Shown here in pieces: positions 1 to 64,000 of a stretch of DNA of 64,000 nucleotides. Source of the stretch: Halorubrum salinarum (GTDB lineage: Archaea; Halobacteriota; Halobacteria; Halobacteriales; Haloferacaceae). Under the pieces are notes generated by a model, which worked only from the letters and a program-made list of their open reading frames with translations, made no database searches and was not told the DNA's origin. The position numbers and the translations under genes are program-made. Where the stretch lies: positions 2,604,001 to 2,668,000 of the forward strand of contig NZ_CP053941.1 in the NCBI RefSeq assembly GCF_013267195.1. The letters run 5' to 3'. Position 1 is the stretch's first letter. Each line of letters starts with the position of its first letter.

Positions 1-529
1 CGGGGTAGTCGTCGTCGGCCGGGATCGAACACACCTCGTCGAGCCGCGAGAGCTCCTCGTTGTTGAGCCCGCGCCCCTCGCGGCCGAAGACGATGGCGGT
101 GGGCGCGTCGACCGTCTTCAGGGACTCGCGGAGCTCGACGGGCGTCTTGAACGGGAAGCGCTCGTGGCTGCGGTCGTCCTCGCCGGTGATCGCGGTCGTG
201 CCGACCGTGTGGTAGTTCGCGACGACCTCGTCGAAGGTGACCTCGTCCGCGTTCGGCAGCACGTCCTCCCGGGCGTGGCCGGCGAAGCCGTACGCCTCGC
301 CGTCCTCCCGCAGCTCCGGCGGGTCGACCAGCTTGAGGTCGGTGAGGCCGAAGTTCTTCATCGCCCGCGCGATGGTCCCGACGTTGCCCGGCGTCTCGGG
401 CTCGACGACGACGACCACGGGCTTCCGCCGAGCCGCCGCGCCGTCCGCCGAGTCGGATGCCTCGGCGTCAGTCGGGTCCGCCGCCCCCTCGTCTTCTTCC
501 GTGGCCGGCGCTCGCTCGTCGCCGCTCAT
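1..529 (-). CDS. TrmJ-like SPOUT tRNA 2'-O-methyltransferase (partial, 3' end off the window)
   Basis: This is the N-terminal 176 codons of a SPOUT/TrmH-superfamily RNA ribose methyltransferase, most like archaeal TrmJ, which makes the 2'-O-methyl mark at tRNA position 32. About 38 acidic, low-complexity residues precede a beta strand and the EPETPGNVG loop. A second conserved block, FGREGRGL, lies near residue 150 and belongs to the trefoil knot that binds SAM. The C-terminal knot is beyond the left edge. The ATG at 529 overlaps the TGA of the upstream gene (ATGA), so the two are probably co-translated. Family assignment is firm; the exact tRNA position is inferred. Confidence 0.85.
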   Translation of the reverse strand, partial: MSGDERAPATEEDEGAADPTDAEASDSADGAAARRKPVVVVVEPETPGNVGTIARAMKNFGLTDLKLVDPPELREDGEAYGFAGHAREDVLPNADEVTFDEVVANYHTVGTTAITGEDDRSHERFPFKTPVELRESLKTVDAPTAIVFGREGRGLNNEELSRLDEVCSIPADDDYP

Positions 530-1116
530 CGGTCCGACGGGTAGTCGGTGGAGAGGTCGAGGTCGGACTCCGCCAGCTCCTCCTCGGTCAGTTCCTCGCG
601 GTCGGTCTCCTCGCCGCGGGCGAGTTCGAGGATGTCGATCCGCTCGCCCTCGAACCCCTCCTCGATCCGCTCTTGGACCTCCTGCTGGTCGGGCAGGTCC
701 GGGAGCCCGTCGGGGTCCTCCTCGACGTGCTCGACGGAGCCGTACCCCTCGGGGGCCTCGTTGCCGGCGGCGACCCACTCGTGGAAGCGGTCGGCGAACT
801 CGACGGACCCCTTGTGCTCGCTGCCGCCCTCCTCGCGGAACCAGTAGAGCAGGTCGGGCTCGTGTTCGGGACAGAGCAGGACCTCGCCCTCCGGCTCGCC
901 GTACACGATCTCCGCCTCGTTACAGCGGTGGACCTCCGCCTCGCCGTAGTCGAGGTAGCAGACGTCGCAGGGCTCCTCGACGAGGCTGACGAGCCGCAGG
1001 AGCCGCTCTCGCGGGTCCTCCGGGATCTCGTCGAGGGGCTTCAGCTCCTCGTCGTCGCTGAATATCTCGTCCTCCTCGAAGCGCCACCCGCGGAGGCCGA
1101 TGCTCACTTTCGCCAT
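526..1116 (-). CDS. Conserved haloarchaeal protein with Cys/His cluster
   Basis: A 196-residue acidic protein that I do not recognise by name. Residues 50-85 contain C50-x2-C53, C65 and C82-x2-H85, a spacing that could bind zinc; the rest is strongly acidic, with an Asp/Glu-rich tail. The start at 1116 (MAKVSIGLRG) is the first plausible initiator; the open frame further upstream runs through the promoter of the divergent gene at 1258. Its TGA overlaps the ATG of the TrmJ-like gene, so a role near tRNA modification is possible but only a guess from position. Confidence 0.8.
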   Translation of the reverse strand: MAKVSIGLRGWRFEEDEIFSDDEELKPLDEIPEDPRERLLRLVSLVEEPCDVCYLDYGEAEVHRCNEAEIVYGEPEGEVLLCPEHEPDLLYWFREEGGSEHKGSVEFADRFHEWVAAGNEAPEGYGSVEHVEEDPDGLPDLPDQQEVQERIEEGFEGERIDILELARGEETDREELTEEELAESDLDLSTDYPSDR

Positions 1117-1257
1117 GTTCACGCTACGCTCCGGCGGCGATAAAAGCGCGTCCTTCCCGGCACGCGGACGGTCGCTGCGCCGCGCCGGGGCCGCGGCGTC
1201 CGCACGCGCTCGCCGCCGACGCGGTCGCTTATATCCCCGGCCGCCCTCGTTCAGGGC

Positions 1258-1866
1258 ATGAGACGGCGGCGACTCCTCGGACTGACCGCGGCCGGAACTC
1301 TCGGCGCCGCGGCGGGCTGTCTGAGCGGGGGCGACGCGGCGGACGACGGCGACGCAGCAGCTGATAGCGACGGAGCGAGCGGCGGCGACGCGGACGGGGA
1401 GAGCGAGTCGACCGGCGACGGCGGAAGCGGAGACGGGGAAGACGGGTCCGCGTGGCCCACCGGCACCTACGCCGACTACGAGACGACGACCGTGACCGTC
1501 GAGGGGACCGACGGGGCGGAGCACGGGTCGGTGACCGCCGCGCTCGCTGACACTCGCGACAAGCGCTTCCTCGGGCTCAGCGACGCCGAGTCGCTCCCCG
1601 AGGACGGCGGCATGCTGTTCGTCTACGACGCCCCCAAAGACTCTCTCACCTACGTGATGCGCGAGATGGACTTCGGCATCGACATCGTCTACGTCGACGG
1701 CGACCGGAAAATCGTCGCGATCCACAACGCGCCGGAGCCGGGTCCGAACGAGGACGGCGAGGAACAGCGGTATCCCGGCTCCGGGCAGTACGTGCTCGAA
1801 GTCCCCTACGAGTGGACCGACCGGCACGGCGTGTCAGTGGGGGACTCGCTGGCGTTCGACCTGTGA
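1258..1866 (+). CDS. DUF192-family Tat lipoprotein
   Basis: A 202-residue exported protein. It opens with a twin-arginine signal (RRRRLLGL) and a lipobox ending AAGC, followed by a Ser/Gly/Asp-rich linker to about residue 75 that probably spans the S-layer space. The remaining 120 residues match DUF192: the RFLGLSDAESLPEDGGMLF region and the conserved run around residues 135-165 with FGIDIVYVDGD. DUF192 proteins are small beta-barrel domains of unknown function, often anchored outside the cell. It is transcribed away from the acidic protein at 526-1116. Confidence 0.88.
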   Translation: MRRRRLLGLTAAGTLGAAAGCLSGGDAADDGDAAADSDGASGGDADGESESTGDGGSGDGEDGSAWPTGTYADYETTTVTVEGTDGAEHGSVTAALADTRDKRFLGLSDAESLPEDGGMLFVYDAPKDSLTYVMREMDFGIDIVYVDGDRKIVAIHNAPEPGPNEDGEEQRYPGSGQYVLEVPYEWTDRHGVSVGDSLAFDL

Positions 1867-1873
1867 GGGCGTC

Positions 1874-2104
1874 TCAGCGGGGTCGGTCGGCCGCCGCCGC
1901 GTCGAGCATGTTCAGGTCCGTGGTCCGGGCGACGGCCACCGCGAGCACGACGCTCATGACCGCGAAAAGCGCCGCGACGGCGAGGGCGAAGACACCCACG
2001 CCGACCGTGACGAGCAGTTGACTCCCGAGCAGTTCCGCGCCTATCGTCGCGAGGAGAGCGGCCGAGGCGAGTCCGAGCAACCGGTACTCCGTTTTCGTGT
2101 ACAT
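1874..2104 (-). CDS. Small two-TM membrane protein
   Basis: A 76-residue protein with two hydrophobic segments (about residues 9-27 and 30-58) and a short polar tail. Function unknown. A TATA-like run (cttaatg read on the minus strand, near 2130) lies about 26 bp before the ATG at 2104, as expected for a leaderless haloarchaeal gene, which supports it as real. It converges with the DUF192 gene, 7 bp apart. Confidence 0.7.
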   Translation of the reverse strand: MYTKTEYRLLGLASAALLATIGAELLGSQLLVTVGVGVFALAVAALFAVMSVVLAVAVARTTDLNMLDAAAADRPR

Positions 2105-2285
2105 ATCCCGGATAGGTGACGAACGGCATTAAGACGTGTCCGACGGCTGCCCTCGTGTCCCATACTGACACGTATCGGGGCGTCTGCGGACGGATTCTCG
2201 GCTCGTTCGGCGGCGCGTCTTCGCCCGCCGGTCCGTCCTCGTACTCCGCCCGTTTCTCACCTCGTCTCCCCCGACTATTCCCCCC

Positions 2286-2292
2286 GTTTATG
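2286..2292 (+). promoter_or_regulatory. TATA-like box of folP
   Basis: GTTTATG lies 24-30 bp before the folP ATG at 2316. The gap from 2105 to 2315 holds only this promoter, the opposing promoter of the small membrane gene and a short inverted repeat (ATAC-N6-GTAT at 2162-2175) of doubtful meaning. Confidence 0.6.
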
Positions 2293-2315
2293 TCGCTCGC
2301 GCCCGTGGTGATCGT

Positions 2316-3587
2316 ATGCGAAACGTGGACGCCGCGGGACTCGGGATCGGCGACGACCACCCGCCCCGGATCATGGGCGTGCTCAACGTCTCGGAGGAGT
2401 CGCCGTACGACCCCAGCGTGTACGACGACCCCGGCGAGGCCGCCGCGTACGTCGACGAGGAGCTGATCGGCGAGGGCGCCGACATCGTCGACGTGGGCCT
2501 CGAATCGGCCAACAAGGACCTCGACGTGCTCTCGGCCGAACAGGAGCTCGACCGGCTCGACACCGCCGTCGAGACCCTCGAATCGACCTCGGGGGACGCC
2601 GTCTGGTCGATCGAGACCCGCTACCACGAGGTCGCCGACGAGGCGCTCTCGCGCGGCTTCGACATGGTCAACGACATCTGCGGGTTCGCCGACCCGGAGA
2701 TGCCCCGCGTCTGCCGCGAGCACGACGTGGCGGTCTCGAAGATGGCCTCGCCGCCGGACCTGGAACGCCCGGGCGCCATCGAGGACGTGGACGACATCTA
2801 CGAGGCCCTCTCGATGAACGGCCTCACCGACAAGACCATCCTCGACCCCGCGTTCGGCGGCTGGTCCGAGGCGAAGACCCACGAGGACGACCGCGAGACG
2901 TTCCACCGCCTGCGCGAGTTCCGCGGCTACGGCCGCCCCCTGCTCGTCTCGATCAACCGCAAGAGCTTCCTCAAGACGATCGCCGGGCGCAGCACCGAGG
3001 AGGCGCTCCCGGTCTCGCTCGCCGCCACGTCGATGGCCGTCGAGCGCGGCGCCCACGTGATCCGAACGCACGACGTGGCCGAGACGCGCGACGCCGCCCT
3101 GATCGGCGCCGAGTTCGCCCGCGACCGCTACGCCGGCGGAAGTGACGACGCCGTCGCGGTCACGGAGCTCGACGTGACGACGGTCCGGGAGGCGGGGCGT
3201 CACCTCGACCGGATCGGCGCGCCGCGGGCGGCCGACGGCGAGCGCGACCCCGCCGAGGCCGCGGTCGTCCGCACCTACGAGCTCGACGGGCTCGGCGACG
3301 CCGCGGTCGGCGCCCTGCGCGCCGCGACCGTCGGCGGCGACGCGAGCGCCGCGGCGTTCGCGCTCGGCGATCCGAACCGGGCCGGCGTCCCGACGACTCC
3401 TCCGACGACCGACGGCGGGACCGGCGACCGCGCGAACGGCGGATCTCCCGGCGACGCCCTCCCGGACCGTCGCCGCGGCCTCCTGATCGGGGCCCCGGAC
3501 GCGATCGAATCGGTCAGAGAGTCGGTTTCCGGCGTCTCCGACGCGCTCGACGCCGCGCTCGACGGAATCGCCGCCAACGTCAGTTAA
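2316..3587 (+). CDS. folP: Dihydropteroate synthase, haloarchaeal type with C-terminal extension
   Basis: A 423-residue protein. Residues 1-280 form a dihydropteroate synthase TIM barrel, which joins a pterin diphosphate to p-aminobenzoate in folate synthesis. Recognisable blocks are MGVLNVSEES (usually MGVLNVTPDS), FDMVNDICGFADPEM (the ND-IS/CG strand), ILDPAFGGWSEAKT (usually DPG-GFGK), VSINRKSFL (the S-RKSF sulfa-site helix) and VIRTHDV. Several canonical positions are changed. The last 140 residues are an extra region with a low-complexity linker (about 345-375). MptE, the preceding pathway step, is the next gene downstream, which supports the call. Confidence 0.88.
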   Translation: MRNVDAAGLGIGDDHPPRIMGVLNVSEESPYDPSVYDDPGEAAAYVDEELIGEGADIVDVGLESANKDLDVLSAEQELDRLDTAVETLESTSGDAVWSIETRYHEVADEALSRGFDMVNDICGFADPEMPRVCREHDVAVSKMASPPDLERPGAIEDVDDIYEALSMNGLTDKTILDPAFGGWSEAKTHEDDRETFHRLREFRGYGRPLLVSINRKSFLKTIAGRSTEEALPVSLAATSMAVERGAHVIRTHDVAETRDAALIGAEFARDRYAGGSDDAVAVTELDVTTVREAGRHLDRIGAPRAADGERDPAEAAVVRTYELDGLGDAAVGALRAATVGGDASAAAFALGDPNRAGVPTTPPTTDGGTGDRANGGSPGDALPDRRRGLLIGAPDAIESVRESVSGVSDALDAALDGIAANVS

Positions 3588-3588
3588 G

Positions 3589-3600
3589 AGAAAGTTTATG
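3589..3600 (+). promoter_or_regulatory. BRE/TATA-like promoter in the folP-mptE gap
   Basis: AGAAA-GTTTATG begins 2 bp after the folP stop. A transcript would start near 3625, about 125 nt before the mptE start and just ahead of two hairpins. This is a long leader for a haloarchaeon, or the promoter of a separate small RNA. Confidence 0.5.
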
Positions 3601-3629
3601 CCCTCGTGTAGACAACCGATCGACCGGAC

Positions 3630-3710
3630 GCCGGAGGGGCACGCGGGTAGGGGTACTCTGTGCCACTCCGGCCCATACCATAATTCGACCGGCGAGCGGC
3701 GGCGCCGGTC
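3630..3710 (+). ncRNA. Two tandem hairpins between folP and mptE (leader or small RNA)
   Basis: Hairpin 1 pairs 3630-3642 with 3660-3672: 12 of 13 pairs with one G-A mismatch, around a 17-nt G-rich loop. Hairpin 2 pairs 3687-3694 with 3703-3710: 8 perfect pairs and an 8-nt loop. They lie directly behind a promoter-like box. I do not recognise a known RNA family; the size excludes a tRNA, and no H/ACA or C/D boxes were seen. It may be a structured 5' leader of mptE. Confidence 0.35.
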
Positions 3711-3749
3711 AGCGCGGAGACGGGATCCCGCACGCGGAGTGACCCGTCC

Positions 3750-4475
3750 GTGAACTTCGCGACCTTCGAACCCGTCTACGAGGCGATCCTCGCCGACTTC
3801 GGGTTCGACCGGGCCGCCGACGAGCGAGCCCGGGACCTCGCCGCCGACCTCGCGACGTCGTTCCCGCTCGCCCGCCTGGGCGACTGGGAGGGGGAGACGG
3901 TCGCCGTCGCTGGCGCGGCGCCGTGCCTCGCCGACGAGGTCGCGCTCGCCCGCCACGCCGACGTCGTCGTCGCCGCCTCCGCGGCGGCCGACGTGCTCGC
4001 CGACCGCGGCGTCGACGTCGACTGTCTGGTGACCGACCTCGACAAGAACCCCGAGACCGCGGCGTCGCTGACCCGCGAGGGCGTCCCCGTCGCCGCCCAC
4101 GCGCACGGCGACAACGTCCCCGCCGTCCGCGAGTGGCTTCCGCGCTTCGCCGACGAGTGGACGCTGGCGACGACGCAGGCGGCCCCCGTCGGCCCGGTCC
4201 GAAACCCCGGCGGATTCACCGACGGCGACCGGGCCGCGTTCCTCGCCGATCACGCGGGGGCCGGCGAGCTGGTCTTCCCCGGCTGGGACTTCGACGACCC
4301 GGCGGTCGACCCGATGAAGGCGCGGAAGCTCGACTGGGCGGCGCGGCTGCTCCGCTGGCTCGAACGCCGCCGCGGCGAGGCGTTCGCGGTCCTCGACGGC
4401 CGGCGCGACGCGGCCGACGCCGCGCTGGACGAGATCCTCGGCGACGGGAGCGACCGGGAGCCCGGCGACGCTTAG
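3750..4475 (+). CDS. mptE: 6-hydroxymethyl-7,8-dihydropterin pyrophosphokinase MptE-like
   Basis: A 241-residue protein of the archaeal COG1634/DUF115-like family, which adds pyrophosphate from ATP to 6-hydroxymethyl-dihydropterin and replaces bacterial FolK. The central strand-loop with VDCLVTDLDKN (about residues 90-100) and the GPVRNPGGFTDGDRAAFLA block are typical, as is the PVDPMKARKL segment near residue 190. The start is a GTG at 3750. It follows folP after 162 bp of structured gap, and the two enzymes act in consecutive steps. Its 3' end converges on and overlaps the next gene by 4 bp. Confidence 0.88.
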   Translation: MNFATFEPVYEAILADFGFDRAADERARDLAADLATSFPLARLGDWEGETVAVAGAAPCLADEVALARHADVVVAASAAADVLADRGVDVDCLVTDLDKNPETAASLTREGVPVAAHAHGDNVPAVREWLPRFADEWTLATTQAAPVGPVRNPGGFTDGDRAAFLADHAGAGELVFPGWDFDDPAVDPMKARKLDWAARLLRWLERRRGEAFAVLDGRRDAADAALDEILGDGSDREPGDA

Positions 4476-5257
4476 GCCGTCTCCCCTTCGACGCGCGGCT
4501 CGGGGTACAGCTCGCTCTCGTCGCGCTCGCCGATCCAGTCCGCCAACTGGACGAGCTGGTCCGCGGCCGCCTCGAACAGGCGCTCCGCCTTCTCGGGCGT
4601 TACGTCGGTCGGGTCGCCGAACGCGCCGTTCGGGGAGTTGTCGACCGCGTCGTAGAAGGTGCGGGCGCCGTGGACCGTCGTCTCCGCGCTCGCGAGGTCG
4701 ACGAGGCCGTCGTCGCGGGCGTCTTCGAGCCGGTCCTCGCGGACGAGGTCGGGCGCGATGTGGGTGATCATCGCCGTCTCCTTCGGTCCCGCGTGGGGAC
4801 CGTTGTGTTCGAACAGGTCGTCGACCAGCTCCGGGATCGACTCGTCCCACATCCACTCGACGGCGTAGGCGACCTCGTCCTCGTGGAGCCGACGCCCGAC
4901 CTCGCGGAGGTGCTGGACGTTGCCGCCGTGGGCGTTGACGAACACCACGCGGTCGATCCCGTGGTACGCGAGGTTCCGCGAGAACGACTCGACGTAGTCC
5001 CGGAACTCCGGCGGATCGACCCACATCGTCCCCGGGAACTGTCGGTGGTGCGGGCTGACGCCGACGTTGATCGTCGGCGTTCGGAACGCGTCCGACCGCT
5101 CGGCGGCCGCCGTCGCGAGCGCCTCGGCGATCAGGTGGTCGGTCGCGAGCGGGAGGTTCGGTCCGTGCTGTTCGGTCGAGCCGAGCGGGACGAGCGCGAC
5201 GGAGCCGGGAGCGAGCGCGTCGTCCAGCTCCGGCCAGGTGTGGTCCGCGAGGTACAT
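4472..5257 (-). CDS. Creatininase-family amidohydrolase (ArfB-like)
   Basis: A 261-residue metal-dependent hydrolase. The N-terminal GSTEQHGPNLPLATDH motif supplies metal ligands (E29, H31, D40), and NAHGGN near residue 114 is the other family signature. A conserved acidic residue is expected in HAGPKETA. In archaea, members include ArfB, the formamide hydrolase of F420/riboflavin synthesis, as well as creatininase-like enzymes of unknown substrate. Position next to the pterin genes fits a role near GTP-derived cofactors, but the substrate is not shown by sequence. Confidence 0.82.
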   Translation of the reverse strand: MYLADHTWPELDDALAPGSVALVPLGSTEQHGPNLPLATDHLIAEALATAAAERSDAFRTPTINVGVSPHHRQFPGTMWVDPPEFRDYVESFSRNLAYHGIDRVVFVNAHGGNVQHLREVGRRLHEDEVAYAVEWMWDESIPELVDDLFEHNGPHAGPKETAMITHIAPDLVREDRLEDARDDGLVDLASAETTVHGARTFYDAVDNSPNGAFGDPTDVTPEKAERLFEAAADQLVQLADWIGERDESELYPEPRVEGETA

Positions 5258-5383
5258 ACCACCGCCTCGCGCGCGACACGTATCAACCCAGCCGTCTCGG
5301 TCCGGTTCGCCGGGGTTCGGCCGGGCGGCGTTCCACCGGCCTCGCCGCGACCGCGCTCCCGCGGCACGCCGCCGCTTCGGCCC

Positions 5384-5406
5384 GTGTCGACACCCTTTTT
5401 GTGTCG
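5384..5406 (+). promoter_or_regulatory. GTGTCG repeat array around the NAC TATA-like box
   Basis: A 10-bp perfect palindrome GTGTCGACAC (5384-5393) is followed by CCTTTTT and another GTGTCG (5401-5406), giving three half-sites. The T-run sits about 28 bp before the NAC ATG, where the TATA box should be. It could be an operator, or chance in GC-rich DNA. Confidence 0.35.
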
Positions 5407-5425
5407 TCCGGCCGAATCGGGTGGC

Positions 5426-5833
5426 ATGTTCGGAGGCGGCGGCATGAACCCGCGCAAGATGAAACAGATGATGAAACAGATGGGGATCGACGTCGAGGAG
5501 CTCGACGCCGAGCGGGTCGTCATCGAGACGGCCGACGGCGACGACCTCGTCTTCGACGGCGCCCAGGTGACCAAGATGGACGCCCAGGGGCAGGAGACCT
5601 ACCAGATCGTCGGCTCGCCCGAGTCGGTCGCCGACGCGGGCGCGGGCGGCGCGACGGCCGTCGAGGGCGGCGACGACCCGGCGCTCGACGACGCGGACGA
5701 CGGCGACGACGGCATCCCCGAGGAGGACGTGAAGCTGGTCGCCCAGCAGGCGGGCGTCTCGAAGGAGGCCGCCCGCGAGGCGCTGGAGGCGGCCAACGGC
5801 GAGCCCGCGCGAGCGATCTCCGACCTGCAGTGA
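5426..5833 (+). CDS. nac: Nascent polypeptide-associated complex protein
   Basis: A 135-residue archaeal NAC, the ribosome-bound homodimeric chaperone. The N-terminal FGGGGMNPRKMKQMMKQMG is the ribosome-binding segment of archaeal NAC. The NAC beta-barrel follows (about residues 20-62), then an acidic linker and a C-terminal UBA helix bundle (IPEEDVKLVAQQAG onward). The ATG at 5426 is chosen because the protein begins exactly at the family N-terminus. Its TGA overlaps the GTG start of the downstream methyltransferase gene. Confidence 0.93.
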   Translation: MFGGGGMNPRKMKQMMKQMGIDVEELDAERVVIETADGDDLVFDGAQVTKMDAQGQETYQIVGSPESVADAGAGGATAVEGGDDPALDDADDGDDGIPEEDVKLVAQQAGVSKEAAREALEAANGEPARAISDLQ

Positions 5834-6570
5834 CGGACGCCGCGTACCTGCTCGTCCACGAGGACCGCGAGTACCTGCTGGAGCCCGGCGAGGAGTTCGG
5901 CACCGACCTCGGCGTGATCGAGGTCCCCGAGGACGTCGCGGCCGGCGACGAGGTCGAGACCCACCTCGGCACCGTCTTCGAGGTCCGCGCGCTCCGCGGC
6001 CCCGACCTGTTCAACCACCTCGAACGCACCGGGGCGCCGATGATGCCGCGCGACGTGGGCCTCGTGATGGGCCACACCGGCGCGTCCGGCGGCGACCGCG
6101 TCCTCGACGCCGGCACCGGGACCGGCATCCTCGCCGCGTACCTCGGCCGGGCCGGCGCGGACGTGACCACCTACGAGGTCGACGCCGAGTTCGCCGAGGT
6201 CGCCCGCGACAACATGCGGACGGCGGGCGTCGCCGACCGCGTCGAGGTCCGCACCGGCGACCTCACCGACGAGCTCGACGCGCTCGCCGACGGCGAGCCG
6301 TTCGACGCCCTCACGCTCGACACGGGCGACGCCCCGGCGGTCGTCGAGCGCGCGGACGACCTGCTCGCGCCCGGCGGCCGCCTCGCCGTCTACTCGCCGT
6401 TCGTCGAGGGCACCCGCGAGGCGGCCCTCGCGGCGCGCGAGGCCGGCTTCGACGAGGTCGAGACGCTGGAGACGATCCAGCGCGAGATGGACTTCTCCGA
6501 CCGCGGCTCCCGCCCTTCCACCGCAGGCGTGGGGCACACGGGCTACCTCGTGTTCGGTCGGGCGCCCTGA
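5830..6570 (+). CDS. trmI: tRNA (adenine-N1) methyltransferase TrmI-like
   Basis: A 246-residue class I SAM methyltransferase of the TrmI family, which makes m1A57/58 in archaeal tRNA. Residues 1-70 are the small N-terminal beta domain, with MMPRDVGLVMGHTGASGG before the Rossmann fold. Motif I is VLDAGTGTGILAAYL (about 87-101), an acidic residue in TTYEVD binds the SAM ribose, and LTLDTGDAPAVVERAD carries motif IV. The GTG at 5830 overlaps the NAC stop (GTGA), so translation is probably coupled; NAC-TrmI pairing is common in haloarchaea. Confidence 0.9.
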   Translation: MTDAAYLLVHEDREYLLEPGEEFGTDLGVIEVPEDVAAGDEVETHLGTVFEVRALRGPDLFNHLERTGAPMMPRDVGLVMGHTGASGGDRVLDAGTGTGILAAYLGRAGADVTTYEVDAEFAEVARDNMRTAGVADRVEVRTGDLTDELDALADGEPFDALTLDTGDAPAVVERADDLLAPGGRLAVYSPFVEGTREAALAAREAGFDEVETLETIQREMDFSDRGSRPSTAGVGHTGYLVFGRAP

Positions 6571-6639
6571 CGCCGGCGCGGCGACCCCTTCCCCCCGACG
6601 CCCGCGCTCACCGGCGCAACGCTCTTTCGGATCGCGGCA

Positions 6640-7704
6640 GTGACGACGTGTGTGACCGGCGACGACGCCGAGACCGGGACCGACGCCGACCCCGCGACCG
6701 ACGCTGAGACCGAGAGCGAGGGGTCCGAACCGGCGGGCGACGACGCCGGCGACGGAGCCGAGGTGTCGGACGTTCTGCCGCGTCCCGACGACCCGCTCGC
6801 CGAGGCGGTCGAGACCGCGCTGGCCGGCCGGTCCGCGGTCGTCGCCGTCGGCGTGCCGATCCGGCTGCTCCCGTCCGTGCTGGCCGCTCGCGAGCGCTCC
6901 TCGGGCCCGCCGTGGCGGGTCGCGTGCCGGCCAGGAGTCGTCGACGCGCTCTCGCGCGCGCTCGTCCTCGGGAGCGCCGTCGCCGAGGCGGTCGAGACCG
7001 ACGAGATACGGGTCCGGACCGGCGACCCGCTCGGCCACGGGACGGGCGGGACGCTGTTCGCGAGTCCGGATCGCGCCGACGCCGTCGTCGGCCCCCGCGG
7101 GGACCGGACGCTGGCGACGACGGCCGACGCCGGGTCCGACGCGGTCGACGGCGACGCCGAGGCGGTCGACGGCGCTCGCGCGACGGCCGAGTCGCGCTTC
7201 GACGCGGCGACACCCGAGACGGTCGGGATGCCCTCGCGGACGCGACTGCTCGCCGCCGCGCGAGAGGCCCTCGACGACCGCTTCGCCGACGATCTGGAGT
7301 CGCTGCTCGCGGCGCTCGACCCCGGCGAGTTCGGCCGCACGACCCGGCCGTCCGACCGGACGCTCCTCGTCGCGCTCGCGGCGCGTCACGACCACCTCTT
7401 CCGCGACCTGCGGACGTGGGTCGGGACCGACGGCGTCGGGATCGCCCCCGCACAGGAGTTCACCGGTGACCGGCAGGCGCTCGTCAACCGGGGACTGATC
7501 GAGTCGGTCAAGGTGCCGATGGGGCCGGGACGTCCGATGCTCCGGCTCCGCGCGGTCGACGACGCGCTGTTGCGAGCGCGGCCGGAGGAGGTGCCGGACG
7601 TCCTGGAGGGTCGGTTCGCGCTGCCGACCGACGCGGACGGCCGGGTCCGCGACGACGCCCGTCGGGGCGAGCGCCGCCCCGTCTGGGAGCGTCGGCGCTG
7701 GTGA
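6640..7704 (+). CDS. TbsP/DUF5821-like transcriptional regulator
   Basis: A 354-residue protein resembling the haloarchaeal TbsP (DUF5821) family. An acidic N-terminal tail (1-45) precedes a Rossmann-like half and then a winged-helix-like C-terminal half, with RTLLVALAARHDHLF, an aligned WVGTDGVGIA segment, RQALVNRGLIESVKVPMGPGRP and LRLR near residue 300. Known TbsP works with TrmB in sugar-responsive control of central metabolism. This copy is longer than usual because of the acidic tail and a Glu/Ala insert near residues 160-185. GTG start; regulator role is inferred from family. Confidence 0.72.
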   Translation: MTTCVTGDDAETGTDADPATDAETESEGSEPAGDDAGDGAEVSDVLPRPDDPLAEAVETALAGRSAVVAVGVPIRLLPSVLAARERSSGPPWRVACRPGVVDALSRALVLGSAVAEAVETDEIRVRTGDPLGHGTGGTLFASPDRADAVVGPRGDRTLATTADAGSDAVDGDAEAVDGARATAESRFDAATPETVGMPSRTRLLAAAREALDDRFADDLESLLAALDPGEFGRTTRPSDRTLLVALAARHDHLFRDLRTWVGTDGVGIAPAQEFTGDRQALVNRGLIESVKVPMGPGRPMLRLRAVDDALLRARPEEVPDVLEGRFALPTDADGRVRDDARRGERRPVWERRRW

Positions 7705-7779
7705 CGGACGGCGTCGAGTCGGGGCCCGGTGTCGGGCGACGTGGCAAGAACTAACTCTCGGCGGCGCGCCCACACTGAC

Positions 7780-8901
7780 ATGACGACGTTCTCCGACAGG
7801 GTCGAGCGGATCTCGATAAGCGGGATCCGCGAGGTGTTCGAGGCGGCCGGCGACGACGCGATCAACCTCGGGCTGGGCCAGCCCGACTTCCCGACGCCGG
7901 ACCACGCCCGGCGGGCCGCGGTCGACGCCATCGAGTCCGGGAAGGCGGACGCCTACACCGAGAACAAGGGCACGCGGTCGCTGCGGGAGGCCATCGCCGA
8001 GAAGCACCGCGCCGACCAGGGGATCGACCTCGACCCGGGTAACGTCATCGCGACCGCGGGCGGCAGCGAGGCGCTTCATATCGCCCTCGAAGCCCACGTC
8101 GACGCCGGCGACGAGGTGCTGATCCCGGACCCCGGGTTCGTCTCCTACGACGCCTTGACGAAGCTGACTGGCGGCGAGCCGGTTCCCGTGCCGCTCCGCG
8201 ACGACCTCACCATCGACCCCGCCGCGATCGAGGACGCGATCACCGACGACACGGCGGCGTTCGTCGTCAACTCCCCCGGCAACCCCACCGGGGCCGTCTC
8301 CTCCGAGGAAGACGTGCGCGAGTTCGCCCGCATCGCGGACGAGCACGACGTGCTCTGTATCTCCGACGAGGTGTACGAGTACACCGTCTTCGACGGCGAG
8401 CACCACTCGCCGATGGAGTTCGCGGAGACGGACAACGTCGTGGTCGTCAACTCCGCCTCGAAGCTGTTCTCGATGACCGGCTGGCGACTCGGCTGGGTGT
8501 ACGGGTCCGACGAGCGCGTCGAACGCATGCTCCGCGTCCATCAGTACGCGCAGGCGTGCGCCTCGGCGCCGGCCCAGTACGCCGCCGAGGCCGCGCTGCG
8601 CGGCGACCGCGGCGTGGTCGACGAGATGACCGCCTCCTTCGAGCGCCGCCGCGATATCCTCCTCGACGGCTTCGAGGATATCGGAATCGACTGCCCGACG
8701 CCGCAGGGCGCGTTCTACGCGATGCCTCGCGTCCCCGAGGGGTTCGTCGACGAGTGTATCGACCGCGGCGTGGTCGTCGTCCCCGGCGAGGCGTTCGGCG
8801 AGGGCGGCGCCGGCCACGCGCGGATCTCGTACGCGACCGACGAGGCGGAGCTGCGCGAGGCGCTCGACGTGATGGCCGAGGCGTACGCGGCGGTCCGCTG
8901 A
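7780..8901 (+). CDS. Pyridoxal-phosphate aminotransferase, class I/II
   Basis: A 373-residue fold-type I aminotransferase. The PLP lysine is K228 in NSASKLFSMTGWRLGWV. The N-terminal GLGQPDFPTP substrate loop, FVVNSPGNPTGAV and CISDEVYEY (Asp binding the pyridine nitrogen) are all present; the carboxylate-binding Arg is in HARISYA. Members act on aspartate, aromatic or branched-chain amino acids; sequence alone does not give the substrate. The ATG at 7780 gives the usual family N-terminus; an upstream in-frame codon at 7729 would add 17 unlikely residues. Confidence 0.9.
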   Translation: MTTFSDRVERISISGIREVFEAAGDDAINLGLGQPDFPTPDHARRAAVDAIESGKADAYTENKGTRSLREAIAEKHRADQGIDLDPGNVIATAGGSEALHIALEAHVDAGDEVLIPDPGFVSYDALTKLTGGEPVPVPLRDDLTIDPAAIEDAITDDTAAFVVNSPGNPTGAVSSEEDVREFARIADEHDVLCISDEVYEYTVFDGEHHSPMEFAETDNVVVVNSASKLFSMTGWRLGWVYGSDERVERMLRVHQYAQACASAPAQYAAEAALRGDRGVVDEMTASFERRRDILLDGFEDIGIDCPTPQGAFYAMPRVPEGFVDECIDRGVVVVPGEAFGEGGAGHARISYATDEAELREALDVMAEAYAAVR

Positions 8902-8926
8902 GCCGGCGGCGGACCGCGCCGACCGG

Positions 8927-9934
8927 TCACTCCGCTTCCCCGCCCGTGATCCGCAGGTAGCGCTCGTAGTACTCGTCGCCGTAGCGGATCAGCTCCTCTC
9001 GCCCCTCGCCGACGCCCCCGTCGTTCCGCATGTCCCCGTCGAGGAAGTGACGCGCGTCGAGCGCGCGGACCAGCTCCGCGTAGGCGTCGGAGTACGGGTG
9101 CGTCTCGCCGTACTCCTCGACCGCCGCGCGGTCGACGATCCGCCGCGCTTCCGAGGAGAGCGCGTCCGGGTCTATCCTGGGGCCGACGAGCCGCGCCCGG
9201 AGGATCGATTCCATCCGCTCGGGGCGCTCCGCGACGGGCTCGGCGGTGGGCCGGTAGACGGCCTCGTGGAACCGCTCCCGCTCGATATCCACTCGGTACG
9301 TGGTCTCTCGGTAGGCGACGCGCTCGGGGCCGTCGTCGTCGAGCAGCGCGCTCTCGGAGCGGGCCGCCTCTGACCGGTACACGTAACCGCCGCGCTCGAC
9401 CAGCCCGACCGGGTACCCGCCCGCGTTCCCGCGGGCTCGCGCGGCGAAGTAGGCGATCCGGACCGCGCGCCGGTCGGCGTCGGGGAGGTCCCCGCCCTCG
9501 CCCCCGTCGACCGCCGATCCGCCGTCGCCGTCCGTCGCCGTCTCTCCGTCGTCGACGGCGTAGAGTCTGAGGACCGGATACGCCTCTGCGACCTCGCCGA
9601 CCACGACCGATCCGAGCCGGTGATAGGTCCCATCGTCGAGCACGTACGCCGGATCGTCCGGGGTCGCGAAGAACGGCCTGCGATGGCGGGTCGTGTACGG
9701 TTCGCCGGCGAGCGCGGCGTCGAGCGCCGCCTCGTCCCACGCGTCGGCCGGGGCGTCGCGGTCGCGGACGTACCGGTCGCGAAGCGACCCGTCGACGCGC
9801 GACAGCGACAGCGAGAGCTTCGCGCCGCCGCTCGGACCGCCGTCGTCGGTCCCGAGACAGCCCGCGACGGCGCCGACCCCGCCCGCGAGGCCGGCGGCGA
9901 GGAGGCGGCGACGAGTCGCCGTGAGGTGTTCCAT
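8927..9934 (-). CDS. Tat lipoprotein of unknown function
   Basis: A 335-residue exported protein. It starts TATRRRLLAAGLAGG with a lipobox ending VAGC, then a Gly-rich spacer. The mature part is soluble and rich in Tyr, Arg and acidic residues. A low-complexity Asp/Gly insert lies near residues 130-155. I do not recognise a domain. The similar design of the lipoproteins at 16080 and 17435 is noted, but no sequence kinship is obvious by eye. It converges with the aminotransferase gene. Confidence 0.8.
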   Translation of the reverse strand: MEHLTATRRRLLAAGLAGGVGAVAGCLGTDDGGPSGGAKLSLSLSRVDGSLRDRYVRDRDAPADAWDEAALDAALAGEPYTTRHRRPFFATPDDPAYVLDDGTYHRLGSVVVGEVAEAYPVLRLYAVDDGETATDGDGGSAVDGGEGGDLPDADRRAVRIAYFAARARGNAGGYPVGLVERGGYVYRSEAARSESALLDDDGPERVAYRETTYRVDIERERFHEAVYRPTAEPVAERPERMESILRARLVGPRIDPDALSSEARRIVDRAAVEEYGETHPYSDAYAELVRALDARHFLDGDMRNDGGVGEGREELIRYGDEYYERYLRITGGEAE

Positions 9935-10082
9935 ACCCGGTCCTCGTCGGGGCGACGGGAAAGCGGTTGGCGAAGCACAAACGCCCGCTTGAGTGACCGA
10001 GGACGCTCGCTCGGAGGCGCGGCCCCGGAGCCGCTTCACTAATTACTTCGGGTTATCCGAGCTCTACGGAGAGTTTCCGCAA

Positions 10083-10089
10083 GTTATAC
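10083..10089 (+). promoter_or_regulatory. TATA-like box of SAM synthetase gene
   Basis: GTTATAC sits 27-33 bp before the ATG at 10116, in an otherwise GC-rich gap (9935-10115) with no other feature I can support. It fits a leaderless or nearly leaderless transcript. Confidence 0.55.
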
Positions 10090-10115
10090 TGCCGCCGACG
10101 GAGTAGCGACGGGCA

Positions 10116-11318
10116 ATGGACCGGAACATACAGGTCAGCCGCCTCGACCGGCAGGCGGTCGAGGACCAGGAGGTCGAAATCGTCGAGCGAAAGGGGATCG
10201 GTCACCCCGACTCGATCTGCGACGGCGTCGCGGAGTCGGTCTCGCGGGCGCTCTCGCAGCTCTACCTCGACCGCGTCGGCAAAGTCCTCCACTACAACAC
10301 CGACGAGACGCAGCTCGTCGCCGGCCGCGCGGCCCCCGCGTTCGGCGGCGGCGAGGTCGTCGAACCTATCTACATCCTCATCGTCGGCCGCGCCACGAAA
10401 GAGTACGACGGCGAGCAGCTGCCCGTCGACTCGACCGCGCTCGCGGCCGCCCGCGACTACCTCGCCGAGGCGATCCCGGAGCTGGAGTACGGCACCGACG
10501 TGGTCGTCGACGTGAAGCTCGGCGAGGGGTCGGGCGACCTCCAGGACGTCTTCGGCGAGGAGACGCAGGAGGTCCCGATGGCCAACGACACCTCCTTCGG
10601 CGTCGGCCACGCGCCGCTCACCGAGACGGAGACCATCGTCCACGAGGCCGAGCGCGCGCTCAACACGACCTACCACGACGACCACCCCGAGCTCGGCCCC
10701 GACGTGAAGATCATGGGCAAACGCGAGGGCGACCGGATCGACATCACCGTCGCCGCCGCGATGGTCGACGCGTACGTCGACGGGCTCGACGAGTACGACG
10801 ACGCGGTCGCGTCCGTCCGCGAGTACGTCGACGAGCTCGCGCGCGAGTACACCGACCGCGAGGTCAACGTCGACGTCAACACCGCCGACGACTACGACGA
10901 GGGCTCCGTCTACCTCACCGTCACCGGCACCTCCGCCGAACAGGGCGACGACGGCTCGGTCGGTCGCGGGAACCGCGCCAACGGGCTCATCACCCCGAAC
11001 CGCCCGATGTCGATGGAGGCGACCTCCGGGAAGAACCCCGTCAACCACATCGGGAAGATATACAACCTGCTCTCCACCCGCATCGCCGAGTCGGTCACGA
11101 GCGAGGTCGACGGGATCCGCGACCTCCAGGTCCGACTCCTTTCGCAGATCGGCCGGCCGATCGACGAGCCGCACGTCGCCGACGCGCAGATCGTCACCGA
11201 GGACGGGGTCGCGCTGGGCGACATAGAGGACGACGTGCTCGCCATCGTCGACCGCGAGCTGGCCGACGTGACGGACGTGACCCGCAGCGTCATCGAGGGC
11301 GACGTCTCGACGTTCTGA
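10116..11318 (+). CDS. mat: Archaeal S-adenosylmethionine synthetase
   Basis: A 400-residue archaeal-type methionine adenosyltransferase (COG1812), which makes SAM from methionine and ATP. The N-terminal [19 protein letters not shown] block contains the catalytic His and Asp; [30 protein letters not shown] and the phosphate-loop region [17 protein letters not shown] are conserved, as is [14 protein letters not shown]. Length matches the family (about 400). This type is divergent from bacterial MetK. It supplies SAM for the several methyltransferases in this window and for the cell generally. Confidence 0.95.
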
Positions 11319-11376
11319 GGGCGACTGGCGGCGGTCCGCCCGAGGTTTCTACAGGCGAGGCGCCGTAGCGATCGCC

Positions 11377-12093
11377 ATGGCCGACACCCCGACCGACGTC
11401 GACCTCAAGGCCGACCTGACCGACGACGTGGCCCTCGTCACGGGCGCGACGCGCGGGATCGGCGCCGAGATCGCCGCGGAACTCGCAGACCTGGGCGCGA
11501 CCGTCTACGCCGGTGCGCGCGACCCCGACGACGTGACCGCGGCGGACCAGCGCGCGGTCCGCCTGGACGTGACCGACGACGAGGAGGTCCGCGCCGCGGT
11601 CGACCGGATCTGGCGCGAGGAAGGCTCGCTCGACGTCCTCGTGAACAACGCGGGCGTGTTCCCCCGGTCCGGGCCGCTCCACGAGATGGACCTCTCGGAC
11701 TTCGACCGCACGACGGCCGTCAACCTCCGCGGCCCGGTCGTCCTGACCAAGCACGCGCTGCCGCTGCTGCTGGAGGAAACCGGCGGTCGCGTCGTGAGCC
11801 TCTCGTCCGGGCTGGGGCAGTTCACCGAGGGGCAGATGGGCGGCGGCTACCCGGCCTACCGGCTCTCGAAGGTCGGCGTCGGCGGACTGACCGCGTACCT
11901 CGACGGGGAGTACGGCGACCGGGGTCTCATCGCGAACGCCGTCTCGCCGGGGTGGGTCCGGACGGATATGGGCGGCGACGAGGCCCCGAGAACCCCGTCG
12001 AAGGGCGCTGAGACGCCGGTCTGGCTCGCGCGCTTCGCGCCGGGGAGCCCCGCGGGCCATCTCTGGAAGGACCGCGAGCGGATCCCCTGGTAG
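11377..12093 (+). CDS. Short-chain dehydrogenase/reductase
   Basis: A 238-residue classical SDR. The cofactor loop TGATRGIG is at residues 22-29, NNAG near 92, the catalytic Ser in SLSSGLGQF and the YxxxK pair in YRLSK near 163-167. An Arg after the second strand (ARDPDD) suggests NADPH. The substrate cannot be told. It follows the SAM synthetase gene by 58 bp with its own weak TATA-like run near 11345. Confidence 0.88.
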
Positions 12094-12140
12094 CGTCGCC
12101 GACCGCAACGGATTTGCGCCGCCCGGTCCGAACCCCGGGC

Positions 12141-12593
12141 ATGACGCGGGTGTGTCTCCTCGGCGACCCCGACGTGGAGCTCTCCTACGAGCTGCTCTCC
12201 CGCGAGACGGCTCGCGACGCGCTCGCCACCTACGACATCGAGGAGCCGTTCGAGAACAGCGTCGCCGTCGACACCGTGAGCCTCGGCGCCGCCGTCTCCC
12301 TGCTCAACGACCTCGACTGGTACCTCGTCCGCTTCGTCGCGGAGGCGCTCGTCTTAGAGCCGTCCGTCGCGACCGACGAGTGGCTCTCCCGCGACCTCGC
12401 CCGCGAGGTCCGCGACGGCGAGGTGCCGCCCGAGGAGACCGACCAGCACCTGAAGGTGTTCGGGCTCGTCGACGGGCGCCCGGTCGAGCCCCTCTTCGTC
12501 CGCCGGCGACAGGGCGAGACGCCCGAGTACGACCTCCGCGACGTCGAGGAGACCGTCGTCGTCCGCGTGAGCGAGTCCGAGTTCTCGGGGTAG
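12141..12593 (+). CDS. DUF5804-family haloarchaeal protein
   Basis: A 150-residue protein matching the haloarchaeal DUF5804 family by its opening MTRVCLLGDPDVELSYELL and by the LNDLDWYLVRFVAEAL helix. No catalytic motif is visible and there is no signal peptide or membrane segment. The ATG at 12141 is preferred to an earlier in-frame codon at 12114 because a TATA-like run (GATTTGC, near 12113) lies about 26 bp ahead of it. Function unknown. Confidence 0.8.
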   Translation: MTRVCLLGDPDVELSYELLSRETARDALATYDIEEPFENSVAVDTVSLGAAVSLLNDLDWYLVRFVAEALVLEPSVATDEWLSRDLAREVRDGEVPPEETDQHLKVFGLVDGRPVEPLFVRRRQGETPEYDLRDVEETVVVRVSESEFSG

Positions 12594-12608
12594 GCCGGTC
12601 CCTCTCCG

Positions 12609-13166
12609 TCACTCGTCGACCTCGGCGAGGATCCGCGTCCGGACCGGGTCCACGTCGACCGGCGCCCACGCCTCCACGTCGTAGGTCACGTCAGCGAGCG
12701 TCTCCAGGCGGTCGTCGTCGCCCGCGCCTATCGCCTCGACCGCCTCCTCCCGCAGCCGTTCGAGCACCGCGTCCGCGAGCGCCTCCCGGTCGACCTCGCG
12801 GTCCGGCACGTCGAGGATGTGCGGGAGGTCCTCGGCGCCCGCCGGGAGCGTCGGGAACGCGGCCGGCCCGACCGCGAGCGTGGTCGACTCGTCGTTCCCC
12901 TCCTCGCCTGCCCCTCCGTCGCCGTTCGCGATGTCGTCCGCGCCGCCCCCGGAGAGCGCGCCGCTCGGCGCCGGCACGAGCGCGTACTCGGCGACCGCGA
13001 GGTCGATGGCGGCGTCGATGGCGTCCTCGTCGACCTCGGTCCGCTGTTTGAACGCCAGCTCGGAGAGCGCGCGCGACAGCTCCGCCCGGGTGAGCCAGCC
13101 GAACAGGTCGACGACGCCCGCGAGGTCGTCGCGCGCGGCGACGCTCGGCCCGCTCGCGTCCGCCAT
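12609..13166 (-). CDS. Haloarchaeal conserved protein next to glycosyltransferase
   Basis: A 185-residue protein. Residues 8-60 look like a small helical, winged-helix-like domain (LAGVVDLFGWLTRAEL, then FKQRTEVDEDAIDAAI). A Gly/Asp-rich linker follows, then a C-terminal helix pair with DREALADAVLERLREEA. I recognise it only as a conserved haloarchaeal hypothetical of the DUF7109 kind. It begins 2 bp after the stop of the glycosyltransferase gene, so the two form an operon and may share a task. Confidence 0.72.
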   Translation of the reverse strand: MADASGPSVAARDDLAGVVDLFGWLTRAELSRALSELAFKQRTEVDEDAIDAAIDLAVAEYALVPAPSGALSGGGADDIANGDGGAGEEGNDESTTLAVGPAAFPTLPAGAEDLPHILDVPDREVDREALADAVLERLREEAVEAIGAGDDDRLETLADVTYDVEAWAPVDVDPVRTRILAEVDE

Positions 13167-13168
13167 CG

Positions 13169-14356
13169 TCAGTCCTCCCCCGGCGCGGGCTCCGCGTGTC
13201 CGTCGTCGGTCGCCGAGCCGCCGACGGCGTCGCTCCCGTTGCCTCCCGAGGCGTCGCCGCGGACCGCCTCGAGGTCTTCCCCGGCGGCCTCTCGGACCTC
13301 GTCGGGGTCGACCGGCGCGTCCTGCCACGCGGGGAGCCGCGTGTCGGGGCCGGGCTCGCCGAGCGCCTCGGCGTAGGTCGCCACCTGCGAGCGCTCGTCG
13401 GCGGCGTCGTACGAGAGGCCGTTGAACGCGGCGTCGGCGGCGTAGCCGTCGACTAACGTCGCCGCCGCGTCGCGGTACCGGTCGGCGAGGCCGTCGTAGT
13501 CGACGTCGACGCCCGCGTCCTCGACCGCGCGCAGCGTCGCCTCGCCGACCGCGCGGCTCATGTCCGCGAGGCCGGTCGGCCCCTCCACGGATCGGTGGTC
13601 GTGCTCGTAGCGCCCGAGGTCGACCTGGGCGCTGTCCGCGAAGCCGGCGTGGCCGAACGCCTCCCCGAGCGTCCCGACCTCCAGCCCCCAGCCGCGCTGG
13701 ACGCGGAGCCGCGAGACGAGGTCGCTCGTCGCCGCGAACTCCCCGGCGAGCGCGTAGCGGAACGCCGAGAGGTACTCCAGGACGGCCGGCTCTCGCCCGG
13801 GCGCGGCGTCGCCGAGCGCGCGGACCAGCGGCCGGAAGAACAGCCTGAACAGCCGCCCGTACAGCGAGCCGTCCTCGACGCGGGCGTAGTACCCCTTCGA
13901 GAAGGCGTAGCCGCGCCCCAGCGGGAACAGCAGGCGGTTGACGAACGCGGGCGAGTAGGTCTTGGTGTCGGCGTCGTGGACGACGACGAACTCCTCGTCG
14001 AGCGCGCGGCCGAGGGCGAGCCACACGTCGCGGCCCTTGCCGCGCTCGCCGTCGAGGCCGCGCGCCTCCAGCAGCGACGCGAGTCGGGGCCCGTCGCACC
14101 ACAGCGTCTCGACGTCGAGGTCGAACCCGTCGAGCCAGTCGGCGAACGGCCCGGCGCGGTCGGCCGACGCCCGCAGGGGGACGATGACCCGGGCGGGGTC
14201 GACGGTCTCCAGCGTCGAGAGCACGCGCTCGGCCGCGAGCGTCCCGTACTCGCGCTCGGTCATCGGCACGACGACCGCCGCGCGGTCCGTCGGGGCGTCG
14301 GGCCGGTGGTCGGTCAACGCGTGGAGGGTCGTCACGCGCTCCTGAACGTACTCCAT
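13169..14356 (-). CDS. Glucosyl-3-phosphoglycerate-synthase-like glycosyltransferase
   Basis: A 395-residue GT-A fold glycosyltransferase resembling GT81 glucosyl-3-phosphoglycerate synthases. The N-terminal half has the nucleotide-sugar Rossmann fold (AVVVPMTEREYGTLAAERVLSTL), and HDADTKTYSPAFVNRLLFPL carries the DxD-type metal motif near residue 130. RGWGLEVGTLGEAFG and the YEHDHR segment near residue 220 match the acceptor side. The last 50 residues are an acidic low-complexity tail. In known organisms this chemistry leads to glucosylglycerate, a compatible solute, or to polysaccharide precursors; no phosphatase partner gene is adjacent. Confidence 0.8.
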   Translation of the reverse strand: MEYVQERVTTLHALTDHRPDAPTDRAAVVVPMTEREYGTLAAERVLSTLETVDPARVIVPLRASADRAGPFADWLDGFDLDVETLWCDGPRLASLLEARGLDGERGKGRDVWLALGRALDEEFVVVHDADTKTYSPAFVNRLLFPLGRGYAFSKGYYARVEDGSLYGRLFRLFFRPLVRALGDAAPGREPAVLEYLSAFRYALAGEFAATSDLVSRLRVQRGWGLEVGTLGEAFGHAGFADSAQVDLGRYEHDHRSVEGPTGLADMSRAVGEATLRAVEDAGVDVDYDGLADRYRDAAATLVDGYAADAAFNGLSYDAADERSQVATYAEALGEPGPDTRLPAWQDAPVDPDEVREAAGEDLEAVRGDASGGNGSDAVGGSATDDGHAEPAPGED

Positions 14357-14470
14357 TTACCGATCACACGGGAGCGACGCCCAAAACAGGTGCGGTACCC
14401 CCGACCCGTTCGGCCGCTTCGAACGGGCCCCGCGCTCCGGTCCCGTCGCCGGCGGGGCCGCGCCGCCGCG

Positions 14471-15655
14471 TCAAACCGTCCGCGTCGAACCCGCCGCCCC
14501 GCCCGGGACGCGCCCGAGGCGGTAGAGGGCCGCGTACCCGGCGACGAGGAGCGCCAGCCCGCCGGCGAGCGCGAGGAAGACGGCGTCGTACCCCGCGCCC
14601 GCCTCGATCGCCTCGCCGACGACCCAAGAGCCCGCCGCCTGCGTGGACATCATCCCGGCCGAGAACATCGCGTACGCCGACGCGCGCGACTCGTCCGGCA
14701 GCGACGCCAGCAGGTACGTGTCGCCGGCCGGGAACAGCATGTGGATGGCGAACCCGACGACGACGCTCGCGGCGATCACCGCCGCGAGCCCCTGCGCGAG
14801 GACCACGAGGACGACGCCCCCCACGAACGAGGCGACGATGCCGAGCAGGTAGGGCACGTGCGGGAGCCGGTCCGCGAGGTCGCCCGAGACGAGGAAGGCG
14901 GGCACCCCGGCGGCGAAGATGACGGTCAGGAGGTTCCGGGCCGTCGCCCGGGGGAGCCCCTTGTCGATCATGTACAGCTCGTAGAAGTTGAACAGGCCCT
15001 GCCAGACGAAGCTCGTGAGGCCCATCAGCACGACCCCGGCGAGGATCAGCTTCCACTCGCCGCGGGCGGCCGCGAGGAAGTCGGTGTCGCCGGCCCCCGC
15101 GTCCGGGAGGTCGGTCCGCTTCGCGAGCGCGACGAACAGCAGCGTGCTGGCGGCCGCGGCGACCGCGAGCGCGTAGAAGGCGTAGCGCCAGTCGTACCAC
15201 AGCGCGACGGTGACCGCGGGCGCGGCGATGACTGCGGAGAGCTGGCTGGCCATGCCGTGGACGCCCATCACGCGACCGACGCGCTGGGGGAACAGCTCCG
15301 AGATGAACGGGTTGGCGGCGACGAAGTAGACGCCGGAGGCCAGCCCGACCGCGAAGGCGGCGACCATGAGCGCGAGCACGGTCGGCGCGAGCGCGACGCC
15401 GAGCGCGCCGGCGGTCAGCATCGCGCCGGAGACGACGATCACGCGGCGCCGCGTGAACCGGGTGAGCGCCCAGCCGGCGGGGAGCCGCGGGGCGGCCGAG
15501 CCGAGCCACGCGAGCGTGACGATGAGCCCGGCGGTCCCCTCGCGGATCCCGAACGCGTCGATGAACTCGCCCACGAGGGGCGCGAACACGACCCGGGCGA
15601 AGTTGACGAGGAAGACCAGCGCGCACAGCGATCCGAACAGCCTGGTCCGTGACAC
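14471..15655 (-). CDS. MFS transporter
   Basis: A 394-residue major facilitator with 12 predicted membrane helices in two six-helix halves. The motif-A-like loop after helix 2 is PAGWALTRFTRRRVIVVSG. The central loop (about residues 190-215) is polar with an acidic stretch. The N-terminus resembles nitrate/nitrite or sugar-phosphate-type exporters in the family (FGIREGTAGLIVTLAWLG), but the cargo is not predictable. GTG start at 15655. It stands alone between two promoters. Confidence 0.87.
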   Translation of the reverse strand: MSRTRLFGSLCALVFLVNFARVVFAPLVGEFIDAFGIREGTAGLIVTLAWLGSAAPRLPAGWALTRFTRRRVIVVSGAMLTAGALGVALAPTVLALMVAAFAVGLASGVYFVAANPFISELFPQRVGRVMGVHGMASQLSAVIAAPAVTVALWYDWRYAFYALAVAAAASTLLFVALAKRTDLPDAGAGDTDFLAAARGEWKLILAGVVLMGLTSFVWQGLFNFYELYMIDKGLPRATARNLLTVIFAAGVPAFLVSGDLADRLPHVPYLLGIVASFVGGVVLVVLAQGLAAVIAASVVVGFAIHMLFPAGDTYLLASLPDESRASAYAMFSAGMMSTQAAGSWVVGEAIEAGAGYDAVFLALAGGLALLVAGYAALYRLGRVPGGAAGSTRTV

Positions 15656-15797
15656 GGCGGCGATTCCGCGCGCCCGGACACAAGCGTTGCGAAAGCGCCC
15701 GGTCGGACGCCGAGAGGATTCAACCGCGGCGGGGGAGCCCGTACCGCCCCGCCAGCCCGCGGTTTCGCCGAAGTCGTCAGACCGATGTCGTACAGGG

Positions 15798-15804
15798 TTT
15801 TTAT
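15798..15804 (+). promoter_or_regulatory. TATA-like box of the zinc-finger gene
   Basis: TTTTTATG lies 25-31 bp before the ATG at 15829, in good position for leaderless transcription of the small zinc-finger gene. Confidence 0.6.
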
Positions 15805-15828
15805 GCGCCCCGGCGACAAACCCCGGGT

Positions 15829-15999
15829 ATGAAATCCACGCGCAAGGGGCTCCGCGACGGGGACCTCGTCAAGGACACCTACGAGCGGCTCAACTGCGCC
15901 GACTGCGACCAGGTCCTGAAGAAGGAGAACGACCCCGACGAGGTGTTCTCGGTCCGGATCTGTCCGGAGTGCGGCGCGCGCTACAAGGAACTCCGCTGA
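15829..15999 (+). CDS. HVO_0758-family small zinc-finger protein
   Basis: A 56-residue protein with two CxxC knuckles, C23-x2-C26 and C45-x2-C48, forming a one-zinc ribbon. The opening MKSTRKGLRDGDLVKDTYER and the closing CGARYKELR match the HVO_0758-type haloarchaeal micro-proteins. Small zinc-finger proteins of this sort affect biofilm and stress behaviour in haloarchaea, but a specific role for this one is not shown. The ATG at 15829 is set by the family N-terminus and the TATA-like box. Confidence 0.88.
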   Translation: MKSTRKGLRDGDLVKDTYERLNCADCDQVLKKENDPDEVFSVRICPECGARYKELR

Positions 16000-16079
16000 G
16001 GCCGCGCGCCCGAGACGCCGACCCGCCGTCAGAGTCCCCGCCCCACCGTCGCTCTCCTTGCTCTCCCGCTCGCGCCCGT

Positions 16080-17435
16080 TCAGGAGCCGAACGAGTCCGC
16101 GACCGACGCCGCAACCGCCAGCGCCTCGCCCGTCACGATCTCGATCCACCGGTACCGCGTGTACGCCTCGACCGTCGACCTGACGGTCCGGTCGGCCGCC
16201 GCGACGGCGCCGTCGGGCTCGTCGAACAGCGCGAGGAACTCGGTCGCCAGCCACCGAGCAAGTGGGTTCTCGCTCCCGGCGAGCGACGACGCCGACTCGA
16301 CGGCCCCCTCGCGCGCGTCGCCGATCGCTGCCGGGTCGTCGGGGAACATCGCGTCGCCCTCCTCGACCCGCGACGCCACGGCGTCGAGCGCACGGAGCCG
16401 CGTCCACGCGAGCGCGGTCCGGGTCAGCCCGGTCGCCGGGTTGTCGGGCTCGTAGTCGCCGAACGCGACCGGGTCGAACCACATGCCGTCGAAGCTCCGG
16501 TACACGGCGCTCGACAGCAGGGCGTCGCTCGGCGCGCCCCGTTCGACCGCCCGCTCGTCGACGAACGCCTCGGTGCCCGGGTTATGTCGGAGGTCCTCGA
16601 CGCCCTCGCCGTGGAGCTCGCGAAGCCGGTCGCCGACCTCGCGGCCGATTCGGCTCATCTCGCGGCGGAGCGGCTCGGCCACGGACGCCGGATCGCCGAG
16701 CGACGCCGCGTACCGGTCGCGGAGGTACCGGCCCGCTTCCACGTGCGCCTGGACGCGCTCGACGTCGCCGATCGCGTCCCCCGTCCGAAGCGGGTTCGCC
16801 CGGTCGGCGGGCCCCACGCCGCCGCCGACGAGCGTCCGCCGGCGCGCCACGTCGTACCACCGCTCCATCGGCCCGTACACCGCGGCGGCCGCGAGCGGGT
16901 CCGCGGCCGGACCGGGGAGTTCCCGCAGCGTCTCGGACGCTCGGCGACGCACCGTTCCGAGATCCGGGGCCACCGCGGTCGGATCGCCATCGACGGTCAC
17001 GGCCGCCCACGTGCCGACGGCGGTCGCGGCGTGCTCGCGCGCCGTCGCGTACCGCTCGACCGCCTCCAGCGGCGTCAGCGACGCCGGCCCGCCCGGCAGC
17101 GCCTCGCGGGCCGCCGTCCGCTCGGTCGCGATCTGCTCGCGGAACTCGCCGTTGGGGAGCGTCTCAGCCGTCAGCGGCTCGGGAATCGGCGAGAGGAGGC
17201 GGTCGACGCGGTCCGCGAACGCGCTCGCGACCGCGGGCTCGACGTCGACGGGAACGAGCCGCGGACGCTCGGGGACCGACCCGTCGAACTCCCGCGGGAC
17301 GGCCTCGATGTCGAGCGACGGCGGGTCGTCCCAGAACCGCGGGTCGCCCCCGCCGCCGAGGCAGCCGGCGAGCGAGCCGAGCGCGACTCCGCCGGCGGCG
17401 GCCAGCGCGCCGCGACGGGTGAGCCGTCGGGCCAT
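16080..17435 (-). CDS. Large helical Tat lipoprotein, function unknown
   Basis: A 451-residue exported protein with an RR signal (RRLTRRGALAAAGG) and lipobox ending LAGC. The mature part is nearly all helical with no recognised domain, and no Cys after the lipobox. Its ATG shares bases with the TGA of the upstream lipoprotein gene (TGATG at 17433-17437), so the pair is translationally coupled and the two products probably act together at the cell surface. Confidence 0.82.
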   Translation of the reverse strand: MARRLTRRGALAAAGGVALGSLAGCLGGGGDPRFWDDPPSLDIEAVPREFDGSVPERPRLVPVDVEPAVASAFADRVDRLLSPIPEPLTAETLPNGEFREQIATERTAAREALPGGPASLTPLEAVERYATAREHAATAVGTWAAVTVDGDPTAVAPDLGTVRRRASETLRELPGPAADPLAAAAVYGPMERWYDVARRRTLVGGGVGPADRANPLRTGDAIGDVERVQAHVEAGRYLRDRYAASLGDPASVAEPLRREMSRIGREVGDRLRELHGEGVEDLRHNPGTEAFVDERAVERGAPSDALLSSAVYRSFDGMWFDPVAFGDYEPDNPATGLTRTALAWTRLRALDAVASRVEEGDAMFPDDPAAIGDAREGAVESASSLAGSENPLARWLATEFLALFDEPDGAVAAADRTVRSTVEAYTRYRWIEIVTGEALAVAASVADSFGS

Positions 17436-18151
17436 CAGAAGTCACCCCACTCGTCGGTGGCGGTGGCGTTCCCGGGCACGGTCGCGTTCTCCTCGATAAC
17501 CGCGTACTCGGTGTCCGTCGTCCGGCACGGCGACCGCCCGCTGGAGCCGGAGCCGCGGATCCGCTCGTCGAGCGCGACCGGGAGCCGGAAAAGCAGCGCC
17601 AGCGTGACCCTGGTACCGGCCTCGCACGCCGCGTCGGGCGGTCTGAGCTCGCGACAGTACTCGTACTCGACCCGCCCCGGCTGCCACGACACCGAGTGGA
17701 TTTCGAGCCGCTGGCAGGAGCGGACGCCGGCCGGCGTGACGTACACCGTCTCCGCGTCGTAGTCGGTCTCGTCGAGGAACGCGCGGACCCGCCGCCGGTC
17801 CTCGTCGGCGACGCCCGGCGCGGCCCGGATCCGGGCGGCCCGCCCGGCCGTCGTTACGAGCTCCCTCCCGACTCCGGTGGGGCCGTCGGCGTCGTCGCCG
17901 CTCGCGTCGTCGTCCGGCGCGACGCCGCCGTCAGTTCCGTCCTCGCCGCCGCTTCCGGCCTCGACGAGAACGGGCTCCCGCCAGTCGTTCCGCACCTTCA
18001 GCACGGTCGGGTCCGTGTCGGTTCCGGGGGCGGACGACGACCGGGCGACGGGGTCGGAGTCGTCGGCCGGGTCGCCGCCGAAGCAGCCGGCGAGCGCGCC
18101 GACCGCACCGAGTGCGGCGCTACTCAGGAGGGCTCGTCGCGTGGGGGACAT
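17435..18151 (-). CDS. Tat lipoprotein, partner of the downstream lipoprotein
   Basis: A 238-residue exported protein: SPTRRALLSSAALGAVGALAGC gives both the twin-arginine motif and the lipobox. An Asp/Gly-rich linker is present near residues 65-85. The mature domain has four Cys (in SCQRLE, EYCREL, AACEAG and SPCRTT), which could form two disulphides outside the cell. The start at 18151 is preferred to the longer frame at 18178 because it places the signal normally. Coupled by TGATG to the next gene. Confidence 0.82.
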   Translation of the reverse strand: MSPTRRALLSSAALGAVGALAGCFGGDPADDSDPVARSSSAPGTDTDPTVLKVRNDWREPVLVEAGSGGEDGTDGGVAPDDDASGDDADGPTGVGRELVTTAGRAARIRAAPGVADEDRRRVRAFLDETDYDAETVYVTPAGVRSCQRLEIHSVSWQPGRVEYEYCRELRPPDAACEAGTRVTLALLFRLPVALDERIRGSGSSGRSPCRTTDTEYAVIEENATVPGNATATDEWGDF

Positions 18152-18227
18152 ACGGCCCGGTTGCGCCGGTCGGAACAAACGTCTTGTGGCGCGCGACCGC
18201 CGCCGGATCCGCCCCCGCGCCGCCGCC

Positions 18228-19340
18228 TCACTCGAAGACGGCGTCGAACGCCGACGCGCCGAGCGGGTCGAAGGTGCCGGCCGCGACGTTCTCGCGGACG
18301 TGCTCGGGGTCGGTCGTGCCGACGAGCGAGGCGGTGACGCCCGGGGCGCTCCGCGCGAAGTTGAGCGCGCGCTGGGCCGGCGTCTCCCCCGCGAGCGTCG
18401 CGTCCACGTCCGCGGGAATCGCGCCCTCGATCGCCAGGTCGCCCTGCCCGAGACTCGCGCTCGTCACCACCGAGAGCCCGGCCTCGTGAGCGAACGTGAG
18501 CGTCGAGACGGGCCCGTCCGCGTCGGCGCCGGGCGGCGCGGGCTGGTTCCGCCGGGTGAACGCGTCGGCCATCGCGACGTTGAACGGGAGCTGGACCGCC
18601 GCGAACCCGTGGTCGTCGTCGGGTCCGACCGCCTCGCCGGCCGCCTCGGCGCGGGCGAGGACCTCGGCGAGCGAGAGGTAGTCGTTGGCCCCCTGCGGCA
18701 CGCGGAAGGCGCTCCACGACGCGACGCCGTACGCGCCGACGTCGCCCGCGGCGCGCCGGCGTTCGAGGGCCTCGAAGGCGGCTTCGAGCGCGTCGTACAC
18801 CTCGGACCGCGAGCGCACGGCGAGCTGCGTCTCGGGGTTGTGGACGTAGAAGCAGTCGACGGAGTCGAGGCCGAGCCGGTCGAGCGAGCGGTCCAGCGAC
18901 CACTCCAGGTACGCCGGCGTCATCGCGTGGGCGCCGTTCGCGAGGTCGCCCGGGTCGACGATCCCCGGCTCGACGAAGCGCTCGCGGACGTAGGCGCTCG
19001 GGTCCGGAGGACGCTCGCCGTCGAACGGGAGGAAGCCGCCCTTCGTCGCGACGACGACCGACTCGCGGTCGACGGGCGCCTCGCGGAGGGCCTCGCCGAC
19101 GACGCGCTCGGCGCGCCCGCAGCGGTAGTTGGCCGCGGTGTCGGCGTGGTTTACCCCCGACCGGAGCGCCAGTCCGATCGACTCGCGGGCGGCGTCGTCG
19201 ACCGCGGGCGTCGGCTCGCCGAGGTACGTCCCGATCCCGAGGCTGGAGACGACGCCGGGGCCGAAGCGCCGGAAGTAGGTGCGCCCGAAGGCGTCGCCGA
19301 ACCGGTTCCGGTACCCCCAGAGGGCCTCGCGAGTCGCCAT
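18228..19340 (-). CDS. Aldo/keto reductase
   Basis: A 370-residue NADPH-dependent aldo/keto reductase. The catalytic tetrad is visible: D67 and Y72 in HADTAANYRCG, K100 in VVATKGG, and the His in CFYVHNPE near residue 160. LGIGTYLGEP and the C-terminal ASLVGTTDPEHVRENV (cofactor clamp) are typical. There is a longer middle section than in the shortest members. Substrate unknown. The ATG at 19340 matches the family start; the open frame beyond it overlaps the methyltransferase gene. Confidence 0.88.
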   Translation of the reverse strand: MATREALWGYRNRFGDAFGRTYFRRFGPGVVSSLGIGTYLGEPTPAVDDAARESIGLALRSGVNHADTAANYRCGRAERVVGEALREAPVDRESVVVATKGGFLPFDGERPPDPSAYVRERFVEPGIVDPGDLANGAHAMTPAYLEWSLDRSLDRLGLDSVDCFYVHNPETQLAVRSRSEVYDALEAAFEALERRRAAGDVGAYGVASWSAFRVPQGANDYLSLAEVLARAEAAGEAVGPDDDHGFAAVQLPFNVAMADAFTRRNQPAPPGADADGPVSTLTFAHEAGLSVVTSASLGQGDLAIEGAIPADVDATLAGETPAQRALNFARSAPGVTASLVGTTDPEHVRENVAAGTFDPLGASAFDAVFE

Positions 19341-19447
19341 GTGGTCGGGGTAGTCGGCTCGCGGGTAAAAGTCGCGCGGGAGGGCGGCTCGTCGCGTTCG
19401 ACAAACCGCCGCGCGAGCCGCACCGATCGGACCGCCAACGGCGCGAG

Positions 19448-20077
19448 TCAGTCGGTCACGCGGAAGGTCCGGGCGGTGTCCCTGTCGCCGCGGACCACGT
19501 CGACCTCGATCAGCCCCAGGGAGGTGAACACCTCGCCCCAGTCCCGGTAGTACAGCGGCGTCTCGTCGTCGACGTAGTTCACGTCCGGGTCGGCCGCCTC
19601 CGCCTCGCCCGCCGGCTCCTCGATCTCGGCCGTGACGAGGAGTTCGTCGGTGATCCGCGCGATCTCCTCGAAGACCCACTCGACGTCGGGGTGGAGGTGT
19701 TGGAGCGTCTCGACCGAGTACACGGCGTCGAACGCCCCGTCCTCGAACTCGCCGACGAGGTCCTCTATCGCGCCGCAGTGGAACGTCCCGTCGGCGGCCA
19801 GGTCGGGGTAGGTCTCCCGCATCGCGTCGAACGCGTCGGCGTTGATGTCGACGCCCGAGAGGTCGTCGAACCCGTGGGCGGCGAGGTGATCGAGGTGCCG
19901 CCCCGAGCCGCACCCCAGTTCGAGGACGGCCGCGTCGCGGTCGAGGTGCGCTGTCAGCGCCTCGCGGATCCGCTCGCTCGTCTCGTTCGGCCCGTAGTGC
20001 GCGTAGTAGCGCGGTGAGTATTCGCCCGCCCGGTTCGTCCACGAGTCTCGGACGGCGTTGGGTTCCACGTGTGCCAC
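19448..20077 (-). CDS. Class I SAM-dependent methyltransferase
   Basis: A 209-residue methyltransferase of the Methyltransf_11/25 kind. Motif I is VLELGCGSGRHLDHL (about residues 50-64), the ribose-binding acid is in LSGVDINADAF, and FDAVYSVETLQHLHPD is motif IV plus post-motif. The N-terminal WTNRAGEYSPRYYAHYGPNETS resembles small-molecule or quinone-type methyltransferases. GTG start at 20077. The substrate cannot be assigned from context. Confidence 0.83.
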   Translation of the reverse strand: MAHVEPNAVRDSWTNRAGEYSPRYYAHYGPNETSERIREALTAHLDRDAAVLELGCGSGRHLDHLAAHGFDDLSGVDINADAFDAMRETYPDLAADGTFHCGAIEDLVGEFEDGAFDAVYSVETLQHLHPDVEWVFEEIARITDELLVTAEIEEPAGEAEAADPDVNYVDDETPLYYRDWGEVFTSLGLIEVDVVRGDRDTARTFRVTD

Positions 20078-20199
20078 CGCGGACAGAGACCTAAAACGCC
20101 GTCGAACGGCGTCCAGGCGCGGACGCCGGCGGCGGACGTGACCCGGGAGGGCAGCAACGCCGACCGCGCCCCTGCGTCAGACGCACGCACGACGCAACG

Positions 20200-20207
20200 A
20201 CTATACG
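20200..20207 (+). promoter_or_regulatory. TATA-like box of dacZ
   Basis: ACTATACG lies about 24-31 bp before the dacZ ATG at 20231 and is the only AT-rich run in the gap. It probably drives dacZ and the MscS-like gene as one unit. Confidence 0.6.
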
Positions 20208-20230
20208 GATTCCTCGTGTCAGACGTGGTA

Positions 20231-21040
20231 ATGGCCTCGCTCACCGACCACCTGGCGGACCTCGTCGCCGATGTGGACGCGGTCCTGCTGTTCTCGCCGA
20301 CGAGTTCCTTCTACGAGCCGTTCGCGGACGACGGGACCGAGGTCGTCGTCGTCGCGCCCGACAACGACGTCGACGCCGAGACGTTCGTCGAACTGCCGCT
20401 CCCCTTCGACAACGTCAAAGACCGGATCCGGTTCGGCATCGAGGGCGCCATGGACGCGGACCTCCTCGCGGAGGGCGACGAGGTGGCCTGCGTCGCGTCG
20501 GTGTTCGACGGGGGCTCGGACGCGGTCGTCCGCGTCACCGTCGACGAGGGGATCCACACCGGCATCTACGACCTGTTCGCCAACTCCCGGGCCGAGCCGA
20601 GCGTCATCCGCGACGTGTTCGAGGTCGCGATCGAACTCGGCAAGAAGGGGCAGAAGGGCAAGCCGGTCGGCGCGCTGTTCGTCGTCGGCGACGCGGGGAA
20701 GGTGATGAACAAGTCGCGGCCGCTGTCGTACAACCCCTTCGAGAAGAGCCACGTCCACGTCGGCGACCCCATTGTGAACGTCATGCTCAAGGAGTTCTCG
20801 CGGCTGGACGGCGCGTTCGTCGTCTCCGACTCCGGGAAGATCGTCTCGGCGTACCGCTACCTCGAACCCGCGGCCGAGGGGGTCGACATCCCGAAGGGGC
20901 TCGGCGCGCGCCACATGGCGGGCGGCGCGATCACCCGCGACACCAACGCGACCGCCATCGTCCTCTCGGAGTCGGACGGGCTCGTCCGGGCGTTCAAGGC
21001 CGGCGAACTCGTCTTGGAGATCGATCCGGAGGAGTACTGA
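20231..21040 (+). CDS. dacZ: Diadenylate cyclase DacZ (c-di-AMP synthase)
   Basis: A 269-residue archaeal diadenylate cyclase, which joins two ATP into c-di-AMP. The DAC domain occupies about residues 130-265, with the DGA motif at 193-195 (SRLDGAFVVSDSG) and the RHxxA motif at 227-230 (GLGARHMAGGAITRDTNA). The N-terminal 120 residues form the pyruvate-kinase-like or regulatory half typical of DacZ. In haloarchaea c-di-AMP is essential and linked to osmotic balance. The next gene, an MscS-like channel, starts 3 bp after the stop. Confidence 0.93.
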   Translation: MASLTDHLADLVADVDAVLLFSPTSSFYEPFADDGTEVVVVAPDNDVDAETFVELPLPFDNVKDRIRFGIEGAMDADLLAEGDEVACVASVFDGGSDAVVRVTVDEGIHTGIYDLFANSRAEPSVIRDVFEVAIELGKKGQKGKPVGALFVVGDAGKVMNKSRPLSYNPFEKSHVHVGDPIVNVMLKEFSRLDGAFVVSDSGKIVSAYRYLEPAAEGVDIPKGLGARHMAGGAITRDTNATAIVLSESDGLVRAFKAGELVLEIDPEEY

Positions 21041-21043
21041 GCG

Positions 21044-21832
21044 ATGTCCGCGGCCCAGATCTCCGTCCCCGAGTTCGTCGCGAACGTCCCGTACCGGATC
21101 TGGCTGGCGCTCGGAGTGCTCGCGCTCGGGCTCGTGCTGGCGTACCTCACCGGCGTGATCAACCGCCGACTCCTCCGGCGCGCCGGCGTTCCCGAGGTGA
21201 TCGAGGGGACCGCCTTCGAGCGGACCGCCCGCGAGTTCGACACCTCGACGGTGCGGATCCTGGCGCAGCTGTCGAGCTACTTCATCCTCGCCGTCACGGT
21301 CATCGTCGCCCTGACCGTCGCGGACGTGAACTACCTCGAACAGTTCTGGTCGGGGGTCGCCGCGTTCCTCCCGCGGCTGTTCGTCGCCGTGGTCGTGTTC
21401 ATCGTCGGTATCGTCGTCGGCGACAAGGCGGAGCTGCTCGTCGCCGAGCGCCTCCGGGGAATCAAGCTCCCCGAGCTCGGCGTGCTCCCGACGCTCGTGA
21501 AGTACAGCGTCGTGTACGTCGCGACGCTCATCGCGCTCGGCCAGGTCGGCGTCCAGACGCTCGCGCTCATCGTGCTGCTCGCGGCGTACGCGTTCGCGGT
21601 CGTCCTGTTCGCCGCGCTCGCGACGAAGGACTTGGTCGCCTCGGCCGCGGCCGGCGTCTTCCTCCTCCTCCGCCAGCCGTACGGCATCGGCGACGAGGTA
21701 CGGGTCGCCGGCGAGCGCGGCGTCGTCCAGGAGGTGGACCTCTTCGTCACCCACATCGAGACGGACGGGGAGGAGCACGTCCTTCCGAACCACGCGGTGT
21801 TCCGCGAAGGGATCGTGCTGATCCGGGAGTGA
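21044..21832 (+). CDS. MscS-like small mechanosensitive channel
   Basis: A 262-residue membrane protein. Helices lie near residues 15-38, 68-92, 105-126, 148-170 and 172-205, followed by the MscS beta domain: FLLLRQPYGIGDEVRVAGERGVVQEVDLFVT then HVLPNHAVFREGIVL. The pore helix region is Ala-rich (FAALATKDLVASAAAG), as in TM3 of MscS. The C-terminal portal domain of E. coli MscS is missing. Operon with dacZ (3-bp gap) suggests a role in osmotic control tied to c-di-AMP. Confidence 0.87.
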   Translation: MSAAQISVPEFVANVPYRIWLALGVLALGLVLAYLTGVINRRLLRRAGVPEVIEGTAFERTAREFDTSTVRILAQLSSYFILAVTVIVALTVADVNYLEQFWSGVAAFLPRLFVAVVVFIVGIVVGDKAELLVAERLRGIKLPELGVLPTLVKYSVVYVATLIALGQVGVQTLALIVLLAAYAFAVVLFAALATKDLVASAAAGVFLLLRQPYGIGDEVRVAGERGVVQEVDLFVTHIETDGEEHVLPNHAVFREGIVLIRE

Positions 21833-21876
21833 CTCGCGCGGCGGCGCCGAGTTCGGAACGCACTTACCCGACTGTG

Positions 21877-21894
21877 TTTTAGGCCCGCCTAAAA
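21877..21894 (+). promoter_or_regulatory. 18-nt dyad at histidine kinase start (DtxR-type operator candidate)
   Basis: A perfect inverted repeat, TTTTAGGC-CC-GCCTAAAA, ends on the A of the ATG at 21894. A TATA-like CTTACCC lies at 21863-21869, so the dyad covers the transcription and translation start. The sequence resembles iron/manganese-responsive DtxR/IdeR-family boxes (TTAGGnnnnCCTAA type). Confidence 0.6.
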
Positions 21895-23111
21895 TGAGGC
21901 GACAGGAGGAACAGCTCGTCGGTGCCCTGTTCGACGTGTTGGTGACACAGGGGCACGACGAGGCCCGAAAGCGCCTGTTACGTGCGTACGAGTCCAGCGC
22001 GTCCGAGGGTCGCGACGAACTGATTGAACGGCTGATAACGGAGCTCGTCGCCGTGCTCAACGAGCAGCTCGGCCGCCGGGAGGGTGCCGTCGTCCTCACC
22101 GACGCGATCGAGTTCCTCTTCGACCGGCTCGTCTCCGTCGTCGAGGTCGCGCCCGTCGCCATCGTCGTCGTCGACGCAGAGGGTGCGGTCCAGCTCTGGA
22201 ACGACGGCGCCGAGCGGCTGTTCGGCTGGACGGAGTCGGACGCGCTCGGCGGTCGCCTCGTCTCGAAGGAGGCGGACGCGGGCGGGCCGTTCGGCGACTC
22301 CCTCTCGCGGCTCGAACGGGGCGAGCGACTCACGGGAGTCGAAACACGCCACCCACACCGAGACGGCTCGCTGGTGGACATCCGGTTCTGGGCGGCCCCC
22401 CTCCGCGATCGACACGACGACTTCGCCGGCGCCACGTACGTCGCGACCGACGTCGGAGAGCGGAAGCGCCGCGAACAGCGACTGACCGTGCTCAACCGTG
22501 TGTTGCGGCACAACATTCGCAACGACGTGAACGTCGTGTTGGGTCACCTCGAAGCGCTCGCGGCCGAGCGACCCGACGACGACCCGCACGTGGCGGCGAT
22601 GGAGCGGCGGCTCGCAGAGATCGTCGACCTGAGCGACGCGGCCAGACGCGCCGAGCGGCTTCAGGAGTCCGACGGCGAAGCGAGCCGGACGACATTCGAC
22701 CTGTCGGCGCTCGCCCGCGATCGAGTCCGCGAATTCGATACCGCCGTCGGCGACGCCGCGTTCAGCGTCGGGGGACCGGACGTCGTCGAGGCCGTCGCCC
22801 ACGAGCTGCTCCCGTACGCGCTCGACAACCTGCTGGAGAACGCGGTCGAGCACTGCGGACCGTCCCCCCAGGTACGCGTGGCGGTCCGGGAGGAAGGGGA
22901 CAGAGCGCTCCTCACGGTGGCGGACGACGGCCCGGGGCTCCCGGCGCACGAGCGGGAGGTGTTGACCCGCTCGGACGAGACGCAGCTCACACACAGCACC
23001 GGTATGGGGATCTGGTTGGTCCGTTGGATCGTCCGCAGCTCCGGCGGCGAGTTGCGCGTCGAGGAGAGCGAGGCCGGCGGGACCGCGATCACCGTCGTCC
23101 TCCGTCGGTGA
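21894..23111 (+). CDS. PAS-domain sensor histidine kinase
   Basis: A 405-residue soluble haloarchaeal histidine kinase. Residues 1-75 are helical; a PAS domain spans about 80-190 (APVAIVVVDAEGAVQLWNDGAERLFGW); the phospho-acceptor is H206 in NRVLRHNIRNDVNVV; the HATPase domain runs to the end, with N-box NLLENAVEH, G1 DDGPGLP and GMGIWLVRWI. There are no membrane segments, so it senses a cytoplasmic signal or works through partners. No response regulator is adjacent. A DtxR-like dyad covers its start codon, which hints at metal-dependent expression. Confidence 0.9.
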   Translation: MRRQEEQLVGALFDVLVTQGHDEARKRLLRAYESSASEGRDELIERLITELVAVLNEQLGRREGAVVLTDAIEFLFDRLVSVVEVAPVAIVVVDAEGAVQLWNDGAERLFGWTESDALGGRLVSKEADAGGPFGDSLSRLERGERLTGVETRHPHRDGSLVDIRFWAAPLRDRHDDFAGATYVATDVGERKRREQRLTVLNRVLRHNIRNDVNVVLGHLEALAAERPDDDPHVAAMERRLAEIVDLSDAARRAERLQESDGEASRTTFDLSALARDRVREFDTAVGDAAFSVGGPDVVEAVAHELLPYALDNLLENAVEHCGPSPQVRVAVREEGDRALLTVADDGPGLPAHEREVLTRSDETQLTHSTGMGIWLVRWIVRSSGGELRVEESEAGGTAITVVLRR

Positions 23112-23186
23112 TTGCGCCGCCCGGACGTTCCCACCTCGTGGGATCCGGTCTCACGATATAACTTACCAGACGATCGATACCCGCGT

Positions 23187-23849
23187 ATGAACGACGACGC
23201 CACCGCGGCCTGCGACGGCTGGGACGGCAGCGAGTGCGAGGGGACGCCCCACTGCCCCCCGCGCTGTCCGCGGTTCGTCGACAAGGAGGGCACGCGCTGG
23301 ACGATCCGCCCGGCGAGAGACGCAGACGAGCCGTTCCTCGCCGAGATGTACGACGCGTTCGACCGCGCCCACCGCGCGCAGGGCCTCCCGCCGGTGAGCC
23401 GGCGGCGCTGCGCCGACTGGGTCGAGACGATGCTCGGCGAGGCGAACAACGTCGTCGCAGAGCGGGACGGCGAGCTGCTCGGCCACGCGATGTACACGCC
23501 GACCGACGCCGCGGTCCCTGAGCTCGCGGTCTTCGTCCACCCCGCCGCGCAGGACCGCGGCGTCGGGACGGAGCTGTGTCGGCACGTGATCGCCAACGCC
23601 GCCGCAGCCGGCCGCGAGGGGCTCGAACTCCACGTCGAGACCGGCAACCGCGTCGCGCGGAGCGTCTACCGGACGGTCGGCTTCGAGGTCGCCGAGCGGC
23701 GCGGCGACCTCCGGATGGAGCTCGACCTCGACGAGCCGATCGCGACCGAGGTCCGCTGGCCGCCGCTCGCCCGCCAGGGGCCCGCGGAGCCGGCGGTCGA
23801 CCTCTCGCCCCGTGACGGCGGCCCCGGACGATCTCCGGCTGACGACTGA
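23187..23849 (+). CDS. GNAT-family acetyltransferase
   Basis: A 220-residue protein. Residues 1-40 hold a Cys-rich segment (C10, C17, C23, C27 in CDGWDGSEC and HCPPRC), possibly zinc-binding. The GNAT fold spans about 43-185; the acetyl-CoA loop is in VHPAAQDRGVGTELCRHVI, followed by GLELHVETGNRVARSVYRTVGF. A short disordered tail ends the protein. Promoter GATATAACTT is 24-32 bp before the ATG at 23187. Substrate unknown. Confidence 0.86.
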   Translation: MNDDATAACDGWDGSECEGTPHCPPRCPRFVDKEGTRWTIRPARDADEPFLAEMYDAFDRAHRAQGLPPVSRRRCADWVETMLGEANNVVAERDGELLGHAMYTPTDAAVPELAVFVHPAAQDRGVGTELCRHVIANAAAAGREGLELHVETGNRVARSVYRTVGFEVAERRGDLRMELDLDEPIATEVRWPPLARQGPAEPAVDLSPRDGGPGRSPADD

Positions 23850-23930
23850 GGCGAGGCGGCCGCCCGGCCCGCTCTCCGGACCGCCGTCACCGCAACCGTT
23901 AGGCCCCGCCGACCCCAGGGTACCGTAACC

Positions 23931-26372
23931 GTGGACGACGCCATCGAGTGGCTGCGGGACCGCCCCTTCTACGAGGGACAGATCGCCGACCACCGGCGGC
24001 TCCCGGCGCGCGAGCCCGAGTTCGGCGACGTGGACCTCGAACCCCGGCTCGCCGACGCGCTCGCCGACCGCGGGATCGACCGGCTCTACCGCCACCAGGC
24101 CGACGCGATCGGGGCCGTCCGCGACGGCGACGACGTCGTCCTCGCGACCGAGACGGCCAGCGGCAAGTCGCTCGCGTACACCGTGCCCGCGTTCGAGGCG
24201 GCGACGGACCACGGCGGGCGGACGCTCTACCTCGGGCCGCAGAACGCGCTGATCGCCGACCAGGAGGAGTCGCTGTCGGACCTCGCGGCCGACCTCGGCT
24301 TCGGCAGCCGCGTCTCGGTCGACTCCTACACCGGGCGGCTCTCGCGGTCGGAGAAGCGCGACGTGCGCGACCGCCGCCCGACCGTCCTCCTCTCGAACCC
24401 GGACATGCTCCACTACGCGCTGCTGCCGTACGCCGGGCGCCTCTGGGACTGGTTCTTCTCGTCGCTGGAGTACGTCGTGATCGACGAGGTCCACAGCTAC
24501 CGCGGCGTGTTCGGGTCGCAGGTCGCGCTGACCCTCCGCCGGCTCGCGCGGACCTGCGAGCGGTTCGGCTCGTCGCCGCAGTTCGTCTGCTGCTCGGCGA
24601 CGATCAACAACCCAGTCGACCACGTCGCGACGGTCACCGGCCGCGACCCCGAGGGGATCGCCCTCGTCGACGAGGACACCTCCGGGCGCGGGCCGCGCGA
24701 CTGGGTGCTGTGGAACCCGCCGGAGTACGACGACGACTGCCAGGAACGCGGGAGCGGCCGGCGGAAGTCGAGCCACACCGAGTCGAAGCGGCTGTTCGTC
24801 GACCTCGTGACGGCGGGCGCGCAGACCCTGGCGTTCACGCGGGCGCGACAGACCGCCGAGCAGTACGCGACCGACAGCGCGAGCGACCTCCGGGAGCGGG
24901 GCGAGCGCGACCTCGCCGGGAGGGTCGGCGCGTACCAGGCGGCGCTCACTGACGACCGGCGCCGGGAGATAGAGGCCGACCTCCACGCCGGCGACCTCCG
25001 CGGCGTCTGGTCGACGAGCGCCCTCGAACTCGGCGTCGACGTGGGCGGGCTCGACGCGGTCGTCCTCGACGGCTACCCCGGCACGCGGATGTCGGCCCAC
25101 CAGCGCGCGGGCCGGGCCGGTCGCGGCGACGACCCCGCCCTCGTGGTGATGGTCGGCGGCGAGGACCAGCTCGACCAGTACCTGATGCGGAACCCGAGCG
25201 ACTTCTTCGACGCGCCGCCCGAGGACGCGATCTGCGACCCGGAGAACGGCCAGCTCATGCCCGGCCACGTCGCCTGCGCGGCCGACGAGAACTGGCTCTC
25301 GCCCGGAGACGAGTGGTTCTTCGGCGACTCGTTCCCGGGCGTGGTGGCCGACCTCACCGACGAGGGCGTCCTGAACCGGCGCGAGGCCGCGAAGGGGACG
25401 CGCTGGGTCCACGCCGGGGGGTCGAGCCCGCAACAGTCCGTGAACCTCCGCACCGCCGAGGAGCGCGAGATATCGCTGATCGAGCGGTCGAGCGGCGAGA
25501 CGGTCGCCACGCTCGGGTTCGCCGACGCGCTCCGCGACGCCCACCCCGGCGCCATCTACCACCAGCAGGGCCGCACCTACGAGGTGGTCGACCTCGACCT
25601 CGACCGCGACGTGGCGGAGCTCCAGCAGTCGTGGGCGGACTACTACACGCAGGTGCGGTCGGACAAGGACATCGTCGTGAACGAGGACCTCGACGAGCGC
25701 GCGCTCTCGGCGCGCGAGGACGTGCCGGTCCGCTTCGCCGACGTGACGGTGACCGAGCAGATTACGGGCTTCGTCCGGAAGGACGCCGCCACGGGCGAGT
25801 CCCTCGGCGAGTCGACGCTCGACCTCCCGGAGACGACGCTGCGGACGAAGGCGCTGTACTTCCCGGTGCCCCGGGACGTCGAGCGCGAGATGCGCCGGCT
25901 CGGCGACGCGCTCGACGGCGAGGACGCGGGCGACCCCGAGGTCAGCGCCGACGGCGGCGAGCCCTCCGACGGCGCACGCGACGACGCCGACGGCGAACCG
26001 ATCCCGGGCGGCGAGTACGCGTTCAACGGCGGGATCCACGCGGCCGAACACGGGATCATCTCGCTGTTCCCGTTCCACCTGCTCTGCGACCGCGCCGACG
26101 TCGGCGGCATCTCGACGCCGCACCACCCCCACACCGAGGGGCCGGCCGTGTTCGTCTACGACGGGTACCCGGGCGGCGTCGGGCTCACTCGCCGCGGGCA
26201 CCGCCGGATCGAGGAGCTGATGACCCGGACGGCGCGGCTCATCGACACCTGCGACTGCGAGGGCGGCTGCCCGGCCTGCGTCCAGTCGCCCCACTGCGGC
26301 AACGGGAACGACCCGCTGGCGAAGGCGCCCGCCGTCCGCCTGCTCGAATCGCTGACTGGCGAGGCGGACTGA
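23931..26372 (+). CDS. MrfA/Hrq1-type DEAD/DEAH helicase with DUF1998 domain
   Basis: An 813-residue SF2 helicase. The Q-like LYRHQADAIGAV, Walker A TETASGKSLAY, VVIDEVHSY (DEVH box) and CCSATINNP (motif III) form RecA domain 1; VWSTSALELGVDVGGLDAV and HQRAGRAGRGDD (motifs V, VI) form domain 2. The C-terminal MZB/DUF1998 domain carries CDCEGGCPACVQSPHCGNGN, the four-Cys zinc site of MrfA and Hrq1. Such enzymes unwind 3'-tailed DNA in repair of crosslinks and mitomycin damage. No MrfB nuclease is next to it. GTG start at 23931. Confidence 0.9.
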   Translation: MDDAIEWLRDRPFYEGQIADHRRLPAREPEFGDVDLEPRLADALADRGIDRLYRHQADAIGAVRDGDDVVLATETASGKSLAYTVPAFEAATDHGGRTLYLGPQNALIADQEESLSDLAADLGFGSRVSVDSYTGRLSRSEKRDVRDRRPTVLLSNPDMLHYALLPYAGRLWDWFFSSLEYVVIDEVHSYRGVFGSQVALTLRRLARTCERFGSSPQFVCCSATINNPVDHVATVTGRDPEGIALVDEDTSGRGPRDWVLWNPPEYDDDCQERGSGRRKSSHTESKRLFVDLVTAGAQTLAFTRARQTAEQYATDSASDLRERGERDLAGRVGAYQAALTDDRRREIEADLHAGDLRGVWSTSALELGVDVGGLDAVVLDGYPGTRMSAHQRAGRAGRGDDPALVVMVGGEDQLDQYLMRNPSDFFDAPPEDAICDPENGQLMPGHVACAADENWLSPGDEWFFGDSFPGVVADLTDEGVLNRREAAKGTRWVHAGGSSPQQSVNLRTAEEREISLIERSSGETVATLGFADALRDAHPGAIYHQQGRTYEVVDLDLDRDVAELQQSWADYYTQVRSDKDIVVNEDLDERALSAREDVPVRFADVTVTEQITGFVRKDAATGESLGESTLDLPETTLRTKALYFPVPRDVEREMRRLGDALDGEDAGDPEVSADGGEPSDGARDDADGEPIPGGEYAFNGGIHAAEHGIISLFPFHLLCDRADVGGISTPHHPHTEGPAVFVYDGYPGGVGLTRRGHRRIEELMTRTARLIDTCDCEGGCPACVQSPHCGNGNDPLAKAPAVRLLESLTGEAD

Positions 26373-26458
26373 CGGGGCGGGCGGGCCGCCCGGACTTCTC
26401 CCGTCCACCTCACAGCGCACCCAAAGTGACTTGCCCGCGGGCGTCGAGCGTTCCGTCG

Positions 26459-26905
26459 ATGGCGCTCGACCTCGACGACGCCGCGGACCCCGCGGCCCGG
26501 GCGATGGAGTGGCTCGTCCTCGGCGCGGCGTACTTCCTCCTGCTGTTGTTCCTCATCGGCGTGTTCGACCTGTTCGTCTCGCTGTACCGGCTCCTCGTCG
26601 CGGGGAACTTCACCGACCCGGCCGAGGTGGTCGCGCTCCTCGACAGCGTCCTCCTCCTCCTGATCATCGTCGAGGTCCACCGGACGCTCGTGGCCTACGC
26701 GCGCGGCCAGCCGGTCCTCCGCATCGTCGTGAGCGCGGCGATCATCGCCGTCTCCCGGCGCGTGATCAGCTTCCGGCTCGAGGACTACGGCGGGGGCGAC
26801 GAGGCGCTGCTCGCGGCCGCGGCGCTCGGCGTCCTCGTTCTGTCGCTCACGGTCGGCTACTTCCTTCTCGACCGGGTGAGCGTCCCCGGCCGCCTCGAAC
26901 TCTGA
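26459..26905 (+). CDS. PsiE-like membrane protein
   Basis: A 148-residue protein with four membrane helices (about 16-45, 62-80, 88-104, 117-140), resembling the phosphate-starvation-inducible PsiE family (VFDLFVSLYRLL; ALLDSVLLLLIIVEVHRTLVAY; PVLRIVVSAAIIAVSRRVI). The conserved Glu-Val-His in helix 2 is a family mark. Function unknown. It lies between the helicase and photolyase genes on the same strand. Confidence 0.78.
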   Translation: MALDLDDAADPAARAMEWLVLGAAYFLLLLFLIGVFDLFVSLYRLLVAGNFTDPAEVVALLDSVLLLLIIVEVHRTLVAYARGQPVLRIVVSAAIIAVSRRVISFRLEDYGGGDEALLAAAALGVLVLSLTVGYFLLDRVSVPGRLEL

Positions 26906-26995
26906 TCGCGGCGCGACCGGAGCGCCGCCCGCTGCCGGCCGAGACCCCCGCGCCGCTCCCGGTGGTTTCACGGTGGACGCGCCCGTGTCGATCCC

Positions 26996-28525
26996 ATGGA
27001 GCTGTTCTGGTACCGACGGGACCTCAGAGCCGCCGACAACGTCGGGCTGGCGGCCGCGAGCGGGGCGGGCGACGACCCCGACCGCGGCCCCGCAGCGCCC
27101 GTGTTCGTCTTCGATCCGAACGTGCTCGACCACGCGAGCGACGTGCGCGTGCGGCGCCTGCTCGACGGACTGGCCGCGCTGCGCGACGACTACCGCGAGC
27201 GCGGGAGCGACCTGCTCGTCGCGCGCGGCGACCCGGAGACCGTCCTCCCGCGGCTCGCGGCGGCGCTCGACGCCGACCGCGTCGTCTGGAACCGCGACTA
27301 CTCCGGGCTCGCCAGGGAGCGCGACGCCGGCGTGCGACGCGCGCTCGACGCGGTCGACGTGGCGCGCGAGGCCCACCACGACGCGGTCCTCCACGACCCC
27401 GACGCGATCCGGACGAACGCCGGCGATCCCTACTCCGTGTACAGCTACTACTGGAAGAAGTGGACCGACCGCGAGAAAGCGGACCCGGCGCCGGTGCCGA
27501 CCGAGGCGGGCCTGGCTGACACCGATCGGCTCGCGGACGCGGCCGACGCCGTCGACGGGGCGGACGCGTCGGGCGCGGTCGCCGACGGCGGCGAGGCGGC
27601 GACGCTCGGCGCGGCGGTCGGCGACCTCCCGACGCCCGCGGACCTCGGTTTCGCGGAACCGGACGCGGCGGTCGGCCCCGCGGGGACGGAAGCGGCCCGG
27701 GAGCGCCTCGACGACTTCCTCGACGAGGCCGTGTTCGCCTACGAGGCCGAGCGCGACTACCCGGCCCGGGAGGCGACATCGCGGCTCTCCGCGTTCTTCA
27801 AGTACGGCGAGATCGGCGTCCGCGAGGCGTACGCGGCCACCGAGGAAGCGATGGCCGAGGCGGAGTCCGACTCGCGGCCCGAGGACGCCCCGGAGCAGGT
27901 CGAGGAGTTCCAACAGCAGTTGGCCTGGCGGGAGTTCTACACGCAGGTCCTCTTCCACAACCCGGAGGTGGTCTCCGAGAACTACAAGGAGTACGAGGAG
28001 GGGATCGAGTGGCGCGACGACCCCGAGGAGATCGCCGCGTGGAAGCGCGGCGAGACGGGGTACCCCATCGTCGACGCCGGGATGCGCCAGCTCCGCGAGG
28101 AGGCGTTCATGCACAACCGGGTGCGGATGATCGTCGCCTCCTTCCTCACGAAGGACCTCCTCGCGGACTGGCGGCACGGCTACGACCACTTCCGCGAGCA
28201 CCTCGCCGACCACGACACCGCCAACGACAACGGCGGCTGGCAGTGGGCGGCCTCGACGGGGACCGACGCGCAGCCGTACTTCCGCATCTTCAACCCGATG
28301 ACGCAGGGGGAGCGCTACGACCCGGACGCGGAGTACATCACCGAGTACGTCCCGGAGCTCCGCGGGCTCGACGCCGACCTGATCCACGAGTGGCACGAGC
28401 TGTCGCCCACCCAGCGCGCGAACGCCGCGCCGGAGTACCCGTCGCCGATCGTGGACCACTCGGAGCGGCGCGAGGCGGCCCTCGCGATGTACAAGCGAGC
28501 GCGCGGCGAGGACCCGGACGACTGA
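26996..28525 (+). CDS. phr: DNA photolyase (class I CPD type)
   Basis: A 509-residue cryptochrome/photolyase. The N-terminal alpha/beta antenna domain (WYRRDLRAADN onward, 1-140) is followed by an acidic Ala/Asp-rich linker (about 165-230) and the FAD domain, with TSRLSAFFKYGEIGVRE, WREFYTQVL, GYPIVDAGMRQL, MHNRVRMIVASFLTKDLL and NGGWQWAASTGTDAQPYFRIFNP. The WxxAS-GTDAQPYFRIFNP block is the photolyase FAD site, and the electron-transfer Trp positions look intact. It repairs UV-induced cyclobutane dimers with light. Confidence 0.92.
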   Translation: MELFWYRRDLRAADNVGLAAASGAGDDPDRGPAAPVFVFDPNVLDHASDVRVRRLLDGLAALRDDYRERGSDLLVARGDPETVLPRLAAALDADRVVWNRDYSGLARERDAGVRRALDAVDVAREAHHDAVLHDPDAIRTNAGDPYSVYSYYWKKWTDREKADPAPVPTEAGLADTDRLADAADAVDGADASGAVADGGEAATLGAAVGDLPTPADLGFAEPDAAVGPAGTEAARERLDDFLDEAVFAYEAERDYPAREATSRLSAFFKYGEIGVREAYAATEEAMAEAESDSRPEDAPEQVEEFQQQLAWREFYTQVLFHNPEVVSENYKEYEEGIEWRDDPEEIAAWKRGETGYPIVDAGMRQLREEAFMHNRVRMIVASFLTKDLLADWRHGYDHFREHLADHDTANDNGGWQWAASTGTDAQPYFRIFNPMTQGERYDPDAEYITEYVPELRGLDADLIHEWHELSPTQRANAAPEYPSPIVDHSERREAALAMYKRARGEDPDD

Positions 28526-28583
28526 GACCGCGGCGCAGAGAGCGCGTTCGTCCCGCGACCGAACGTGGGGCGCCGACGCCGGC

Positions 28584-29573
28584 TCAGTCGGCGACCGCGG
28601 CCACCATCCCCTGCTTGTAGTACCGCTGGAGCGTGACGAACAGGACGATGGGGACGATCATCGTCAGCACCGAGCCGGCGGCGACGAGCCCCCAGTCGAT
28701 CTGGAGGCGCCCCTTCATCAGCGGCAGCACCTGCGGTGCGAGCTGGTTCTCGCGGGACCGCATGAACACGAGGGGGAAGAAGAAGGAGTTCCACACCCAC
28801 GTGAACTGGATCACCGCCACCGAGACGAGCGCCGGGGCGGAGTACGGCAACACGATCGACTTGAATATCTGGTACCGCGACGCGCCGTCGATCCGGGCGG
28901 CCTCCTCCAGCTCCTCGGGGAGCCCCAGCAGGAAGTTCCGGAGGAACATGACGACCCATCCCATCCCCCAGCCGATGTGGACCAGGATGAGCCCCATGTA
29001 CGTGTCGAACAGGCCGGTCGTCCGCAGCGTGTTGTAGTTGCCCATCGCCACTAACTCCGGCGGCGCCGCCATGACCACGATGAGCAGGAAGAACAGCGCG
29101 GTCTTCAGCGGGAAGTCGAAGCGGGCGAACGGGTACGCCACCATCGTCCCGAGCAGCGTCACGGCGAGGACGGACGGCACCGTGACGATCGCGGTGTTCA
29201 GCATCGCCTGCCGCATCGGCCCGGACTGGAACGTCCACGCGCGGGCGTAGTTCTCGAAGGTGACGGTGAACGTCTCGAAGTTCCACCAGCCCTGGATGAT
29301 CTGGTCGAGCGGGCGGACGGAGGCCATGAACAGCCCGACGAGCGGGACGAGCCACAGGAGCGCGACCCCGATCGCGACGACGTACCTGAGGGCGCGCGGC
29401 CCGCTGGGGACCGCCGCGCGGACCCGTTCGGGGAGGGGCCGGTCGGCGATCGGTGCGGTCTCCGGCGGCTCGTGGTACACGCGCCCGCCGTCGGTCTTCG
29501 GGTCGCTGTCGGCGGCGGACTCCGGTTCGTCGCCGGCGTCGGTCGGATCGGCCGAGTTGTGTGTGTCAGTCAT
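28584..29573 (-). CDS. Sugar ABC transporter permease (MalG type)
   Basis: A 329-residue inner-membrane subunit. A 60-residue acidic N-terminal tail precedes six membrane helices. The EAA loop that docks on the ATPase is EELEEAARIDGASRYQIFKSIVLP (around residues 220-243). MalG-type ends with YYKQGMVAA. It starts 6 bp after the upstream permease stop. The likely cargo is a disaccharide such as trehalose, inferred from the divergent trehalase gene. Confidence 0.9.
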   Translation of the reverse strand: MTDTHNSADPTDAGDEPESAADSDPKTDGGRVYHEPPETAPIADRPLPERVRAAVPSGPRALRYVVAIGVALLWLVPLVGLFMASVRPLDQIIQGWWNFETFTVTFENYARAWTFQSGPMRQAMLNTAIVTVPSVLAVTLLGTMVAYPFARFDFPLKTALFFLLIVVMAAPPELVAMGNYNTLRTTGLFDTYMGLILVHIGWGMGWVVMFLRNFLLGLPEELEEAARIDGASRYQIFKSIVLPYSAPALVSVAVIQFTWVWNSFFFPLVFMRSRENQLAPQVLPLMKGRLQIDWGLVAAGSVLTMIVPIVLFVTLQRYYKQGMVAAVAD

Positions 29574-29579
29574 CGTGTA

Positions 29580-30518
29580 TCAGTCCATTGACGCGATGTA
29601 CCATGCCATCGGGAGCGCGATCACCAGTTCGATGAGCGCGACGACCATCGCCTTGCTGTACTCGATCGGAACGGAGAACGCCGCCTGGTACACCTCTAAG
29701 CCGAGGACGGAGAACACCCCGCCGGGACCGCCCGAGGGCCCCCCGGCCGCGTAGACGATGGCGAAGATCCGGATCACCCAGATCATGCTCATGATCACCA
29801 CGACCGCCGTCACGGGCTTGACGAGCGGCCAGATGATGTCCTTGAACCGCCTGAACCGCCCCGCGCCGTCGACGCGGGCGGACTCCAGCAGCGCGGGGTC
29901 GATCCCCGCGAGCGCGGAGCTGTACAACAGCATGCTGAATCCGGTCTGGACCCAGACGCCGCCCGCGATCAGCGCGTAGATCGCGATCTGCGGCTCCTGG
30001 ACCCAGTTCCGCACCACCGACTCCAGCCCGATCGACCGGAGCAGCCCGTTGAAGATGCCGGCCTGCGGGTCGTAGACGAAGAGGAGGACGAGCCCGATCA
30101 CGACCGTCGGCGTCGTGAACGCGAGGAACACCATCGAGCGCAGGATGCTCCGCCCGCGCAGGTCGGCGAAAAGCAGCGCGAGCCCGAGGCCGAGCAGCGT
30201 GCTCAGCGGGACGTGGACAACCATCCAGATGATGTTCTGCGGCAGCGCCCCCATCGGGTACTGGAGCGCGAGGAGGTTGTCCCAGTTGATGATCGCGTCG
30301 TCGTTGAACGTCGCGATCCACGTCTCGAACCCGGCGAACTGCCCGATCGTGAACCCGTCCCAGGTGAAGAAGCTCCCGACCGCCGAGTACAGCATCGGCC
30401 CGACGGAGAAGATGCCGAACAGCGTGAGCCCGGGGAGCATGAACACGAGGATCGCGGTGAGCTTCTCCCCGTCCACGTCGCGGTCGAGCCGGTCCTCTAG
30501 GTACGATTCGACGGACAT
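29580..30518 (-). CDS. Sugar ABC transporter permease (MalF type)
   Basis: A 312-residue permease with six predicted helices. The EAA loop is around residues 205-225 (IDPALLESARVDGAGRFRRF then KDIIWPLVKP). The N-terminal helix begins at LTAILVFMLPGLTLFGIFSVGP, typical for CUT1 sugar permeases. It starts 4 bp after the ATPase gene. It should pair with the MalG-type product to form the channel. Confidence 0.9.
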   Translation of the reverse strand: MSVESYLEDRLDRDVDGEKLTAILVFMLPGLTLFGIFSVGPMLYSAVGSFFTWDGFTIGQFAGFETWIATFNDDAIINWDNLLALQYPMGALPQNIIWMVVHVPLSTLLGLGLALLFADLRGRSILRSMVFLAFTTPTVVIGLVLLFVYDPQAGIFNGLLRSIGLESVVRNWVQEPQIAIYALIAGGVWVQTGFSMLLYSSALAGIDPALLESARVDGAGRFRRFKDIIWPLVKPVTAVVVIMSMIWVIRIFAIVYAAGGPSGGPGGVFSVLGLEVYQAAFSVPIEYSKAMVVALIELVIALPMAWYIASMD

Positions 30519-30522
30519 GGTA

Positions 30523-31587
30523 TCAGGCCACCAGCTCCCCGTCCCCGTCGTAGAGGTACGCGTCGCTCGGGTCGAACGTGAGGTGAACGCCGTCTCCCGC
30601 CGCCGCGTCCGTCGTCGGGACCTTCACGTTCACCACGGAGCCGCCCACCTCGACGTTGACCAGCACGTACTCCCCGAGCGGTTCGACCGTCTTCACCGTG
30701 CCCGGCACCGTCCAGTCCGTGTTGGGCGCCGCGGTCGACACGTCGATGTCCTCCGGCCGGACGCCCACCGAGACGGTTTGCGACGACGTCTCCGCCGGCA
30801 TCGGGAGGCTGTTGCCCTCGGCGAGTTGGACGGTGCCGTCGCGGTTCTCGCCCTCGAAGAGGTTCATCGGCGGCGACCCGATGAACTTCGCGACCCAGGT
30901 GGTCCGCGGCCGCTCGTACAGTTCCTCGGGGTCGGCGACCTGCCGGATCGTCCCGTCGTTCAACACGACGATCTTGTCGCCCATGCTCATCGCCTCCTCC
31001 TGGTTGTGCGTCACGTACACCGTCGTGATCCCGAGCTCGTTCTGGATCCGCTTGAGCTCGGAGCGCATCTCTAAGCGGAGCTTCGCGTCGAGGTTACTGA
31101 GCGGCTCGTCGAGGAGGAACACCGACGGCTCGCGGACGATCGCCCGCGCGAGCGAGGTCCGCTGGCGCTGCCCGCCGGAGATCTCGCCCGGGTCGCTCTC
31201 CATCTGGTCTTCGATGTGGAGCAGCTCGGCGACCTGGGCGACCCGCTCGTCCCGCTCCTCCGGCGGCACCCCCCTGACCTTCAGCGGGTACTCGATGTTC
31301 TCCCGAACGGTCATGTGGGGGTACAGCGCGTAGTTCTGGAACACCATCGCGACGTTGCGATCGGCGGGCGGGGTCCCGTCGACCCGGTCGTCGTCGAAGT
31401 AGATCTCCCCCTCCGACGGGTCCTCTAACCCCGCGATCATCCGGAGGGCGGTCGTCTTTCCGCAGCCGGACGGCCCGAGGAACACCACGAACTCCCCGTC
31501 GTCCACCTCCATGTCCAGCTTGTAGTTTGCGACCGTGTCACCCCCGTCGAAGTACTTGCTCACCGATCGCATGCTAATGCGGGTCAT
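30523..31587 (-). CDS. Sugar ABC transporter ATPase (MalK/UgpC type)
   Basis: A 354-residue ABC ATPase. Walker A is GPSGCGKT (38-45), the Q-loop is in MVFQNYALYPHM, the signature is ISGGQRQRT (136-144), Walker B is FLLDE (157-161) and the switch His is in VYVTHNQEEAMSMGD. A C-terminal TOBE domain (about 240-350) follows, as in MalK/UgpC proteins that power CUT1 sugar importers. First gene of the operon, divergent from trehalase. No substrate-binding protein gene accompanies it. Confidence 0.93.
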   Translation of the reverse strand: MTRISMRSVSKYFDGGDTVANYKLDMEVDDGEFVVFLGPSGCGKTTALRMIAGLEDPSEGEIYFDDDRVDGTPPADRNVAMVFQNYALYPHMTVRENIEYPLKVRGVPPEERDERVAQVAELLHIEDQMESDPGEISGGQRQRTSLARAIVREPSVFLLDEPLSNLDAKLRLEMRSELKRIQNELGITTVYVTHNQEEAMSMGDKIVVLNDGTIRQVADPEELYERPRTTWVAKFIGSPPMNLFEGENRDGTVQLAEGNSLPMPAETSSQTVSVGVRPEDIDVSTAAPNTDWTVPGTVKTVEPLGEYVLVNVEVGGSVVNVKVPTTDAAAGDGVHLTFDPSDAYLYDGDGELVA

Positions 31588-31728
31588 CGACTACCCGCCC
31601 GTATTCATTTATTACACTTATAATTAATCATAGACCATGGATAAGAAGACTGCCGCAGGGGCCCGCTATCCGTTCTCTGTCCGGCTAATTCAATAATTAC
31701 TTAGCAATCCTTTCACTACGTGGGGGAG
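31588..31728. promoter_or_regulatory. AT-rich divergent promoter region, ABC transporter / trehalase
   Basis: A 141-bp gap far richer in A/T than its surroundings. On the minus strand AATAAATG (near 31607-31614) and TATAAGTG (near 31615-31622) precede the ATPase ATG by about 26 bp. On the plus strand AATTACTTA (31694-31702) is about 27-35 bp before the trehalase ATG. Shared control of uptake and hydrolysis of one sugar is likely. No clear long palindrome was seen. Confidence 0.6.
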
Positions 31729-33249
31729 ATGAGTTCCGGTCTCTTCGACTACACCAATTTTCCGCAGATCTCCGGCGAGCTCTTCCGCACCGTCCAGGGT
31801 CGCGACCTCTTCGAGGACGACAAGCGGTTCGTCGACGCGGAGCCGCGCGTCTCCCCCGACCTGGTTCTCGAACGGTACCTGTCCGCGCGCGACCGGCCCG
31901 ACTTCGAACTGGCGTCGTTCGTCGAGGACCACTTTCGGCTGCCGGAACCGGTCGCCGCCGCTCCGGACCTCACCGCGTCGCGGTCGATGGAGGACCACGT
32001 CTCGTCGCTGTGGGGCGCCCTGACCCGGACGTTCGAGGACGACGCGGCCGGCTCGACGGTCGTCCCGATCCCGAACCCGCACGTCGTCCCGGGCGGTCGC
32101 TTCCGGGAGATGTACTACTGGGACAGCTACTTCACCGCGGAGGGGCTGGCGGCCGCCGACCGGACCGACCTGATCGCCGGCATGGTCGGGAACATCGCCT
32201 CCCTGATCGACCGCTTCGGCTTCGTCCCCCTCGGCAACCGGGCGTACTACGACAGCCGGTCGCAGGTCCCGCTGTTCTACCGCATGCTGCGCGTGCTGGA
32301 GCGCGCGGAGGGGTTCGACGCGGTCGCCCCCCACGTCGAGGCGCTCCGGACGGAACACGAGTTCTGGATGGACGGGGCCGACCGCGTCGGCCGGGAGAGC
32401 GGTCCCGCGGCGCACCGCCGCGTCGTCGGGCTCGCGGACGCGACCGTCCTCAACCGGTACTGGGACGACCGCGCCCGCCCGCGTCCGGAGTCGTACCACG
32501 AGGACCGCCGGCTCGCCGAGCGGGTCCCGGTCGACGACCGGCCCGACCTGTTCCGCGACGTCCGGGCCGCCTGCGAGTCGGGCTGGGACTTCAGCTCCCG
32601 GTGGCTCGCGGCGGACGACCTCACCACGATCCGGACGACCGAGCTGGTGCCGGTCGACCTCAACGCCGTCCTCTTCGGGATGGAGTCCGCCCTCGCGGAG
32701 TGGCTCCCGAAGGTCGGCCGGGTCGAGGCCGGCGAGCGGTACGCCGACCTCGCCGCCGACCGGCGGACGGCGATCAACCGCTACTGCTGGGACCCGGACG
32801 CGGGGTTCTACGTCGACCACTCGTGGGTCGACGGCCGGCCGTCCGGCCGCCTCACGCTCGCCGCCGTCGCGCCGCTCTTCACCGGCGCCGCGACCAACGA
32901 CCGGGCGGCCGCGGTCGCCGACCGGCTGCGTGAGGACTTCCTCCGCCCCGGCGGCCTCGTGACGACGCTCGAAGCCACGGGCGAGCAGTGGGACGCGCCC
33001 AGCGGCTGGGCCCCGCTCCATTGGATGGCCGTCACCGGGCTGCGGCGGTACGGGCACGACGACCTGGCCGACGAGATAGCGGACCGCTGGGTCGGCCTCG
33101 CGCGGCGGTCGTTCGAGGAGACCGGCCGCATGGCGGAGAAGTACGACGTGCGCACTGTCGGAGAGACGACCGACTTGGGCGAGTACGAACCCCAGTACGG
33201 GTTCGGCTGGACGAACGGCGTCGTCACGGCGCTGTCGGCTCGGCGGTAG
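31729..33249 (+). CDS. GH37 trehalase
   Basis: A 506-residue alpha,alpha-trehalase. Both GH37 signatures are present: PGGRFREMYYWDSYF (121-135) and QWDAPSGWAPLHW (420-432). The catalytic acid is probably D287 in ESGWDFSSRW and the base E470 in MAEKYDV. No signal peptide is seen, so it cuts trehalose to glucose inside the cell. The ATG at 31729 is preferred to a GTG at 31720 because of TATA spacing. It faces the sugar ABC operon, which makes a trehalose-uptake unit likely. Confidence 0.9.
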   Translation: MSSGLFDYTNFPQISGELFRTVQGRDLFEDDKRFVDAEPRVSPDLVLERYLSARDRPDFELASFVEDHFRLPEPVAAAPDLTASRSMEDHVSSLWGALTRTFEDDAAGSTVVPIPNPHVVPGGRFREMYYWDSYFTAEGLAAADRTDLIAGMVGNIASLIDRFGFVPLGNRAYYDSRSQVPLFYRMLRVLERAEGFDAVAPHVEALRTEHEFWMDGADRVGRESGPAAHRRVVGLADATVLNRYWDDRARPRPESYHEDRRLAERVPVDDRPDLFRDVRAACESGWDFSSRWLAADDLTTIRTTELVPVDLNAVLFGMESALAEWLPKVGRVEAGERYADLAADRRTAINRYCWDPDAGFYVDHSWVDGRPSGRLTLAAVAPLFTGAATNDRAAAVADRLREDFLRPGGLVTTLEATGEQWDAPSGWAPLHWMAVTGLRRYGHDDLADEIADRWVGLARRSFEETGRMAEKYDVRTVGETTDLGEYEPQYGFGWTNGVVTALSARR

Positions 33250-33323
33250 GCCCTTCCTCTGCCGCCCGAGCGAGAGCGTCGCGCTTCTGAACGCTTATCC
33301 CCGCCGACCGACTTCGATCGGGT

Positions 33324-33995
33324 ATGAGCGACGACGACGCCGTCGACGTCGAGTCCGCCGAGGACGAGGCGGGCGACGCGGCGCGGACGAACGGCACGGC
33401 GGAGGCGACCGCCGAGGAAGCGGCCGCAGAGTCGGCCGACGGCGACGCCCGTCACGACGAGGAGGCGCTCGCCGCAGCCGTCGCCGAGCACGACGAGGCG
33501 CTCGCGCGCGAGGTCGCGGCGCTGGAGGCCGACCTCGCCGAGACCCGCGAGGCGCTGCGCGAGCGCGACGAGGAGGTCGAGGAGCTGACGAGCAAGCTCG
33601 CCCGCGTGAAGGCGGACTTCAGCAACTACAAGGAGCGCGCGAAGCGGAAGCAGGAGGAGATCCGCGAGCGCGCCTCCGAGGCGCTCGTCGAGCGGATCGC
33701 GCCCGTCCGGAACGACCTCCTGCGCGCGCTCGACCAGGACGAGGGGAGCGACCTCCGCCCCGGCGTGGAGTCGACGCTGGAGAAGTTCGACGACGTGCTC
33801 GCCGACGAGGGGGTCGAACCCATCGAGCCGGAGCCGGGCGAGGAGGTCGACCCGGCGCGCCACCAGGTGATGCTCCGCGTCGACAGCGACCGCCCCGAGG
33901 GGACGATCCACGAGGTGTACGAGCCCGGCTACGAGATGGGCGACCGCGTGCTGAGCGAGGCGAAGGTGACCGTCAGCACCGGCGACGGCGAATAG
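33324..33995 (+). CDS. grpE: GrpE nucleotide-exchange factor
   Basis: A 223-residue GrpE, the exchange factor of DnaK. A 55-residue acidic N-terminal tail is followed by a long coiled coil (about 55-125, with RVKADFSNYKERAKRKQEEI), a four-helix section (APVRNDLLRALDQ) and the beta wing (HQVMLRVDSDRPEGTIHEVYEPGY). dnaK is not adjacent; the neighbour downstream is the convergent surE gene. TATA-like CTTATCC is 25-31 bp before the ATG. Confidence 0.92.
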   Translation: MSDDDAVDVESAEDEAGDAARTNGTAEATAEEAAAESADGDARHDEEALAAAVAEHDEALAREVAALEADLAETREALRERDEEVEELTSKLARVKADFSNYKERAKRKQEEIRERASEALVERIAPVRNDLLRALDQDEGSDLRPGVESTLEKFDDVLADEGVEPIEPEPGEEVDPARHQVMLRVDSDRPEGTIHEVYEPGYEMGDRVLSEAKVTVSTGDGE

Positions 33996-34022
33996 CTCGC
34001 GCGCCTCGGTTCCCGCGGCGCG

Positions 34023-34817
34023 TCAGGACCGGACCGCCGATTCGTAGGCGTCGGCGAGGTCGTCGAGCCCGGCGTTCGGCGCCGCGGCGTGCGGCACCGA
34101 GAGCGGCGAGACCGACACCTCGCCGTCGACGACGGCGCGCCGGTCGGTCCCAACGGGATCCGGCACGTCGCCGTCGTTCATCCGGCCCCAGATCGGGTCG
34201 GAGAACCCGACGCGACCGTCCCCGTTGCGCTCCGCGCGCATCCCGTACCACGTCGAGGGCGTCGTGACGCGGAGCGGCGCGCGGTCCTCGTCCGCGATGG
34301 GCGCGTTGACGTTGAGGTAGTCCGCCCGCTCGAACACGCCGGCGTCGACCGCCTCGTCGACGAGGTACCGCGTCGCCCGTGCCGCGTGCGCGAAGTCCGC
34401 GGCCGCGAACTCCCGCTTCCACCAGTCGTCGCCGCCGGGCACGTACATCGAGGTCGCGACCGCGGGCACGTCGAAGAACGCGGCCTCGACCGCCGCGGAG
34501 ACGGTCCCCGACCGGCCGAGCGTGTAGGCGCCGAGGTTCGCCCCCTCGTTGCAGCCCGCGACGACCGCGTCCGCCTCCGGGACGAGTTCGTCGAGGCCGG
34601 CGACGACGCAGTCGACGGGGGTCCCGTCGAGGACGTACCCCAGCTCGTGGTCGTCGACCGCGACGTCGTCGGAGAGGCGGCGGCCGACGGACGACTGGTC
34701 GTCGGCCGGCGCGACGACCGTCACCGCGTACTCGGTCGCGAGCGCGTCGTGGAGCGCGCGCAGCCCCGCGGCGTCGACGCCGTCGTCGTTGGTCAACAGG
34801 ATCCGGTCGACGCTCAT
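34023..34817 (-). CDS. surE: 5'-nucleotidase SurE
   Basis: A 264-residue SurE survival protein, a metal-dependent nucleoside 5'-monophosphate phosphatase. The metal site begins with ILLTNDDGVDAAG (D11, D12), with a Ser in ADDQSSVGRRLS and the Asn in AGCNEGANLG. YTLGRSGTVSAAVEAAFFDVPAVATS is conserved. The start at 34817 is supported by a TATA-like run (CTTTTGCC on the minus strand, near 34840). It converges with grpE. Confidence 0.92.
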   Translation of the reverse strand: MSVDRILLTNDDGVDAAGLRALHDALATEYAVTVVAPADDQSSVGRRLSDDVAVDDHELGYVLDGTPVDCVVAGLDELVPEADAVVAGCNEGANLGAYTLGRSGTVSAAVEAAFFDVPAVATSMYVPGGDDWWKREFAAADFAHAARATRYLVDEAVDAGVFERADYLNVNAPIADEDRAPLRVTTPSTWYGMRAERNGDGRVGFSDPIWGRMNDGDVPDPVGTDRRAVVDGEVSVSPLSVPHAAAPNAGLDDLADAYESAVRS

Positions 34818-34912
34818 ACCCCTACCACGGGCGAGTCGGGCAAAAGTCCACCGTCGGCGCGGGCGTCGCGTCGAACGGAAAAGCACACGTATCGCCGGGC
34901 CGACCCGTCGAT

Positions 34913-35227
34913 ATGGGATTCGGGGACACCGCAAAGAAGATCCAGACCCTCGCGGACCGCGCGGAGCGCACGTACAAGAAGATCAGCGAGCTCCGCGACG
35001 AGGTCGACGAGACGCAGGAGACGGTGAAAGACACCGCGGAGCGCGTCAAGACGCTCGAAAACGAGATGGCCGAACAGCGGGCCGTCCTCGACGCCGTCGC
35101 CGAGGAGGTCGGCGTCGACCTGGCGCGCGTGAGCACCGAGGCGCACATCACCGACGCCGAGGAGTCGGCGGCCGACGCGGCCGACGACGCGGACGAGAGC
35201 GACGACGCCGACGATAACGCGGCGTAA
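34913..35227 (+). CDS. DUF5798-family coiled-coil protein
   Basis: A 104-residue protein of the haloarchaeal DUF5798 family. After MGFGDTAKKIQTLADRAERT it is one long heptad-type helix (residues 5-65), then a short globular part (VAEEVGVDLARVSTE) and an acidic tail. No enzymatic motif. It may be a scaffold or septum/membrane-linked coiled coil, but nothing here shows that. Confidence 0.82.
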   Translation: MGFGDTAKKIQTLADRAERTYKKISELRDEVDETQETVKDTAERVKTLENEMAEQRAVLDAVAEEVGVDLARVSTEAHITDAEESAADAADDADESDDADDNAA

Positions 35228-35239
35228 CCGACGGTCGCG

Positions 35240-35836
35240 TCAGTCGTCGCTCGCGGCCGTCTCCGCCCGCGAGACGACCTCGGCCGGCACGCCCGCGACG
35301 GTCGCGCCCGGCGGCACGTCCTCGGCGACGAGCGAGTTCGCGGCGACGCGCGCCCCCTCGCCGACGGTGACGCCGGGCAGCACTATCGCCCCGGCGCCGA
35401 CCATCGCCTCGTCCTCGACGACCACGTCGCCGAGGCGGTACTCCTCGTGGAGGAACTCGTGGCACAGCAGCGTGGCGTCGTACCCGATGACTGCGTCGTC
35501 GCCGACGCGGATCCGCTCGGGCCAGAACACGTCGGGCGTCGACTCCAACCCCCAGGCGACGCCGGCGCCGACCGTGACGCCGATCCGCCGCAGCAGCCAG
35601 TTCTTCAGCCGGAGGCTCGGACAGATCCGCGCGACGACGATCACGACGTAGTTGCGGACGACCGCGAGCGGCGACTTCGCGTCCGGCCACGACCACAGGG
35701 AGTTGCGCGGTCCCGGCGTCGGAAACCGGTCGAGGCGGTCGCTCCGGGATGGGTCGGCGCCGTCGGGCCTCGCGCCCTGGTCGCCGCGTGCCGGCTCGGT
35801 GTCGTCGCGCGTCGCGGCCGCGTCATCGTCGGTCAC
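35240..35836 (-). CDS. Left-handed beta-helix acyltransferase
   Basis: A 198-residue protein. Residues 1-45 are acidic and disordered, 46-85 helical (VVRNYVVIVVARICPSLRLKNWLLRRIG), and 86-185 hexapeptide repeats of a LbH acyltransferase (VTVGAGVAW, IGYDATLLCHEFLHEE, VVEDEAMVGAGAIVLPGVTVG, AGVPAEVV). The catalytic His is probably in LLCHEFLHEE. It resembles haloarchaeal maltose-acetyltransferase-like proteins; acceptor unknown. GTG start with TATA-like CTTTTATT about 26 bp ahead. Confidence 0.85.
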   Translation of the reverse strand: MTDDDAAATRDDTEPARGDQGARPDGADPSRSDRLDRFPTPGPRNSLWSWPDAKSPLAVVRNYVVIVVARICPSLRLKNWLLRRIGVTVGAGVAWGLESTPDVFWPERIRVGDDAVIGYDATLLCHEFLHEEYRLGDVVVEDEAMVGAGAIVLPGVTVGEGARVAANSLVAEDVPPGATVAGVPAEVVSRAETAASDD

Positions 35837-35900
35837 GTCGTCCCGTTCGGACGGGGAGAATAAAAGGGTCGCTCCGGGGGGTCGGTCGGAACGCGCCCGG

Positions 35901-37184
35901 TCAGCTCCGGAGGTCGTCCATGTGGTCGATCCGGCGCTGGACGAGGTCGGCCGTGCCGATGTCGTGGCGGATGCGGACGCGGTCGCCCGCGGCCGCCAGG
36001 GCGTCCTCCGCCTGCGCCTCGGCGGCCGCGACGGAGTCGCCGCGGCCGACGACGGCGAACGCCCGCGACGTGGTCGTGTACAGGCGGCCGTCGCGCTCGT
36101 CGACGCTGGCGTAGTAGAGGAGCGCGTCGCCCGCGCTCTCCTCGTCGACCGCGATCTCGGCGCCCGCGTCGGGGTCGGTCGGATAGCCGTCCGGCACCGC
36201 GTACTTACAGACGGTCGCCTCGCCGGAGAAGGAGAGCTCCGGGAGGGAGTCGCCGTCGCGCGCGGCGGCGAGCACGTCGACGAACGGCGTGTCGAGGACG
36301 GGCAGCGTGTTCATCGCCTCCGGGTCGCCGAAGCGCGCGTTGAACTCGACGACCTTCGGGCCCGCGTCCGTGAGCATGAACTGACCGTAGAGGACGCCCT
36401 TGTACTCGGGGAGCGCGTCGACGACCGCCTCCAGTACCTCGACCGCGGCCTCGTAGTCTCCCTCGCGCATGAACGGCAGCGACGGCCCCGTGTCGGAGTA
36501 CGAGCCCATCCCGCCGGTGTTGGGCCCCTCGTCGCCCTCGTAGGCGCGCTTGTGGTCCTGGACCGCCGGCGTCGTCCGCAGGTCGCCGTCGGCGACGAAC
36601 GCCTGGATCGTGAACTCCTCGCCGACGAGCCGCTCCTCCAGCACCACGCGGTCGTAGTCGGAGTCGCGGAGGTACGCCTTGGCCTCCTCGCTCGTCACCT
36701 GGTCGCCGATCACCTTCACGCCCTTCCCGCCGGTGAGCCCGGCGGGCTTGACCGCGAGGTCGCCGTCGTACTCGTCGATGTACTCGCAGGCCGCCTCCGT
36801 GTCGTCGAACACCGCGTAGTCCGGACAGCCCGGGATCGCGTGCTCCTCCATGAACTCCCGCTGGTACGCCTTGTCTGTCTCCAGCCGGGCCTCCGCGGCC
36901 CGCGGGCCGAACGCGTAGACGCCGGCGTCGTCGAGCGCGTCCGCGACCCCCGCCTCCAACGCCGACTCCGGGCCGATGACCGCGAGGTCCGCGCCGACCT
37001 CGGTCGCGTAGTCGGCGACCGCGGCCGGATCGGTCTCGTCGATCGCCTCGAACCCGTCCGCCAACCGTCGGATCCCCGGGTTCCGGACGCTCGCGCAGGC
37101 GTACAGCGCGCAGTCGTCGGCCACGGCGCGGGCGATCGCGTGTTCGCGCCCGCCGCCCCCCACCACGAGTACGGTCTCCGTCAT
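35901..37184 (-). CDS. purD: Phosphoribosylamine-glycine ligase
   Basis: A 427-residue PurD, the ATP-grasp ligase that joins glycine to phosphoribosylamine in purine synthesis. The N-terminal VLVVGGGGREHAIARAVA, the ATP-grasp loop AVKPAGLTGGKGVKVI, EEFTIQAFVADG and TGGMGSYS are all present, as is VVEFNARFGDPEAMN near residue 290. Length matches the family. A TATA-like GGTTTAC on the minus strand (near 37210) is about 26 bp ahead of the ATG. Confidence 0.95.
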   Translation of the reverse strand: MTETVLVVGGGGREHAIARAVADDCALYACASVRNPGIRRLADGFEAIDETDPAAVADYATEVGADLAVIGPESALEAGVADALDDAGVYAFGPRAAEARLETDKAYQREFMEEHAIPGCPDYAVFDDTEAACEYIDEYDGDLAVKPAGLTGGKGVKVIGDQVTSEEAKAYLRDSDYDRVVLEERLVGEEFTIQAFVADGDLRTTPAVQDHKRAYEGDEGPNTGGMGSYSDTGPSLPFMREGDYEAAVEVLEAVVDALPEYKGVLYGQFMLTDAGPKVVEFNARFGDPEAMNTLPVLDTPFVDVLAAARDGDSLPELSFSGEATVCKYAVPDGYPTDPDAGAEIAVDEESAGDALLYYASVDERDGRLYTTTSRAFAVVGRGDSVAAAEAQAEDALAAAGDRVRIRHDIGTADLVQRRIDHMDDLRS

Positions 37185-37324
37185 GCCCGACGGGTGTCCG
37201 CACGGTAGTGTAAACCTTACTCTCTATCGGGCTCGATATATGCGCAGACGTGGATAGAACTGCGCTCGAAGCGGGAATCGCCCCGGTGCGGACGCCTTTT
37301 GCCCCGCCGGGCCGAATCGGGCCC

Positions 37325-39559
37325 ATGCCACAGCCGACCGAGCGGAATCGCCTCGACGGCGAGGCGAGCCCGTACCTCCAACAGCACGCCGACAACCCCG
37401 TCAACTGGCAGCCGTGGGGCGACGAGGCGTTCGAGCGCGCTCAGGAGCACGACGTTCCGGTGTTCGTCTCCATCGGCTACTCCTCGTGTCACTGGTGTCA
37501 CGTCATGGCCGAGGAGAGCTTCGAGGACGAGTCGGTCGCGGGCGTGGTCAACGAGTCGTTCGTCCCGGTCAAGGTCGACCGGGAGGAGCGGCCGGACGTC
37601 GACAGCACGTTCATGACCGTCTGCCAGCTCGTCACGGGCGGCGGCGGGTGGCCGCTCTCGGCGTGGTGTACCCCGGAGGGGAAGCCGTTCTACGTCGGGA
37701 CCTACTTCCCGCCCGAGCCGCGGCGGAATCAGCCCGGCTTCCGCGACCTGTGCGAACGCATCGCCGACTCCTGGAGCGACCCGGAGCAGCGCGAGGAGAT
37801 GAAGCGGCGCGCCGACCAGTGGGCCGAGAGCGCGCGCGACGAGCTGGAGTCGGTGCCGACGCCGGACGCGGCCGATCCGAGCGGGGCGGACGCCGCTCGG
37901 CCAGCGGGCGAGGACTTGCTCGACACGGCCGCGGCGGCCGCGCTGCGCGGCTACGACGAGGAGCACGGCGGCTTCGGGAGCGGCGGCGCGAAGTTCCCGA
38001 TGCCCGGCCGGATCGACCTCCTCATGCGCGCCTACGCCGGGCGCGGCCGGGACGCGCTCCTGTCGGCCGCGACCGGCACGCTCGACGGGATGGCCCGCGG
38101 GGGCATGTACGACCAGATCGGCGGCGGGTTCCACCGCTACGCGGTCGACCGCGAGTGGACGGTCCCGCACTTCGAGAAGATGCTGTACGACAACGCCGAG
38201 CTGCCGATGGTCTACCTCGACGGCTACCGGCTCTCGGGCGACCCAGCGTACGCCCGCGTCGCGAGCGAGTCGCTGGCGTTCCTCGACCGCGAGCTTCGCC
38301 ACGAGGGCGGCGGCTTCTTCAGCACCCTCGACGCGCGCAGCCGACCGCCCGCGAGCCGCGGGGGCGATGAGGGGGGAGACGTCGAGGGGGCGTTCTACGT
38401 GTGGACGCCCGAAGAGGTCGACGCTATCCTCGACGAGCCGGCCGCGTCGCTCGCCAAGGAGCGGTACGGGATCCGGGCCGGCGGCAACTTCGAGCGCGGC
38501 ACGACCGTCCCGACGGTCGCCGCGTCCGTCGAGGAGCTGGCCGGCGACCGCGACCTGTCGCCCGAAGAGGTCCGAGAGGTCCTGATCGAGGCGCGCACCG
38601 AGCTGTTCGACGCCCGCGAGGAGCGCCCGCGCCCCGCCCGCGACGAGAAGGTGCTGGCCTCGTGGAACGGGCGAGCGATCTCCGCGTTCGCCCGGGCCGG
38701 GAACGCCCTCGGCGAAGAGTACGCCGAGATCGCCCGCGAGGCGCTCGACTTCTGTCGGGAACGCCTCTACGACGCCGACCGCGAGACCGGCGCGCTCGCC
38801 CGGCGCTGGCTCGACGGCGACGTGCGCGGCCCGGGGTACCTCGACGACTACGCGTTCCTCGCGCGCGGCGCGCTCGACACGTACGCGGCGACCGGCGACC
38901 CGGAGCCGCTCGGGTTCGCCCTCGACCTCGCCGACGCGCTCGTCGACGAGTTCCACGACGCCGACGACGGGACGATCTACTTCACCCGCGACCTCGACGG
39001 CGAGGCGCGAGACGGCCCCGGCAACGCCGGCGACGAGACCGCCGACGCCGGGCCCCTCATCGCGCGCCCGCAGGAGTTCACCGACCGGTCGACGCCGTCG
39101 AGCCTCGGCGTCGCCGCCGAGACGCTCGCGCTCCTCGACGGCTTCCGGACGGACGGCGAGTTCCGCGAGATCGCCGAGCGCGTCGTGCGGACCCACGCCG
39201 ACCGGATCCGCGGGAGCCCGCTGGAACACGCCTCCCTCGTGCGGGCGGCCGACCTGGTCGAGACCGGCGGGATCGAGGTGACCGTCGCCGCCGACGCGGT
39301 CCCCGACGGCTGGCGCGAGACGCTCGGCGAGCGGTACCTCCCGGGCGCGCTGGTCGCGCCCCGACCCGCGACCGATGCCGGCCTCGACGAGTGGCTCGAC
39401 CGCCTCGGCATGACCGAGGCCCCGCCGATCTGGGCGGACCGCGACGCGGTCGACGGCGAACCGACCGCGTACGTCTGCGAGGGGTTCACCTGCTCGCCGC
39501 CGCGGACGGACCTCGACGCGGCGCTCTCGTGGCTGGAAACCCGGGAGTCGTCCGAGTAG
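37325..39559 (+). CDS. YyaL/SPATA20-type thioredoxin-domain protein
   Basis: A 744-residue DUF255 protein. The N-terminal thioredoxin-like domain (1-170) begins [21 protein letters not shown] and has C55-x2-C58 in [14 protein letters not shown]. The remainder is an alpha/alpha-toroid resembling N-acylglucosamine epimerase folds, with [15 protein letters not shown] and [16 protein letters not shown]. The biochemical role of this family is not settled. The ATG at 37325 is chosen over an upstream GTG at 37250 because the family begins here and CTTTTGCC lies about 30 bp ahead. Confidence 0.9.
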
Positions 39560-39649
39560 GCGGCCCTACCGACCCCTCGGCCCCCGCCCCGCCGGGACCG
39601 GCCGGGTCGGCGCGTCGCGCTTAACTACCCCCGTCACCACGACCCGACC

Positions 39650-40780
39650 ATGTACGACTTCGTCGTCGTCGGCGCGGGACCGCCGGGGTCGCGGTTCGCC
39701 CGACGCGCGGCCGAGGCCGGCCGCGACGTCGTCGCCTTCGAGAAGGGGTCGGTCGGCGAGCCGCTCGCCTGCTCCGGGCACGTCTCCGACGACGTGTGGG
39801 AGTACGCCCCCGACGGCGCCCGCGACGACCTCCTCCAGAACAGGGTGTACGGGGCCCGCTTCCACGTCGGCGGTCCAGGGTCGCGGTCCTACCCCTTCTA
39901 CAAGCGAGAGCCGGTCTCCAACGTGATCGACCGCGTCGGGCTCGACCGAACCCTCGCCGAGGCCGCGCGCGAGGCGGGCGCCGACGTCCGGGAGGACCAC
40001 ACGGTCGTCGGCGTCGAGGAGCGCTCCGACCGGGTCGCCGTGGACGTTCGGACGCCCGCGGGCGACGTGGAGCGGGTCGAGGCCCGGATGGTCGCCGGCT
40101 GCGACGGGCCCACTTCGCGGGTGCGGCGCGCGCTCGACCTCCCGGAGCCGGACGAACTCCTCCACGGCGTCCTCGGGTTCGACCCCGCGGCGGACGCGGG
40201 CGACTACGTCGACGTCCACCTCACCGCGCCGACGTTCTTCGCGTGGCGGATCCCCCGCGGCGACGCTGGCGTCGAGTACGGGCTGGCGGCGCCGCCGAGC
40301 GAGGACGTGTCGGGGATGTTCGAGCGGCTCACGGACGCCTACGGCGCGACGACCGACCGCCGCTGCTCGGGCGCGATCCCGGTCGGACCGCCGTCGCGGA
40401 CGACGAGCGACCGCGGCTTCCTGATCGGCGACGCCGCCGCGCAGACGAAGCCGTTCACCGGCGGCGGCATCCTCTACGGGATGCGCGCGGCCGACGTGGC
40501 CGCGGCGGCGATCGACCCGGCGGACCCGGCGACGCTCGCGGACTACGAGTCCGGGTGGCGCGCCGAGCTGGCCACGGAGATCCGGCTCGGGAAGGCGATC
40601 AGGCGGTGTTACTCGCTCCCGGAACCGGTCCAGCGGGTCGGGCTGCGGGCGCTGTCCGGCGAGATCGGCGTCCACATGGACGAGCCGTCCTCGTTCTTCT
40701 CGGCGTCGAACCTGCGGTCGCTGTTCTCGCGGGCGACCCCCCCGGAACGGATACACCCCGACAACCGGGAGGCACAGTGA
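39650..40780 (+). CDS. Geranylgeranyl-reductase-family FAD protein
   Basis: A 376-residue FAD-dependent reductase. The dinucleotide fold is VVVGAGPPGSRFARRAAEAG (5-24), followed by the family's PLACSGHVS loop with a conserved Cys, and a second FAD motif FLIGDAAAQTKPFTGGGILYGMRAA near residue 265. Members hydrogenate the isoprenoid chains of archaeal lipids or of quinones. Which substrate this one takes is not clear; haloarchaea carry several paralogues. TATA-like GCTTAAC is 24-30 bp ahead. Confidence 0.87.
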   Translation: MYDFVVVGAGPPGSRFARRAAEAGRDVVAFEKGSVGEPLACSGHVSDDVWEYAPDGARDDLLQNRVYGARFHVGGPGSRSYPFYKREPVSNVIDRVGLDRTLAEAAREAGADVREDHTVVGVEERSDRVAVDVRTPAGDVERVEARMVAGCDGPTSRVRRALDLPEPDELLHGVLGFDPAADAGDYVDVHLTAPTFFAWRIPRGDAGVEYGLAAPPSEDVSGMFERLTDAYGATTDRRCSGAIPVGPPSRTTSDRGFLIGDAAAQTKPFTGGGILYGMRAADVAAAAIDPADPATLADYESGWRAELATEIRLGKAIRRCYSLPEPVQRVGLRALSGEIGVHMDEPSSFFSASNLRSLFSRATPPERIHPDNREAQ

Positions 40781-40792
40781 CCCGATCGGTCG

Positions 40793-41269
40793 CTACTCGT
40801 CGACGACGTTCGCGAACGAGACGTTCTCGCGGACGCTCGTGATCTCGACGGTCGGCTGCTCGCCCGGCTCCGCGTCGGGAACGATGACGACGTAGCCGCG
40901 TTCGATCTTCGCGATCCCGTCGCCCTTGTCGCCGAGCGTCTCGATCGTCACGTCCCGTACCTCCCCCTCTGAGACGGGCGGGTCCGGCTGGACCGCGCCG
41001 GCGGCCCCCCGAGAGGTGGGCCGCTGGCCGTCGTCGGACGGCGTGCCGTCAGAAGTGCCGTTCGTCTCGGGGACGGACGCGGCGTCGGCGTCGTCCGTCG
41101 ACTCCGCCGGCGAGTCGGCGCGGTCCAGGACGGCGATCCGATACGTCTCGCCCACGCTGACGCTTCCGTGTTCGATCTCCGAGGCCGGGACGGTGACGAC
41201 GTAGTCGTCGCCGCGGGACTCCACCCGTCCGGTGTACAGACACGCGAGAGAATCAGTGATTTCGACCAT
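40793..41269 (-). CDS. TRAM-domain protein
   Basis: A 158-residue protein with a C-terminal TRAM beta-barrel (about 98-158: DVTIETLGDKGDGIAKIERGYVVIVPDA), an OB-like RNA-binding module. The N-terminal 45 residues form a second small beta domain, and the linker between is Asp/Ser/Thr-rich. Single-TRAM proteins are thought to act as RNA chaperones in archaea. The start at 41269 (MVEITDSL) is preferred to 41278 because a TATA-like CTTTTCAT is 26 bp ahead and the family opens MVEI. Confidence 0.85.
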   Translation of the reverse strand: MVEITDSLACLYTGRVESRGDDYVVTVPASEIEHGSVSVGETYRIAVLDRADSPAESTDDADAASVPETNGTSDGTPSDDGQRPTSRGAAGAVQPDPPVSEGEVRDVTIETLGDKGDGIAKIERGYVVIVPDAEPGEQPTVEITSVRENVSFANVVDE

Positions 41270-41327
41270 GGGTGCCATTGCGCGCACGGGGATGAAAAGC
41301 CACCTGTTCGGGCGGACCACGGGCGAA

Positions 41328-41341
41328 GGTAAACGTTTACC
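41328..41341 (+). promoter_or_regulatory. Perfect 14-bp palindrome over the dehydratase core promoter
   Basis: GGTAAACGTTTACC reads the same on both strands and ends 24 bp before the ATG at 41366, so its right half is the only TATA-like run (GTTTACC) in the expected place and its left half is where the BRE should be. A bound repressor would block TBP/TFB. Confidence 0.6.
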
Positions 41342-41365
41342 CTGTTCCGAATTAACCCACGCGGT

Positions 41366-42604
41366 ATGAGCCGAAACTACGAGTCGCTCCACGACCCGAA
41401 CGCGGAGTACACGATGCGAGAGCTCTCCGCCGAGACGATGGGGACCACCGGGACGCGCGGGGGCGGCCGCGACGTCGAGATCACTGACGTTCAGACGACG
41501 ATGGTCGACGGGAACTTCCCGTGGACGCTCGTCCGCGTGTACACCGACGCGGGCGTCGTCGGCACCGGCGAGGCGTACTGGGGCGCGGGCGTCCCGGAGC
41601 TCATCGAGCGCATGAAGCCGTTCGTGGTCGGCGAGAACCCGCTCGACATCGACCGCCTCTACGAGCACCTCATCCAGAAGATGTCCGGCGAGGGCTCCGT
41701 CGAGGGCGTCACCGTCACGGCCATCTCGGGCATCGAGGTCGCGCTCCACGACCTCGCCGGCAAGATCCTCGACGTGCCCGCCTACCAGCTGCTCGGCGGG
41801 AAGTACCGCGACCAGATGCGCGTCTACTGCGACTGCCACACCGAGGAGGAGGCGGACCCCGAGGCGTGCGCGGACGAGGCCGAGCGCGTCGTCGACGAGC
41901 TGGGCTACGACGCGCTGAAGTTCGACCTCGACGTGCCGAGCGGCTTCGAGAAGGACCGCGCGAACCGCCACCTCCGCCCCGGCGAGATCCGCCACAAGGC
42001 GGAGATCGTCGAGAAGGTCACCGAGCGCGTGAAGGACAAGGCCGACGTCTCCTTCGACTGCCACTGGACGTTCTCGGGCGGCTCCGCGAAGCGGCTCGCG
42101 GACGCCATCGAGGAGTACGACGTGTGGTGGCTCGAAGACCCGGTCCCGCCGGAGAACCTCGAAGTCCAGGAGGAGGTCACCAAGAGCACGACCACGCCGA
42201 TCACGGTCGGCGAGAACCGCTACCGCGTCACCGAGCTCCGCCGCCTCATCGAGAACCAGGCGGTCGACATCGTCGCACCCGACCTCCCGAAGGTCGGCGG
42301 CATGCGCGAGACCCGCAAGATCGCGGACGTAGCGAACCAGTACTACGTCCCGGTCGCGATGCACAACGTCGCCTCGCCGATCGCGACGATGGCGGCGGCC
42401 CACGTCGGCACCTCCATCCCGAACTCGCTCGCCATCGAGTACCACTCCTACGAACTGGGCTGGTGGGAGGACCTCGTCGAGGAGGACGTGATCGAGGACG
42501 GCTACATCGAGGTGCCGGAGAAGCCGGGCCTCGGCCTCACGCTCGATCTGGACACCGTCGAGGAGCACATGGTCGAGGGCGAGACGCTGTTCGATCCGGC
42601 ATAA
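41366..42604 (+). CDS. Enolase-superfamily sugar-acid dehydratase (gluconate dehydratase-like)
   Basis: A 412-residue member of the mandelate racemase/muconate lactonizing group. A haloarchaeal N-terminal tail (1-35, MRELSAETMG) precedes the capping domain; the barrel supplies metal ligands in SFDCHWTFSGG (Asp), WWLEDPVPPENLE (Glu) and TVGENRYR (Glu), with a His in AMHNVASPIATMAAAHVG. It resembles haloarchaeal D-gluconate dehydratases of the semi-phosphorylative Entner-Doudoroff pathway, though galactonate or xylonate are also possible. It stands alone, with an operator-like palindrome over its promoter. Confidence 0.85.
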   Translation: MSRNYESLHDPNAEYTMRELSAETMGTTGTRGGGRDVEITDVQTTMVDGNFPWTLVRVYTDAGVVGTGEAYWGAGVPELIERMKPFVVGENPLDIDRLYEHLIQKMSGEGSVEGVTVTAISGIEVALHDLAGKILDVPAYQLLGGKYRDQMRVYCDCHTEEEADPEACADEAERVVDELGYDALKFDLDVPSGFEKDRANRHLRPGEIRHKAEIVEKVTERVKDKADVSFDCHWTFSGGSAKRLADAIEEYDVWWLEDPVPPENLEVQEEVTKSTTTPITVGENRYRVTELRRLIENQAVDIVAPDLPKVGGMRETRKIADVANQYYVPVAMHNVASPIATMAAAHVGTSIPNSLAIEYHSYELGWWEDLVEEDVIEDGYIEVPEKPGLGLTLDLDTVEEHMVEGETLFDPA

Positions 42605-42629
42605 GCCGGGTCAGACTCGCCTGACTCCG

Positions 42630-43124
42630 TCAGGCGGTGACCTTGTTCCCCAACAGATAGGCAGATATCATCAGCAGTGACATCGCGAACCCGATGAGCG
42701 ACGTGATCGCGAGGAAGCGGGCCGTCGTCGGAATATCGATTACGCCGGTGAGAGACATGAGCGCTGTATAGACCGGGAGTCCGACGGTCATCGTCGACAC
42801 GATCGTCGCAATCTTCCGCCCGTCCTGTTCAGTTAAGTTCCGAGTGAGAGACGATAGGAGGGCCACGGGATCTGGTTCGTCCCTGCGCTGCTTAGTTCTT
42901 GTTCGATTGTTGAACTCACACCGAAGGTCTGCGGACCGCCTCGCGTCGATCCGACGAATGCGCTCTCCGTATCCGACGCTCTCGGTATCCAGCAGCCGAA
43001 CCGCATTAGTCTCCGTGGGCTTGACCAGCGCGGGATCGCCCGACGAATCTAGACTCCGCTCGGCCCGATAGGCGATCGCGTCAGGCCCTTTTCGTCGCGA
43101 TTTCGTCGAGCTGGACCGAATCAA
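42630..43124 (-). CDS. Two-TM hypothetical protein, uncertain start
   Basis: A frame of up to 164 residues in a stretch with lower GC and untypical codon use. The C-terminal 65 residues hold two membrane helices (KIATIVSTMTVGLPVYTALM and TTARFLAITSLIGFAMSLLM). The N-terminal part is basic and odd, and overlaps the PHP gene by 44 bp if the first ATG is used. A GTG at 42866 would give a cleaner 78-residue protein. Only the membrane part is convincing. Function unknown. Confidence 0.45.
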   Translation of the reverse strand: MIRSSSTKSRRKGPDAIAYRAERSLDSSGDPALVKPTETNAVRLLDTESVGYGERIRRIDARRSADLRCEFNNRTRTKQRRDEPDPVALLSSLTRNLTEQDGRKIATIVSTMTVGLPVYTALMSLTGVIDIPTTARFLAITSLIGFAMSLLMISAYLLGNKVTA

Positions 43125-43968
43125 GCCCGCGCCGGTCGAGCTCCGCCTCGACCTCTCGCACGCGCGGCGCGATCTCGTCCGGCGCGTGGCTGTCGGTGCC
43201 GACGGTCACGTCGACGCCGGCGTCGACGAGGCGGTCGAGGAACGCCGGCGCCGGATGGAACTCCCCGTAGTCGTCGAGCAGCCGGCCGGCGTTGATCTCG
43301 GGGACGGTCCGCGAGCCCCGGAAGGCGTCCGCGACGGCGGCGTAGTGGTCCTCGGTCGCGAGCCCGCGGAGGTGCGGGTTGCGCTCGATCAGGTCCGGGT
43401 GCGCCGCGATCGCGAACAGCTCCGAGTCGATCAGGGCGACCAGCTTCTCGAAGTAGCGGTCGACCAGGTCGCGCCGCTCCGACTCCGGCTTGTCCGCGAA
43501 GTGGGACCGCGTGTGGACGTTCGCGCCGTCGAGGTCGTGGACGCTCCCGACCGCGTAGTCGAAGCCGGCGTCGTCGAGGAACTCGGCGATAGCCCCCTCG
43601 TGGGCGGGGTCGTAGTCCATCTCGGCGGCGTCGAACACGTCGATGGCGACCTCGTCGCGGACCGCCTCGATCGCCTCGCGGCGCCGCTCGTAGGTCAGGT
43701 CGAGGTTGAACCCGAACGCGCGCTTGTGGCGCCGCGCGGTCGAGTCCGGCGAGACGTTACAGTGATCGGCGAACCCGATCCCGTCGAGCCCGGCGTCCGC
43801 GGCCGCCTCGACCATCCAGCGCAGGAACGCCCCGTCCGAGTAGTTCGTGTGGGCGTGGTAGTCGTACACGCCTCGCCTTGGTCGCGGGCCGACTCGAAGG
43901 TTCGGGTCGCGCGCGACGCGGTACCGCGCCCCGTCCGGCCGCTCGCCCGACGCCTCCACCAGCAACAT
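43081..43968 (-). CDS. PHP-domain phosphoesterase
   Basis: A 295-residue PHP protein resembling histidinol-phosphate phosphatases. Metal ligands are visible in YDYHAHTNYSDGAF (H38, H40), GFADHCN, AAEMDY (Glu), VGSVHDLDG, AIAAHPDLIERN and VGTDSHAP. The start at 43968 is chosen because a TATA-like run lies 26 bp upstream; a GTG at 43869 would start right at the PHP motif. It is divergent from the heme peroxidase gene and shares its short AT-rich promoter. Substrate unknown. Confidence 0.87.
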   Translation of the reverse strand: MLLVEASGERPDGARYRVARDPNLRVGPRPRRGVYDYHAHTNYSDGAFLRWMVEAAADAGLDGIGFADHCNVSPDSTARRHKRAFGFNLDLTYERRREAIEAVRDEVAIDVFDAAEMDYDPAHEGAIAEFLDDAGFDYAVGSVHDLDGANVHTRSHFADKPESERRDLVDRYFEKLVALIDSELFAIAAHPDLIERNPHLRGLATEDHYAAVADAFRGSRTVPEINAGRLLDDYGEFHPAPAFLDRLVDAGVDVTVGTDSHAPDEIAPRVREVEAELDRRGLDSVQLDEIATKRA

Positions 43969-43989
43969 GATCCGCTAAACGGGTTGAAA

Positions 43990-44010
43990 GTTCATTTAGA
44001 AAATTTTTTC
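43990..44010. promoter_or_regulatory. AT-rich bidirectional promoter, PHP gene / heme peroxidase
   Basis: A 21-bp nearly all A/T run separates two divergent starts only 53 bp apart (43968 and 44021). The same CATTTAGA segment (43993-44000) lies about 25-30 bp from each start, so both core promoters overlap and the two genes may compete or be co-regulated. Confidence 0.5.
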
Positions 44011-44020
44011 TCGCTGATGA

Positions 44021-46129
44021 TTGGTTTATCGTACCATAAGTACTACTGGCAAGATACGCTGTCGCGTCGTCGACGGGGACGACCGACCGCTCGCGGGACG
44101 GATCGTGGTCGGCGAACGGCGGGGCGGTGACGGGGACCGGATCGGCTACTGGACCACCGACGACGACGGGGGGTTCGTTCTCGAACCGGACGGGGGCGTC
44201 GACGTCGACGAGGTCTCGTTCACCGTCAGGAACCCCGCCGGCGGGGGGAGCGAGGAGCCGGTCCGGCGGCGAGGACGGCCGGATGGGGACGAGGGTGCCC
44301 TCCGCCTCACGGTGAACGCGCACCGCATCGCGATCCACGGGGGGACCGAACACCGCGGGATGAACGAGGCGGCGTGTACCGACGCGGGCCCGATCAGGAG
44401 CCACCGGTTCCACACGCAGTTCCCCGAGCTCGACCCGTACGAGCGCGACGACGACCTGCTCCGGACGCTCGGCGGGACCGGCGGCGAGGCCGACGCCCCG
44501 ATGATGGAGTCGCCGAACGACCCGGTCGGCGACGCCGAGACGCCCGCGGGCTACGGCATCTTCGGGCAGTTCGTCGACCACGACATCACGTTCGACCCGA
44601 CCTCCGACATCGACCGTCGGAACGACCCGGCCGCGCTCCGGAACTTCCGGACGCCGGCGCTCGACCTCGACTCGATGTACCGGACGAACGCGGAGGCGGC
44701 GCCGTTCCTCTACGACCACGAGACCGACGAGCGCAAGCTGCTCACCGGCGAGGCGGGCGCGCCGGACGCCGCGGACGGCGGCGGGCTCTCGGGGCTCCCG
44801 GGGACCGACCTCCAGCGCAACGAGCAGGGGGTCGCGCTGATCGGCGACCCGCGCAACGACGAGAACGTCGTCGTCTCGCAGCTCCAGCTCGCGTTCGTGA
44901 ACTTCCACAACCGCGTCGTCGACCACCTCCGGGGGCCGGGCGCCGACCTCGTGGAGGACGGCGAGTCGGTCCTCGAAGCCGCCCAGCGGCTCGTCAGGTG
45001 GCACTACCAGTGGGTCGTGCGCCACGACTTCCTCCCGCGGATCTGCGACCGGTACGTCCTCGACGACATCGAGGACCGCGGCCGGCAGTTCTTCCTCCCG
45101 CCGGGACGCACGCCGGCCATCCCGGTCGAGTTCGGCGGCGCCGCCTACCGCTTCGGCCACAGCATGATCCCCAACGCGTTCGACGTCAACGGCGAGGTCG
45201 GCGAGGTGCCGCTGTTCCCCACCGGCCCGGGCGACGGCCGGAGCCTCCGCGGCGGCCGCCCCGTCCCGAGCGACCTCGTCGTCGACTGGTCGCGGCTGCT
45301 GGACACCGGCGACGGCGACTACCAGCACGCGCGCAAGACGGAGCCGCTCCTCGCGCCGACGCTGTTCGACCTGCCCATCTCCGGGGACTCCTCGCTCGCC
45401 GTCCGGAACCTGCGGCGCGGGAAGGCGCTCGGCATCCCGTCGGGTCAGGACGTGGCCGCGCGGATGGGGTACGACCCGATCCGCAACGAGGCGTTCGGCG
45501 AGGACTCGCCGATGATGAAGACCCTGCGGGCGCACGGCCGCGGCGCGGACCCCGACTCGCCGCTGTGGTACTACGTGCTCGCCGAGGCGGAACACCAGCA
45601 GGACGGCGAGCGCCTCGGCGCGGTCGGCAGCCGCATCGTCGCCGAGACGCTGATCGGCCTGATCGAGGCCGACGAGACCGCCTACCCGAACGCCGCGCCG
45701 GACGACTGGGAGCCGAGCCTCCCGCAGCCGACGCCGACAGAGGGCTACACGCTCGCCGACGTGACGGCGTTCGCGGCCGAGGCGGCCCCGGACGGGCTCG
45801 TGATCGACGCCGTCGACGCCGGCCCGGGCAGCGGGGTCGGCGGCGGCCCCGGGGACGCCCTCGACGAGTCCGTGACGCTCCGGAACCTCGGCGACGAACC
45901 GGTCGACCTGACCGGCTACGTCATCGACCTCGGGGGCCAGCGGGACGGCCTCCCGAGCGCGACGCTCGGCCCCGACGAGACGCTGACGGTCCACGTCGGC
46001 GCGGGCGCGGACACCGACTCCGACCACTACCTCGGCCGCGGCGCGCCCGCGCTCGACGACGAGGGCGAGGTCGTCGCCGTGTACGACGCGGACGGCGAGC
46101 GGACGACGAGGCGGCGCTACGTCGGCTGA
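44021..46129 (+). CDS. Animal-type heme peroxidase with lamin-tail domain
   Basis: A 702-residue protein. Residues 8-70 look like a transthyretin/carboxypeptidase-regulatory beta domain; 110-585 are an animal-type (peroxinectin/cyclooxygenase-like) heme peroxidase; 595-702 are a lamin-tail (LTD) beta-sandwich. The distal site is FGQFVDHDITF (D186, H187, then D188 for calcium), R278 and E281 lie in GDPRNDENVVVS, and the proximal heme ligand is H380 in YRFGHSMIP. No signal peptide is visible. The first usable codon is a TTG at 44021; in-frame GTG codons near 44105 are alternatives. Confidence 0.87.
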   Translation: MVYRTISTTGKIRCRVVDGDDRPLAGRIVVGERRGGDGDRIGYWTTDDDGGFVLEPDGGVDVDEVSFTVRNPAGGGSEEPVRRRGRPDGDEGALRLTVNAHRIAIHGGTEHRGMNEAACTDAGPIRSHRFHTQFPELDPYERDDDLLRTLGGTGGEADAPMMESPNDPVGDAETPAGYGIFGQFVDHDITFDPTSDIDRRNDPAALRNFRTPALDLDSMYRTNAEAAPFLYDHETDERKLLTGEAGAPDAADGGGLSGLPGTDLQRNEQGVALIGDPRNDENVVVSQLQLAFVNFHNRVVDHLRGPGADLVEDGESVLEAAQRLVRWHYQWVVRHDFLPRICDRYVLDDIEDRGRQFFLPPGRTPAIPVEFGGAAYRFGHSMIPNAFDVNGEVGEVPLFPTGPGDGRSLRGGRPVPSDLVVDWSRLLDTGDGDYQHARKTEPLLAPTLFDLPISGDSSLAVRNLRRGKALGIPSGQDVAARMGYDPIRNEAFGEDSPMMKTLRAHGRGADPDSPLWYYVLAEAEHQQDGERLGAVGSRIVAETLIGLIEADETAYPNAAPDDWEPSLPQPTPTEGYTLADVTAFAAEAAPDGLVIDAVDAGPGSGVGGGPGDALDESVTLRNLGDEPVDLTGYVIDLGGQRDGLPSATLGPDETLTVHVGAGADTDSDHYLGRGAPALDDEGEVVAVYDADGERTTRRRYVG

Positions 46130-46195
46130 CCGCCGCGGCTTCGCCGCCGAACTCCGGGGCAACCGCGAGGTACCTGCGGCCGGCGCGCGGCCGCG

Positions 46196-47413
46196 TCACC
46201 GCCCCCCGCCGACGACCGCGTTCGCGGAGATGACGAGGAACGCGAGCCCGGACATGCCGGCGATGACGGCGAACGACGCGGCCCAGCCGAGCAGGTCCGC
46301 GACGAGGCCGACGCCGACGGAGCCGGCCGAGCCGATGACGGTGTAGACGGTCCGGATCAGGCCGAACCCGGCGCCGCGCTCCGCGTCGCCGAGCGCGTCC
46401 ATGAAGCGCGGGTCGATGGCCGAGAAGAAGCTCGACCCGAGGCCGGCGAGGAAGACGGCGACGCCGAGCCCCGCGACCGCGGGGAGCGCGGGGAGCCCAA
46501 TCGCGGTCGGGAGCCGCAGGAGGTCGGAGAGCGCGACCAGCGCGCCGAGGCCGAGAGCCCCGCCGAGGAGGGCCGCGGCGATGCTCGCGTCGCGGCCCAG
46601 CCGGTCGGAGAGCCGCCCGAGCCCGACCTGCGCGCCGGCGCGGACGACGAAGAACGCCGAGAAGACGCCGCCCGCGAAGGCGGGCGAGTACCCGCGGAGC
46701 TCGACGAGGAACGTCGGGAGGAAGGAGATGACGCCCTGCGCGACGTACGTCCCCAGCGTCGCCACCGCGAGCGGGACGAGGACCTCGCGGCGCCCGACCA
46801 GTTCGAGCAGCGGCGCGAGCCGGAGCCGCTCGGCCATCGGCTGGTCCGGGCGCCGCGGCTCGGTCGGACGGACGCGGCGCGCGAACAGGGCGAAGATGGG
46901 GACGCCGACGAGCGCGGCCAGCGCGACCCCTGGCCGCCAGCCGTAGCGGAACCCCACCCACGTCGCGGCCACCGGCGCGACCAGCCCCGCGAGCGGCCCG
47001 CCGAGCGAGTGGATCCCGACCGCGGTGCCGAGGTCGTCGAACGTCCGCGAGAGCAGCGTGGTCGCCACCGCGTAGTGGAGCCCCGCCGCGAGCCCGAGCA
47101 GCACCGCGGCCAGCACGAACGCGGGGAAGACCGGCACGACGGCGAGCAGGAGGCTCGTCGCGGTCGTCCCGCCCACGGCGACGAGGATCACGCGGCGCTC
47201 GCCGTACCGGTCGGCGAGGATGCCGCTCGGGAACTGCGAGAGCCCGTAGGCGAACCACATGCCGGAGAGCGCGACCCCCACCGCGGTGTTCGACACGCCG
47301 AAGTCGTCGATGATCAGGGGCACGACCGGGCTGATCGCCAGCCTGGCGAAGTACGTCACGAAGAACGCGAGCATACACAGCGTCAGCACCGAGTGGCGGT
47401 ACCGCCAGTTCAT
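46196..47413 (-). CDS. MFS transporter
   Basis: A 405-residue major facilitator with 12 helices. The loop-2/3 motif A is GILADRYGERRVIL and its repeat in the second half is LGRLSDRLGRDASI. The central cytoplasmic loop (about 190-210) is rich in Arg and Pro. No drug-, sugar- or nitrate-specific motif stands out. It converges with the heme peroxidase gene. Confidence 0.87.
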   Translation of the reverse strand: MNWRYRHSVLTLCMLAFFVTYFARLAISPVVPLIIDDFGVSNTAVGVALSGMWFAYGLSQFPSGILADRYGERRVILVAVGGTTATSLLLAVVPVFPAFVLAAVLLGLAAGLHYAVATTLLSRTFDDLGTAVGIHSLGGPLAGLVAPVAATWVGFRYGWRPGVALAALVGVPIFALFARRVRPTEPRRPDQPMAERLRLAPLLELVGRREVLVPLAVATLGTYVAQGVISFLPTFLVELRGYSPAFAGGVFSAFFVVRAGAQVGLGRLSDRLGRDASIAAALLGGALGLGALVALSDLLRLPTAIGLPALPAVAGLGVAVFLAGLGSSFFSAIDPRFMDALGDAERGAGFGLIRTVYTVIGSAGSVGVGLVADLLGWAASFAVIAGMSGLAFLVISANAVVGGGR

Positions 47414-47547
47414 CCGACAGTCACGCTCGGGTGGTCGGCCCGGGCCGCGTCAACGCTTTCGGTTCCAGCGAACGCGACGGCGGGCCCATGCCCTCGACAG
47501 CGGTCCGCGCCGACGGCGGCGACCGCCGACGGTCGGGCGGGGTCGCC

Positions 47548-48192
47548 TCACTCGACGGCGCCCGGGTCGACTCGGCTGCCGACCCACAGCAGCGTGGCGC
47601 AGAGCCCGGCCACCGAGACCGGGAGGAACCAACGCAGCGCGGCGAGCAGCCCGGCGGAGGCCTGGACCCCGATCACGAGCAGGAGCGTCGGGCCGCAGCA
47701 GGCGAACCCGGAGAGCAGCCCGGGGACTCCCGCGACCGCCCCCGCGCCGGCGCCGATCCGACAGGCCGCGGGCCCCCGCCAGGCGACGACCGAGACCGCG
47801 AGCGTGACTCCCACGAGCGCGGCCAGCGCCGCGCCGAGGGCCGCGTTGACCGGCGAGAAGAGGTACTCGACCGGGCCGGCGGACAGCAGCGCCACGGGCT
47901 CGTACTGGAACGGCGCGACCCGCCGCGCCGCGAGCGCCAGCGGGTCGCCCGCGACGACGAGGTCGACCGTCGGGACTGCCCGCCCGGCGTCACTCGCGGC
48001 CCCTCCCTCGCGGAGCCCAAGGTGACCGAGTCCGACGAGGTACGCGAGGAGGTACCCGCCCGCTGCGATCAGCGCCGTCGCCCGGCCGTCGCGTCGACCG
48101 AGCGCCGCGCGGACCGCGAACCCGGTCCGGCGCAGCAGTCCGGCGACCCGCGCGCCCGGCGACTCGGCCGACGCGGGGGCCTCAGCGGTCAT
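47548..48192 (-). CDS. Membrane protein with intramembrane CC-GP motif
   Basis: A 214-residue protein with about five membrane helices. The fourth to fifth segment contains SGFACCGPTLLLVIG, with C165-C166 next to Gly-Pro, reminiscent of the paired Cys in MerT-like or thiol-handling membrane proteins. The loop at 60-110 is exported and lacks Cys. It overlaps the DUF3179 gene by 11 bp and is the second gene of that operon. Function unknown; a thiol or metal role is only a guess. Confidence 0.75.
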   Translation of the reverse strand: MTAEAPASAESPGARVAGLLRRTGFAVRAALGRRDGRATALIAAGGYLLAYLVGLGHLGLREGGAASDAGRAVPTVDLVVAGDPLALAARRVAPFQYEPVALLSAGPVEYLFSPVNAALGAALAALVGVTLAVSVVAWRGPAACRIGAGAGAVAGVPGLLSGFACCGPTLLLVIGVQASAGLLAALRWFLPVSVAGLCATLLWVGSRVDPGAVE

Positions 48193-49309
48193 CCCCCGCC
48201 CCCGTGTGCTCGCCGACGAACGCGGTGTCGGGGTAGAACCCGGCCCACGCGAACCACATGGCGTCGAACGCGAGGACCTCCTCTAACGGGAGGTCGGCCG
48301 CGGCGAACCCGCCGCCCTCGCCACCGACGCGGTACCCGTCGCCGTCCGACTCGACGGAGAGCCCCTCGGGGTTGCGGTAGACGTGGCCGGTCGCGAGCCC
48401 CGGGTCGGCGACGGCGACGACGCGCGCGCCGCTCTCGCCGACCCTCCCCGTCAGCGTGCGCTCCGCGAGCAGCGTCGCCTTGTCGAACGCGACGGCGCCC
48501 GCCGCCGTCCGCGCCCCGATGACGACCGACTTCGGGTGCCCCTCCTCCGGCGACGCGAGCGGCGGGAACGCGGTCCGCTCCTGGGCGTAGTAGCCGCCGA
48601 GCGGGGCGTACGTCCCGTAGGGGTCGCTCTCGTACCGGCGGACGTACCCGGTCTCGTCGGTCATGACGAGCGAGTCCGGGTGGCGGTCGGCCCACGCCTC
48701 GGCCGCCGTCCACGTGACCCGGAACTCGTCGAGCGTCTCCCCGGCCAGCGGGCCGTCGATCCCCGTGGCGAGCATCTGCGGCCACCAGCTGTCGGTCCCC
48801 CGGTCGTACATGATCAGGTTCGAGTTGACGAGGCGCCCGGAGACGCCGAAGGTCGTGTCGCCCCGGCGGAACCCCTGCGCCGTCCCGGTCAGCGGACAGT
48901 ACGTGACCGCGACCGGCTCGCCGCCGACCACGTCGTTGACGATCTCGTGATGCGCGAGCAGGTGGCGGGGGTACGCTTTCGCCGCACCGCCGCGGACGAC
49001 GCCGAACACCGGCGTGCCCCGCGCGAAGTTCACCTCACCGATCGGGCGGAACGAGGGGTCGTCGACGGAGGGTATCCCGTCCTTGCCCACGCCGCCGTCG
49101 AGGGACCGCGACACCAGGCGCTCGGGCTCGTAGGCGACGTGGTACTCCGCCTCGACGGTCGGCGGCGGGCCGCCGCCGTCGCTCGCCGCGTCGCCGTCCG
49201 GGCCCTCGCCGCCGGGGCCGCCTCCGCTGCCGCCGCCGACGCAGCCGGCGAGACCGAGGGCGCCGGCCGACGCGAATCCGGCGAGCATCGACCGACGAGT
49301 CCGGTTCAT
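48182..49309 (-). CDS. DUF3179 Tat lipoprotein
   Basis: A 375-residue exported protein: TRRSMLAGFASAGALGLAGC gives the twin-arginine motif and lipobox, followed by a Gly-rich spacer. The DUF3179 domain follows with VFGVVRGGAAKAYPRHLLAHHEIVND, VTYCPLTGTAQGF (conserved Cys) and VSGRLVNSNLIMYDRGTDSWWPQ. The biochemical role of DUF3179 is not known. A TATA-like TTTTACT on the minus strand near 49335 sets the start at 49309. It forms an operon with the CC-motif membrane protein. Confidence 0.88.
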   Translation of the reverse strand: MNRTRRSMLAGFASAGALGLAGCVGGGSGGGPGGEGPDGDAASDGGGPPPTVEAEYHVAYEPERLVSRSLDGGVGKDGIPSVDDPSFRPIGEVNFARGTPVFGVVRGGAAKAYPRHLLAHHEIVNDVVGGEPVAVTYCPLTGTAQGFRRGDTTFGVSGRLVNSNLIMYDRGTDSWWPQMLATGIDGPLAGETLDEFRVTWTAAEAWADRHPDSLVMTDETGYVRRYESDPYGTYAPLGGYYAQERTAFPPLASPEEGHPKSVVIGARTAAGAVAFDKATLLAERTLTGRVGESGARVVAVADPGLATGHVYRNPEGLSVESDGDGYRVGGEGGGFAAADLPLEEVLAFDAMWFAWAGFYPDTAFVGEHTGAGDDR

Positions 49310-49391
49310 ACCGACCGCTCGGGGGGCGAACGAGTAAAATCCGAAGCGTGGGTGTGTTTCGCACGCACAGCCGCCCAAGCCGACACGAACC

Positions 49392-49949
49392 TCACTCGTG
49401 TCCGCCCGGCGAGCCCTCCCGCAGCCGCTCCGCGATGGCCGCGCCGGCGGTCCGCGGGTCCGCCTCGCGGATCCGAACCGCGTCGCCGACGGCGACGCGA
49501 CCGGGTTCGACCACCTCACAGCAGAGCCCGCCGCGGTTCCGGAGCGCCGCCGCGATCCCCTCCTCGCCGGCGACCTCCTCCAAGTGCGCGCACGGGGGTC
49601 GACGCCGCGTCGGCCGCAGGAGCGCGTCGCCGACGGCGACGGTCGCGCCGAGGAGCGAGTCCATCCCGGGATCGACCCCGTCGACGACGACGTTCCGGCG
49701 GTGGCGGCCGTCGCGGAGGTCGACCCCGGTCGCCTCCCGGACCGCGGCGAGCGCCGACGCGGCGACGAGGGTGACCGCGCAGGCGTCGAGCTGGAAGTGG
49801 CCGTCGCCGCCGCGGTAGCGGTCGCCCTCCACGCCGTCCGGACGGATCTCGACGGCCTCGCGGCGGACTGGGGGCGCGCCGCCCTCCGGCGCGGTGACGA
49901 GCGACGCGACGCTGCCGGGGCCGTCCGCGTCGGCCTCGTCCGCCGGCAT
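49392..49949 (-). CDS. MOSC-domain protein
   Basis: A 185-residue stand-alone MOSC domain, a beta-barrel related to the C-terminal part of molybdenum cofactor sulfurase. GVEGDRYRGGDGHFQ is the family's G-D-x-H-like loop, and the catalytic Cys is expected at CAHLEEV or in GLCCEVVEPG near residue 150. Such proteins may move sulfur or act in metal-cofactor metabolism. Its ATG shares bases with the TGA of the upstream membrane protein gene (TGATG). Confidence 0.85.
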   Translation of the reverse strand: MPADEADADGPGSVASLVTAPEGGAPPVRREAVEIRPDGVEGDRYRGGDGHFQLDACAVTLVAASALAAVREATGVDLRDGRHRRNVVVDGVDPGMDSLLGATVAVGDALLRPTRRRPPCAHLEEVAGEEGIAAALRNRGGLCCEVVEPGRVAVGDAVRIREADPRTAGAAIAERLREGSPGGHE

Positions 49950-50377
49950 CACGGCCCACCGAGGAGGTCCGCGTCGGCGGGCTTCAGCCACTCGCGGTGC
50001 GCGTAGTAGACGGCCGCGACCGGCGGCGCGGGCAGGGCGACGAGCGCGTAGACCCACTTGAACACGCCCATGTCGACGACGCGACGCTCCGCGAGCGAGA
50101 GCGAGTCGAGCAGCAGCGTCGCGGTCGCCAGCGGCGCGAGGAGGTAGCCGTGCGCGAAGTCGACTGTCGCACCGAGCGGCGTCTCGGGCGTCAGGAACGC
50201 GTAGTCGAGCGCGTACAGCAGCGTCCACGCCGCGACGGTCGCCGCGAGCGCGGCCAGCCAGGGGCCGTCGAAGCGGCGGTCCGAGGCGCCGAACGGACTC
50301 GACGGGTCGCCGTCGACCGGATCGCCATCGACCGGGCCGCCCTCGGACGACTCGTTCGGTTCGGTGCGCGGGTTCAC
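49949..50377 (-). CDS. Four-TM hypothetical membrane protein
   Basis: A 142-residue protein with a 38-residue acidic N-terminus and membrane helices near residues 42-60, 70-92, and 105-125. No recognised domain. GTG start at 50377. It is translationally coupled (TGATG) to the MOSC gene, which suggests linked function, but nothing in its sequence shows what it does. Confidence 0.72.
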   Translation of the reverse strand: MNPRTEPNESSEGGPVDGDPVDGDPSSPFGASDRRFDGPWLAALAATVAAWTLLYALDYAFLTPETPLGATVDFAHGYLLAPLATATLLLDSLSLAERRVVDMGVFKWVYALVALPAPPVAAVYYAHREWLKPADADLLGGP

Positions 50378-50418
50378 GGGCGATTTGCGGGCCGGACGCT
50401 AATCAACACCGGGGTCGG

Positions 50419-51336
50419 TCACTCGTCGAAGGTGCCCGCGGTCAGGTAGCGCTCGCCGCTGTCCCAGAAGACGGTGACGACGAGGGGTTCCTCGCCGGCG
50501 AACGCGCCGCGCTCGCGGAGCTCGGCCGCGACGTCCTTCGCGGCGAGGTTGGAGGCCCCGGACGACTGGCCGACTAAGATTCCCTCCTCGCGGGCGAGCC
50601 GTCGGCACTCGGCCTCCGCGTCAGCGAGCTCGACCGTGTGTACCTCGTCGATCAGGTCGACGGCGAGGTTCGGCGCGACGAACCCCGGACCCATTCCCTG
50701 GAAGCGGTCGTCGCCCGGCGGGTCGCCCGAGAGGACGGCGTTGTCCGCGGGCTCGACGGCGTCGATACGCACGTCCGGGAACGCCTCCCGCAGTCGACGG
50801 CCGATCCCGGAGAGGGTGCCGCCGGTACCGACCCCGGCGACGAGGGCGTCGACGGTCCGATCGCCCACCTGGTCGAGGATCTCCGGGCCCGTCGTCTCGT
50901 AGTGCGCGCGGGGGTTGGCGGGGTTCTCGAACTGCCGCAGCTGAACGGTGTTCGGCTCCGCCTCCAGCTCGTCCGCGCGGTCCTTGGCGTCGGAGATGTC
51001 GCCGTCGACGAGCTCGACGGTCGCGCCGTACGCCTTCATCAGCCGTCGGCGCTCGATCGACTTCCCCTCCGGGATCACGAGCGTGACGTCGTAGCCGCGC
51101 GCCGCGCCGGCCATCGCCAGCCCGATGCCGGTGTTGCCCGAGGTGGGTTCGACGATGCGGTCGCCCGGCTCGATCTCGCCGGCCGACTCGGCCGCCTCGA
51201 TCATGTACAGCGCGGGGCGGTCCTTCGCCGAGCCGCCCGGGTTCCGGGACTCGACCTTCGCCGCCACGGTCGTTCCCGCGGGCGCGTCGACCCGCACCAG
51301 CGGCGAGCCGAGCGTCGACAGGATGTCGTCGTCCAT
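50419..51336 (-). CDS. cysK: Cysteine synthase
   Basis: A 305-residue fold-type II PLP enzyme. The PLP lysine is K39 in GGSAKDRPAL, the phosphate/substrate loop is TSGNTG (65-70) and GVGTGGTLSGIG binds the PLP phosphate near residue 170. The asparagine loop and length match O-acetylserine sulfhydrylase/CysK, although O-phosphoserine or cystathionine beta-synthase activity cannot be ruled out. The product is cysteine or a related thioether amino acid. No serine acetyltransferase gene is adjacent. Confidence 0.9.
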   Translation of the reverse strand: MDDDILSTLGSPLVRVDAPAGTTVAAKVESRNPGGSAKDRPALYMIEAAESAGEIEPGDRIVEPTSGNTGIGLAMAGAARGYDVTLVIPEGKSIERRRLMKAYGATVELVDGDISDAKDRADELEAEPNTVQLRQFENPANPRAHYETTGPEILDQVGDRTVDALVAGVGTGGTLSGIGRRLREAFPDVRIDAVEPADNAVLSGDPPGDDRFQGMGPGFVAPNLAVDLIDEVHTVELADAEAECRRLAREEGILVGQSSGASNLAAKDVAAELRERGAFAGEEPLVVTVFWDSGERYLTAGTFDE

Positions 51337-51465
51337 TATCCGGACGGAGGCGGTCGCGACCCAAAGGCCCCGCGGACTGCGGCAATCGATGTCGATCGCG
51401 AACCCAGAGGGCCCGTCTTGCCACCGACGCGCCGTTTACGTGCCTCCGCGACCTACGCCCGGGCA

Positions 51466-51849
51466 ATGACACTCGAAACGCTCGCGCCCGCCGACGTCGA
51501 CGCGGACGCGTTCGACGACGCCGTTCTCGACGCGCTCGCGGCCGAGGAGTACGTGTTCAAGGTGTGGGGCGGCGACTGGTGCGGCGACTGCCAGCGCCAG
51601 CTCCCGGAGTTCGGCGCCGCGCTCGCGGCCGCCGGGGTCCCGGACGACCGCATCGAGGCGTTTCCGGTGACGAAGGGACCGGACGGCAAGGAGGGCGAAC
51701 TGGTCGAGGAGTACGGGATCGAGCTGATCCCGACCGTCGTCGTCGAGTCGCCCGGGGGCGAGGAGCTCGCGCGGTTCGTCGAGGAGGCGGAGGTCTCCAT
51801 CGCGGAGTTCCTGGCCGAGCGGCTCGCGGACGTCGAAGCGACCGCCTGA
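51466..51849 (+). CDS. Thioredoxin-like protein
   Basis: A 127-residue thioredoxin-fold protein. The active site is W-C39-G-D-C42 (GGDWCGDCQRQLPEF) and the cis-Pro loop is ELIPTVVVE. The CGDC centre, unlike classic CGPC, and the basic Lys-Gly stretch after the second strand are typical of a haloarchaeal subgroup. It may serve as a cytoplasmic disulphide reductant. TATA-like GTTTACG lies about 30 bp before the ATG. Confidence 0.88.
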   Translation: MTLETLAPADVDADAFDDAVLDALAAEEYVFKVWGGDWCGDCQRQLPEFGAALAAAGVPDDRIEAFPVTKGPDGKEGELVEEYGIELIPTVVVESPGGEELARFVEEAEVSIAEFLAERLADVEATA

Positions 51850-51864
51850 CCCGTTTCCCGTCGT

Positions 51865-52098
51865 TCAGTCGGCTCTCGCGTTCATGTCGAACGCGTAGTA
51901 GAGCGCGGCCATCGTGACGCCCATCGTGACCGCCTGAAATGTCGTGGAGGTATTAAAAAGGACGCCGACCACGAGGACCGACGCCGTCGCGATCACGCCG
52001 GTGAGGAGCGCGTAGCGGAGCCTGGAGAGACCGCGCGCCCAGTCGTCGGTACAACTGTCGGGGACCGACCATATCTCGTTCTGTTGGACAGAAAACAA
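51865..52098 (-). CDS. Small two-TM membrane protein
   Basis: A 77-residue protein with helices near residues 28-48 and 52-70 (YALLTGVIATASVLVVGVLF; AVTMGVTMAALYYAFDM). The only in-frame initiator upstream is a TTG at 52098 with no clear TATA box 26 bp ahead, so the start is uncertain. The hydrophobic pattern supports a real gene. Function unknown. Confidence 0.5.
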   Translation of the reverse strand: MFSVQQNEIWSVPDSCTDDWARGLSRLRYALLTGVIATASVLVVGVLFNTSTTFQAVTMGVTMAALYYAFDMNARAD

Positions 52099-52165
52099 GT
52101 GCCTTCGGGTCGCCCGAGGACAGTCGCGGCCGAGCGCTCAAGTCGGTCCGGCGTTCACGCGGCGT

Positions 52166-52909
52166 ATGGCACGCGTCACGGTCTGGAACGAGTACCGACA
52201 CGAGCGCGAGAGCGACGTCGTCGCCGACGTGTACCCCGACGGGATCCACGCCGTCGTCGCGGACGCGCTCCGTGAGGGCGGTCACGAGGTCCGCACCGCG
52301 ACGCTCGACGAGGGGCCGGACCACGGGCTCACCGAGGCCGCCTTGGACGACACCGACGTCCTCGTCTGGTGGGGCCACGCCGCGCACGACGAGGTGCGCG
52401 ACGCGGTCGTCGACCGCGTCCAGGAGCGCGTCCTCGACGGCACGGGCCTGATCGCGCTCCACTCCGCGCACTACTCGAAGGTTTTCAAGCGGCTGATGGG
52501 CACCAGCTGCTCGCTGAAGTGGCGCGAGGCCGCCGAGCGCGAGCGACTGTGGACGATCGAACCGAGCCACCCGATCGCCGACGGGATCGGCGAGTACGTC
52601 GAGCTGGCGGAGACCGAGATGTACGGCGAGCGGTTCGACGTGCCCGCGCCCGACACGCTCGTGTTCACCTCCTGGTTCGAGGGCGGCGAAGTGTTCCGGT
52701 CCGGCTGCTGTTACCGCCGTGGGAGCGGGAAGGTGTTCTACTTCCGGCCCGGCCACGAGACGTACCCGATATACTACGACGAGGACGTTCGGCAGGTCCT
52801 TCGGAACGCGGTCGAGTGGGCGGCGCCGGGCGACGGCCCCGCGCCCGAGTTCGGCAACGCCGACCCGATCGAAGCGATCGACACGAGCGACGACCGGACA
52901 GTTCACTGA
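52166..52909 (+). CDS. ThuA-like (trehalose-utilisation domain) protein
   Basis: A 247-residue ThuA-like protein with a class-I-glutamine-amidotransferase-like fold. Conserved blocks are VTVWNEYRHE at the N-terminus, DVLVWWGHAAHDEV, GLIALHSAHYSKVFKRLMG (residues near 100-118) and GKVFYFRPGHETYPIYY. ThuA in rhizobia is tied to 3-keto-trehalose use; the same fold also hosts other sugar enzymes. The trehalase and ABC operon lie 20 kb away, so any link is by domain name only. Confidence 0.85.
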   Translation: MARVTVWNEYRHERESDVVADVYPDGIHAVVADALREGGHEVRTATLDEGPDHGLTEAALDDTDVLVWWGHAAHDEVRDAVVDRVQERVLDGTGLIALHSAHYSKVFKRLMGTSCSLKWREAAERERLWTIEPSHPIADGIGEYVELAETEMYGERFDVPAPDTLVFTSWFEGGEVFRSGCCYRRGSGKVFYFRPGHETYPIYYDEDVRQVLRNAVEWAAPGDGPAPEFGNADPIEAIDTSDDRTVH

Positions 52910-52976
52910 GCTGGCGCCGGCCGGTCGCAACCCGGGTCCGCCCGCCCTCTCTCGCTCGCCTCGCCGTCGCCGCCGG

Positions 52977-53645
52977 TCAGGCCACGTCACGAAGGTCGAT
53001 GAACGACTTCATCATCGCCGACTCGGCCTTCCGGAGGTGTTCGGACGCGGTGCTCGGGGCGGCGTCGATCCGGTCGGCCACGTCCTCGACGGACGCCGCG
53101 CGCGGGGACTCGTAGTAGCCGCACTCGACGGCGGCCGCGAGCGCGTCGAACTGCCGGTCCGTCAGCTCCGGGTCGAAGAGGTGCTGTCGCCAGTCGTACT
53201 CCCCGATCCGGAGGACCTCGCTGTCGATCCGGTCCGGGAGCCCGGCGAGCGCGTCTCGAAGCGGCTCGTGGTCCCCGAGGACGGTCAGCCTCGCGACCCC
53301 GTCCGGACGGAAGTCGATCGGCGGGACGACGACGACGCCGGTCCGTCGGAGCGACCCGAACATGGCCTCGTCGACCGCGTCGCGCCGCTGCGTGAGGAAG
53401 ACGTAGTGGCCCGACTCGTCGATCCGGGTGATCTCGAACTCCCGGATCCGGTCGACGGACCGCAGCGCCTCGGCGTACACGTCGATGTCCCCCTCGACGT
53501 AGAACAGGAACGTGTCGGCCGTCTCGTCGAAGAGGCTGCCGTGGAGGAGCACGTCCCGCTCGACGGCGTCCGACTCGTCGACCAGCCGGTGTATCGGATG
53601 GATGAGGGCCGGCGGGTACCGGAGTTCGAGGCGCAGGTACTTCAC
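52977..53645 (-). CDS. HTH-10 (bacterio-opsin activator type) transcription regulator
   Basis: A 222-residue haloarchaeal regulator. Residues 1-160 are the ligand/sensor half of Bat-like proteins (VKYLRLELRYPPALIHPIHRL), and residues 165-222 are the HTH-10 domain: LTDRQFDALAAAVECGYYESPRAASVEDVADRI then STASEHLRKAESAMM. The GTG at 53645 lies 26 bp from a strong TATA box, which fixes the start; a longer frame from an ATG at 53684 would cross that box. It is divergent from nuoCD and may regulate it. Confidence 0.88.
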   Translation of the reverse strand: MKYLRLELRYPPALIHPIHRLVDESDAVERDVLLHGSLFDETADTFLFYVEGDIDVYAEALRSVDRIREFEITRIDESGHYVFLTQRRDAVDEAMFGSLRRTGVVVVPPIDFRPDGVARLTVLGDHEPLRDALAGLPDRIDSEVLRIGEYDWRQHLFDPELTDRQFDALAAAVECGYYESPRAASVEDVADRIDAAPSTASEHLRKAESAMMKSFIDLRDVA

Positions 53646-53668
53646 GCGGGACACTGCCGACGCCGATC

Positions 53669-53676
53669 TTATAAAT
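53669..53676. promoter_or_regulatory. TATA box shared by HTH-10 gene and nuoCD
   Basis: TTATAAAT is the strongest TATA-like element in the region. On the minus strand it is about 26 bp before the GTG at 53645; on the plus strand it would start an RNA near 53700, some 30 nt before the nuoCD ATG at 53730, where no other TATA is seen. Confidence 0.65.
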
Positions 53677-53729
53677 ACCCGCATGGGGCCGGCAGAAGCC
53701 TCGGGTCGCGCGCCCGCCTCACTTCGGGT

Positions 53730-55379
53730 ATGTCGACTGCGCTGCCGCGCGACGGCGAGGACGGGACGGACGACCCGTTCGGGCCGATCCGCGAGCTGGT
53801 CACGGCGCGAGAGGAGCACCTGAACGCCCCCGCCGCGAGGGTCCGGCCCGACGACGTTCAGGAGGCCCTCTCCGCGCTGCGGTCCGAGGCGGGGTACGAC
53901 CACCTCGCCTGCGTCACGGCACAGGAGTACGAGGGCCGCTACGAGTCGATCTACCACCTGCGGTCGTACGACGACCCCACGCGGGAGCTCAGCGTCGTGG
54001 TCCCCGCCGACGGCGACGAGCCGGTCTCGGAGTCGGCGGCGCCGGTGTTCCGCACGGCGGACTGGCACGAGCGCGAGGCGTACGACCTCGTCGGCGTCGA
54101 GTACGACGACCACCCCGACCTGCGCCGGATCCTCCTGCCGGAGACGTGGCAGGGTCACCCGCTCTCGGCGGACTACGACAGAGACCGGCCGCAGATCGTC
54201 TCGCTCTCCGAGAACGAGCCGATCGAGCCCGGCTCCTCGACGGCGGCCGGGAGCGACACGATGCTCCTCAACATCGGGCCGCATCACCCCGCGACCCACG
54301 GCGTGCTCCACCTCCAGGTGACGCTCGACGGCGAGGACGTGGTCGGCGTGGAGCCGGACATCGGCTACATCCACCGGTGCGAGGAGCAGATGGCCCAGTC
54401 GGGGACGTACCGCCACCAGATCATGCCGTACCCGGACCGCTGGGACTGGGGCGGCGGCGGCCTGCTCAACGAGTGGGCCTACGCGCGCGTCGCCGAGGAC
54501 CTCGCGGACATCGAGGTGCCCGAGTACGCGCAGGTGATCCGCACCATGGCCGCGGAGCTCAGTCGCGTCCTCTCGCACATGCTGGCGATGGGGGCGTACG
54601 CGCTCGACGTGATCGGCGACTTCACGGCGACGTTCATGTACGCCATCCAGGAGCGCGAGCGCGTCCAGGACCTGCTCGAAGATCTGACGGGCCAGCGGCT
54701 GATGTTCAACTACTTCCGGCCCGGCGGCGTCGCGTGGGACCTCCCCGAGCCCCGCGAGGCGTTCCTCCGGGGCGTCCGCGAGTACCTCGACGGGCTCCCG
54801 CGCCGGATCGAGGAGTACCACGACCTCCTGACGCGGAACGAGATCCTCCAGATCCGCACGGTCGACACCGGGACGCTCCCGCCCGAGGTCGCGAAGGAGT
54901 ACGGGACGACCGGGCCGGTCCTCCGGGGCTCGGGCGTCGACTACGACCTGCGCCGCGACGACCCCTACGGCTACTACGACGAGCTCGACTGGGACGTGGT
55001 GACCGAGGACGGCTGCGACAACTACAGCCGCCTGCTCGTCCGGATGCGCGAGGTCGAGGAGTCCGCGAAGATCGTCGAGCAGTGCGTCGACCTGCTCGAC
55101 GGCTGGCCCGAGGGCGAACGCACCGTCCAGGCGAACGTTCCGCGAACGATCCGCCCGGACGACGACGCGGAGGTCTACCGCGCGGTCGAGGCCGCGAAGG
55201 GCGAACTCGGGATCTACATCCGCGCCGACGGGACGGACGAGCCCGCCCGGTTCAAGATCCGCGGCCCGTCGTTCTCGAACCTCCAGGCGCTCCCCGAGAT
55301 GGCCGAGGGCGAGTCGATCCCGGACCTGATCGCGTCGCTGGGGAGCTTAGACACGATCATGGGCGAGGTCGACCGGTGA
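53730..55379 (+). CDS. nuoCD: NADH-quinone oxidoreductase-like fused subunit C/D
   Basis: A 549-residue fusion. Residues 20-165 are NuoC (YDHLACVTAQEYEGRYESIYHLRS; WHEREAYDLVGVEYDDHPDLRRILLP) and 180-549 NuoD/49-kDa subunit, with IGPHHPATHGVLHLQV, EPDIGYIHRCEEQMAQ, YPDRWDWGGG, GQRLMFNYFRPGGVAWD and RFKIRGPSFSNLQALPEM. These form the quinone-site module of complex I. The other nuo genes are absent here, so this is either a paralogue or a displaced gene. Divergent from an HTH-10 regulator. Confidence 0.9.
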   Translation: MSTALPRDGEDGTDDPFGPIRELVTAREEHLNAPAARVRPDDVQEALSALRSEAGYDHLACVTAQEYEGRYESIYHLRSYDDPTRELSVVVPADGDEPVSESAAPVFRTADWHEREAYDLVGVEYDDHPDLRRILLPETWQGHPLSADYDRDRPQIVSLSENEPIEPGSSTAAGSDTMLLNIGPHHPATHGVLHLQVTLDGEDVVGVEPDIGYIHRCEEQMAQSGTYRHQIMPYPDRWDWGGGGLLNEWAYARVAEDLADIEVPEYAQVIRTMAAELSRVLSHMLAMGAYALDVIGDFTATFMYAIQERERVQDLLEDLTGQRLMFNYFRPGGVAWDLPEPREAFLRGVREYLDGLPRRIEEYHDLLTRNEILQIRTVDTGTLPPEVAKEYGTTGPVLRGSGVDYDLRRDDPYGYYDELDWDVVTEDGCDNYSRLLVRMREVEESAKIVEQCVDLLDGWPEGERTVQANVPRTIRPDDDAEVYRAVEAAKGELGIYIRADGTDEPARFKIRGPSFSNLQALPEMAEGESIPDLIASLGSLDTIMGEVDR

Positions 55380-55543
55380 GGCCGTCCGAGCGACGAGCCG
55401 GCGGCTCGGCGGTGTAGAGCGACCGCCGCTACGGCGCGGACGTTGAAAGGCGACCGCCTCGCGCGAACGCGAGACGACCGGATGTGTCGCACGCCGGCGG
55501 CCGGTCGAGTACCCCTCGGCCGGCCGGGTATATAACCCCTCGT
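55380..55543. other. Gap with an isolated TATA-like box
   Basis: This 164-bp gap lies between the converging nuoCD and TIM-barrel-like genes, so no promoter is needed. Yet GGTATATAACC stands at 55527-55537, flanked by GC-rich DNA. No gene follows it on either strand; an antisense or small RNA is possible. Confidence 0.3.
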
Positions 55544-56404
55544 TTACTCGGGGCGGTGGACCTCGCCGTCCCGCGAGTCGGCGTCCTTCCGGCGGAGCGC
55601 GGCGGCCGCGTTGTTCGCGTCGTAGCCGAAGAACACGTCCTTCGCGTACGTCTCGGCCACCTCGGCGGCGTGGATCAGGTCGTCGACGTCGACCTCGACC
55701 GCGTACAGCTCCAGCGAGAACGGCGTCTCCGGCGGCGCGCCGTGGAGGTCGTAGTCGCCCCCGAGCCGCGAGCCGAACCCCCGGGCGATGGTCTCCAGCC
55801 AGTAGGTCGTCGCGTACTCGGTGTCGTACAGCGGGACGACGAACTCGTCGACGTGGTCGGCGAGCCGGTCGAGGTCCAGGCCGGCGCGCTCGTAGAGGTG
55901 GTCGGGATAGGGGTCGGGGTACAGCGTGAGCAGGAGCCGCCCGGGGACGAGGTCGGCCGCCTCGGCGACGAACTCGGTGATCACGTCGGCGCGCCAGTCG
56001 GCGAAGTCGTCGCGGTCGCTCTCGGCGAACAGGCGCTCGCAGCGGTCGCAGTGACAGAAGCCCTCGCGGGGGAACCCAACGTCGTCGAGGCGTACGTCCC
56101 CGTTCGCGTCCGCGCAGTCCGCGATTATCTCGAACAGCCCCTCGCGGTACTCTGGGTGCGTCGGGCAGATGTACGCCCAGTCGAAGTACTCGCGGTCGCG
56201 GGTCGCCGGCTCGCCGCGCTCGTCGACCGGAACGAGTTCCTCGTTCTCGCTCGCGGCGGCGTTGTCGCCGAAACACGACACCATGTTCACGGCGTTCGGC
56301 AGCGGCTCGGCCGCCCGGCCCGTGACGTCTTTCACCTCGTAGAACCCGAGGTCGAACGGCTCCATCTCGACCTCGTCGGCGTTGCGCGTGACGACCCCGT
56401 ACAT
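55544..56404 (-). CDS. TIM-barrel glycoside-hydrolase-like protein, function unknown
   Basis: A 286-residue soluble protein. The middle contains DVRLDDVGFPREGFCHCDRC (near residues 105-124), a pattern seen at the active-site strand of hypothetical glycosyl-hydrolase-like TIM barrels where an Asp and a Cys pair follow a D-G/V-x-R-L-D strand. The GRLLLTLYPDP and VDEFVVPLYDTEYA strands fit further barrel strands. No named family recognised. The ATG at 56404 has a TATA-like TTTTTACC 26 bp ahead. It lies beside the IS element and has no operon partner. Confidence 0.7.
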   Translation of the reverse strand: MYGVVTRNADEVEMEPFDLGFYEVKDVTGRAAEPLPNAVNMVSCFGDNAAASENEELVPVDERGEPATRDREYFDWAYICPTHPEYREGLFEIIADCADANGDVRLDDVGFPREGFCHCDRCERLFAESDRDDFADWRADVITEFVAEAADLVPGRLLLTLYPDPYPDHLYERAGLDLDRLADHVDEFVVPLYDTEYATTYWLETIARGFGSRLGGDYDLHGAPPETPFSLELYAVEVDVDDLIHAAEVAETYAKDVFFGYDANNAAAALRRKDADSRDGEVHRPE

Positions 56405-56552
56405 GGCCTCGGCTACGTGGCTGGTCGGTAAAAACGGACGGTCTCGCGGCGATCGATCGCGATGCGACTCAGCGGTTCGTGCGGTCCGGTACGCGAGACG
56501 GCCCGAGGAGGGCGCGAGTCCGGCCGCGTTACAGAAATTCGAGGAGAAAGCC

Positions 56553-56568
56553 CACGACTTCAGTGGTG
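56553..56568 (+). repeat. Left-end subterminal hairpin of the IS element
   Basis: CACGACT (56553-56559) and AGTGGTG (56562-56568) pair with one G-G mismatch around a TC loop. TnpA of this family recognises such hairpins to cut the element. Confidence 0.65.
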
Positions 56569-56667
56569 AGTTGAATCCGACTACACATGACACAATCCAT
56601 CCGCGATAGCCGACCGAGCGTTGATATAAGAACAAGACCTAATATAGAGTGATATTTATCTAATCGT

Positions 56668-57057
56668 ATGCCACGAGGGTACAGTCGAGAGCGAACATTG
56701 GTACGCAACCTCCACTACCACTTCGTGTGGTGTTCGAAGTACCGCAAGCCGGTGCTGACGGATGAGGTTGCCAACCGTCTTGACCAACTCATCGGCGAGA
56801 AAGCCGACGAGCTCGATCTCGACATCCTCCAACTGGCAATCCAACCCGACCACGTACACCTGTTCATCACGGGGAGTCCGAAACTCGCACCGAACAAAAT
56901 CATTCAGCAGGTCAAGGGCTACACCTCACGGAACCTCCGCGAGGAGTTCGACTTCGGCCTCCCCTCGCTGTGGACGCGCTCGTACTTCGTCTCCAGCGCG
57001 GGCGAGGTGTCCAGCCAGGCCATCGAGGAGTACATCGAATCACAGACCGGACGATGA
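56668..57057 (+). CDS. tnpA: IS200/IS605 transposase TnpA (Y1 HUH)
   Basis: A 129-residue Y1-type transposase. The HUH metal motif is in QPDHVHLFITG and the catalytic Tyr in LWTRSYFVSSAGEVS, with the closing EEYIESQ helix. The N-terminal YHFVWCSKYRKPVL is conserved. Length (about 130) is normal, so it should be active. An AT-rich stretch (56600-56667) with TATATTT-like runs precedes the ATG. Its TGA overlaps the tnpB ATG. Confidence 0.93.
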   Translation: MPRGYSRERTLVRNLHYHFVWCSKYRKPVLTDEVANRLDQLIGEKADELDLDILQLAIQPDHVHLFITGSPKLAPNKIIQQVKGYTSRNLREEFDFGLPSLWTRSYFVSSAGEVSSQAIEEYIESQTGR

Positions 57058-58232
57058 CGATGCGTCGAGAAGTCACCACTACGGTACGGGTCAAACTCCA
57101 CTCGCTCACCGAGCGGAAAGCCCGCCTCGTCGAACGCGAGTACACCGCGTTTCAAGACGCCGTTCACGGTGACGACGACGCGAACCTCTACTCCGCCACC
57201 AAGCAACAGGCGGGCAAAGTCCGGTCGAACAAGAACCCGCGAGCGGACACCGACCAACCCGTCGTCCTTCGTAACGACTGTATCACCATCGAACACGACG
57301 AAGACACTGTTCTCTCGTCGTGGTGGTTCAAACTCCCAGTCTACAACCCCGAGAAGGAACACGGGGATAGCGTCTGGGTGCCCGTTCGCGTCCCCGAAAA
57401 AGACACGCACCTGTTCACCGACGAGTGTATCCGCGATTCGGAACTCGTCCAGCGAGACGGCGAGTGGTACGTCCACCTCGTCTGTAAACGGTCTGTGGCC
57501 GTCGCAGACGCCTACGACGACGTACTCGCCGTCGATATGGGTGCGAAATGGATAGCCGTCAGCACGTTGCTCTCTGACCGTGACACCACGTTCCACGGCG
57601 CAGAAGTCCGTCGCGTCCGCGAACACTACAAGCAACTCCGCAAATCCATCGGAAAGAGGAAGGTGCGCTCCGGAGCGAAGGTCATGGAGCGCCTCGGTGA
57701 CAAGGAATCCAGAACGGTCGAACACGAGTTGTATCAGGTGGCGAACGAACTGATCGCTCGCGCTCAGGAGCGCAACGCCGTCATCGTGTTCGGTGATATG
57801 ACTGGGTTGCGAGTCGACAATGATGAGGGGCGGTACGTGAACGATAAGACCCACAAGATGCCGTACGCGAAAATGGCGAATATTCTCACATACAAAGCCC
57901 ACCTCGATGGACGCGAGTGTATCTCAGTAAAGGAGCACAATACGTCCGTGACGTGCTGGCGGTGTGGATCGAAGAACACGAGTCGTGAGGTACAGGGGCG
58001 TCTGGAGTGTCACGACTGTGGGTTGGATGACAACGCGGATAAAAACGGGGCGTCGAATATTGGGCAACGAGCCGTCGGTAAGGACATCACGAGCCCGCTA
58101 TCGACGGCGGGGGCTGTCGTGGCTCAGCCCGAAACGCAGGTCGTACTCGAAGGAACCAGCGGTGAGATGGAACCTGCGAACTCTCCCGAAGACGTGGGGC
58201 TAACCCTCAGTGAGGGAAGCCCACGACTTTAG
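57054..58232 (+). CDS. tnpB: TnpB RNA-guided nuclease-type protein of the IS element
   Basis: A 392-residue TnpB. The first RuvC Asp is D161 in LAVDMGAKWIAVS. The second block reads IVFGDMTGLR, with Gly247 where many TnpB proteins carry the catalytic Glu (E-D). The zinc ribbon is C301/C304 and C319/C322, and the third Asp is D329 in DNADKNGASNI. TnpB uses a 3'-derived RNA as guide; the stop codon lies inside the right-end hairpin. Starts at 57054 (ATGA overlap with tnpA) or 57060. Confidence 0.9.
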   Translation: MTMRREVTTTVRVKLHSLTERKARLVEREYTAFQDAVHGDDDANLYSATKQQAGKVRSNKNPRADTDQPVVLRNDCITIEHDEDTVLSSWWFKLPVYNPEKEHGDSVWVPVRVPEKDTHLFTDECIRDSELVQRDGEWYVHLVCKRSVAVADAYDDVLAVDMGAKWIAVSTLLSDRDTTFHGAEVRRVREHYKQLRKSIGKRKVRSGAKVMERLGDKESRTVEHELYQVANELIARAQERNAVIVFGDMTGLRVDNDEGRYVNDKTHKMPYAKMANILTYKAHLDGRECISVKEHNTSVTCWRCGSKNTSREVQGRLECHDCGLDDNADKNGASNIGQRAVGKDITSPLSTAGAVVAQPETQVVLEGTSGEMEPANSPEDVGLTLSEGSPRL

Positions 58233-58237
58233 TCGTG
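58193..58237 (+). ncRNA. Candidate omega/reRNA scaffold at the tnpB 3' end
   Basis: CGTGGGGCT (58193-58201) pairs with AGCCCACG (58218-58225) with one bulge, enclosing an inner CCCTC-N3-GAGGG stem. The outer arm overlaps the right-end hairpin (58222-58237), so the two folds exclude each other or form a pseudoknot. TnpB guide RNAs end at the element's right end, where the guide would be the flanking DNA after about 58240. Confidence 0.5.
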
Positions 58238-58244
58238 AGAGAAG

Positions 58245-58340
58245 TCACTCGACTTCGACCGGCTGCTTGTCGCCGGCGAAGAGGAAGTACGCGAGCGCGA
58301 CGAGCGACAGCACGAGGACGAGCTTGGCTTTCTTGCTCAT
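58245..58340 (-). CDS. 31-residue single-TM membrane protein
   Basis: A short gene: MSKKAKLVLVLSLVALAYFLF, then GDKQPVEVE and TGA. It has one membrane helix with a basic N-terminus and acidic C-terminus. A TATA-like run (minus-strand GTTTTAG, 58365-58371) lies about 26 bp before the ATG. Similar short MSK..GD..PVEVE proteins are common in haloarchaea. The stop lies just outside the right-end hairpin of the IS element, so the insertion may have trimmed the C-terminus. Confidence 0.65.
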   Translation of the reverse strand: MSKKAKLVLVLSLVALAYFLFAGDKQPVEVE

Positions 58341-58404
58341 GTCCCACGGTTCGTGCGGCGGGCGCTAAAACTTACCGGAGGGCGCGCGTGAGGGACGGCC
58401 GCAC

Positions 58405-58421
58405 GCCGACCCCCGGTCGGC
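58405..58421 (-). terminator. Hairpin just after pyrI
   Basis: A perfect 7-bp stem with a 3-nt loop (GCCGACC-CCC-GGTCGGC) begins 4 bp beyond the pyrI stop. There is no U-run after it, so it may protect the 3' end rather than terminate. Confidence 0.35.
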
Positions 58422-58424
58422 GTC

Positions 58425-58883
58425 TCAGACGTCGATGTGCTCGGCGATGTCGGACCGCAGGATCGTCGCGCAGTAGTCGCAGCGCACGCCGTCGGCGACC
58501 ACGTCGAAGCGCGTCTCGACCGGCTCGCCGGCGTTCGTGATACAGTTGCGGTTCGGACAGGAGAGCACCCCGGTCACGCCGTCGGGTCGGGTGACGCGGT
58601 TCTTCTCGACCACCTCGAAGTCGCGGACGATGTTGATCGTCGCCTCCGGCGCGATGAGCGAGAGCACGTCGACCTCGGACTGCGACAGCTCCCGGTCTTC
58701 GACCTTCACGATGTCCTTGCGGCCGAGCCGGTCCGAGGGGACGTTCATCCCGACGGAGACGCCGAACCCCTCGGCGCCGTCGATGCCGAGGATGGCGAGG
58801 ACGTTCAGCGCCTGCCCGGCCTCGACGTGGTCGATGACGGTGCCGTCGCGGATCTTCGAGACGCGGAGCTCGTGGTCGCTCAT
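58425..58883 (-). CDS. pyrI: Aspartate carbamoyltransferase regulatory chain
   Basis: A 152-residue PyrI. The N-terminal allosteric domain binds nucleotides ([26 protein letters not shown]); the C-terminal zinc domain has C109, C114, C135 and C138, spaced as in the E. coli chain. It tunes PyrB to pyrimidine levels. Its ATG overlaps the pyrB TGA (ATGA), so the two are made together. Confidence 0.95.
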
Positions 58884-59827
58884 CGGTCCACCTCCAGTCC
58901 CTCGTCGCCGTCGTGGTTCGCGTTCTCTAAGAGGGTGTCCAACAGCGCCATCCGCACGGGAATGCCGTTGTGCGCCTGCTCGAAGTAGCGCGCGTGCTCG
59001 GTCTCGTCGACGTCGGGCGCGATCTCGTCGACGCGCGGGAGCGGGTGCATTACGGTGAGGTCGTCGGGGGCGGCGTCGAGCGTCTCGGCGTCGATCTGAT
59101 ACTCGCCGGCGACGCGGTGGTACTCGTTCTCGTCGGGGAACCGCTCCTTCTGGATCCGGGTGACGTACAGCACGTCCAGCTCGTCGAGGACGGGCGCTAA
59201 GTCCTCGTGCTCGCGGATCTGCGCGCCCGTCTCGTGGAGGTCGAACCGTACCGACCGCGGGAGCCGCAGCGACTCGGGGCTGATGAAGTGCTGGTTGGCG
59301 TCGAACTCGGTGAGCGCGGCCGCCAGCGAGTGGACCGTCCGCCCGTACTTCAGGTCGCCCATGATCCCGATGGTGAGGTCGTCGAGCCCGTGGTCCTCGC
59401 GGATCGTGTGGAGGTCGAGGAGGGTCTGCGAGGGGTGTTGGCCCGCGCCGTCGCCGGCGTTGACTACGGGCACGTCGACGCGCTCGCCGGCCAGCGTCGC
59501 GGCGCCCTCGCTGGGGTGGCGCAGGACGAGGGCGTCCGCGTACCCCTCGATGACGCGGACGGTGTCGGACAGCGACTCGCCCTTCGAGACGGACGAGGAG
59601 TCGACGTCGCCCATGTCGATGGTGTTCATCCCGAGGCGCTTCGCCGCGCTGTCGAAGCTCATCCGCGTCCGCGTGCTGGGCTCGAAGAAACAGAGCGCGA
59701 GCACGCGGCCGGCGTGCCGGTCCGCGTAGGCGGCGGGGTCGTCGGCGACCGCTCGGGCCCGGTCGAGCACGGCCTCGATGTCATCCCGCGAGAGCTGGGT
59801 CGCGGTGATGAGGTGGTCCTGTCGCAT
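58880..59827 (-). CDS. pyrB: Aspartate carbamoyltransferase catalytic chain
   Basis: A 315-residue PyrB, which makes carbamoyl-aspartate in pyrimidine synthesis. The carbamoyl-phosphate loop is [10 protein letters not shown] near residue 52; the [12 protein letters not shown] loop carries the Lys from the neighbouring subunit; HPSEGA, the aspartate-binding [11 protein letters not shown] and the HPLPRVDEI motif are present. Operon order pyrB-pyrI is usual in archaea. A TATA-like run lies near 59853, 26 bp ahead. Confidence 0.96.
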
Positions 59828-60016
59828 CGTCTGAGATGGGACTCGGCAGTATCTTGAATCCCTCGGCTCCGGCCGCAGCGCGGGTATTCACGGACGTGGG
59901 CACCGACGAGTCGACCGTTTCGATATCCGTAACGCCGCCCCGGTCGCACGGGCCGGCGAGCGGATCGAGCGCCGACCGCCGCCGATCATAAGCCCCCGCG
60001 GCCCGAACCGATCCGT

Positions 60017-60337
60017 ATGTCCGAGAACGACCCGGCCGACCTGCTGCCGAACGACCGCGTGAAGCAGAGCGCCCTCGACGGCGACGTGACGCAGCTCCAC
60101 CGCGGGAACCGCTACGGCGACGAGGGCGACACCTTCGAGGTCGACGGCGTCGCGTTCGAACTGACTGAGGTCACCGAGCGCACGCTCGGCGACATGACCG
60201 ACGAAGACGCGAAGCGCGAGGGGTCGCCCTCGCTTGAGGCGTACAAAGAGCGGATGGTCCGCGCGCACGGCGGCAATTTCGAGTGGGACGACGACGCGGA
60301 CGTGGTGCGACACCGTTTCCAGCGGGTCGACGAGTAG
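60017..60337 (+). CDS. ASCH-domain protein
   Basis: A 106-residue protein with an ASCH (PUA-related) beta-barrel: LLPNDRVKQSALDGDVTQLHRGNRYGDEGDTFEVDGVAFELTEV is split over its first half, with the conserved G-D-x-F and TLGDMTDEDAKREG blocks. ASCH domains bind RNA or modified bases. GATCATAAG, 22-30 bp ahead of the ATG, is a TATA-like box. Function in haloarchaea unknown. Confidence 0.8.
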   Translation: MSENDPADLLPNDRVKQSALDGDVTQLHRGNRYGDEGDTFEVDGVAFELTEVTERTLGDMTDEDAKREGSPSLEAYKERMVRAHGGNFEWDDDADVVRHRFQRVDE

Positions 60338-60364
60338 CGACGCGACCGGCGCCGACGAACGGGC

Positions 60365-60706
60365 TCAGTCGTCGTCCGCGGCCGCGCCGTCGCCCTCCCC
60401 CGCGGCGGTCGCCGCGTCGTCCTCGATGCTCGGCGGGTACTTCCCGCGGTCGAGCTTCAGGTCCGACTGCGGGCGGGCCATACAGGTGAGCGCGTACTCC
60501 TCGGCCTCCTCGTCGGTGAGGCCGCGGGCCGCGGGCTGGGTCACCTCGCCCTCGACGATCTCCGCCGAGCAGGCGAGACACATCCCGACGCGGCAGGAGT
60601 ACTCCTGAGCGATCCCCTCGTCGAAGCAGGCGCTGAGGATCGTCTCCGTGTCGGCCACCTCGATCGTCTCGCCGGTGCCGACGAACTCGACGGTGTACTC
60701 GGTCAT
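60365..60706 (-). CDS. 2Fe-2S plant-type ferredoxin
   Basis: A 113-residue ferredoxin. The cluster Cys are C38, C43, C46 and C75 (EYSCRVGMCLAC then LTCMARP). The 40-residue C-terminal tail is acidic. It is shorter than the main halobacterial ferredoxin, which carries an extra inserted domain, so it is a different electron carrier. Its redox partner is not evident from the neighbours. Confidence 0.93.
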   Translation of the reverse strand: MTEYTVEFVGTGETIEVADTETILSACFDEGIAQEYSCRVGMCLACSAEIVEGEVTQPAARGLTDEEAEEYALTCMARPQSDLKLDRGKYPPSIEDDAATAAGEGDGAAADDD

Positions 60707-60841
60707 GGCGCCGAGTACCCGCCGCCCCGTCAAAAAGGGTTCCCTCTATCTCGTCGCCGTCGCGGGGACGGAAGGACCGGCCGGCGACGCTCCGACGCGA
60801 CCATCGCAACGACTAATCCCCCGCCGGACGCTTCCCGAGGT

Positions 60842-61840
60842 ATGACCGGCAAGGCCACCGCGCGAGCCCACCCGATCCAGGGGCTCGTGAAGTACCACGG
60901 CATGCGCGACGAGGAGCTTCGGCTCCCGTACCACGACAGCATCAGCCTCTGTACCGCCCCGACCGCGACGACGACCACCGTCGAGTGGCAGCCGGACGCG
61001 AGCGAGGACACCTACGTCATCGGCGGCGAGGCGGTCGACGGGCGCGCCGCCGAGCGCATCGACATGGTGGTCGACCACGTCCGCGACCTGGCCGGGGTCG
61101 ACGCCGCGGTCCGGCTGGAGAGCGAGAACTCCTTCCCGTCGAACATCGGCTTCGGCTCCTCGTCGTCCGGGTTCGCGGCCGCCGCGCTCGCCCTGACCGA
61201 GGCCGCCGGGCTCGACATGACGCTCCCCGAGGTCTCCACGGTCGCCCGCCGCGGCTCCTCGTCGGCGGCGCGCTCGGTGACGGGCGCGTACTCGCGGCTC
61301 GACGCCGGGCTCAACGACGAGGACTGCCGCTCGTACCGCCTCGACGTGGGCGTGAGCGACGACGGCTTCGACCCCGAGGAGGACCTCCGGATCGTTGCGG
61401 CGCACGTCCCCGCGTACAAGGAGACGGAGGAGGCGCACCGCGAGGCCGCCGCGAGCCACATGATGCAGGCGCGGACCGCGCACGTCCAGGACCAGCTCGT
61501 CGAGATGACCGACGCGCTCCGCGCGGGCTCCTTCGAGCGGATCTTCGAGACCGCCGAGCACGACTCGCTCTCGCTGACGGCCACGACGATGACCGGGCCC
61601 GCGGGGTGGGTGTACTGGCAGCCCGAGACGATCGCGGTGTTCAACGCGGTCCGCGAGCTGCGCGAGTCGGGCGTCCCCGTCTACTTCTCGACGGACACCG
61701 GCGCGTCGGTGTACGTGAACACGCCCGCGGGCCACGCCGACGAGGTGGAGAGCCGGATCGCGGAGGTCGGGATCGACACCGACGTCTGGGAGGTCGGCGG
61801 CCCGGCGCGCGTCCTCGACGAGAGCGAGGCGCTCTTCTGA
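60842..61840 (+). CDS. mvaD: Phosphomevalonate decarboxylase (mevalonate pathway)
   Basis: A 332-residue GHMP-kinase-family decarboxylase. The N-terminal TARAHPIQGLVKYHG, the ATP loop SNIGFGSSSSGFAAAALA and RGSSSAARSVTGAYS match haloarchaeal MvaD, which in this group is known to decarboxylate mevalonate 5-phosphate rather than the diphosphate, giving isopentenyl phosphate. The C-terminal TDTGASVYVNTP is conserved. It feeds isoprenoid lipid and carotenoid synthesis. Confidence 0.9.
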   Translation: MTGKATARAHPIQGLVKYHGMRDEELRLPYHDSISLCTAPTATTTTVEWQPDASEDTYVIGGEAVDGRAAERIDMVVDHVRDLAGVDAAVRLESENSFPSNIGFGSSSSGFAAAALALTEAAGLDMTLPEVSTVARRGSSSAARSVTGAYSRLDAGLNDEDCRSYRLDVGVSDDGFDPEEDLRIVAAHVPAYKETEEAHREAAASHMMQARTAHVQDQLVEMTDALRAGSFERIFETAEHDSLSLTATTMTGPAGWVYWQPETIAVFNAVRELRESGVPVYFSTDTGASVYVNTPAGHADEVESRIAEVGIDTDVWEVGGPARVLDESEALF

Positions 61841-61919
61841 CGAACGGTCGAGAAATACGGTCGCCCCGGCGGCGACCCGAGTCCGCGGCGAGACGCGCGG
61901 ACCGTGAGGCGCGGCCGCT

Positions 61920-62225
61920 TCAGTACGGCAGCACGCCGGTCACGGTGCCGAGCAGCGCGACCGCGACGGCGAGCGCCTGCGCGACGAAGAAGGCCTTCGA
62001 GGAGGCCCAGCCGAAGTACAGCAGCGCCGCCATCGGGACCGCGCCGATGACCGCCGGCCAGAGGCCCATGGTGAACAGGATCGCGAGGAGGCCGGTCGTC
62101 GCGAGGATGAGCACGTCCATGCCGAGCGAGACGAGGTTCCGTCGGCGGAGCTCCTCGGGGTCGAACATCCGCGCCAGCGACCCGCGCCGGTCGCCTCGGT
62201 CGTCCGCGGTCGAGGGCGACTCCAT
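61920..62225 (-). CDS. Small membrane protein downstream of sugar-binding lipoprotein
   Basis: A 101-residue protein with three membrane helices (about 35-53, 55-73, 78-99) after a 30-residue charged N-terminus with DPEELRRRNL. It starts 2 bp after the stop of the binding-protein gene, so it is in the same operon. No known family recognised. It does not look like an ABC permease. Confidence 0.72.
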   Translation of the reverse strand: MESPSTADDRGDRRGSLARMFDPEELRRRNLVSLGMDVLILATTGLLAILFTMGLWPAVIGAVPMAALLYFGWASSKAFFVAQALAVAVALLGTVTGVLPY

Positions 62226-62227
62226 CG

Positions 62228-63544
62228 TCAGTTGCTAAGGGTCTCCTCGTGGGCGTCGTCGAGCGGCCCGACGATGTCCTCGGTCGGCGTGTCGGGCGTG
62301 GCCCACAGGCCCTTGAGTACCGACCAGAACTCCTGCTGGAACGGGTTCCCGAGCGCGTCGTCGAGGTCCGGCACGACCGTCACCTCGTCGGCGAGGTCGG
62401 GCAGGTTCGCCATCACCTGGATCTCGTAGGCGTCGTCCGGGACCTGCGTGTTAGACGCGATGAAGCCGCCCTCCTCGACCCAGACCTGCTGGCCCTCGGC
62501 GGAGACGAACGAGCTCAGCGCGTCGCGCGCGGCGTCGACGTTGTCCGAGTACTTCGGTACCGTGAACCAGTTGACCGACGAGGAGATGCCGTCGACGCCG
62601 GGCAGCCGGAACACGCCGAGGTCCGAGGGGTCCTCGACCGCGTCCTGCGCCGGCGTGAACGAGCCCATGAAGTACAGCGGGAGGCTGTTGTCCCAGAAGT
62701 ACTCGTACTGGACGCCGAAGTCGCGGGTCTGACTGAAGTACCCCTCGTCGTGGAGCATCTTGATCTCGTCGAACGCCGTCGCGACGCGATCGTCCGTGAA
62801 GGAGGCGTCACCGCTGATGAGCCCCTGCTGGAGGGTGGCGCCGTCCTCCTGCCGCATGAAGAAGCCCTCGGTGATGTCGCTGAGCGGCCACCCGGTGCCG
62901 TTCCCGGAGGCGATGGGCGCGTCGACGCCGTCGATGGCGGCGATGTCGTCGAGCAGCGTCATGAACTCGTCCCAGCTCTCCGGCTCGGAGAGGCCGTGCT
63001 CGTCGAAGAACGACTTCCGGTACCAGAAGCCCGGCTTGAGGTCCATCTTGAACGGCGCGGCGTACACGTCGCCGTCGACGGTGACCCGCGAGGGGTCGAC
63101 CGCGAAGTCGTCCGCGTTCCAGGCGTCGCCGACCGGCGCCAGGTGGCCGTTCTGCGCGTCGGAGATGATCCGCGCCGGCGAGGGCATCACGACGATGTCC
63201 GCGGAGGCGACGCCGGACTCGTAGTCCATGAGGGTCCCGGTGAGCAGGCTGTCGGTGTCGCGCGGGAAGTACTCCATGCTCATCCCGGTGTCGTCCTCCA
63301 CGAAGCTCATCACCTTGCTGAACGACTCCTGCTCGCCGCCCGACCAGACGCCCGTGATTTCGAGGCCGCTCCCGCTTCCGCCGTCACCCCCGTCGGAGCC
63401 GTCCGACCCGTCGGACCCGTCCCCGCCGTCGCCGCCGCCCCCGTCGCCCGAACAGCCCGCGAGCGCAACGCTCCCGAGCACCGACGCGGTGCCGGTCGTC
63501 TTCAGTACGTCCCGCCGCGTAGTACAGGATCGATCATCGGACAT
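62228..63544 (-). CDS. Sugar ABC transporter substrate-binding lipoprotein
   Basis: A 438-residue family-1 extracellular solute-binding protein. TTRRDVLKTTG is the twin-arginine signal and VALAGCSG the lipobox, followed by a Gly/Asp/Ser linker to about residue 65. The mature domains have the MalE-like layout (GVWSGGEQESFSKVMSFVEDD; DVYAAPFKMDLKPGFWYRKSFFDEHGL; AFDEIKMLHDEGYF). The start at 63544 is a plain ATG; a GTG at 63568 would add 8 residues. No permease or ATPase is near; a transporter lacking its binding protein lies at 28.6-31.6 kb. Confidence 0.9.
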   Translation of the reverse strand: MSDDRSCTTRRDVLKTTGTASVLGSVALAGCSGDGGGGDGGDGSDGSDGSDGGDGGSGSGLEITGVWSGGEQESFSKVMSFVEDDTGMSMEYFPRDTDSLLTGTLMDYESGVASADIVVMPSPARIISDAQNGHLAPVGDAWNADDFAVDPSRVTVDGDVYAAPFKMDLKPGFWYRKSFFDEHGLSEPESWDEFMTLLDDIAAIDGVDAPIASGNGTGWPLSDITEGFFMRQEDGATLQQGLISGDASFTDDRVATAFDEIKMLHDEGYFSQTRDFGVQYEYFWDNSLPLYFMGSFTPAQDAVEDPSDLGVFRLPGVDGISSSVNWFTVPKYSDNVDAARDALSSFVSAEGQQVWVEEGGFIASNTQVPDDAYEIQVMANLPDLADEVTVVPDLDDALGNPFQQEFWSVLKGLWATPDTPTEDIVGPLDDAHEETLSN

Positions 63545-63642
63545 GTCGTCCGGATTCTTTGGTCCCACTTACTTCAAATTTGCTTATTAATTACCGCTAT
63601 AGTTACTAACCGAAATCGAACGGGGCCGGAACGCGATCACGG

Positions 63643-63650
63643 CTATTTAT
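63643..63650 (+). promoter_or_regulatory. TATA-like box of the sulfatase gene
   Basis: CTATTTAT lies 27-34 bp before the ATG at 63677. The gap 63569-63642 is AT-rich and also holds the opposing promoter of the binding-protein gene. Confidence 0.55.
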
Positions 63651-63676
63651 GGGCGTATCGCGGGGTAGTGGGGGAT

Positions 63677-64000
63677 ATGACGGACGGAGCCGCCCCCGAT
63701 TCCGCCGCCTCGAACCGCCCGAATCTCGTGCTCGTTCACTGTCACGACCTCGGTCAACACCTCGGCTGTTACGGGGCCGACGTCGACACGCCGAACATCG
63801 ACCGGATCGCGGCCGACGGCGCGCGGCTGGCGAACAGCTTCTGTTCGGCCCCGCAGTGCTCGCCGAGCCGGTCCAGCATGATGACGGGCTACTACCCCCA
63901 CGAGAACGGCGTCATGGGGCTCGCGCACATGGGCTGGGCGCTGGGCGACGAGTGGGAGACGCTGCCGAAGCGCCTCCGGAAGGCGGGCTACGAGACGGCG
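63677..64000 (+). CDS. Cys-type sulfatase (partial, 3' end off the window)
   Basis: The first 108 codons of an alkaline-phosphatase-superfamily sulfatase. C61 in CSPSR is the residue turned into formylglycine by the maturase, within the PQCSPSRSSMMTG signature. A metal Asp is in the early HCHDLGQHLGCYG strand, and ADVDTPNIDRIAADG is typical. No signal peptide is seen. It hydrolyses a sulfate ester of unknown kind, possibly a sugar taken up by the divergent binding protein's transporter. Confidence 0.88.
   Translation, partial: MTDGAAPDSAASNRPNLVLVHCHDLGQHLGCYGADVDTPNIDRIAADGARLANSFCSAPQCSPSRSSMMTGYYPHENGVMGLAHMGWALGDEWETLPKRLRKAGYETA

What the first reader, a model, noticed from the sequence alone, without database searches (positions are those of the whole stretch)
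44021..46129. Animal-type heme peroxidase with N-terminal beta domain and C-terminal lamin-tail domain in an archaeon
All key heme residues seem present (D186-H187-D188, R278, E281, H380), so it should be an active enzyme. The transthyretin-like front domain and lamin-tail end are an unusual combination. There is no signal peptide, yet lamin-tail domains usually occur in exported proteins. The start codon appears to be TTG, so part of the N-terminus could also have been lost or misread.
Basis: partly seen in the sequence, partly recalled or inferred. Interest (0 to 1): 0.6.

Follow-up and report, generated by a model that had tools for sequence, protein, structure and literature searches.

The report
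Cytosolic heme peroxidase of Halorubrum archaea
This is a real, apparently intact member of the enzyme family that includes our own myeloperoxidase, found inside some salt-loving archaea with an extra domain at each end, and in this particular strain its normal start codon has mutated, so whether it is still made is an open question.

Summary
The ORF encodes a PF03098 heme peroxidase with an N-terminal transthyretin/CarboxypepD_reg-like beta domain and a C-terminal lamin-tail domain (LTD), in a Halorubrum-type haloarchaeon. Distal Asp-His-Asp, Arg/Glu, proximal His and its Asn partner are in place and near-invariant in 57 aligned sequences. (1) Nothing upstream is missing: 10 of 11 other Halorubrum copies have an ATG five codons downstream of the TTG (the 11th two codons further on). 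Here that codon (44036) is ATA, so the TTG at 44021 is only a fallback. (2) The missing signal peptide is not a loss: relatives, bacterial and archaeal, lack one too. Haloarchaeal copies form one supported clade beside bacterial peroxidases, with three architectures: N+POX, POX+LTD and, in Halorubrum only, N+POX+LTD. The gene is patchy (11 of 52 Halorubrum genomes): an empty PHP-MFS site elsewhere, a decayed remnant in one genome. The coding sequence shows purifying selection (dN/dS 0.16-0.24). Most likely a cytosolic, lactoperoxidase-type H2O2-dependent peroxidase; substrate and expression in this strain are untested. A new architectural variant of a known kind, of modest interest.

The parts
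44036..46129 (+). Heme peroxidase coding sequence from the conserved start codon (ATA here, ATG in orthologues) to the stop; 697 aa
44021..44023 (+). TTG, the only upstream in-frame standard start codon; would add 5 residues
44036..44038 (+). ATA at the position of the conserved ATG start
   Evidence: alignment of 12 genomes
43995..44009 (+). A/T-rich TATA-like element (TTTAGAAAATTTTTT), conserved upstream of the orthologues
   Evidence: promoter role inferred
44051..44320 (+). N-terminal transthyretin/CarboxypepD_reg-like beta domain (about residues 6-95)
44336..45775 (+). Heme peroxidase domain (about residues 101-580); Q178, D181-H182-D183, D210, D212, R273, E276, H375, N458 (697-aa numbering)
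45782..46123 (+). Lamin-tail domain (residues 583-696)
43081..43968 (-). PHP-domain gene next to the peroxidase (flank of the locus)
46196..47413 (-). MFS transporter gene on the other side; directly adjacent to the PHP gene in many genomes lacking the peroxidase

Best explanation
It is a cytosolic heme peroxidase of the peroxidase-cyclooxygenase superfamily, from a haloarchaeal branch next to bacterial single-domain peroxidases. Shown by sequence: the catalytic residue set is complete, the predicted fold matches lactoperoxidase, myeloperoxidase and a cyanobacterial peroxidase, and the coding sequence has been under purifying selection. Inferred: heme b is held by proximal His375 (hydrogen-bonded to Asn458) and probably by ester bonds to Asp181 and Glu276, with a Ca2+ site at Asp183/Thr206/Asp210/Asp212. 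Distal His182 and Arg273 split H2O2 to give Compound I, which then oxidises a one-electron donor or an easily oxidised anion (Br-, I-, SCN-). The Met that makes myeloperoxidase a chloride oxidiser is Asn here, so efficient chloride oxidation is not expected. The two beta domains probably bind a partner or surface rather than direct export. In this strain the conserved ATG start is ATA; the protein is probably made, if at all, from the upstream UUG or at a low level from AUA itself.
For: Pfam hits above cut-off; catalytic residues aligned to MPO/LPO/8s6c and near-invariant in 57 sequences; Foldseek best hit 8s6c (cyanobacterial peroxidase) at 1.5e-15, then MPO, DUOX1 and LPO; AlphaFold mean pLDDT 78.5; dN/dS 0.16-0.24 against five relatives, each domain at most 0.35 in pairs with the window; no signal peptide in the haloarchaeal relatives and no convincing one in the bacterial relatives; haloarchaeal clade support 99/98; ATG at the conserved start in the other Halorubrum copies. 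Haloarchaea use UUG on transcripts with a leader but not in leaderless initiation (PMC3986360).
Against: Pfam aligns only the middle third of the profile (143-326 of 530). No biochemical, expression or proteomic data were found for this gene. The start codon is non-standard here. No conserved gene partner hints at the substrate: neighbours of bacterial relatives differ from locus to locus.
Confidence: 0.7

Rival explanations
1. In this strain the gene is a fresh pseudogene: the ATG-to-ATA change has silenced a dispensable peroxidase, and the open frame is simply too young to have decayed.
For: The start codon is ATA in this genome only. The gene is dispensable in the genus: 11 of 52 genomes have it, many others have PHP and MFS directly adjacent, and G011 keeps only a frame-broken piece of residues 1-107 at the same site.
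Against: No internal stop or frameshift; dN/dS for the window against L002 (0.170) is no higher than between other species pairs; an upstream in-frame TTG exists.
Confidence: 0.25
2. It is an exported or surface enzyme that uses the LTD as an envelope anchor and leaves the cell by a non-classical route.
For: The only other LTD protein in this genome is a lipoprotein-like metallo-beta-lactamase protein with a lipobox; LTDs occur in membrane-associated hydrolases (PMC5118699).
Against: No Sec, Tat or lipobox signal in this protein or in the haloarchaeal relatives, including those with an LTD.
Confidence: 0.1
3. It is a lipid dioxygenase/cyclooxygenase-like or Mn(II)-oxidising enzyme rather than a general peroxidase.
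For: The superfamily contains cyclooxygenases, alpha-dioxygenases (weak hit 4hhr) and bacterial Mn oxidases (PMC3396595).
Against: The Arg-x-x-Glu distal pair and the Asn next to the proximal His, typical of peroxidases, are kept (PMC4420034, excepts the cyclooxygenase family from the Asn rule). No PERCAL or hemolysin-type Ca2+ motif as in the PepA group. Mn oxidation itself cannot be excluded by sequence.
Confidence: 0.08

Closest known systems
Bacterial single-domain PF03098 heme peroxidases ('short peroxicins', Family 5 of the peroxidase-cyclooxygenase superfamily; CDD cd09819 An_peroxidase_bacterial_1 is a lead, not tested)
   Same: 33-46% identity, same catalytic set, shared RWHYQWV signature, no convincing signal peptide
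   Different: None of the 50 bacterial sequences scanned by Pfam has an LTD, and the N-terminal domain finds no significant match in the bacterial loci
Lactoperoxidase / myeloperoxidase (animal Family 1)
   Same: Fold and heme-site residues
   Different: About 15% identity; animal enzymes are secreted or granular; Asn instead of Met at the MPO Met243 position
Cyanobacterium TDX16 peroxidase (PDB 8s6c)
   Same: Best solved match by sequence (5.4e-9) and by fold (1.5e-15)
   Different: 18% identity in the Foldseek alignment; lacks the RWHYQWV signature
Haloarchaeal metallo-beta-lactamase + LTD lipoprotein-like proteins (ComA-like)
   Same: C-terminal LTD, about 37% identical to the one here
   Different: Different catalytic domain; has a lipobox

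Membership tests
Peroxidase-cyclooxygenase superfamily (PF03098) | Profile score above the curated cut-off | tested here: met
   60.6 bits against 25
Peroxidase-cyclooxygenase superfamily (PF03098) | Distal motif x-D-H-D-x with a Gln before it | tested here: met
   Q178, D181-H182-D183; 56-57 of 57 sequences
Peroxidase-cyclooxygenase superfamily (PF03098) | Distal Arg-x-x-Glu | tested here: met
   R273, E276, invariant in 57
Peroxidase-cyclooxygenase superfamily (PF03098) | Proximal His hydrogen-bonded to Asn | tested here: met
   H375 invariant, N458 in 56 of 57; residues only, the bond itself was not measured
Peroxidase-cyclooxygenase superfamily (PF03098) | Mainly alpha-helical peroxidase fold | tested here: met
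   Foldseek to 8s6c, MPO, LPO; superposition loose
Peroxidase-cyclooxygenase superfamily (PF03098) | Heme binding and H2O2-dependent activity | not testable with these tools
   needs purified protein
MPO-type chloride peroxidase | Met forming the heme sulfonium bond | tested here: not met
   Asn277 at that position
Family 5 short peroxicins | Place in the published superfamily tree | not tested
   Reference sequences of that tree were not on hand; the assignment is an inference from size, lack of signal peptide and bacterial kin
PepA-type bacterial peroxidases (incl. Mn oxidases) | PERCAL or hemolysin-type Ca2+ repeats | tested here: not met
   none found
LTD (PF00932) | Profile score above the curated cut-off | tested here: met
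   36.6 bits against 34.3, just above
Transthyretin/CarboxypepD_reg-like domain | Profile or fold match | tested here: inconclusive
   No Pfam hit for this protein; 7 of 19 haloarchaeal sequences hit CarboxypepD_reg, best 1.3e-4; transthyretin dominates the Foldseek list but E above 0.1 and pLDDT 57

The most novel reading that the evidence does not exclude
A cytosolic haloarchaeal peroxidase that works in molar chloride and oxidises bromide or another anion inside the cell, tethered by two beta domains to a specific target, and that in this strain is translated from an AUA start codon.
Probability: 0.06. Interest if true: 0.7.

Novelty: new variant of a known kind. Interest (0 to 1): 0.33.

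Why it matters
[quoted passage not shown] Haloarchaea carry a small, patchy branch of related enzymes with added domains, in organisms whose cytosol holds molar chloride, so this branch offers a clean test of which substrate such an enzyme uses. The ATG-to-ATA change also makes a natural test of start-codon choice in haloarchaea.

Tried and rejected
Missing upstream segment with a signal peptide: rejected, an in-frame stop lies directly before the TTG and orthologues start at codon 44036. Chance ORF in GC-rich DNA: rejected, orthologues and purifying selection. Acquisition from animals: not supported, haloarchaeal copies group by themselves beside bacteria and match animal enzymes only remotely (animal sequences were compared through PDB searches, not placed in the tree). 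Operon or partner-gene clue to the substrate: neighbours of bacterial relatives are unrelated from locus to locus. Separate fold of the N-terminal domain: low confidence. LTD or N-terminal domain encoded next to bacterial relatives: not found. Literature search for an archaeal heme peroxidase of this type found none in the held library.

Full report
Observation. The window lies in a 3.34-Mb genome whose relatives are Halorubrum species. The ORF at 44021-46129 is open for 702 codons from TTG. Pfam finds An_peroxidase (60.6 bits, cut-off 25) and LTD (36.6 bits, cut-off 34.3). NCBIfam finds nothing. It is the only PF03098 match in the genome.

Catalytic site. phmmer and profile alignments to solved peroxidases place Gln-x-x-Asp-His-Asp, Arg-x-x-Glu, the proximal His and the following Asn on the corresponding residues of myeloperoxidase, lactoperoxidase and the cyanobacterial peroxidase 8s6c. 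In 57 aligned sequences the distal His, Ca2+ Asp, Arg, Glu and proximal His are invariant, and the Gln, ester Asp and Asn each fail once. The Ca2+ loop keeps Thr/Ser, Asp, Asp. In three of the four POX+LTD relatives the Ca2+ Asp is Glu. The position of myeloperoxidase Met243 is Asn. The roles given to these residues (ester bonds, Ca2+, halide Gln) follow PMC4420034 and general knowledge of MPO/LPO; they were not measured here.

Structure. AlphaFold on 57 sequences gives mean pLDDT 78.5: a beta domain (residues 7-92), a helical peroxidase core, and a C-terminal beta domain (588-694). Foldseek matches 8s6c (1.5e-15), MPO, DUOX1 and LPO, with loose superposition. The N-terminal domain folded alone is of low confidence (pLDDT 57); its hits are dominated by transthyretin but with E above 0.1. 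Seven of 19 haloarchaeal sequences match CarboxypepD_reg weakly. 'Transthyretin-like' is therefore plausible, not proven.

Start codon. An alignment of the 5' regions of 12 Halorubrum genomes, the window included, shows a conserved A/T-rich element and then the ATG that opens the reading frame. In the nearest genomes the site reads CATGGGTACTACTGGC or CATGAGTACTACTGAC; here it reads CATAAGTACTACTGGC. Ten of the 11 others have ATG in this column; in L109 (Hrr. tebenquichense type) the ATG lies two codons further on, with another in-frame ATG upstream. The TTG at 44021 is also present in the four closest relatives, where an ATG is available. The next in-frame candidate is GTG at 44105, inside the N-terminal domain. 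An out-of-frame ATG lies at 44017. In haloarchaea AUG, GUG and UUG all work on transcripts with a leader, while leaderless initiation needs AUG (PMC3986360). Whether the transcript has a leader here is unknown; the spacing from the A/T-rich element suggests a short one (inference). So the gene may be translated from UUG, weakly from AUA, or not at all. An assembly error at this base cannot be excluded.

Selection. Pairwise dN/dS of the window against five relatives is 0.16-0.24 for the whole gene, 0.13-0.19 for the peroxidase domain and 0.15-0.35 for the two end domains. The window pairs do not stand out from pairs of other species, so constraint acted until recently; this cannot detect a very recent loss.

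Signal peptide. Start regions of about 100 relatives were read with a simple hydrophobicity scan and by eye; no dedicated predictor was available. No haloarchaeal copy looks like a Sec, Tat or lipoprotein signal. Most bacterial ones start with an HG...RG...GRFGRMFR stretch. Two are unsure because the ORF was taken from its first ATG, far upstream of the match: L023 (hydrophobic stretch) and L041 (a twin-arginine-like stretch). By contrast the only other LTD protein of this genome, a metallo-beta-lactamase-like protein, has a lipobox.

Architecture and history. The 23 haloarchaeal sequences form one side of a branch against 33 bacterial sequences (99/98) and fall in three supported groups: A (N+POX), B (POX+LTD) and Halorubrum (N+POX+LTD), with B next to Halorubrum (100/100). 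The LTD is most simply gained once before B and Halorubrum split. The N-terminal domain was either lost in B or gained twice; this is open. None of 50 bacterial sequences has an LTD. In 391 genomes of the class 22 have a PF03098 match; a drawn sample of the phylum added none outside them. In the family about two dozen of 170 genomes hold the peroxidase. A transfer from bacteria is likely, but the donor is not resolved and the tree is unrooted.

Locus. In most Halorubrum copies the gene lies near an enolase-superfamily gene, a PHP gene and an MFS gene. Of 52 genomes in the genus 11 have it. Many without it have PHP and MFS directly adjacent. G011 keeps a frame-broken piece (residues 1-107) at that site and G038 a short C-terminal piece elsewhere. 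In G331 the peroxidase lies on the other side of PHP. So the gene is gained, moved or lost often enough to be called dispensable.

Function. Neighbours of bacterial relatives (TetR regulator, isochorismatase, GMC oxidoreductase, ferritin-like protein and others) share no theme. The best inference is a cytosolic H2O2-dependent peroxidase of lactoperoxidase type; its natural substrate is unknown. Family 5 peroxidases in general have no known role (PMC4420034). No PERCAL or hemolysin-type motif is present.

Verdict. Observation confirmed; interpretation partly right. Ordinary in its catalytic core, a new architectural variant as a whole, with a start-codon change that needs an experiment.

Noticed in passing
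44036-44038: Conserved ATG start replaced by ATA in this genome only, among 12 Halorubrum copies compared.
   Followed up: partly
L114 and L138 (G011), between PHP and MFS: Frame-broken remnant of the first 107 residues of the peroxidase at the syntenic site.
   Followed up: partly
L083, L084, L098: The Ca2+-site Asp after the distal His is Glu in three POX+LTD relatives (DHE instead of DHD).
   Followed up: no
L031:6536-8404: A ferritin-like/LodA_C-like protein lies next to one bacterial relative.
   Followed up: no
L008, L081: Loci filed under a Bifidobacterium breve MAG group with Solirubrobacteraceae and Svornostia sequences; the MAG looks contaminated.
   Followed up: no
window 48182-49519 (-): DUF3179 protein with a lipobox-like stretch (LGLAGC) near the locus.
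   Followed up: no
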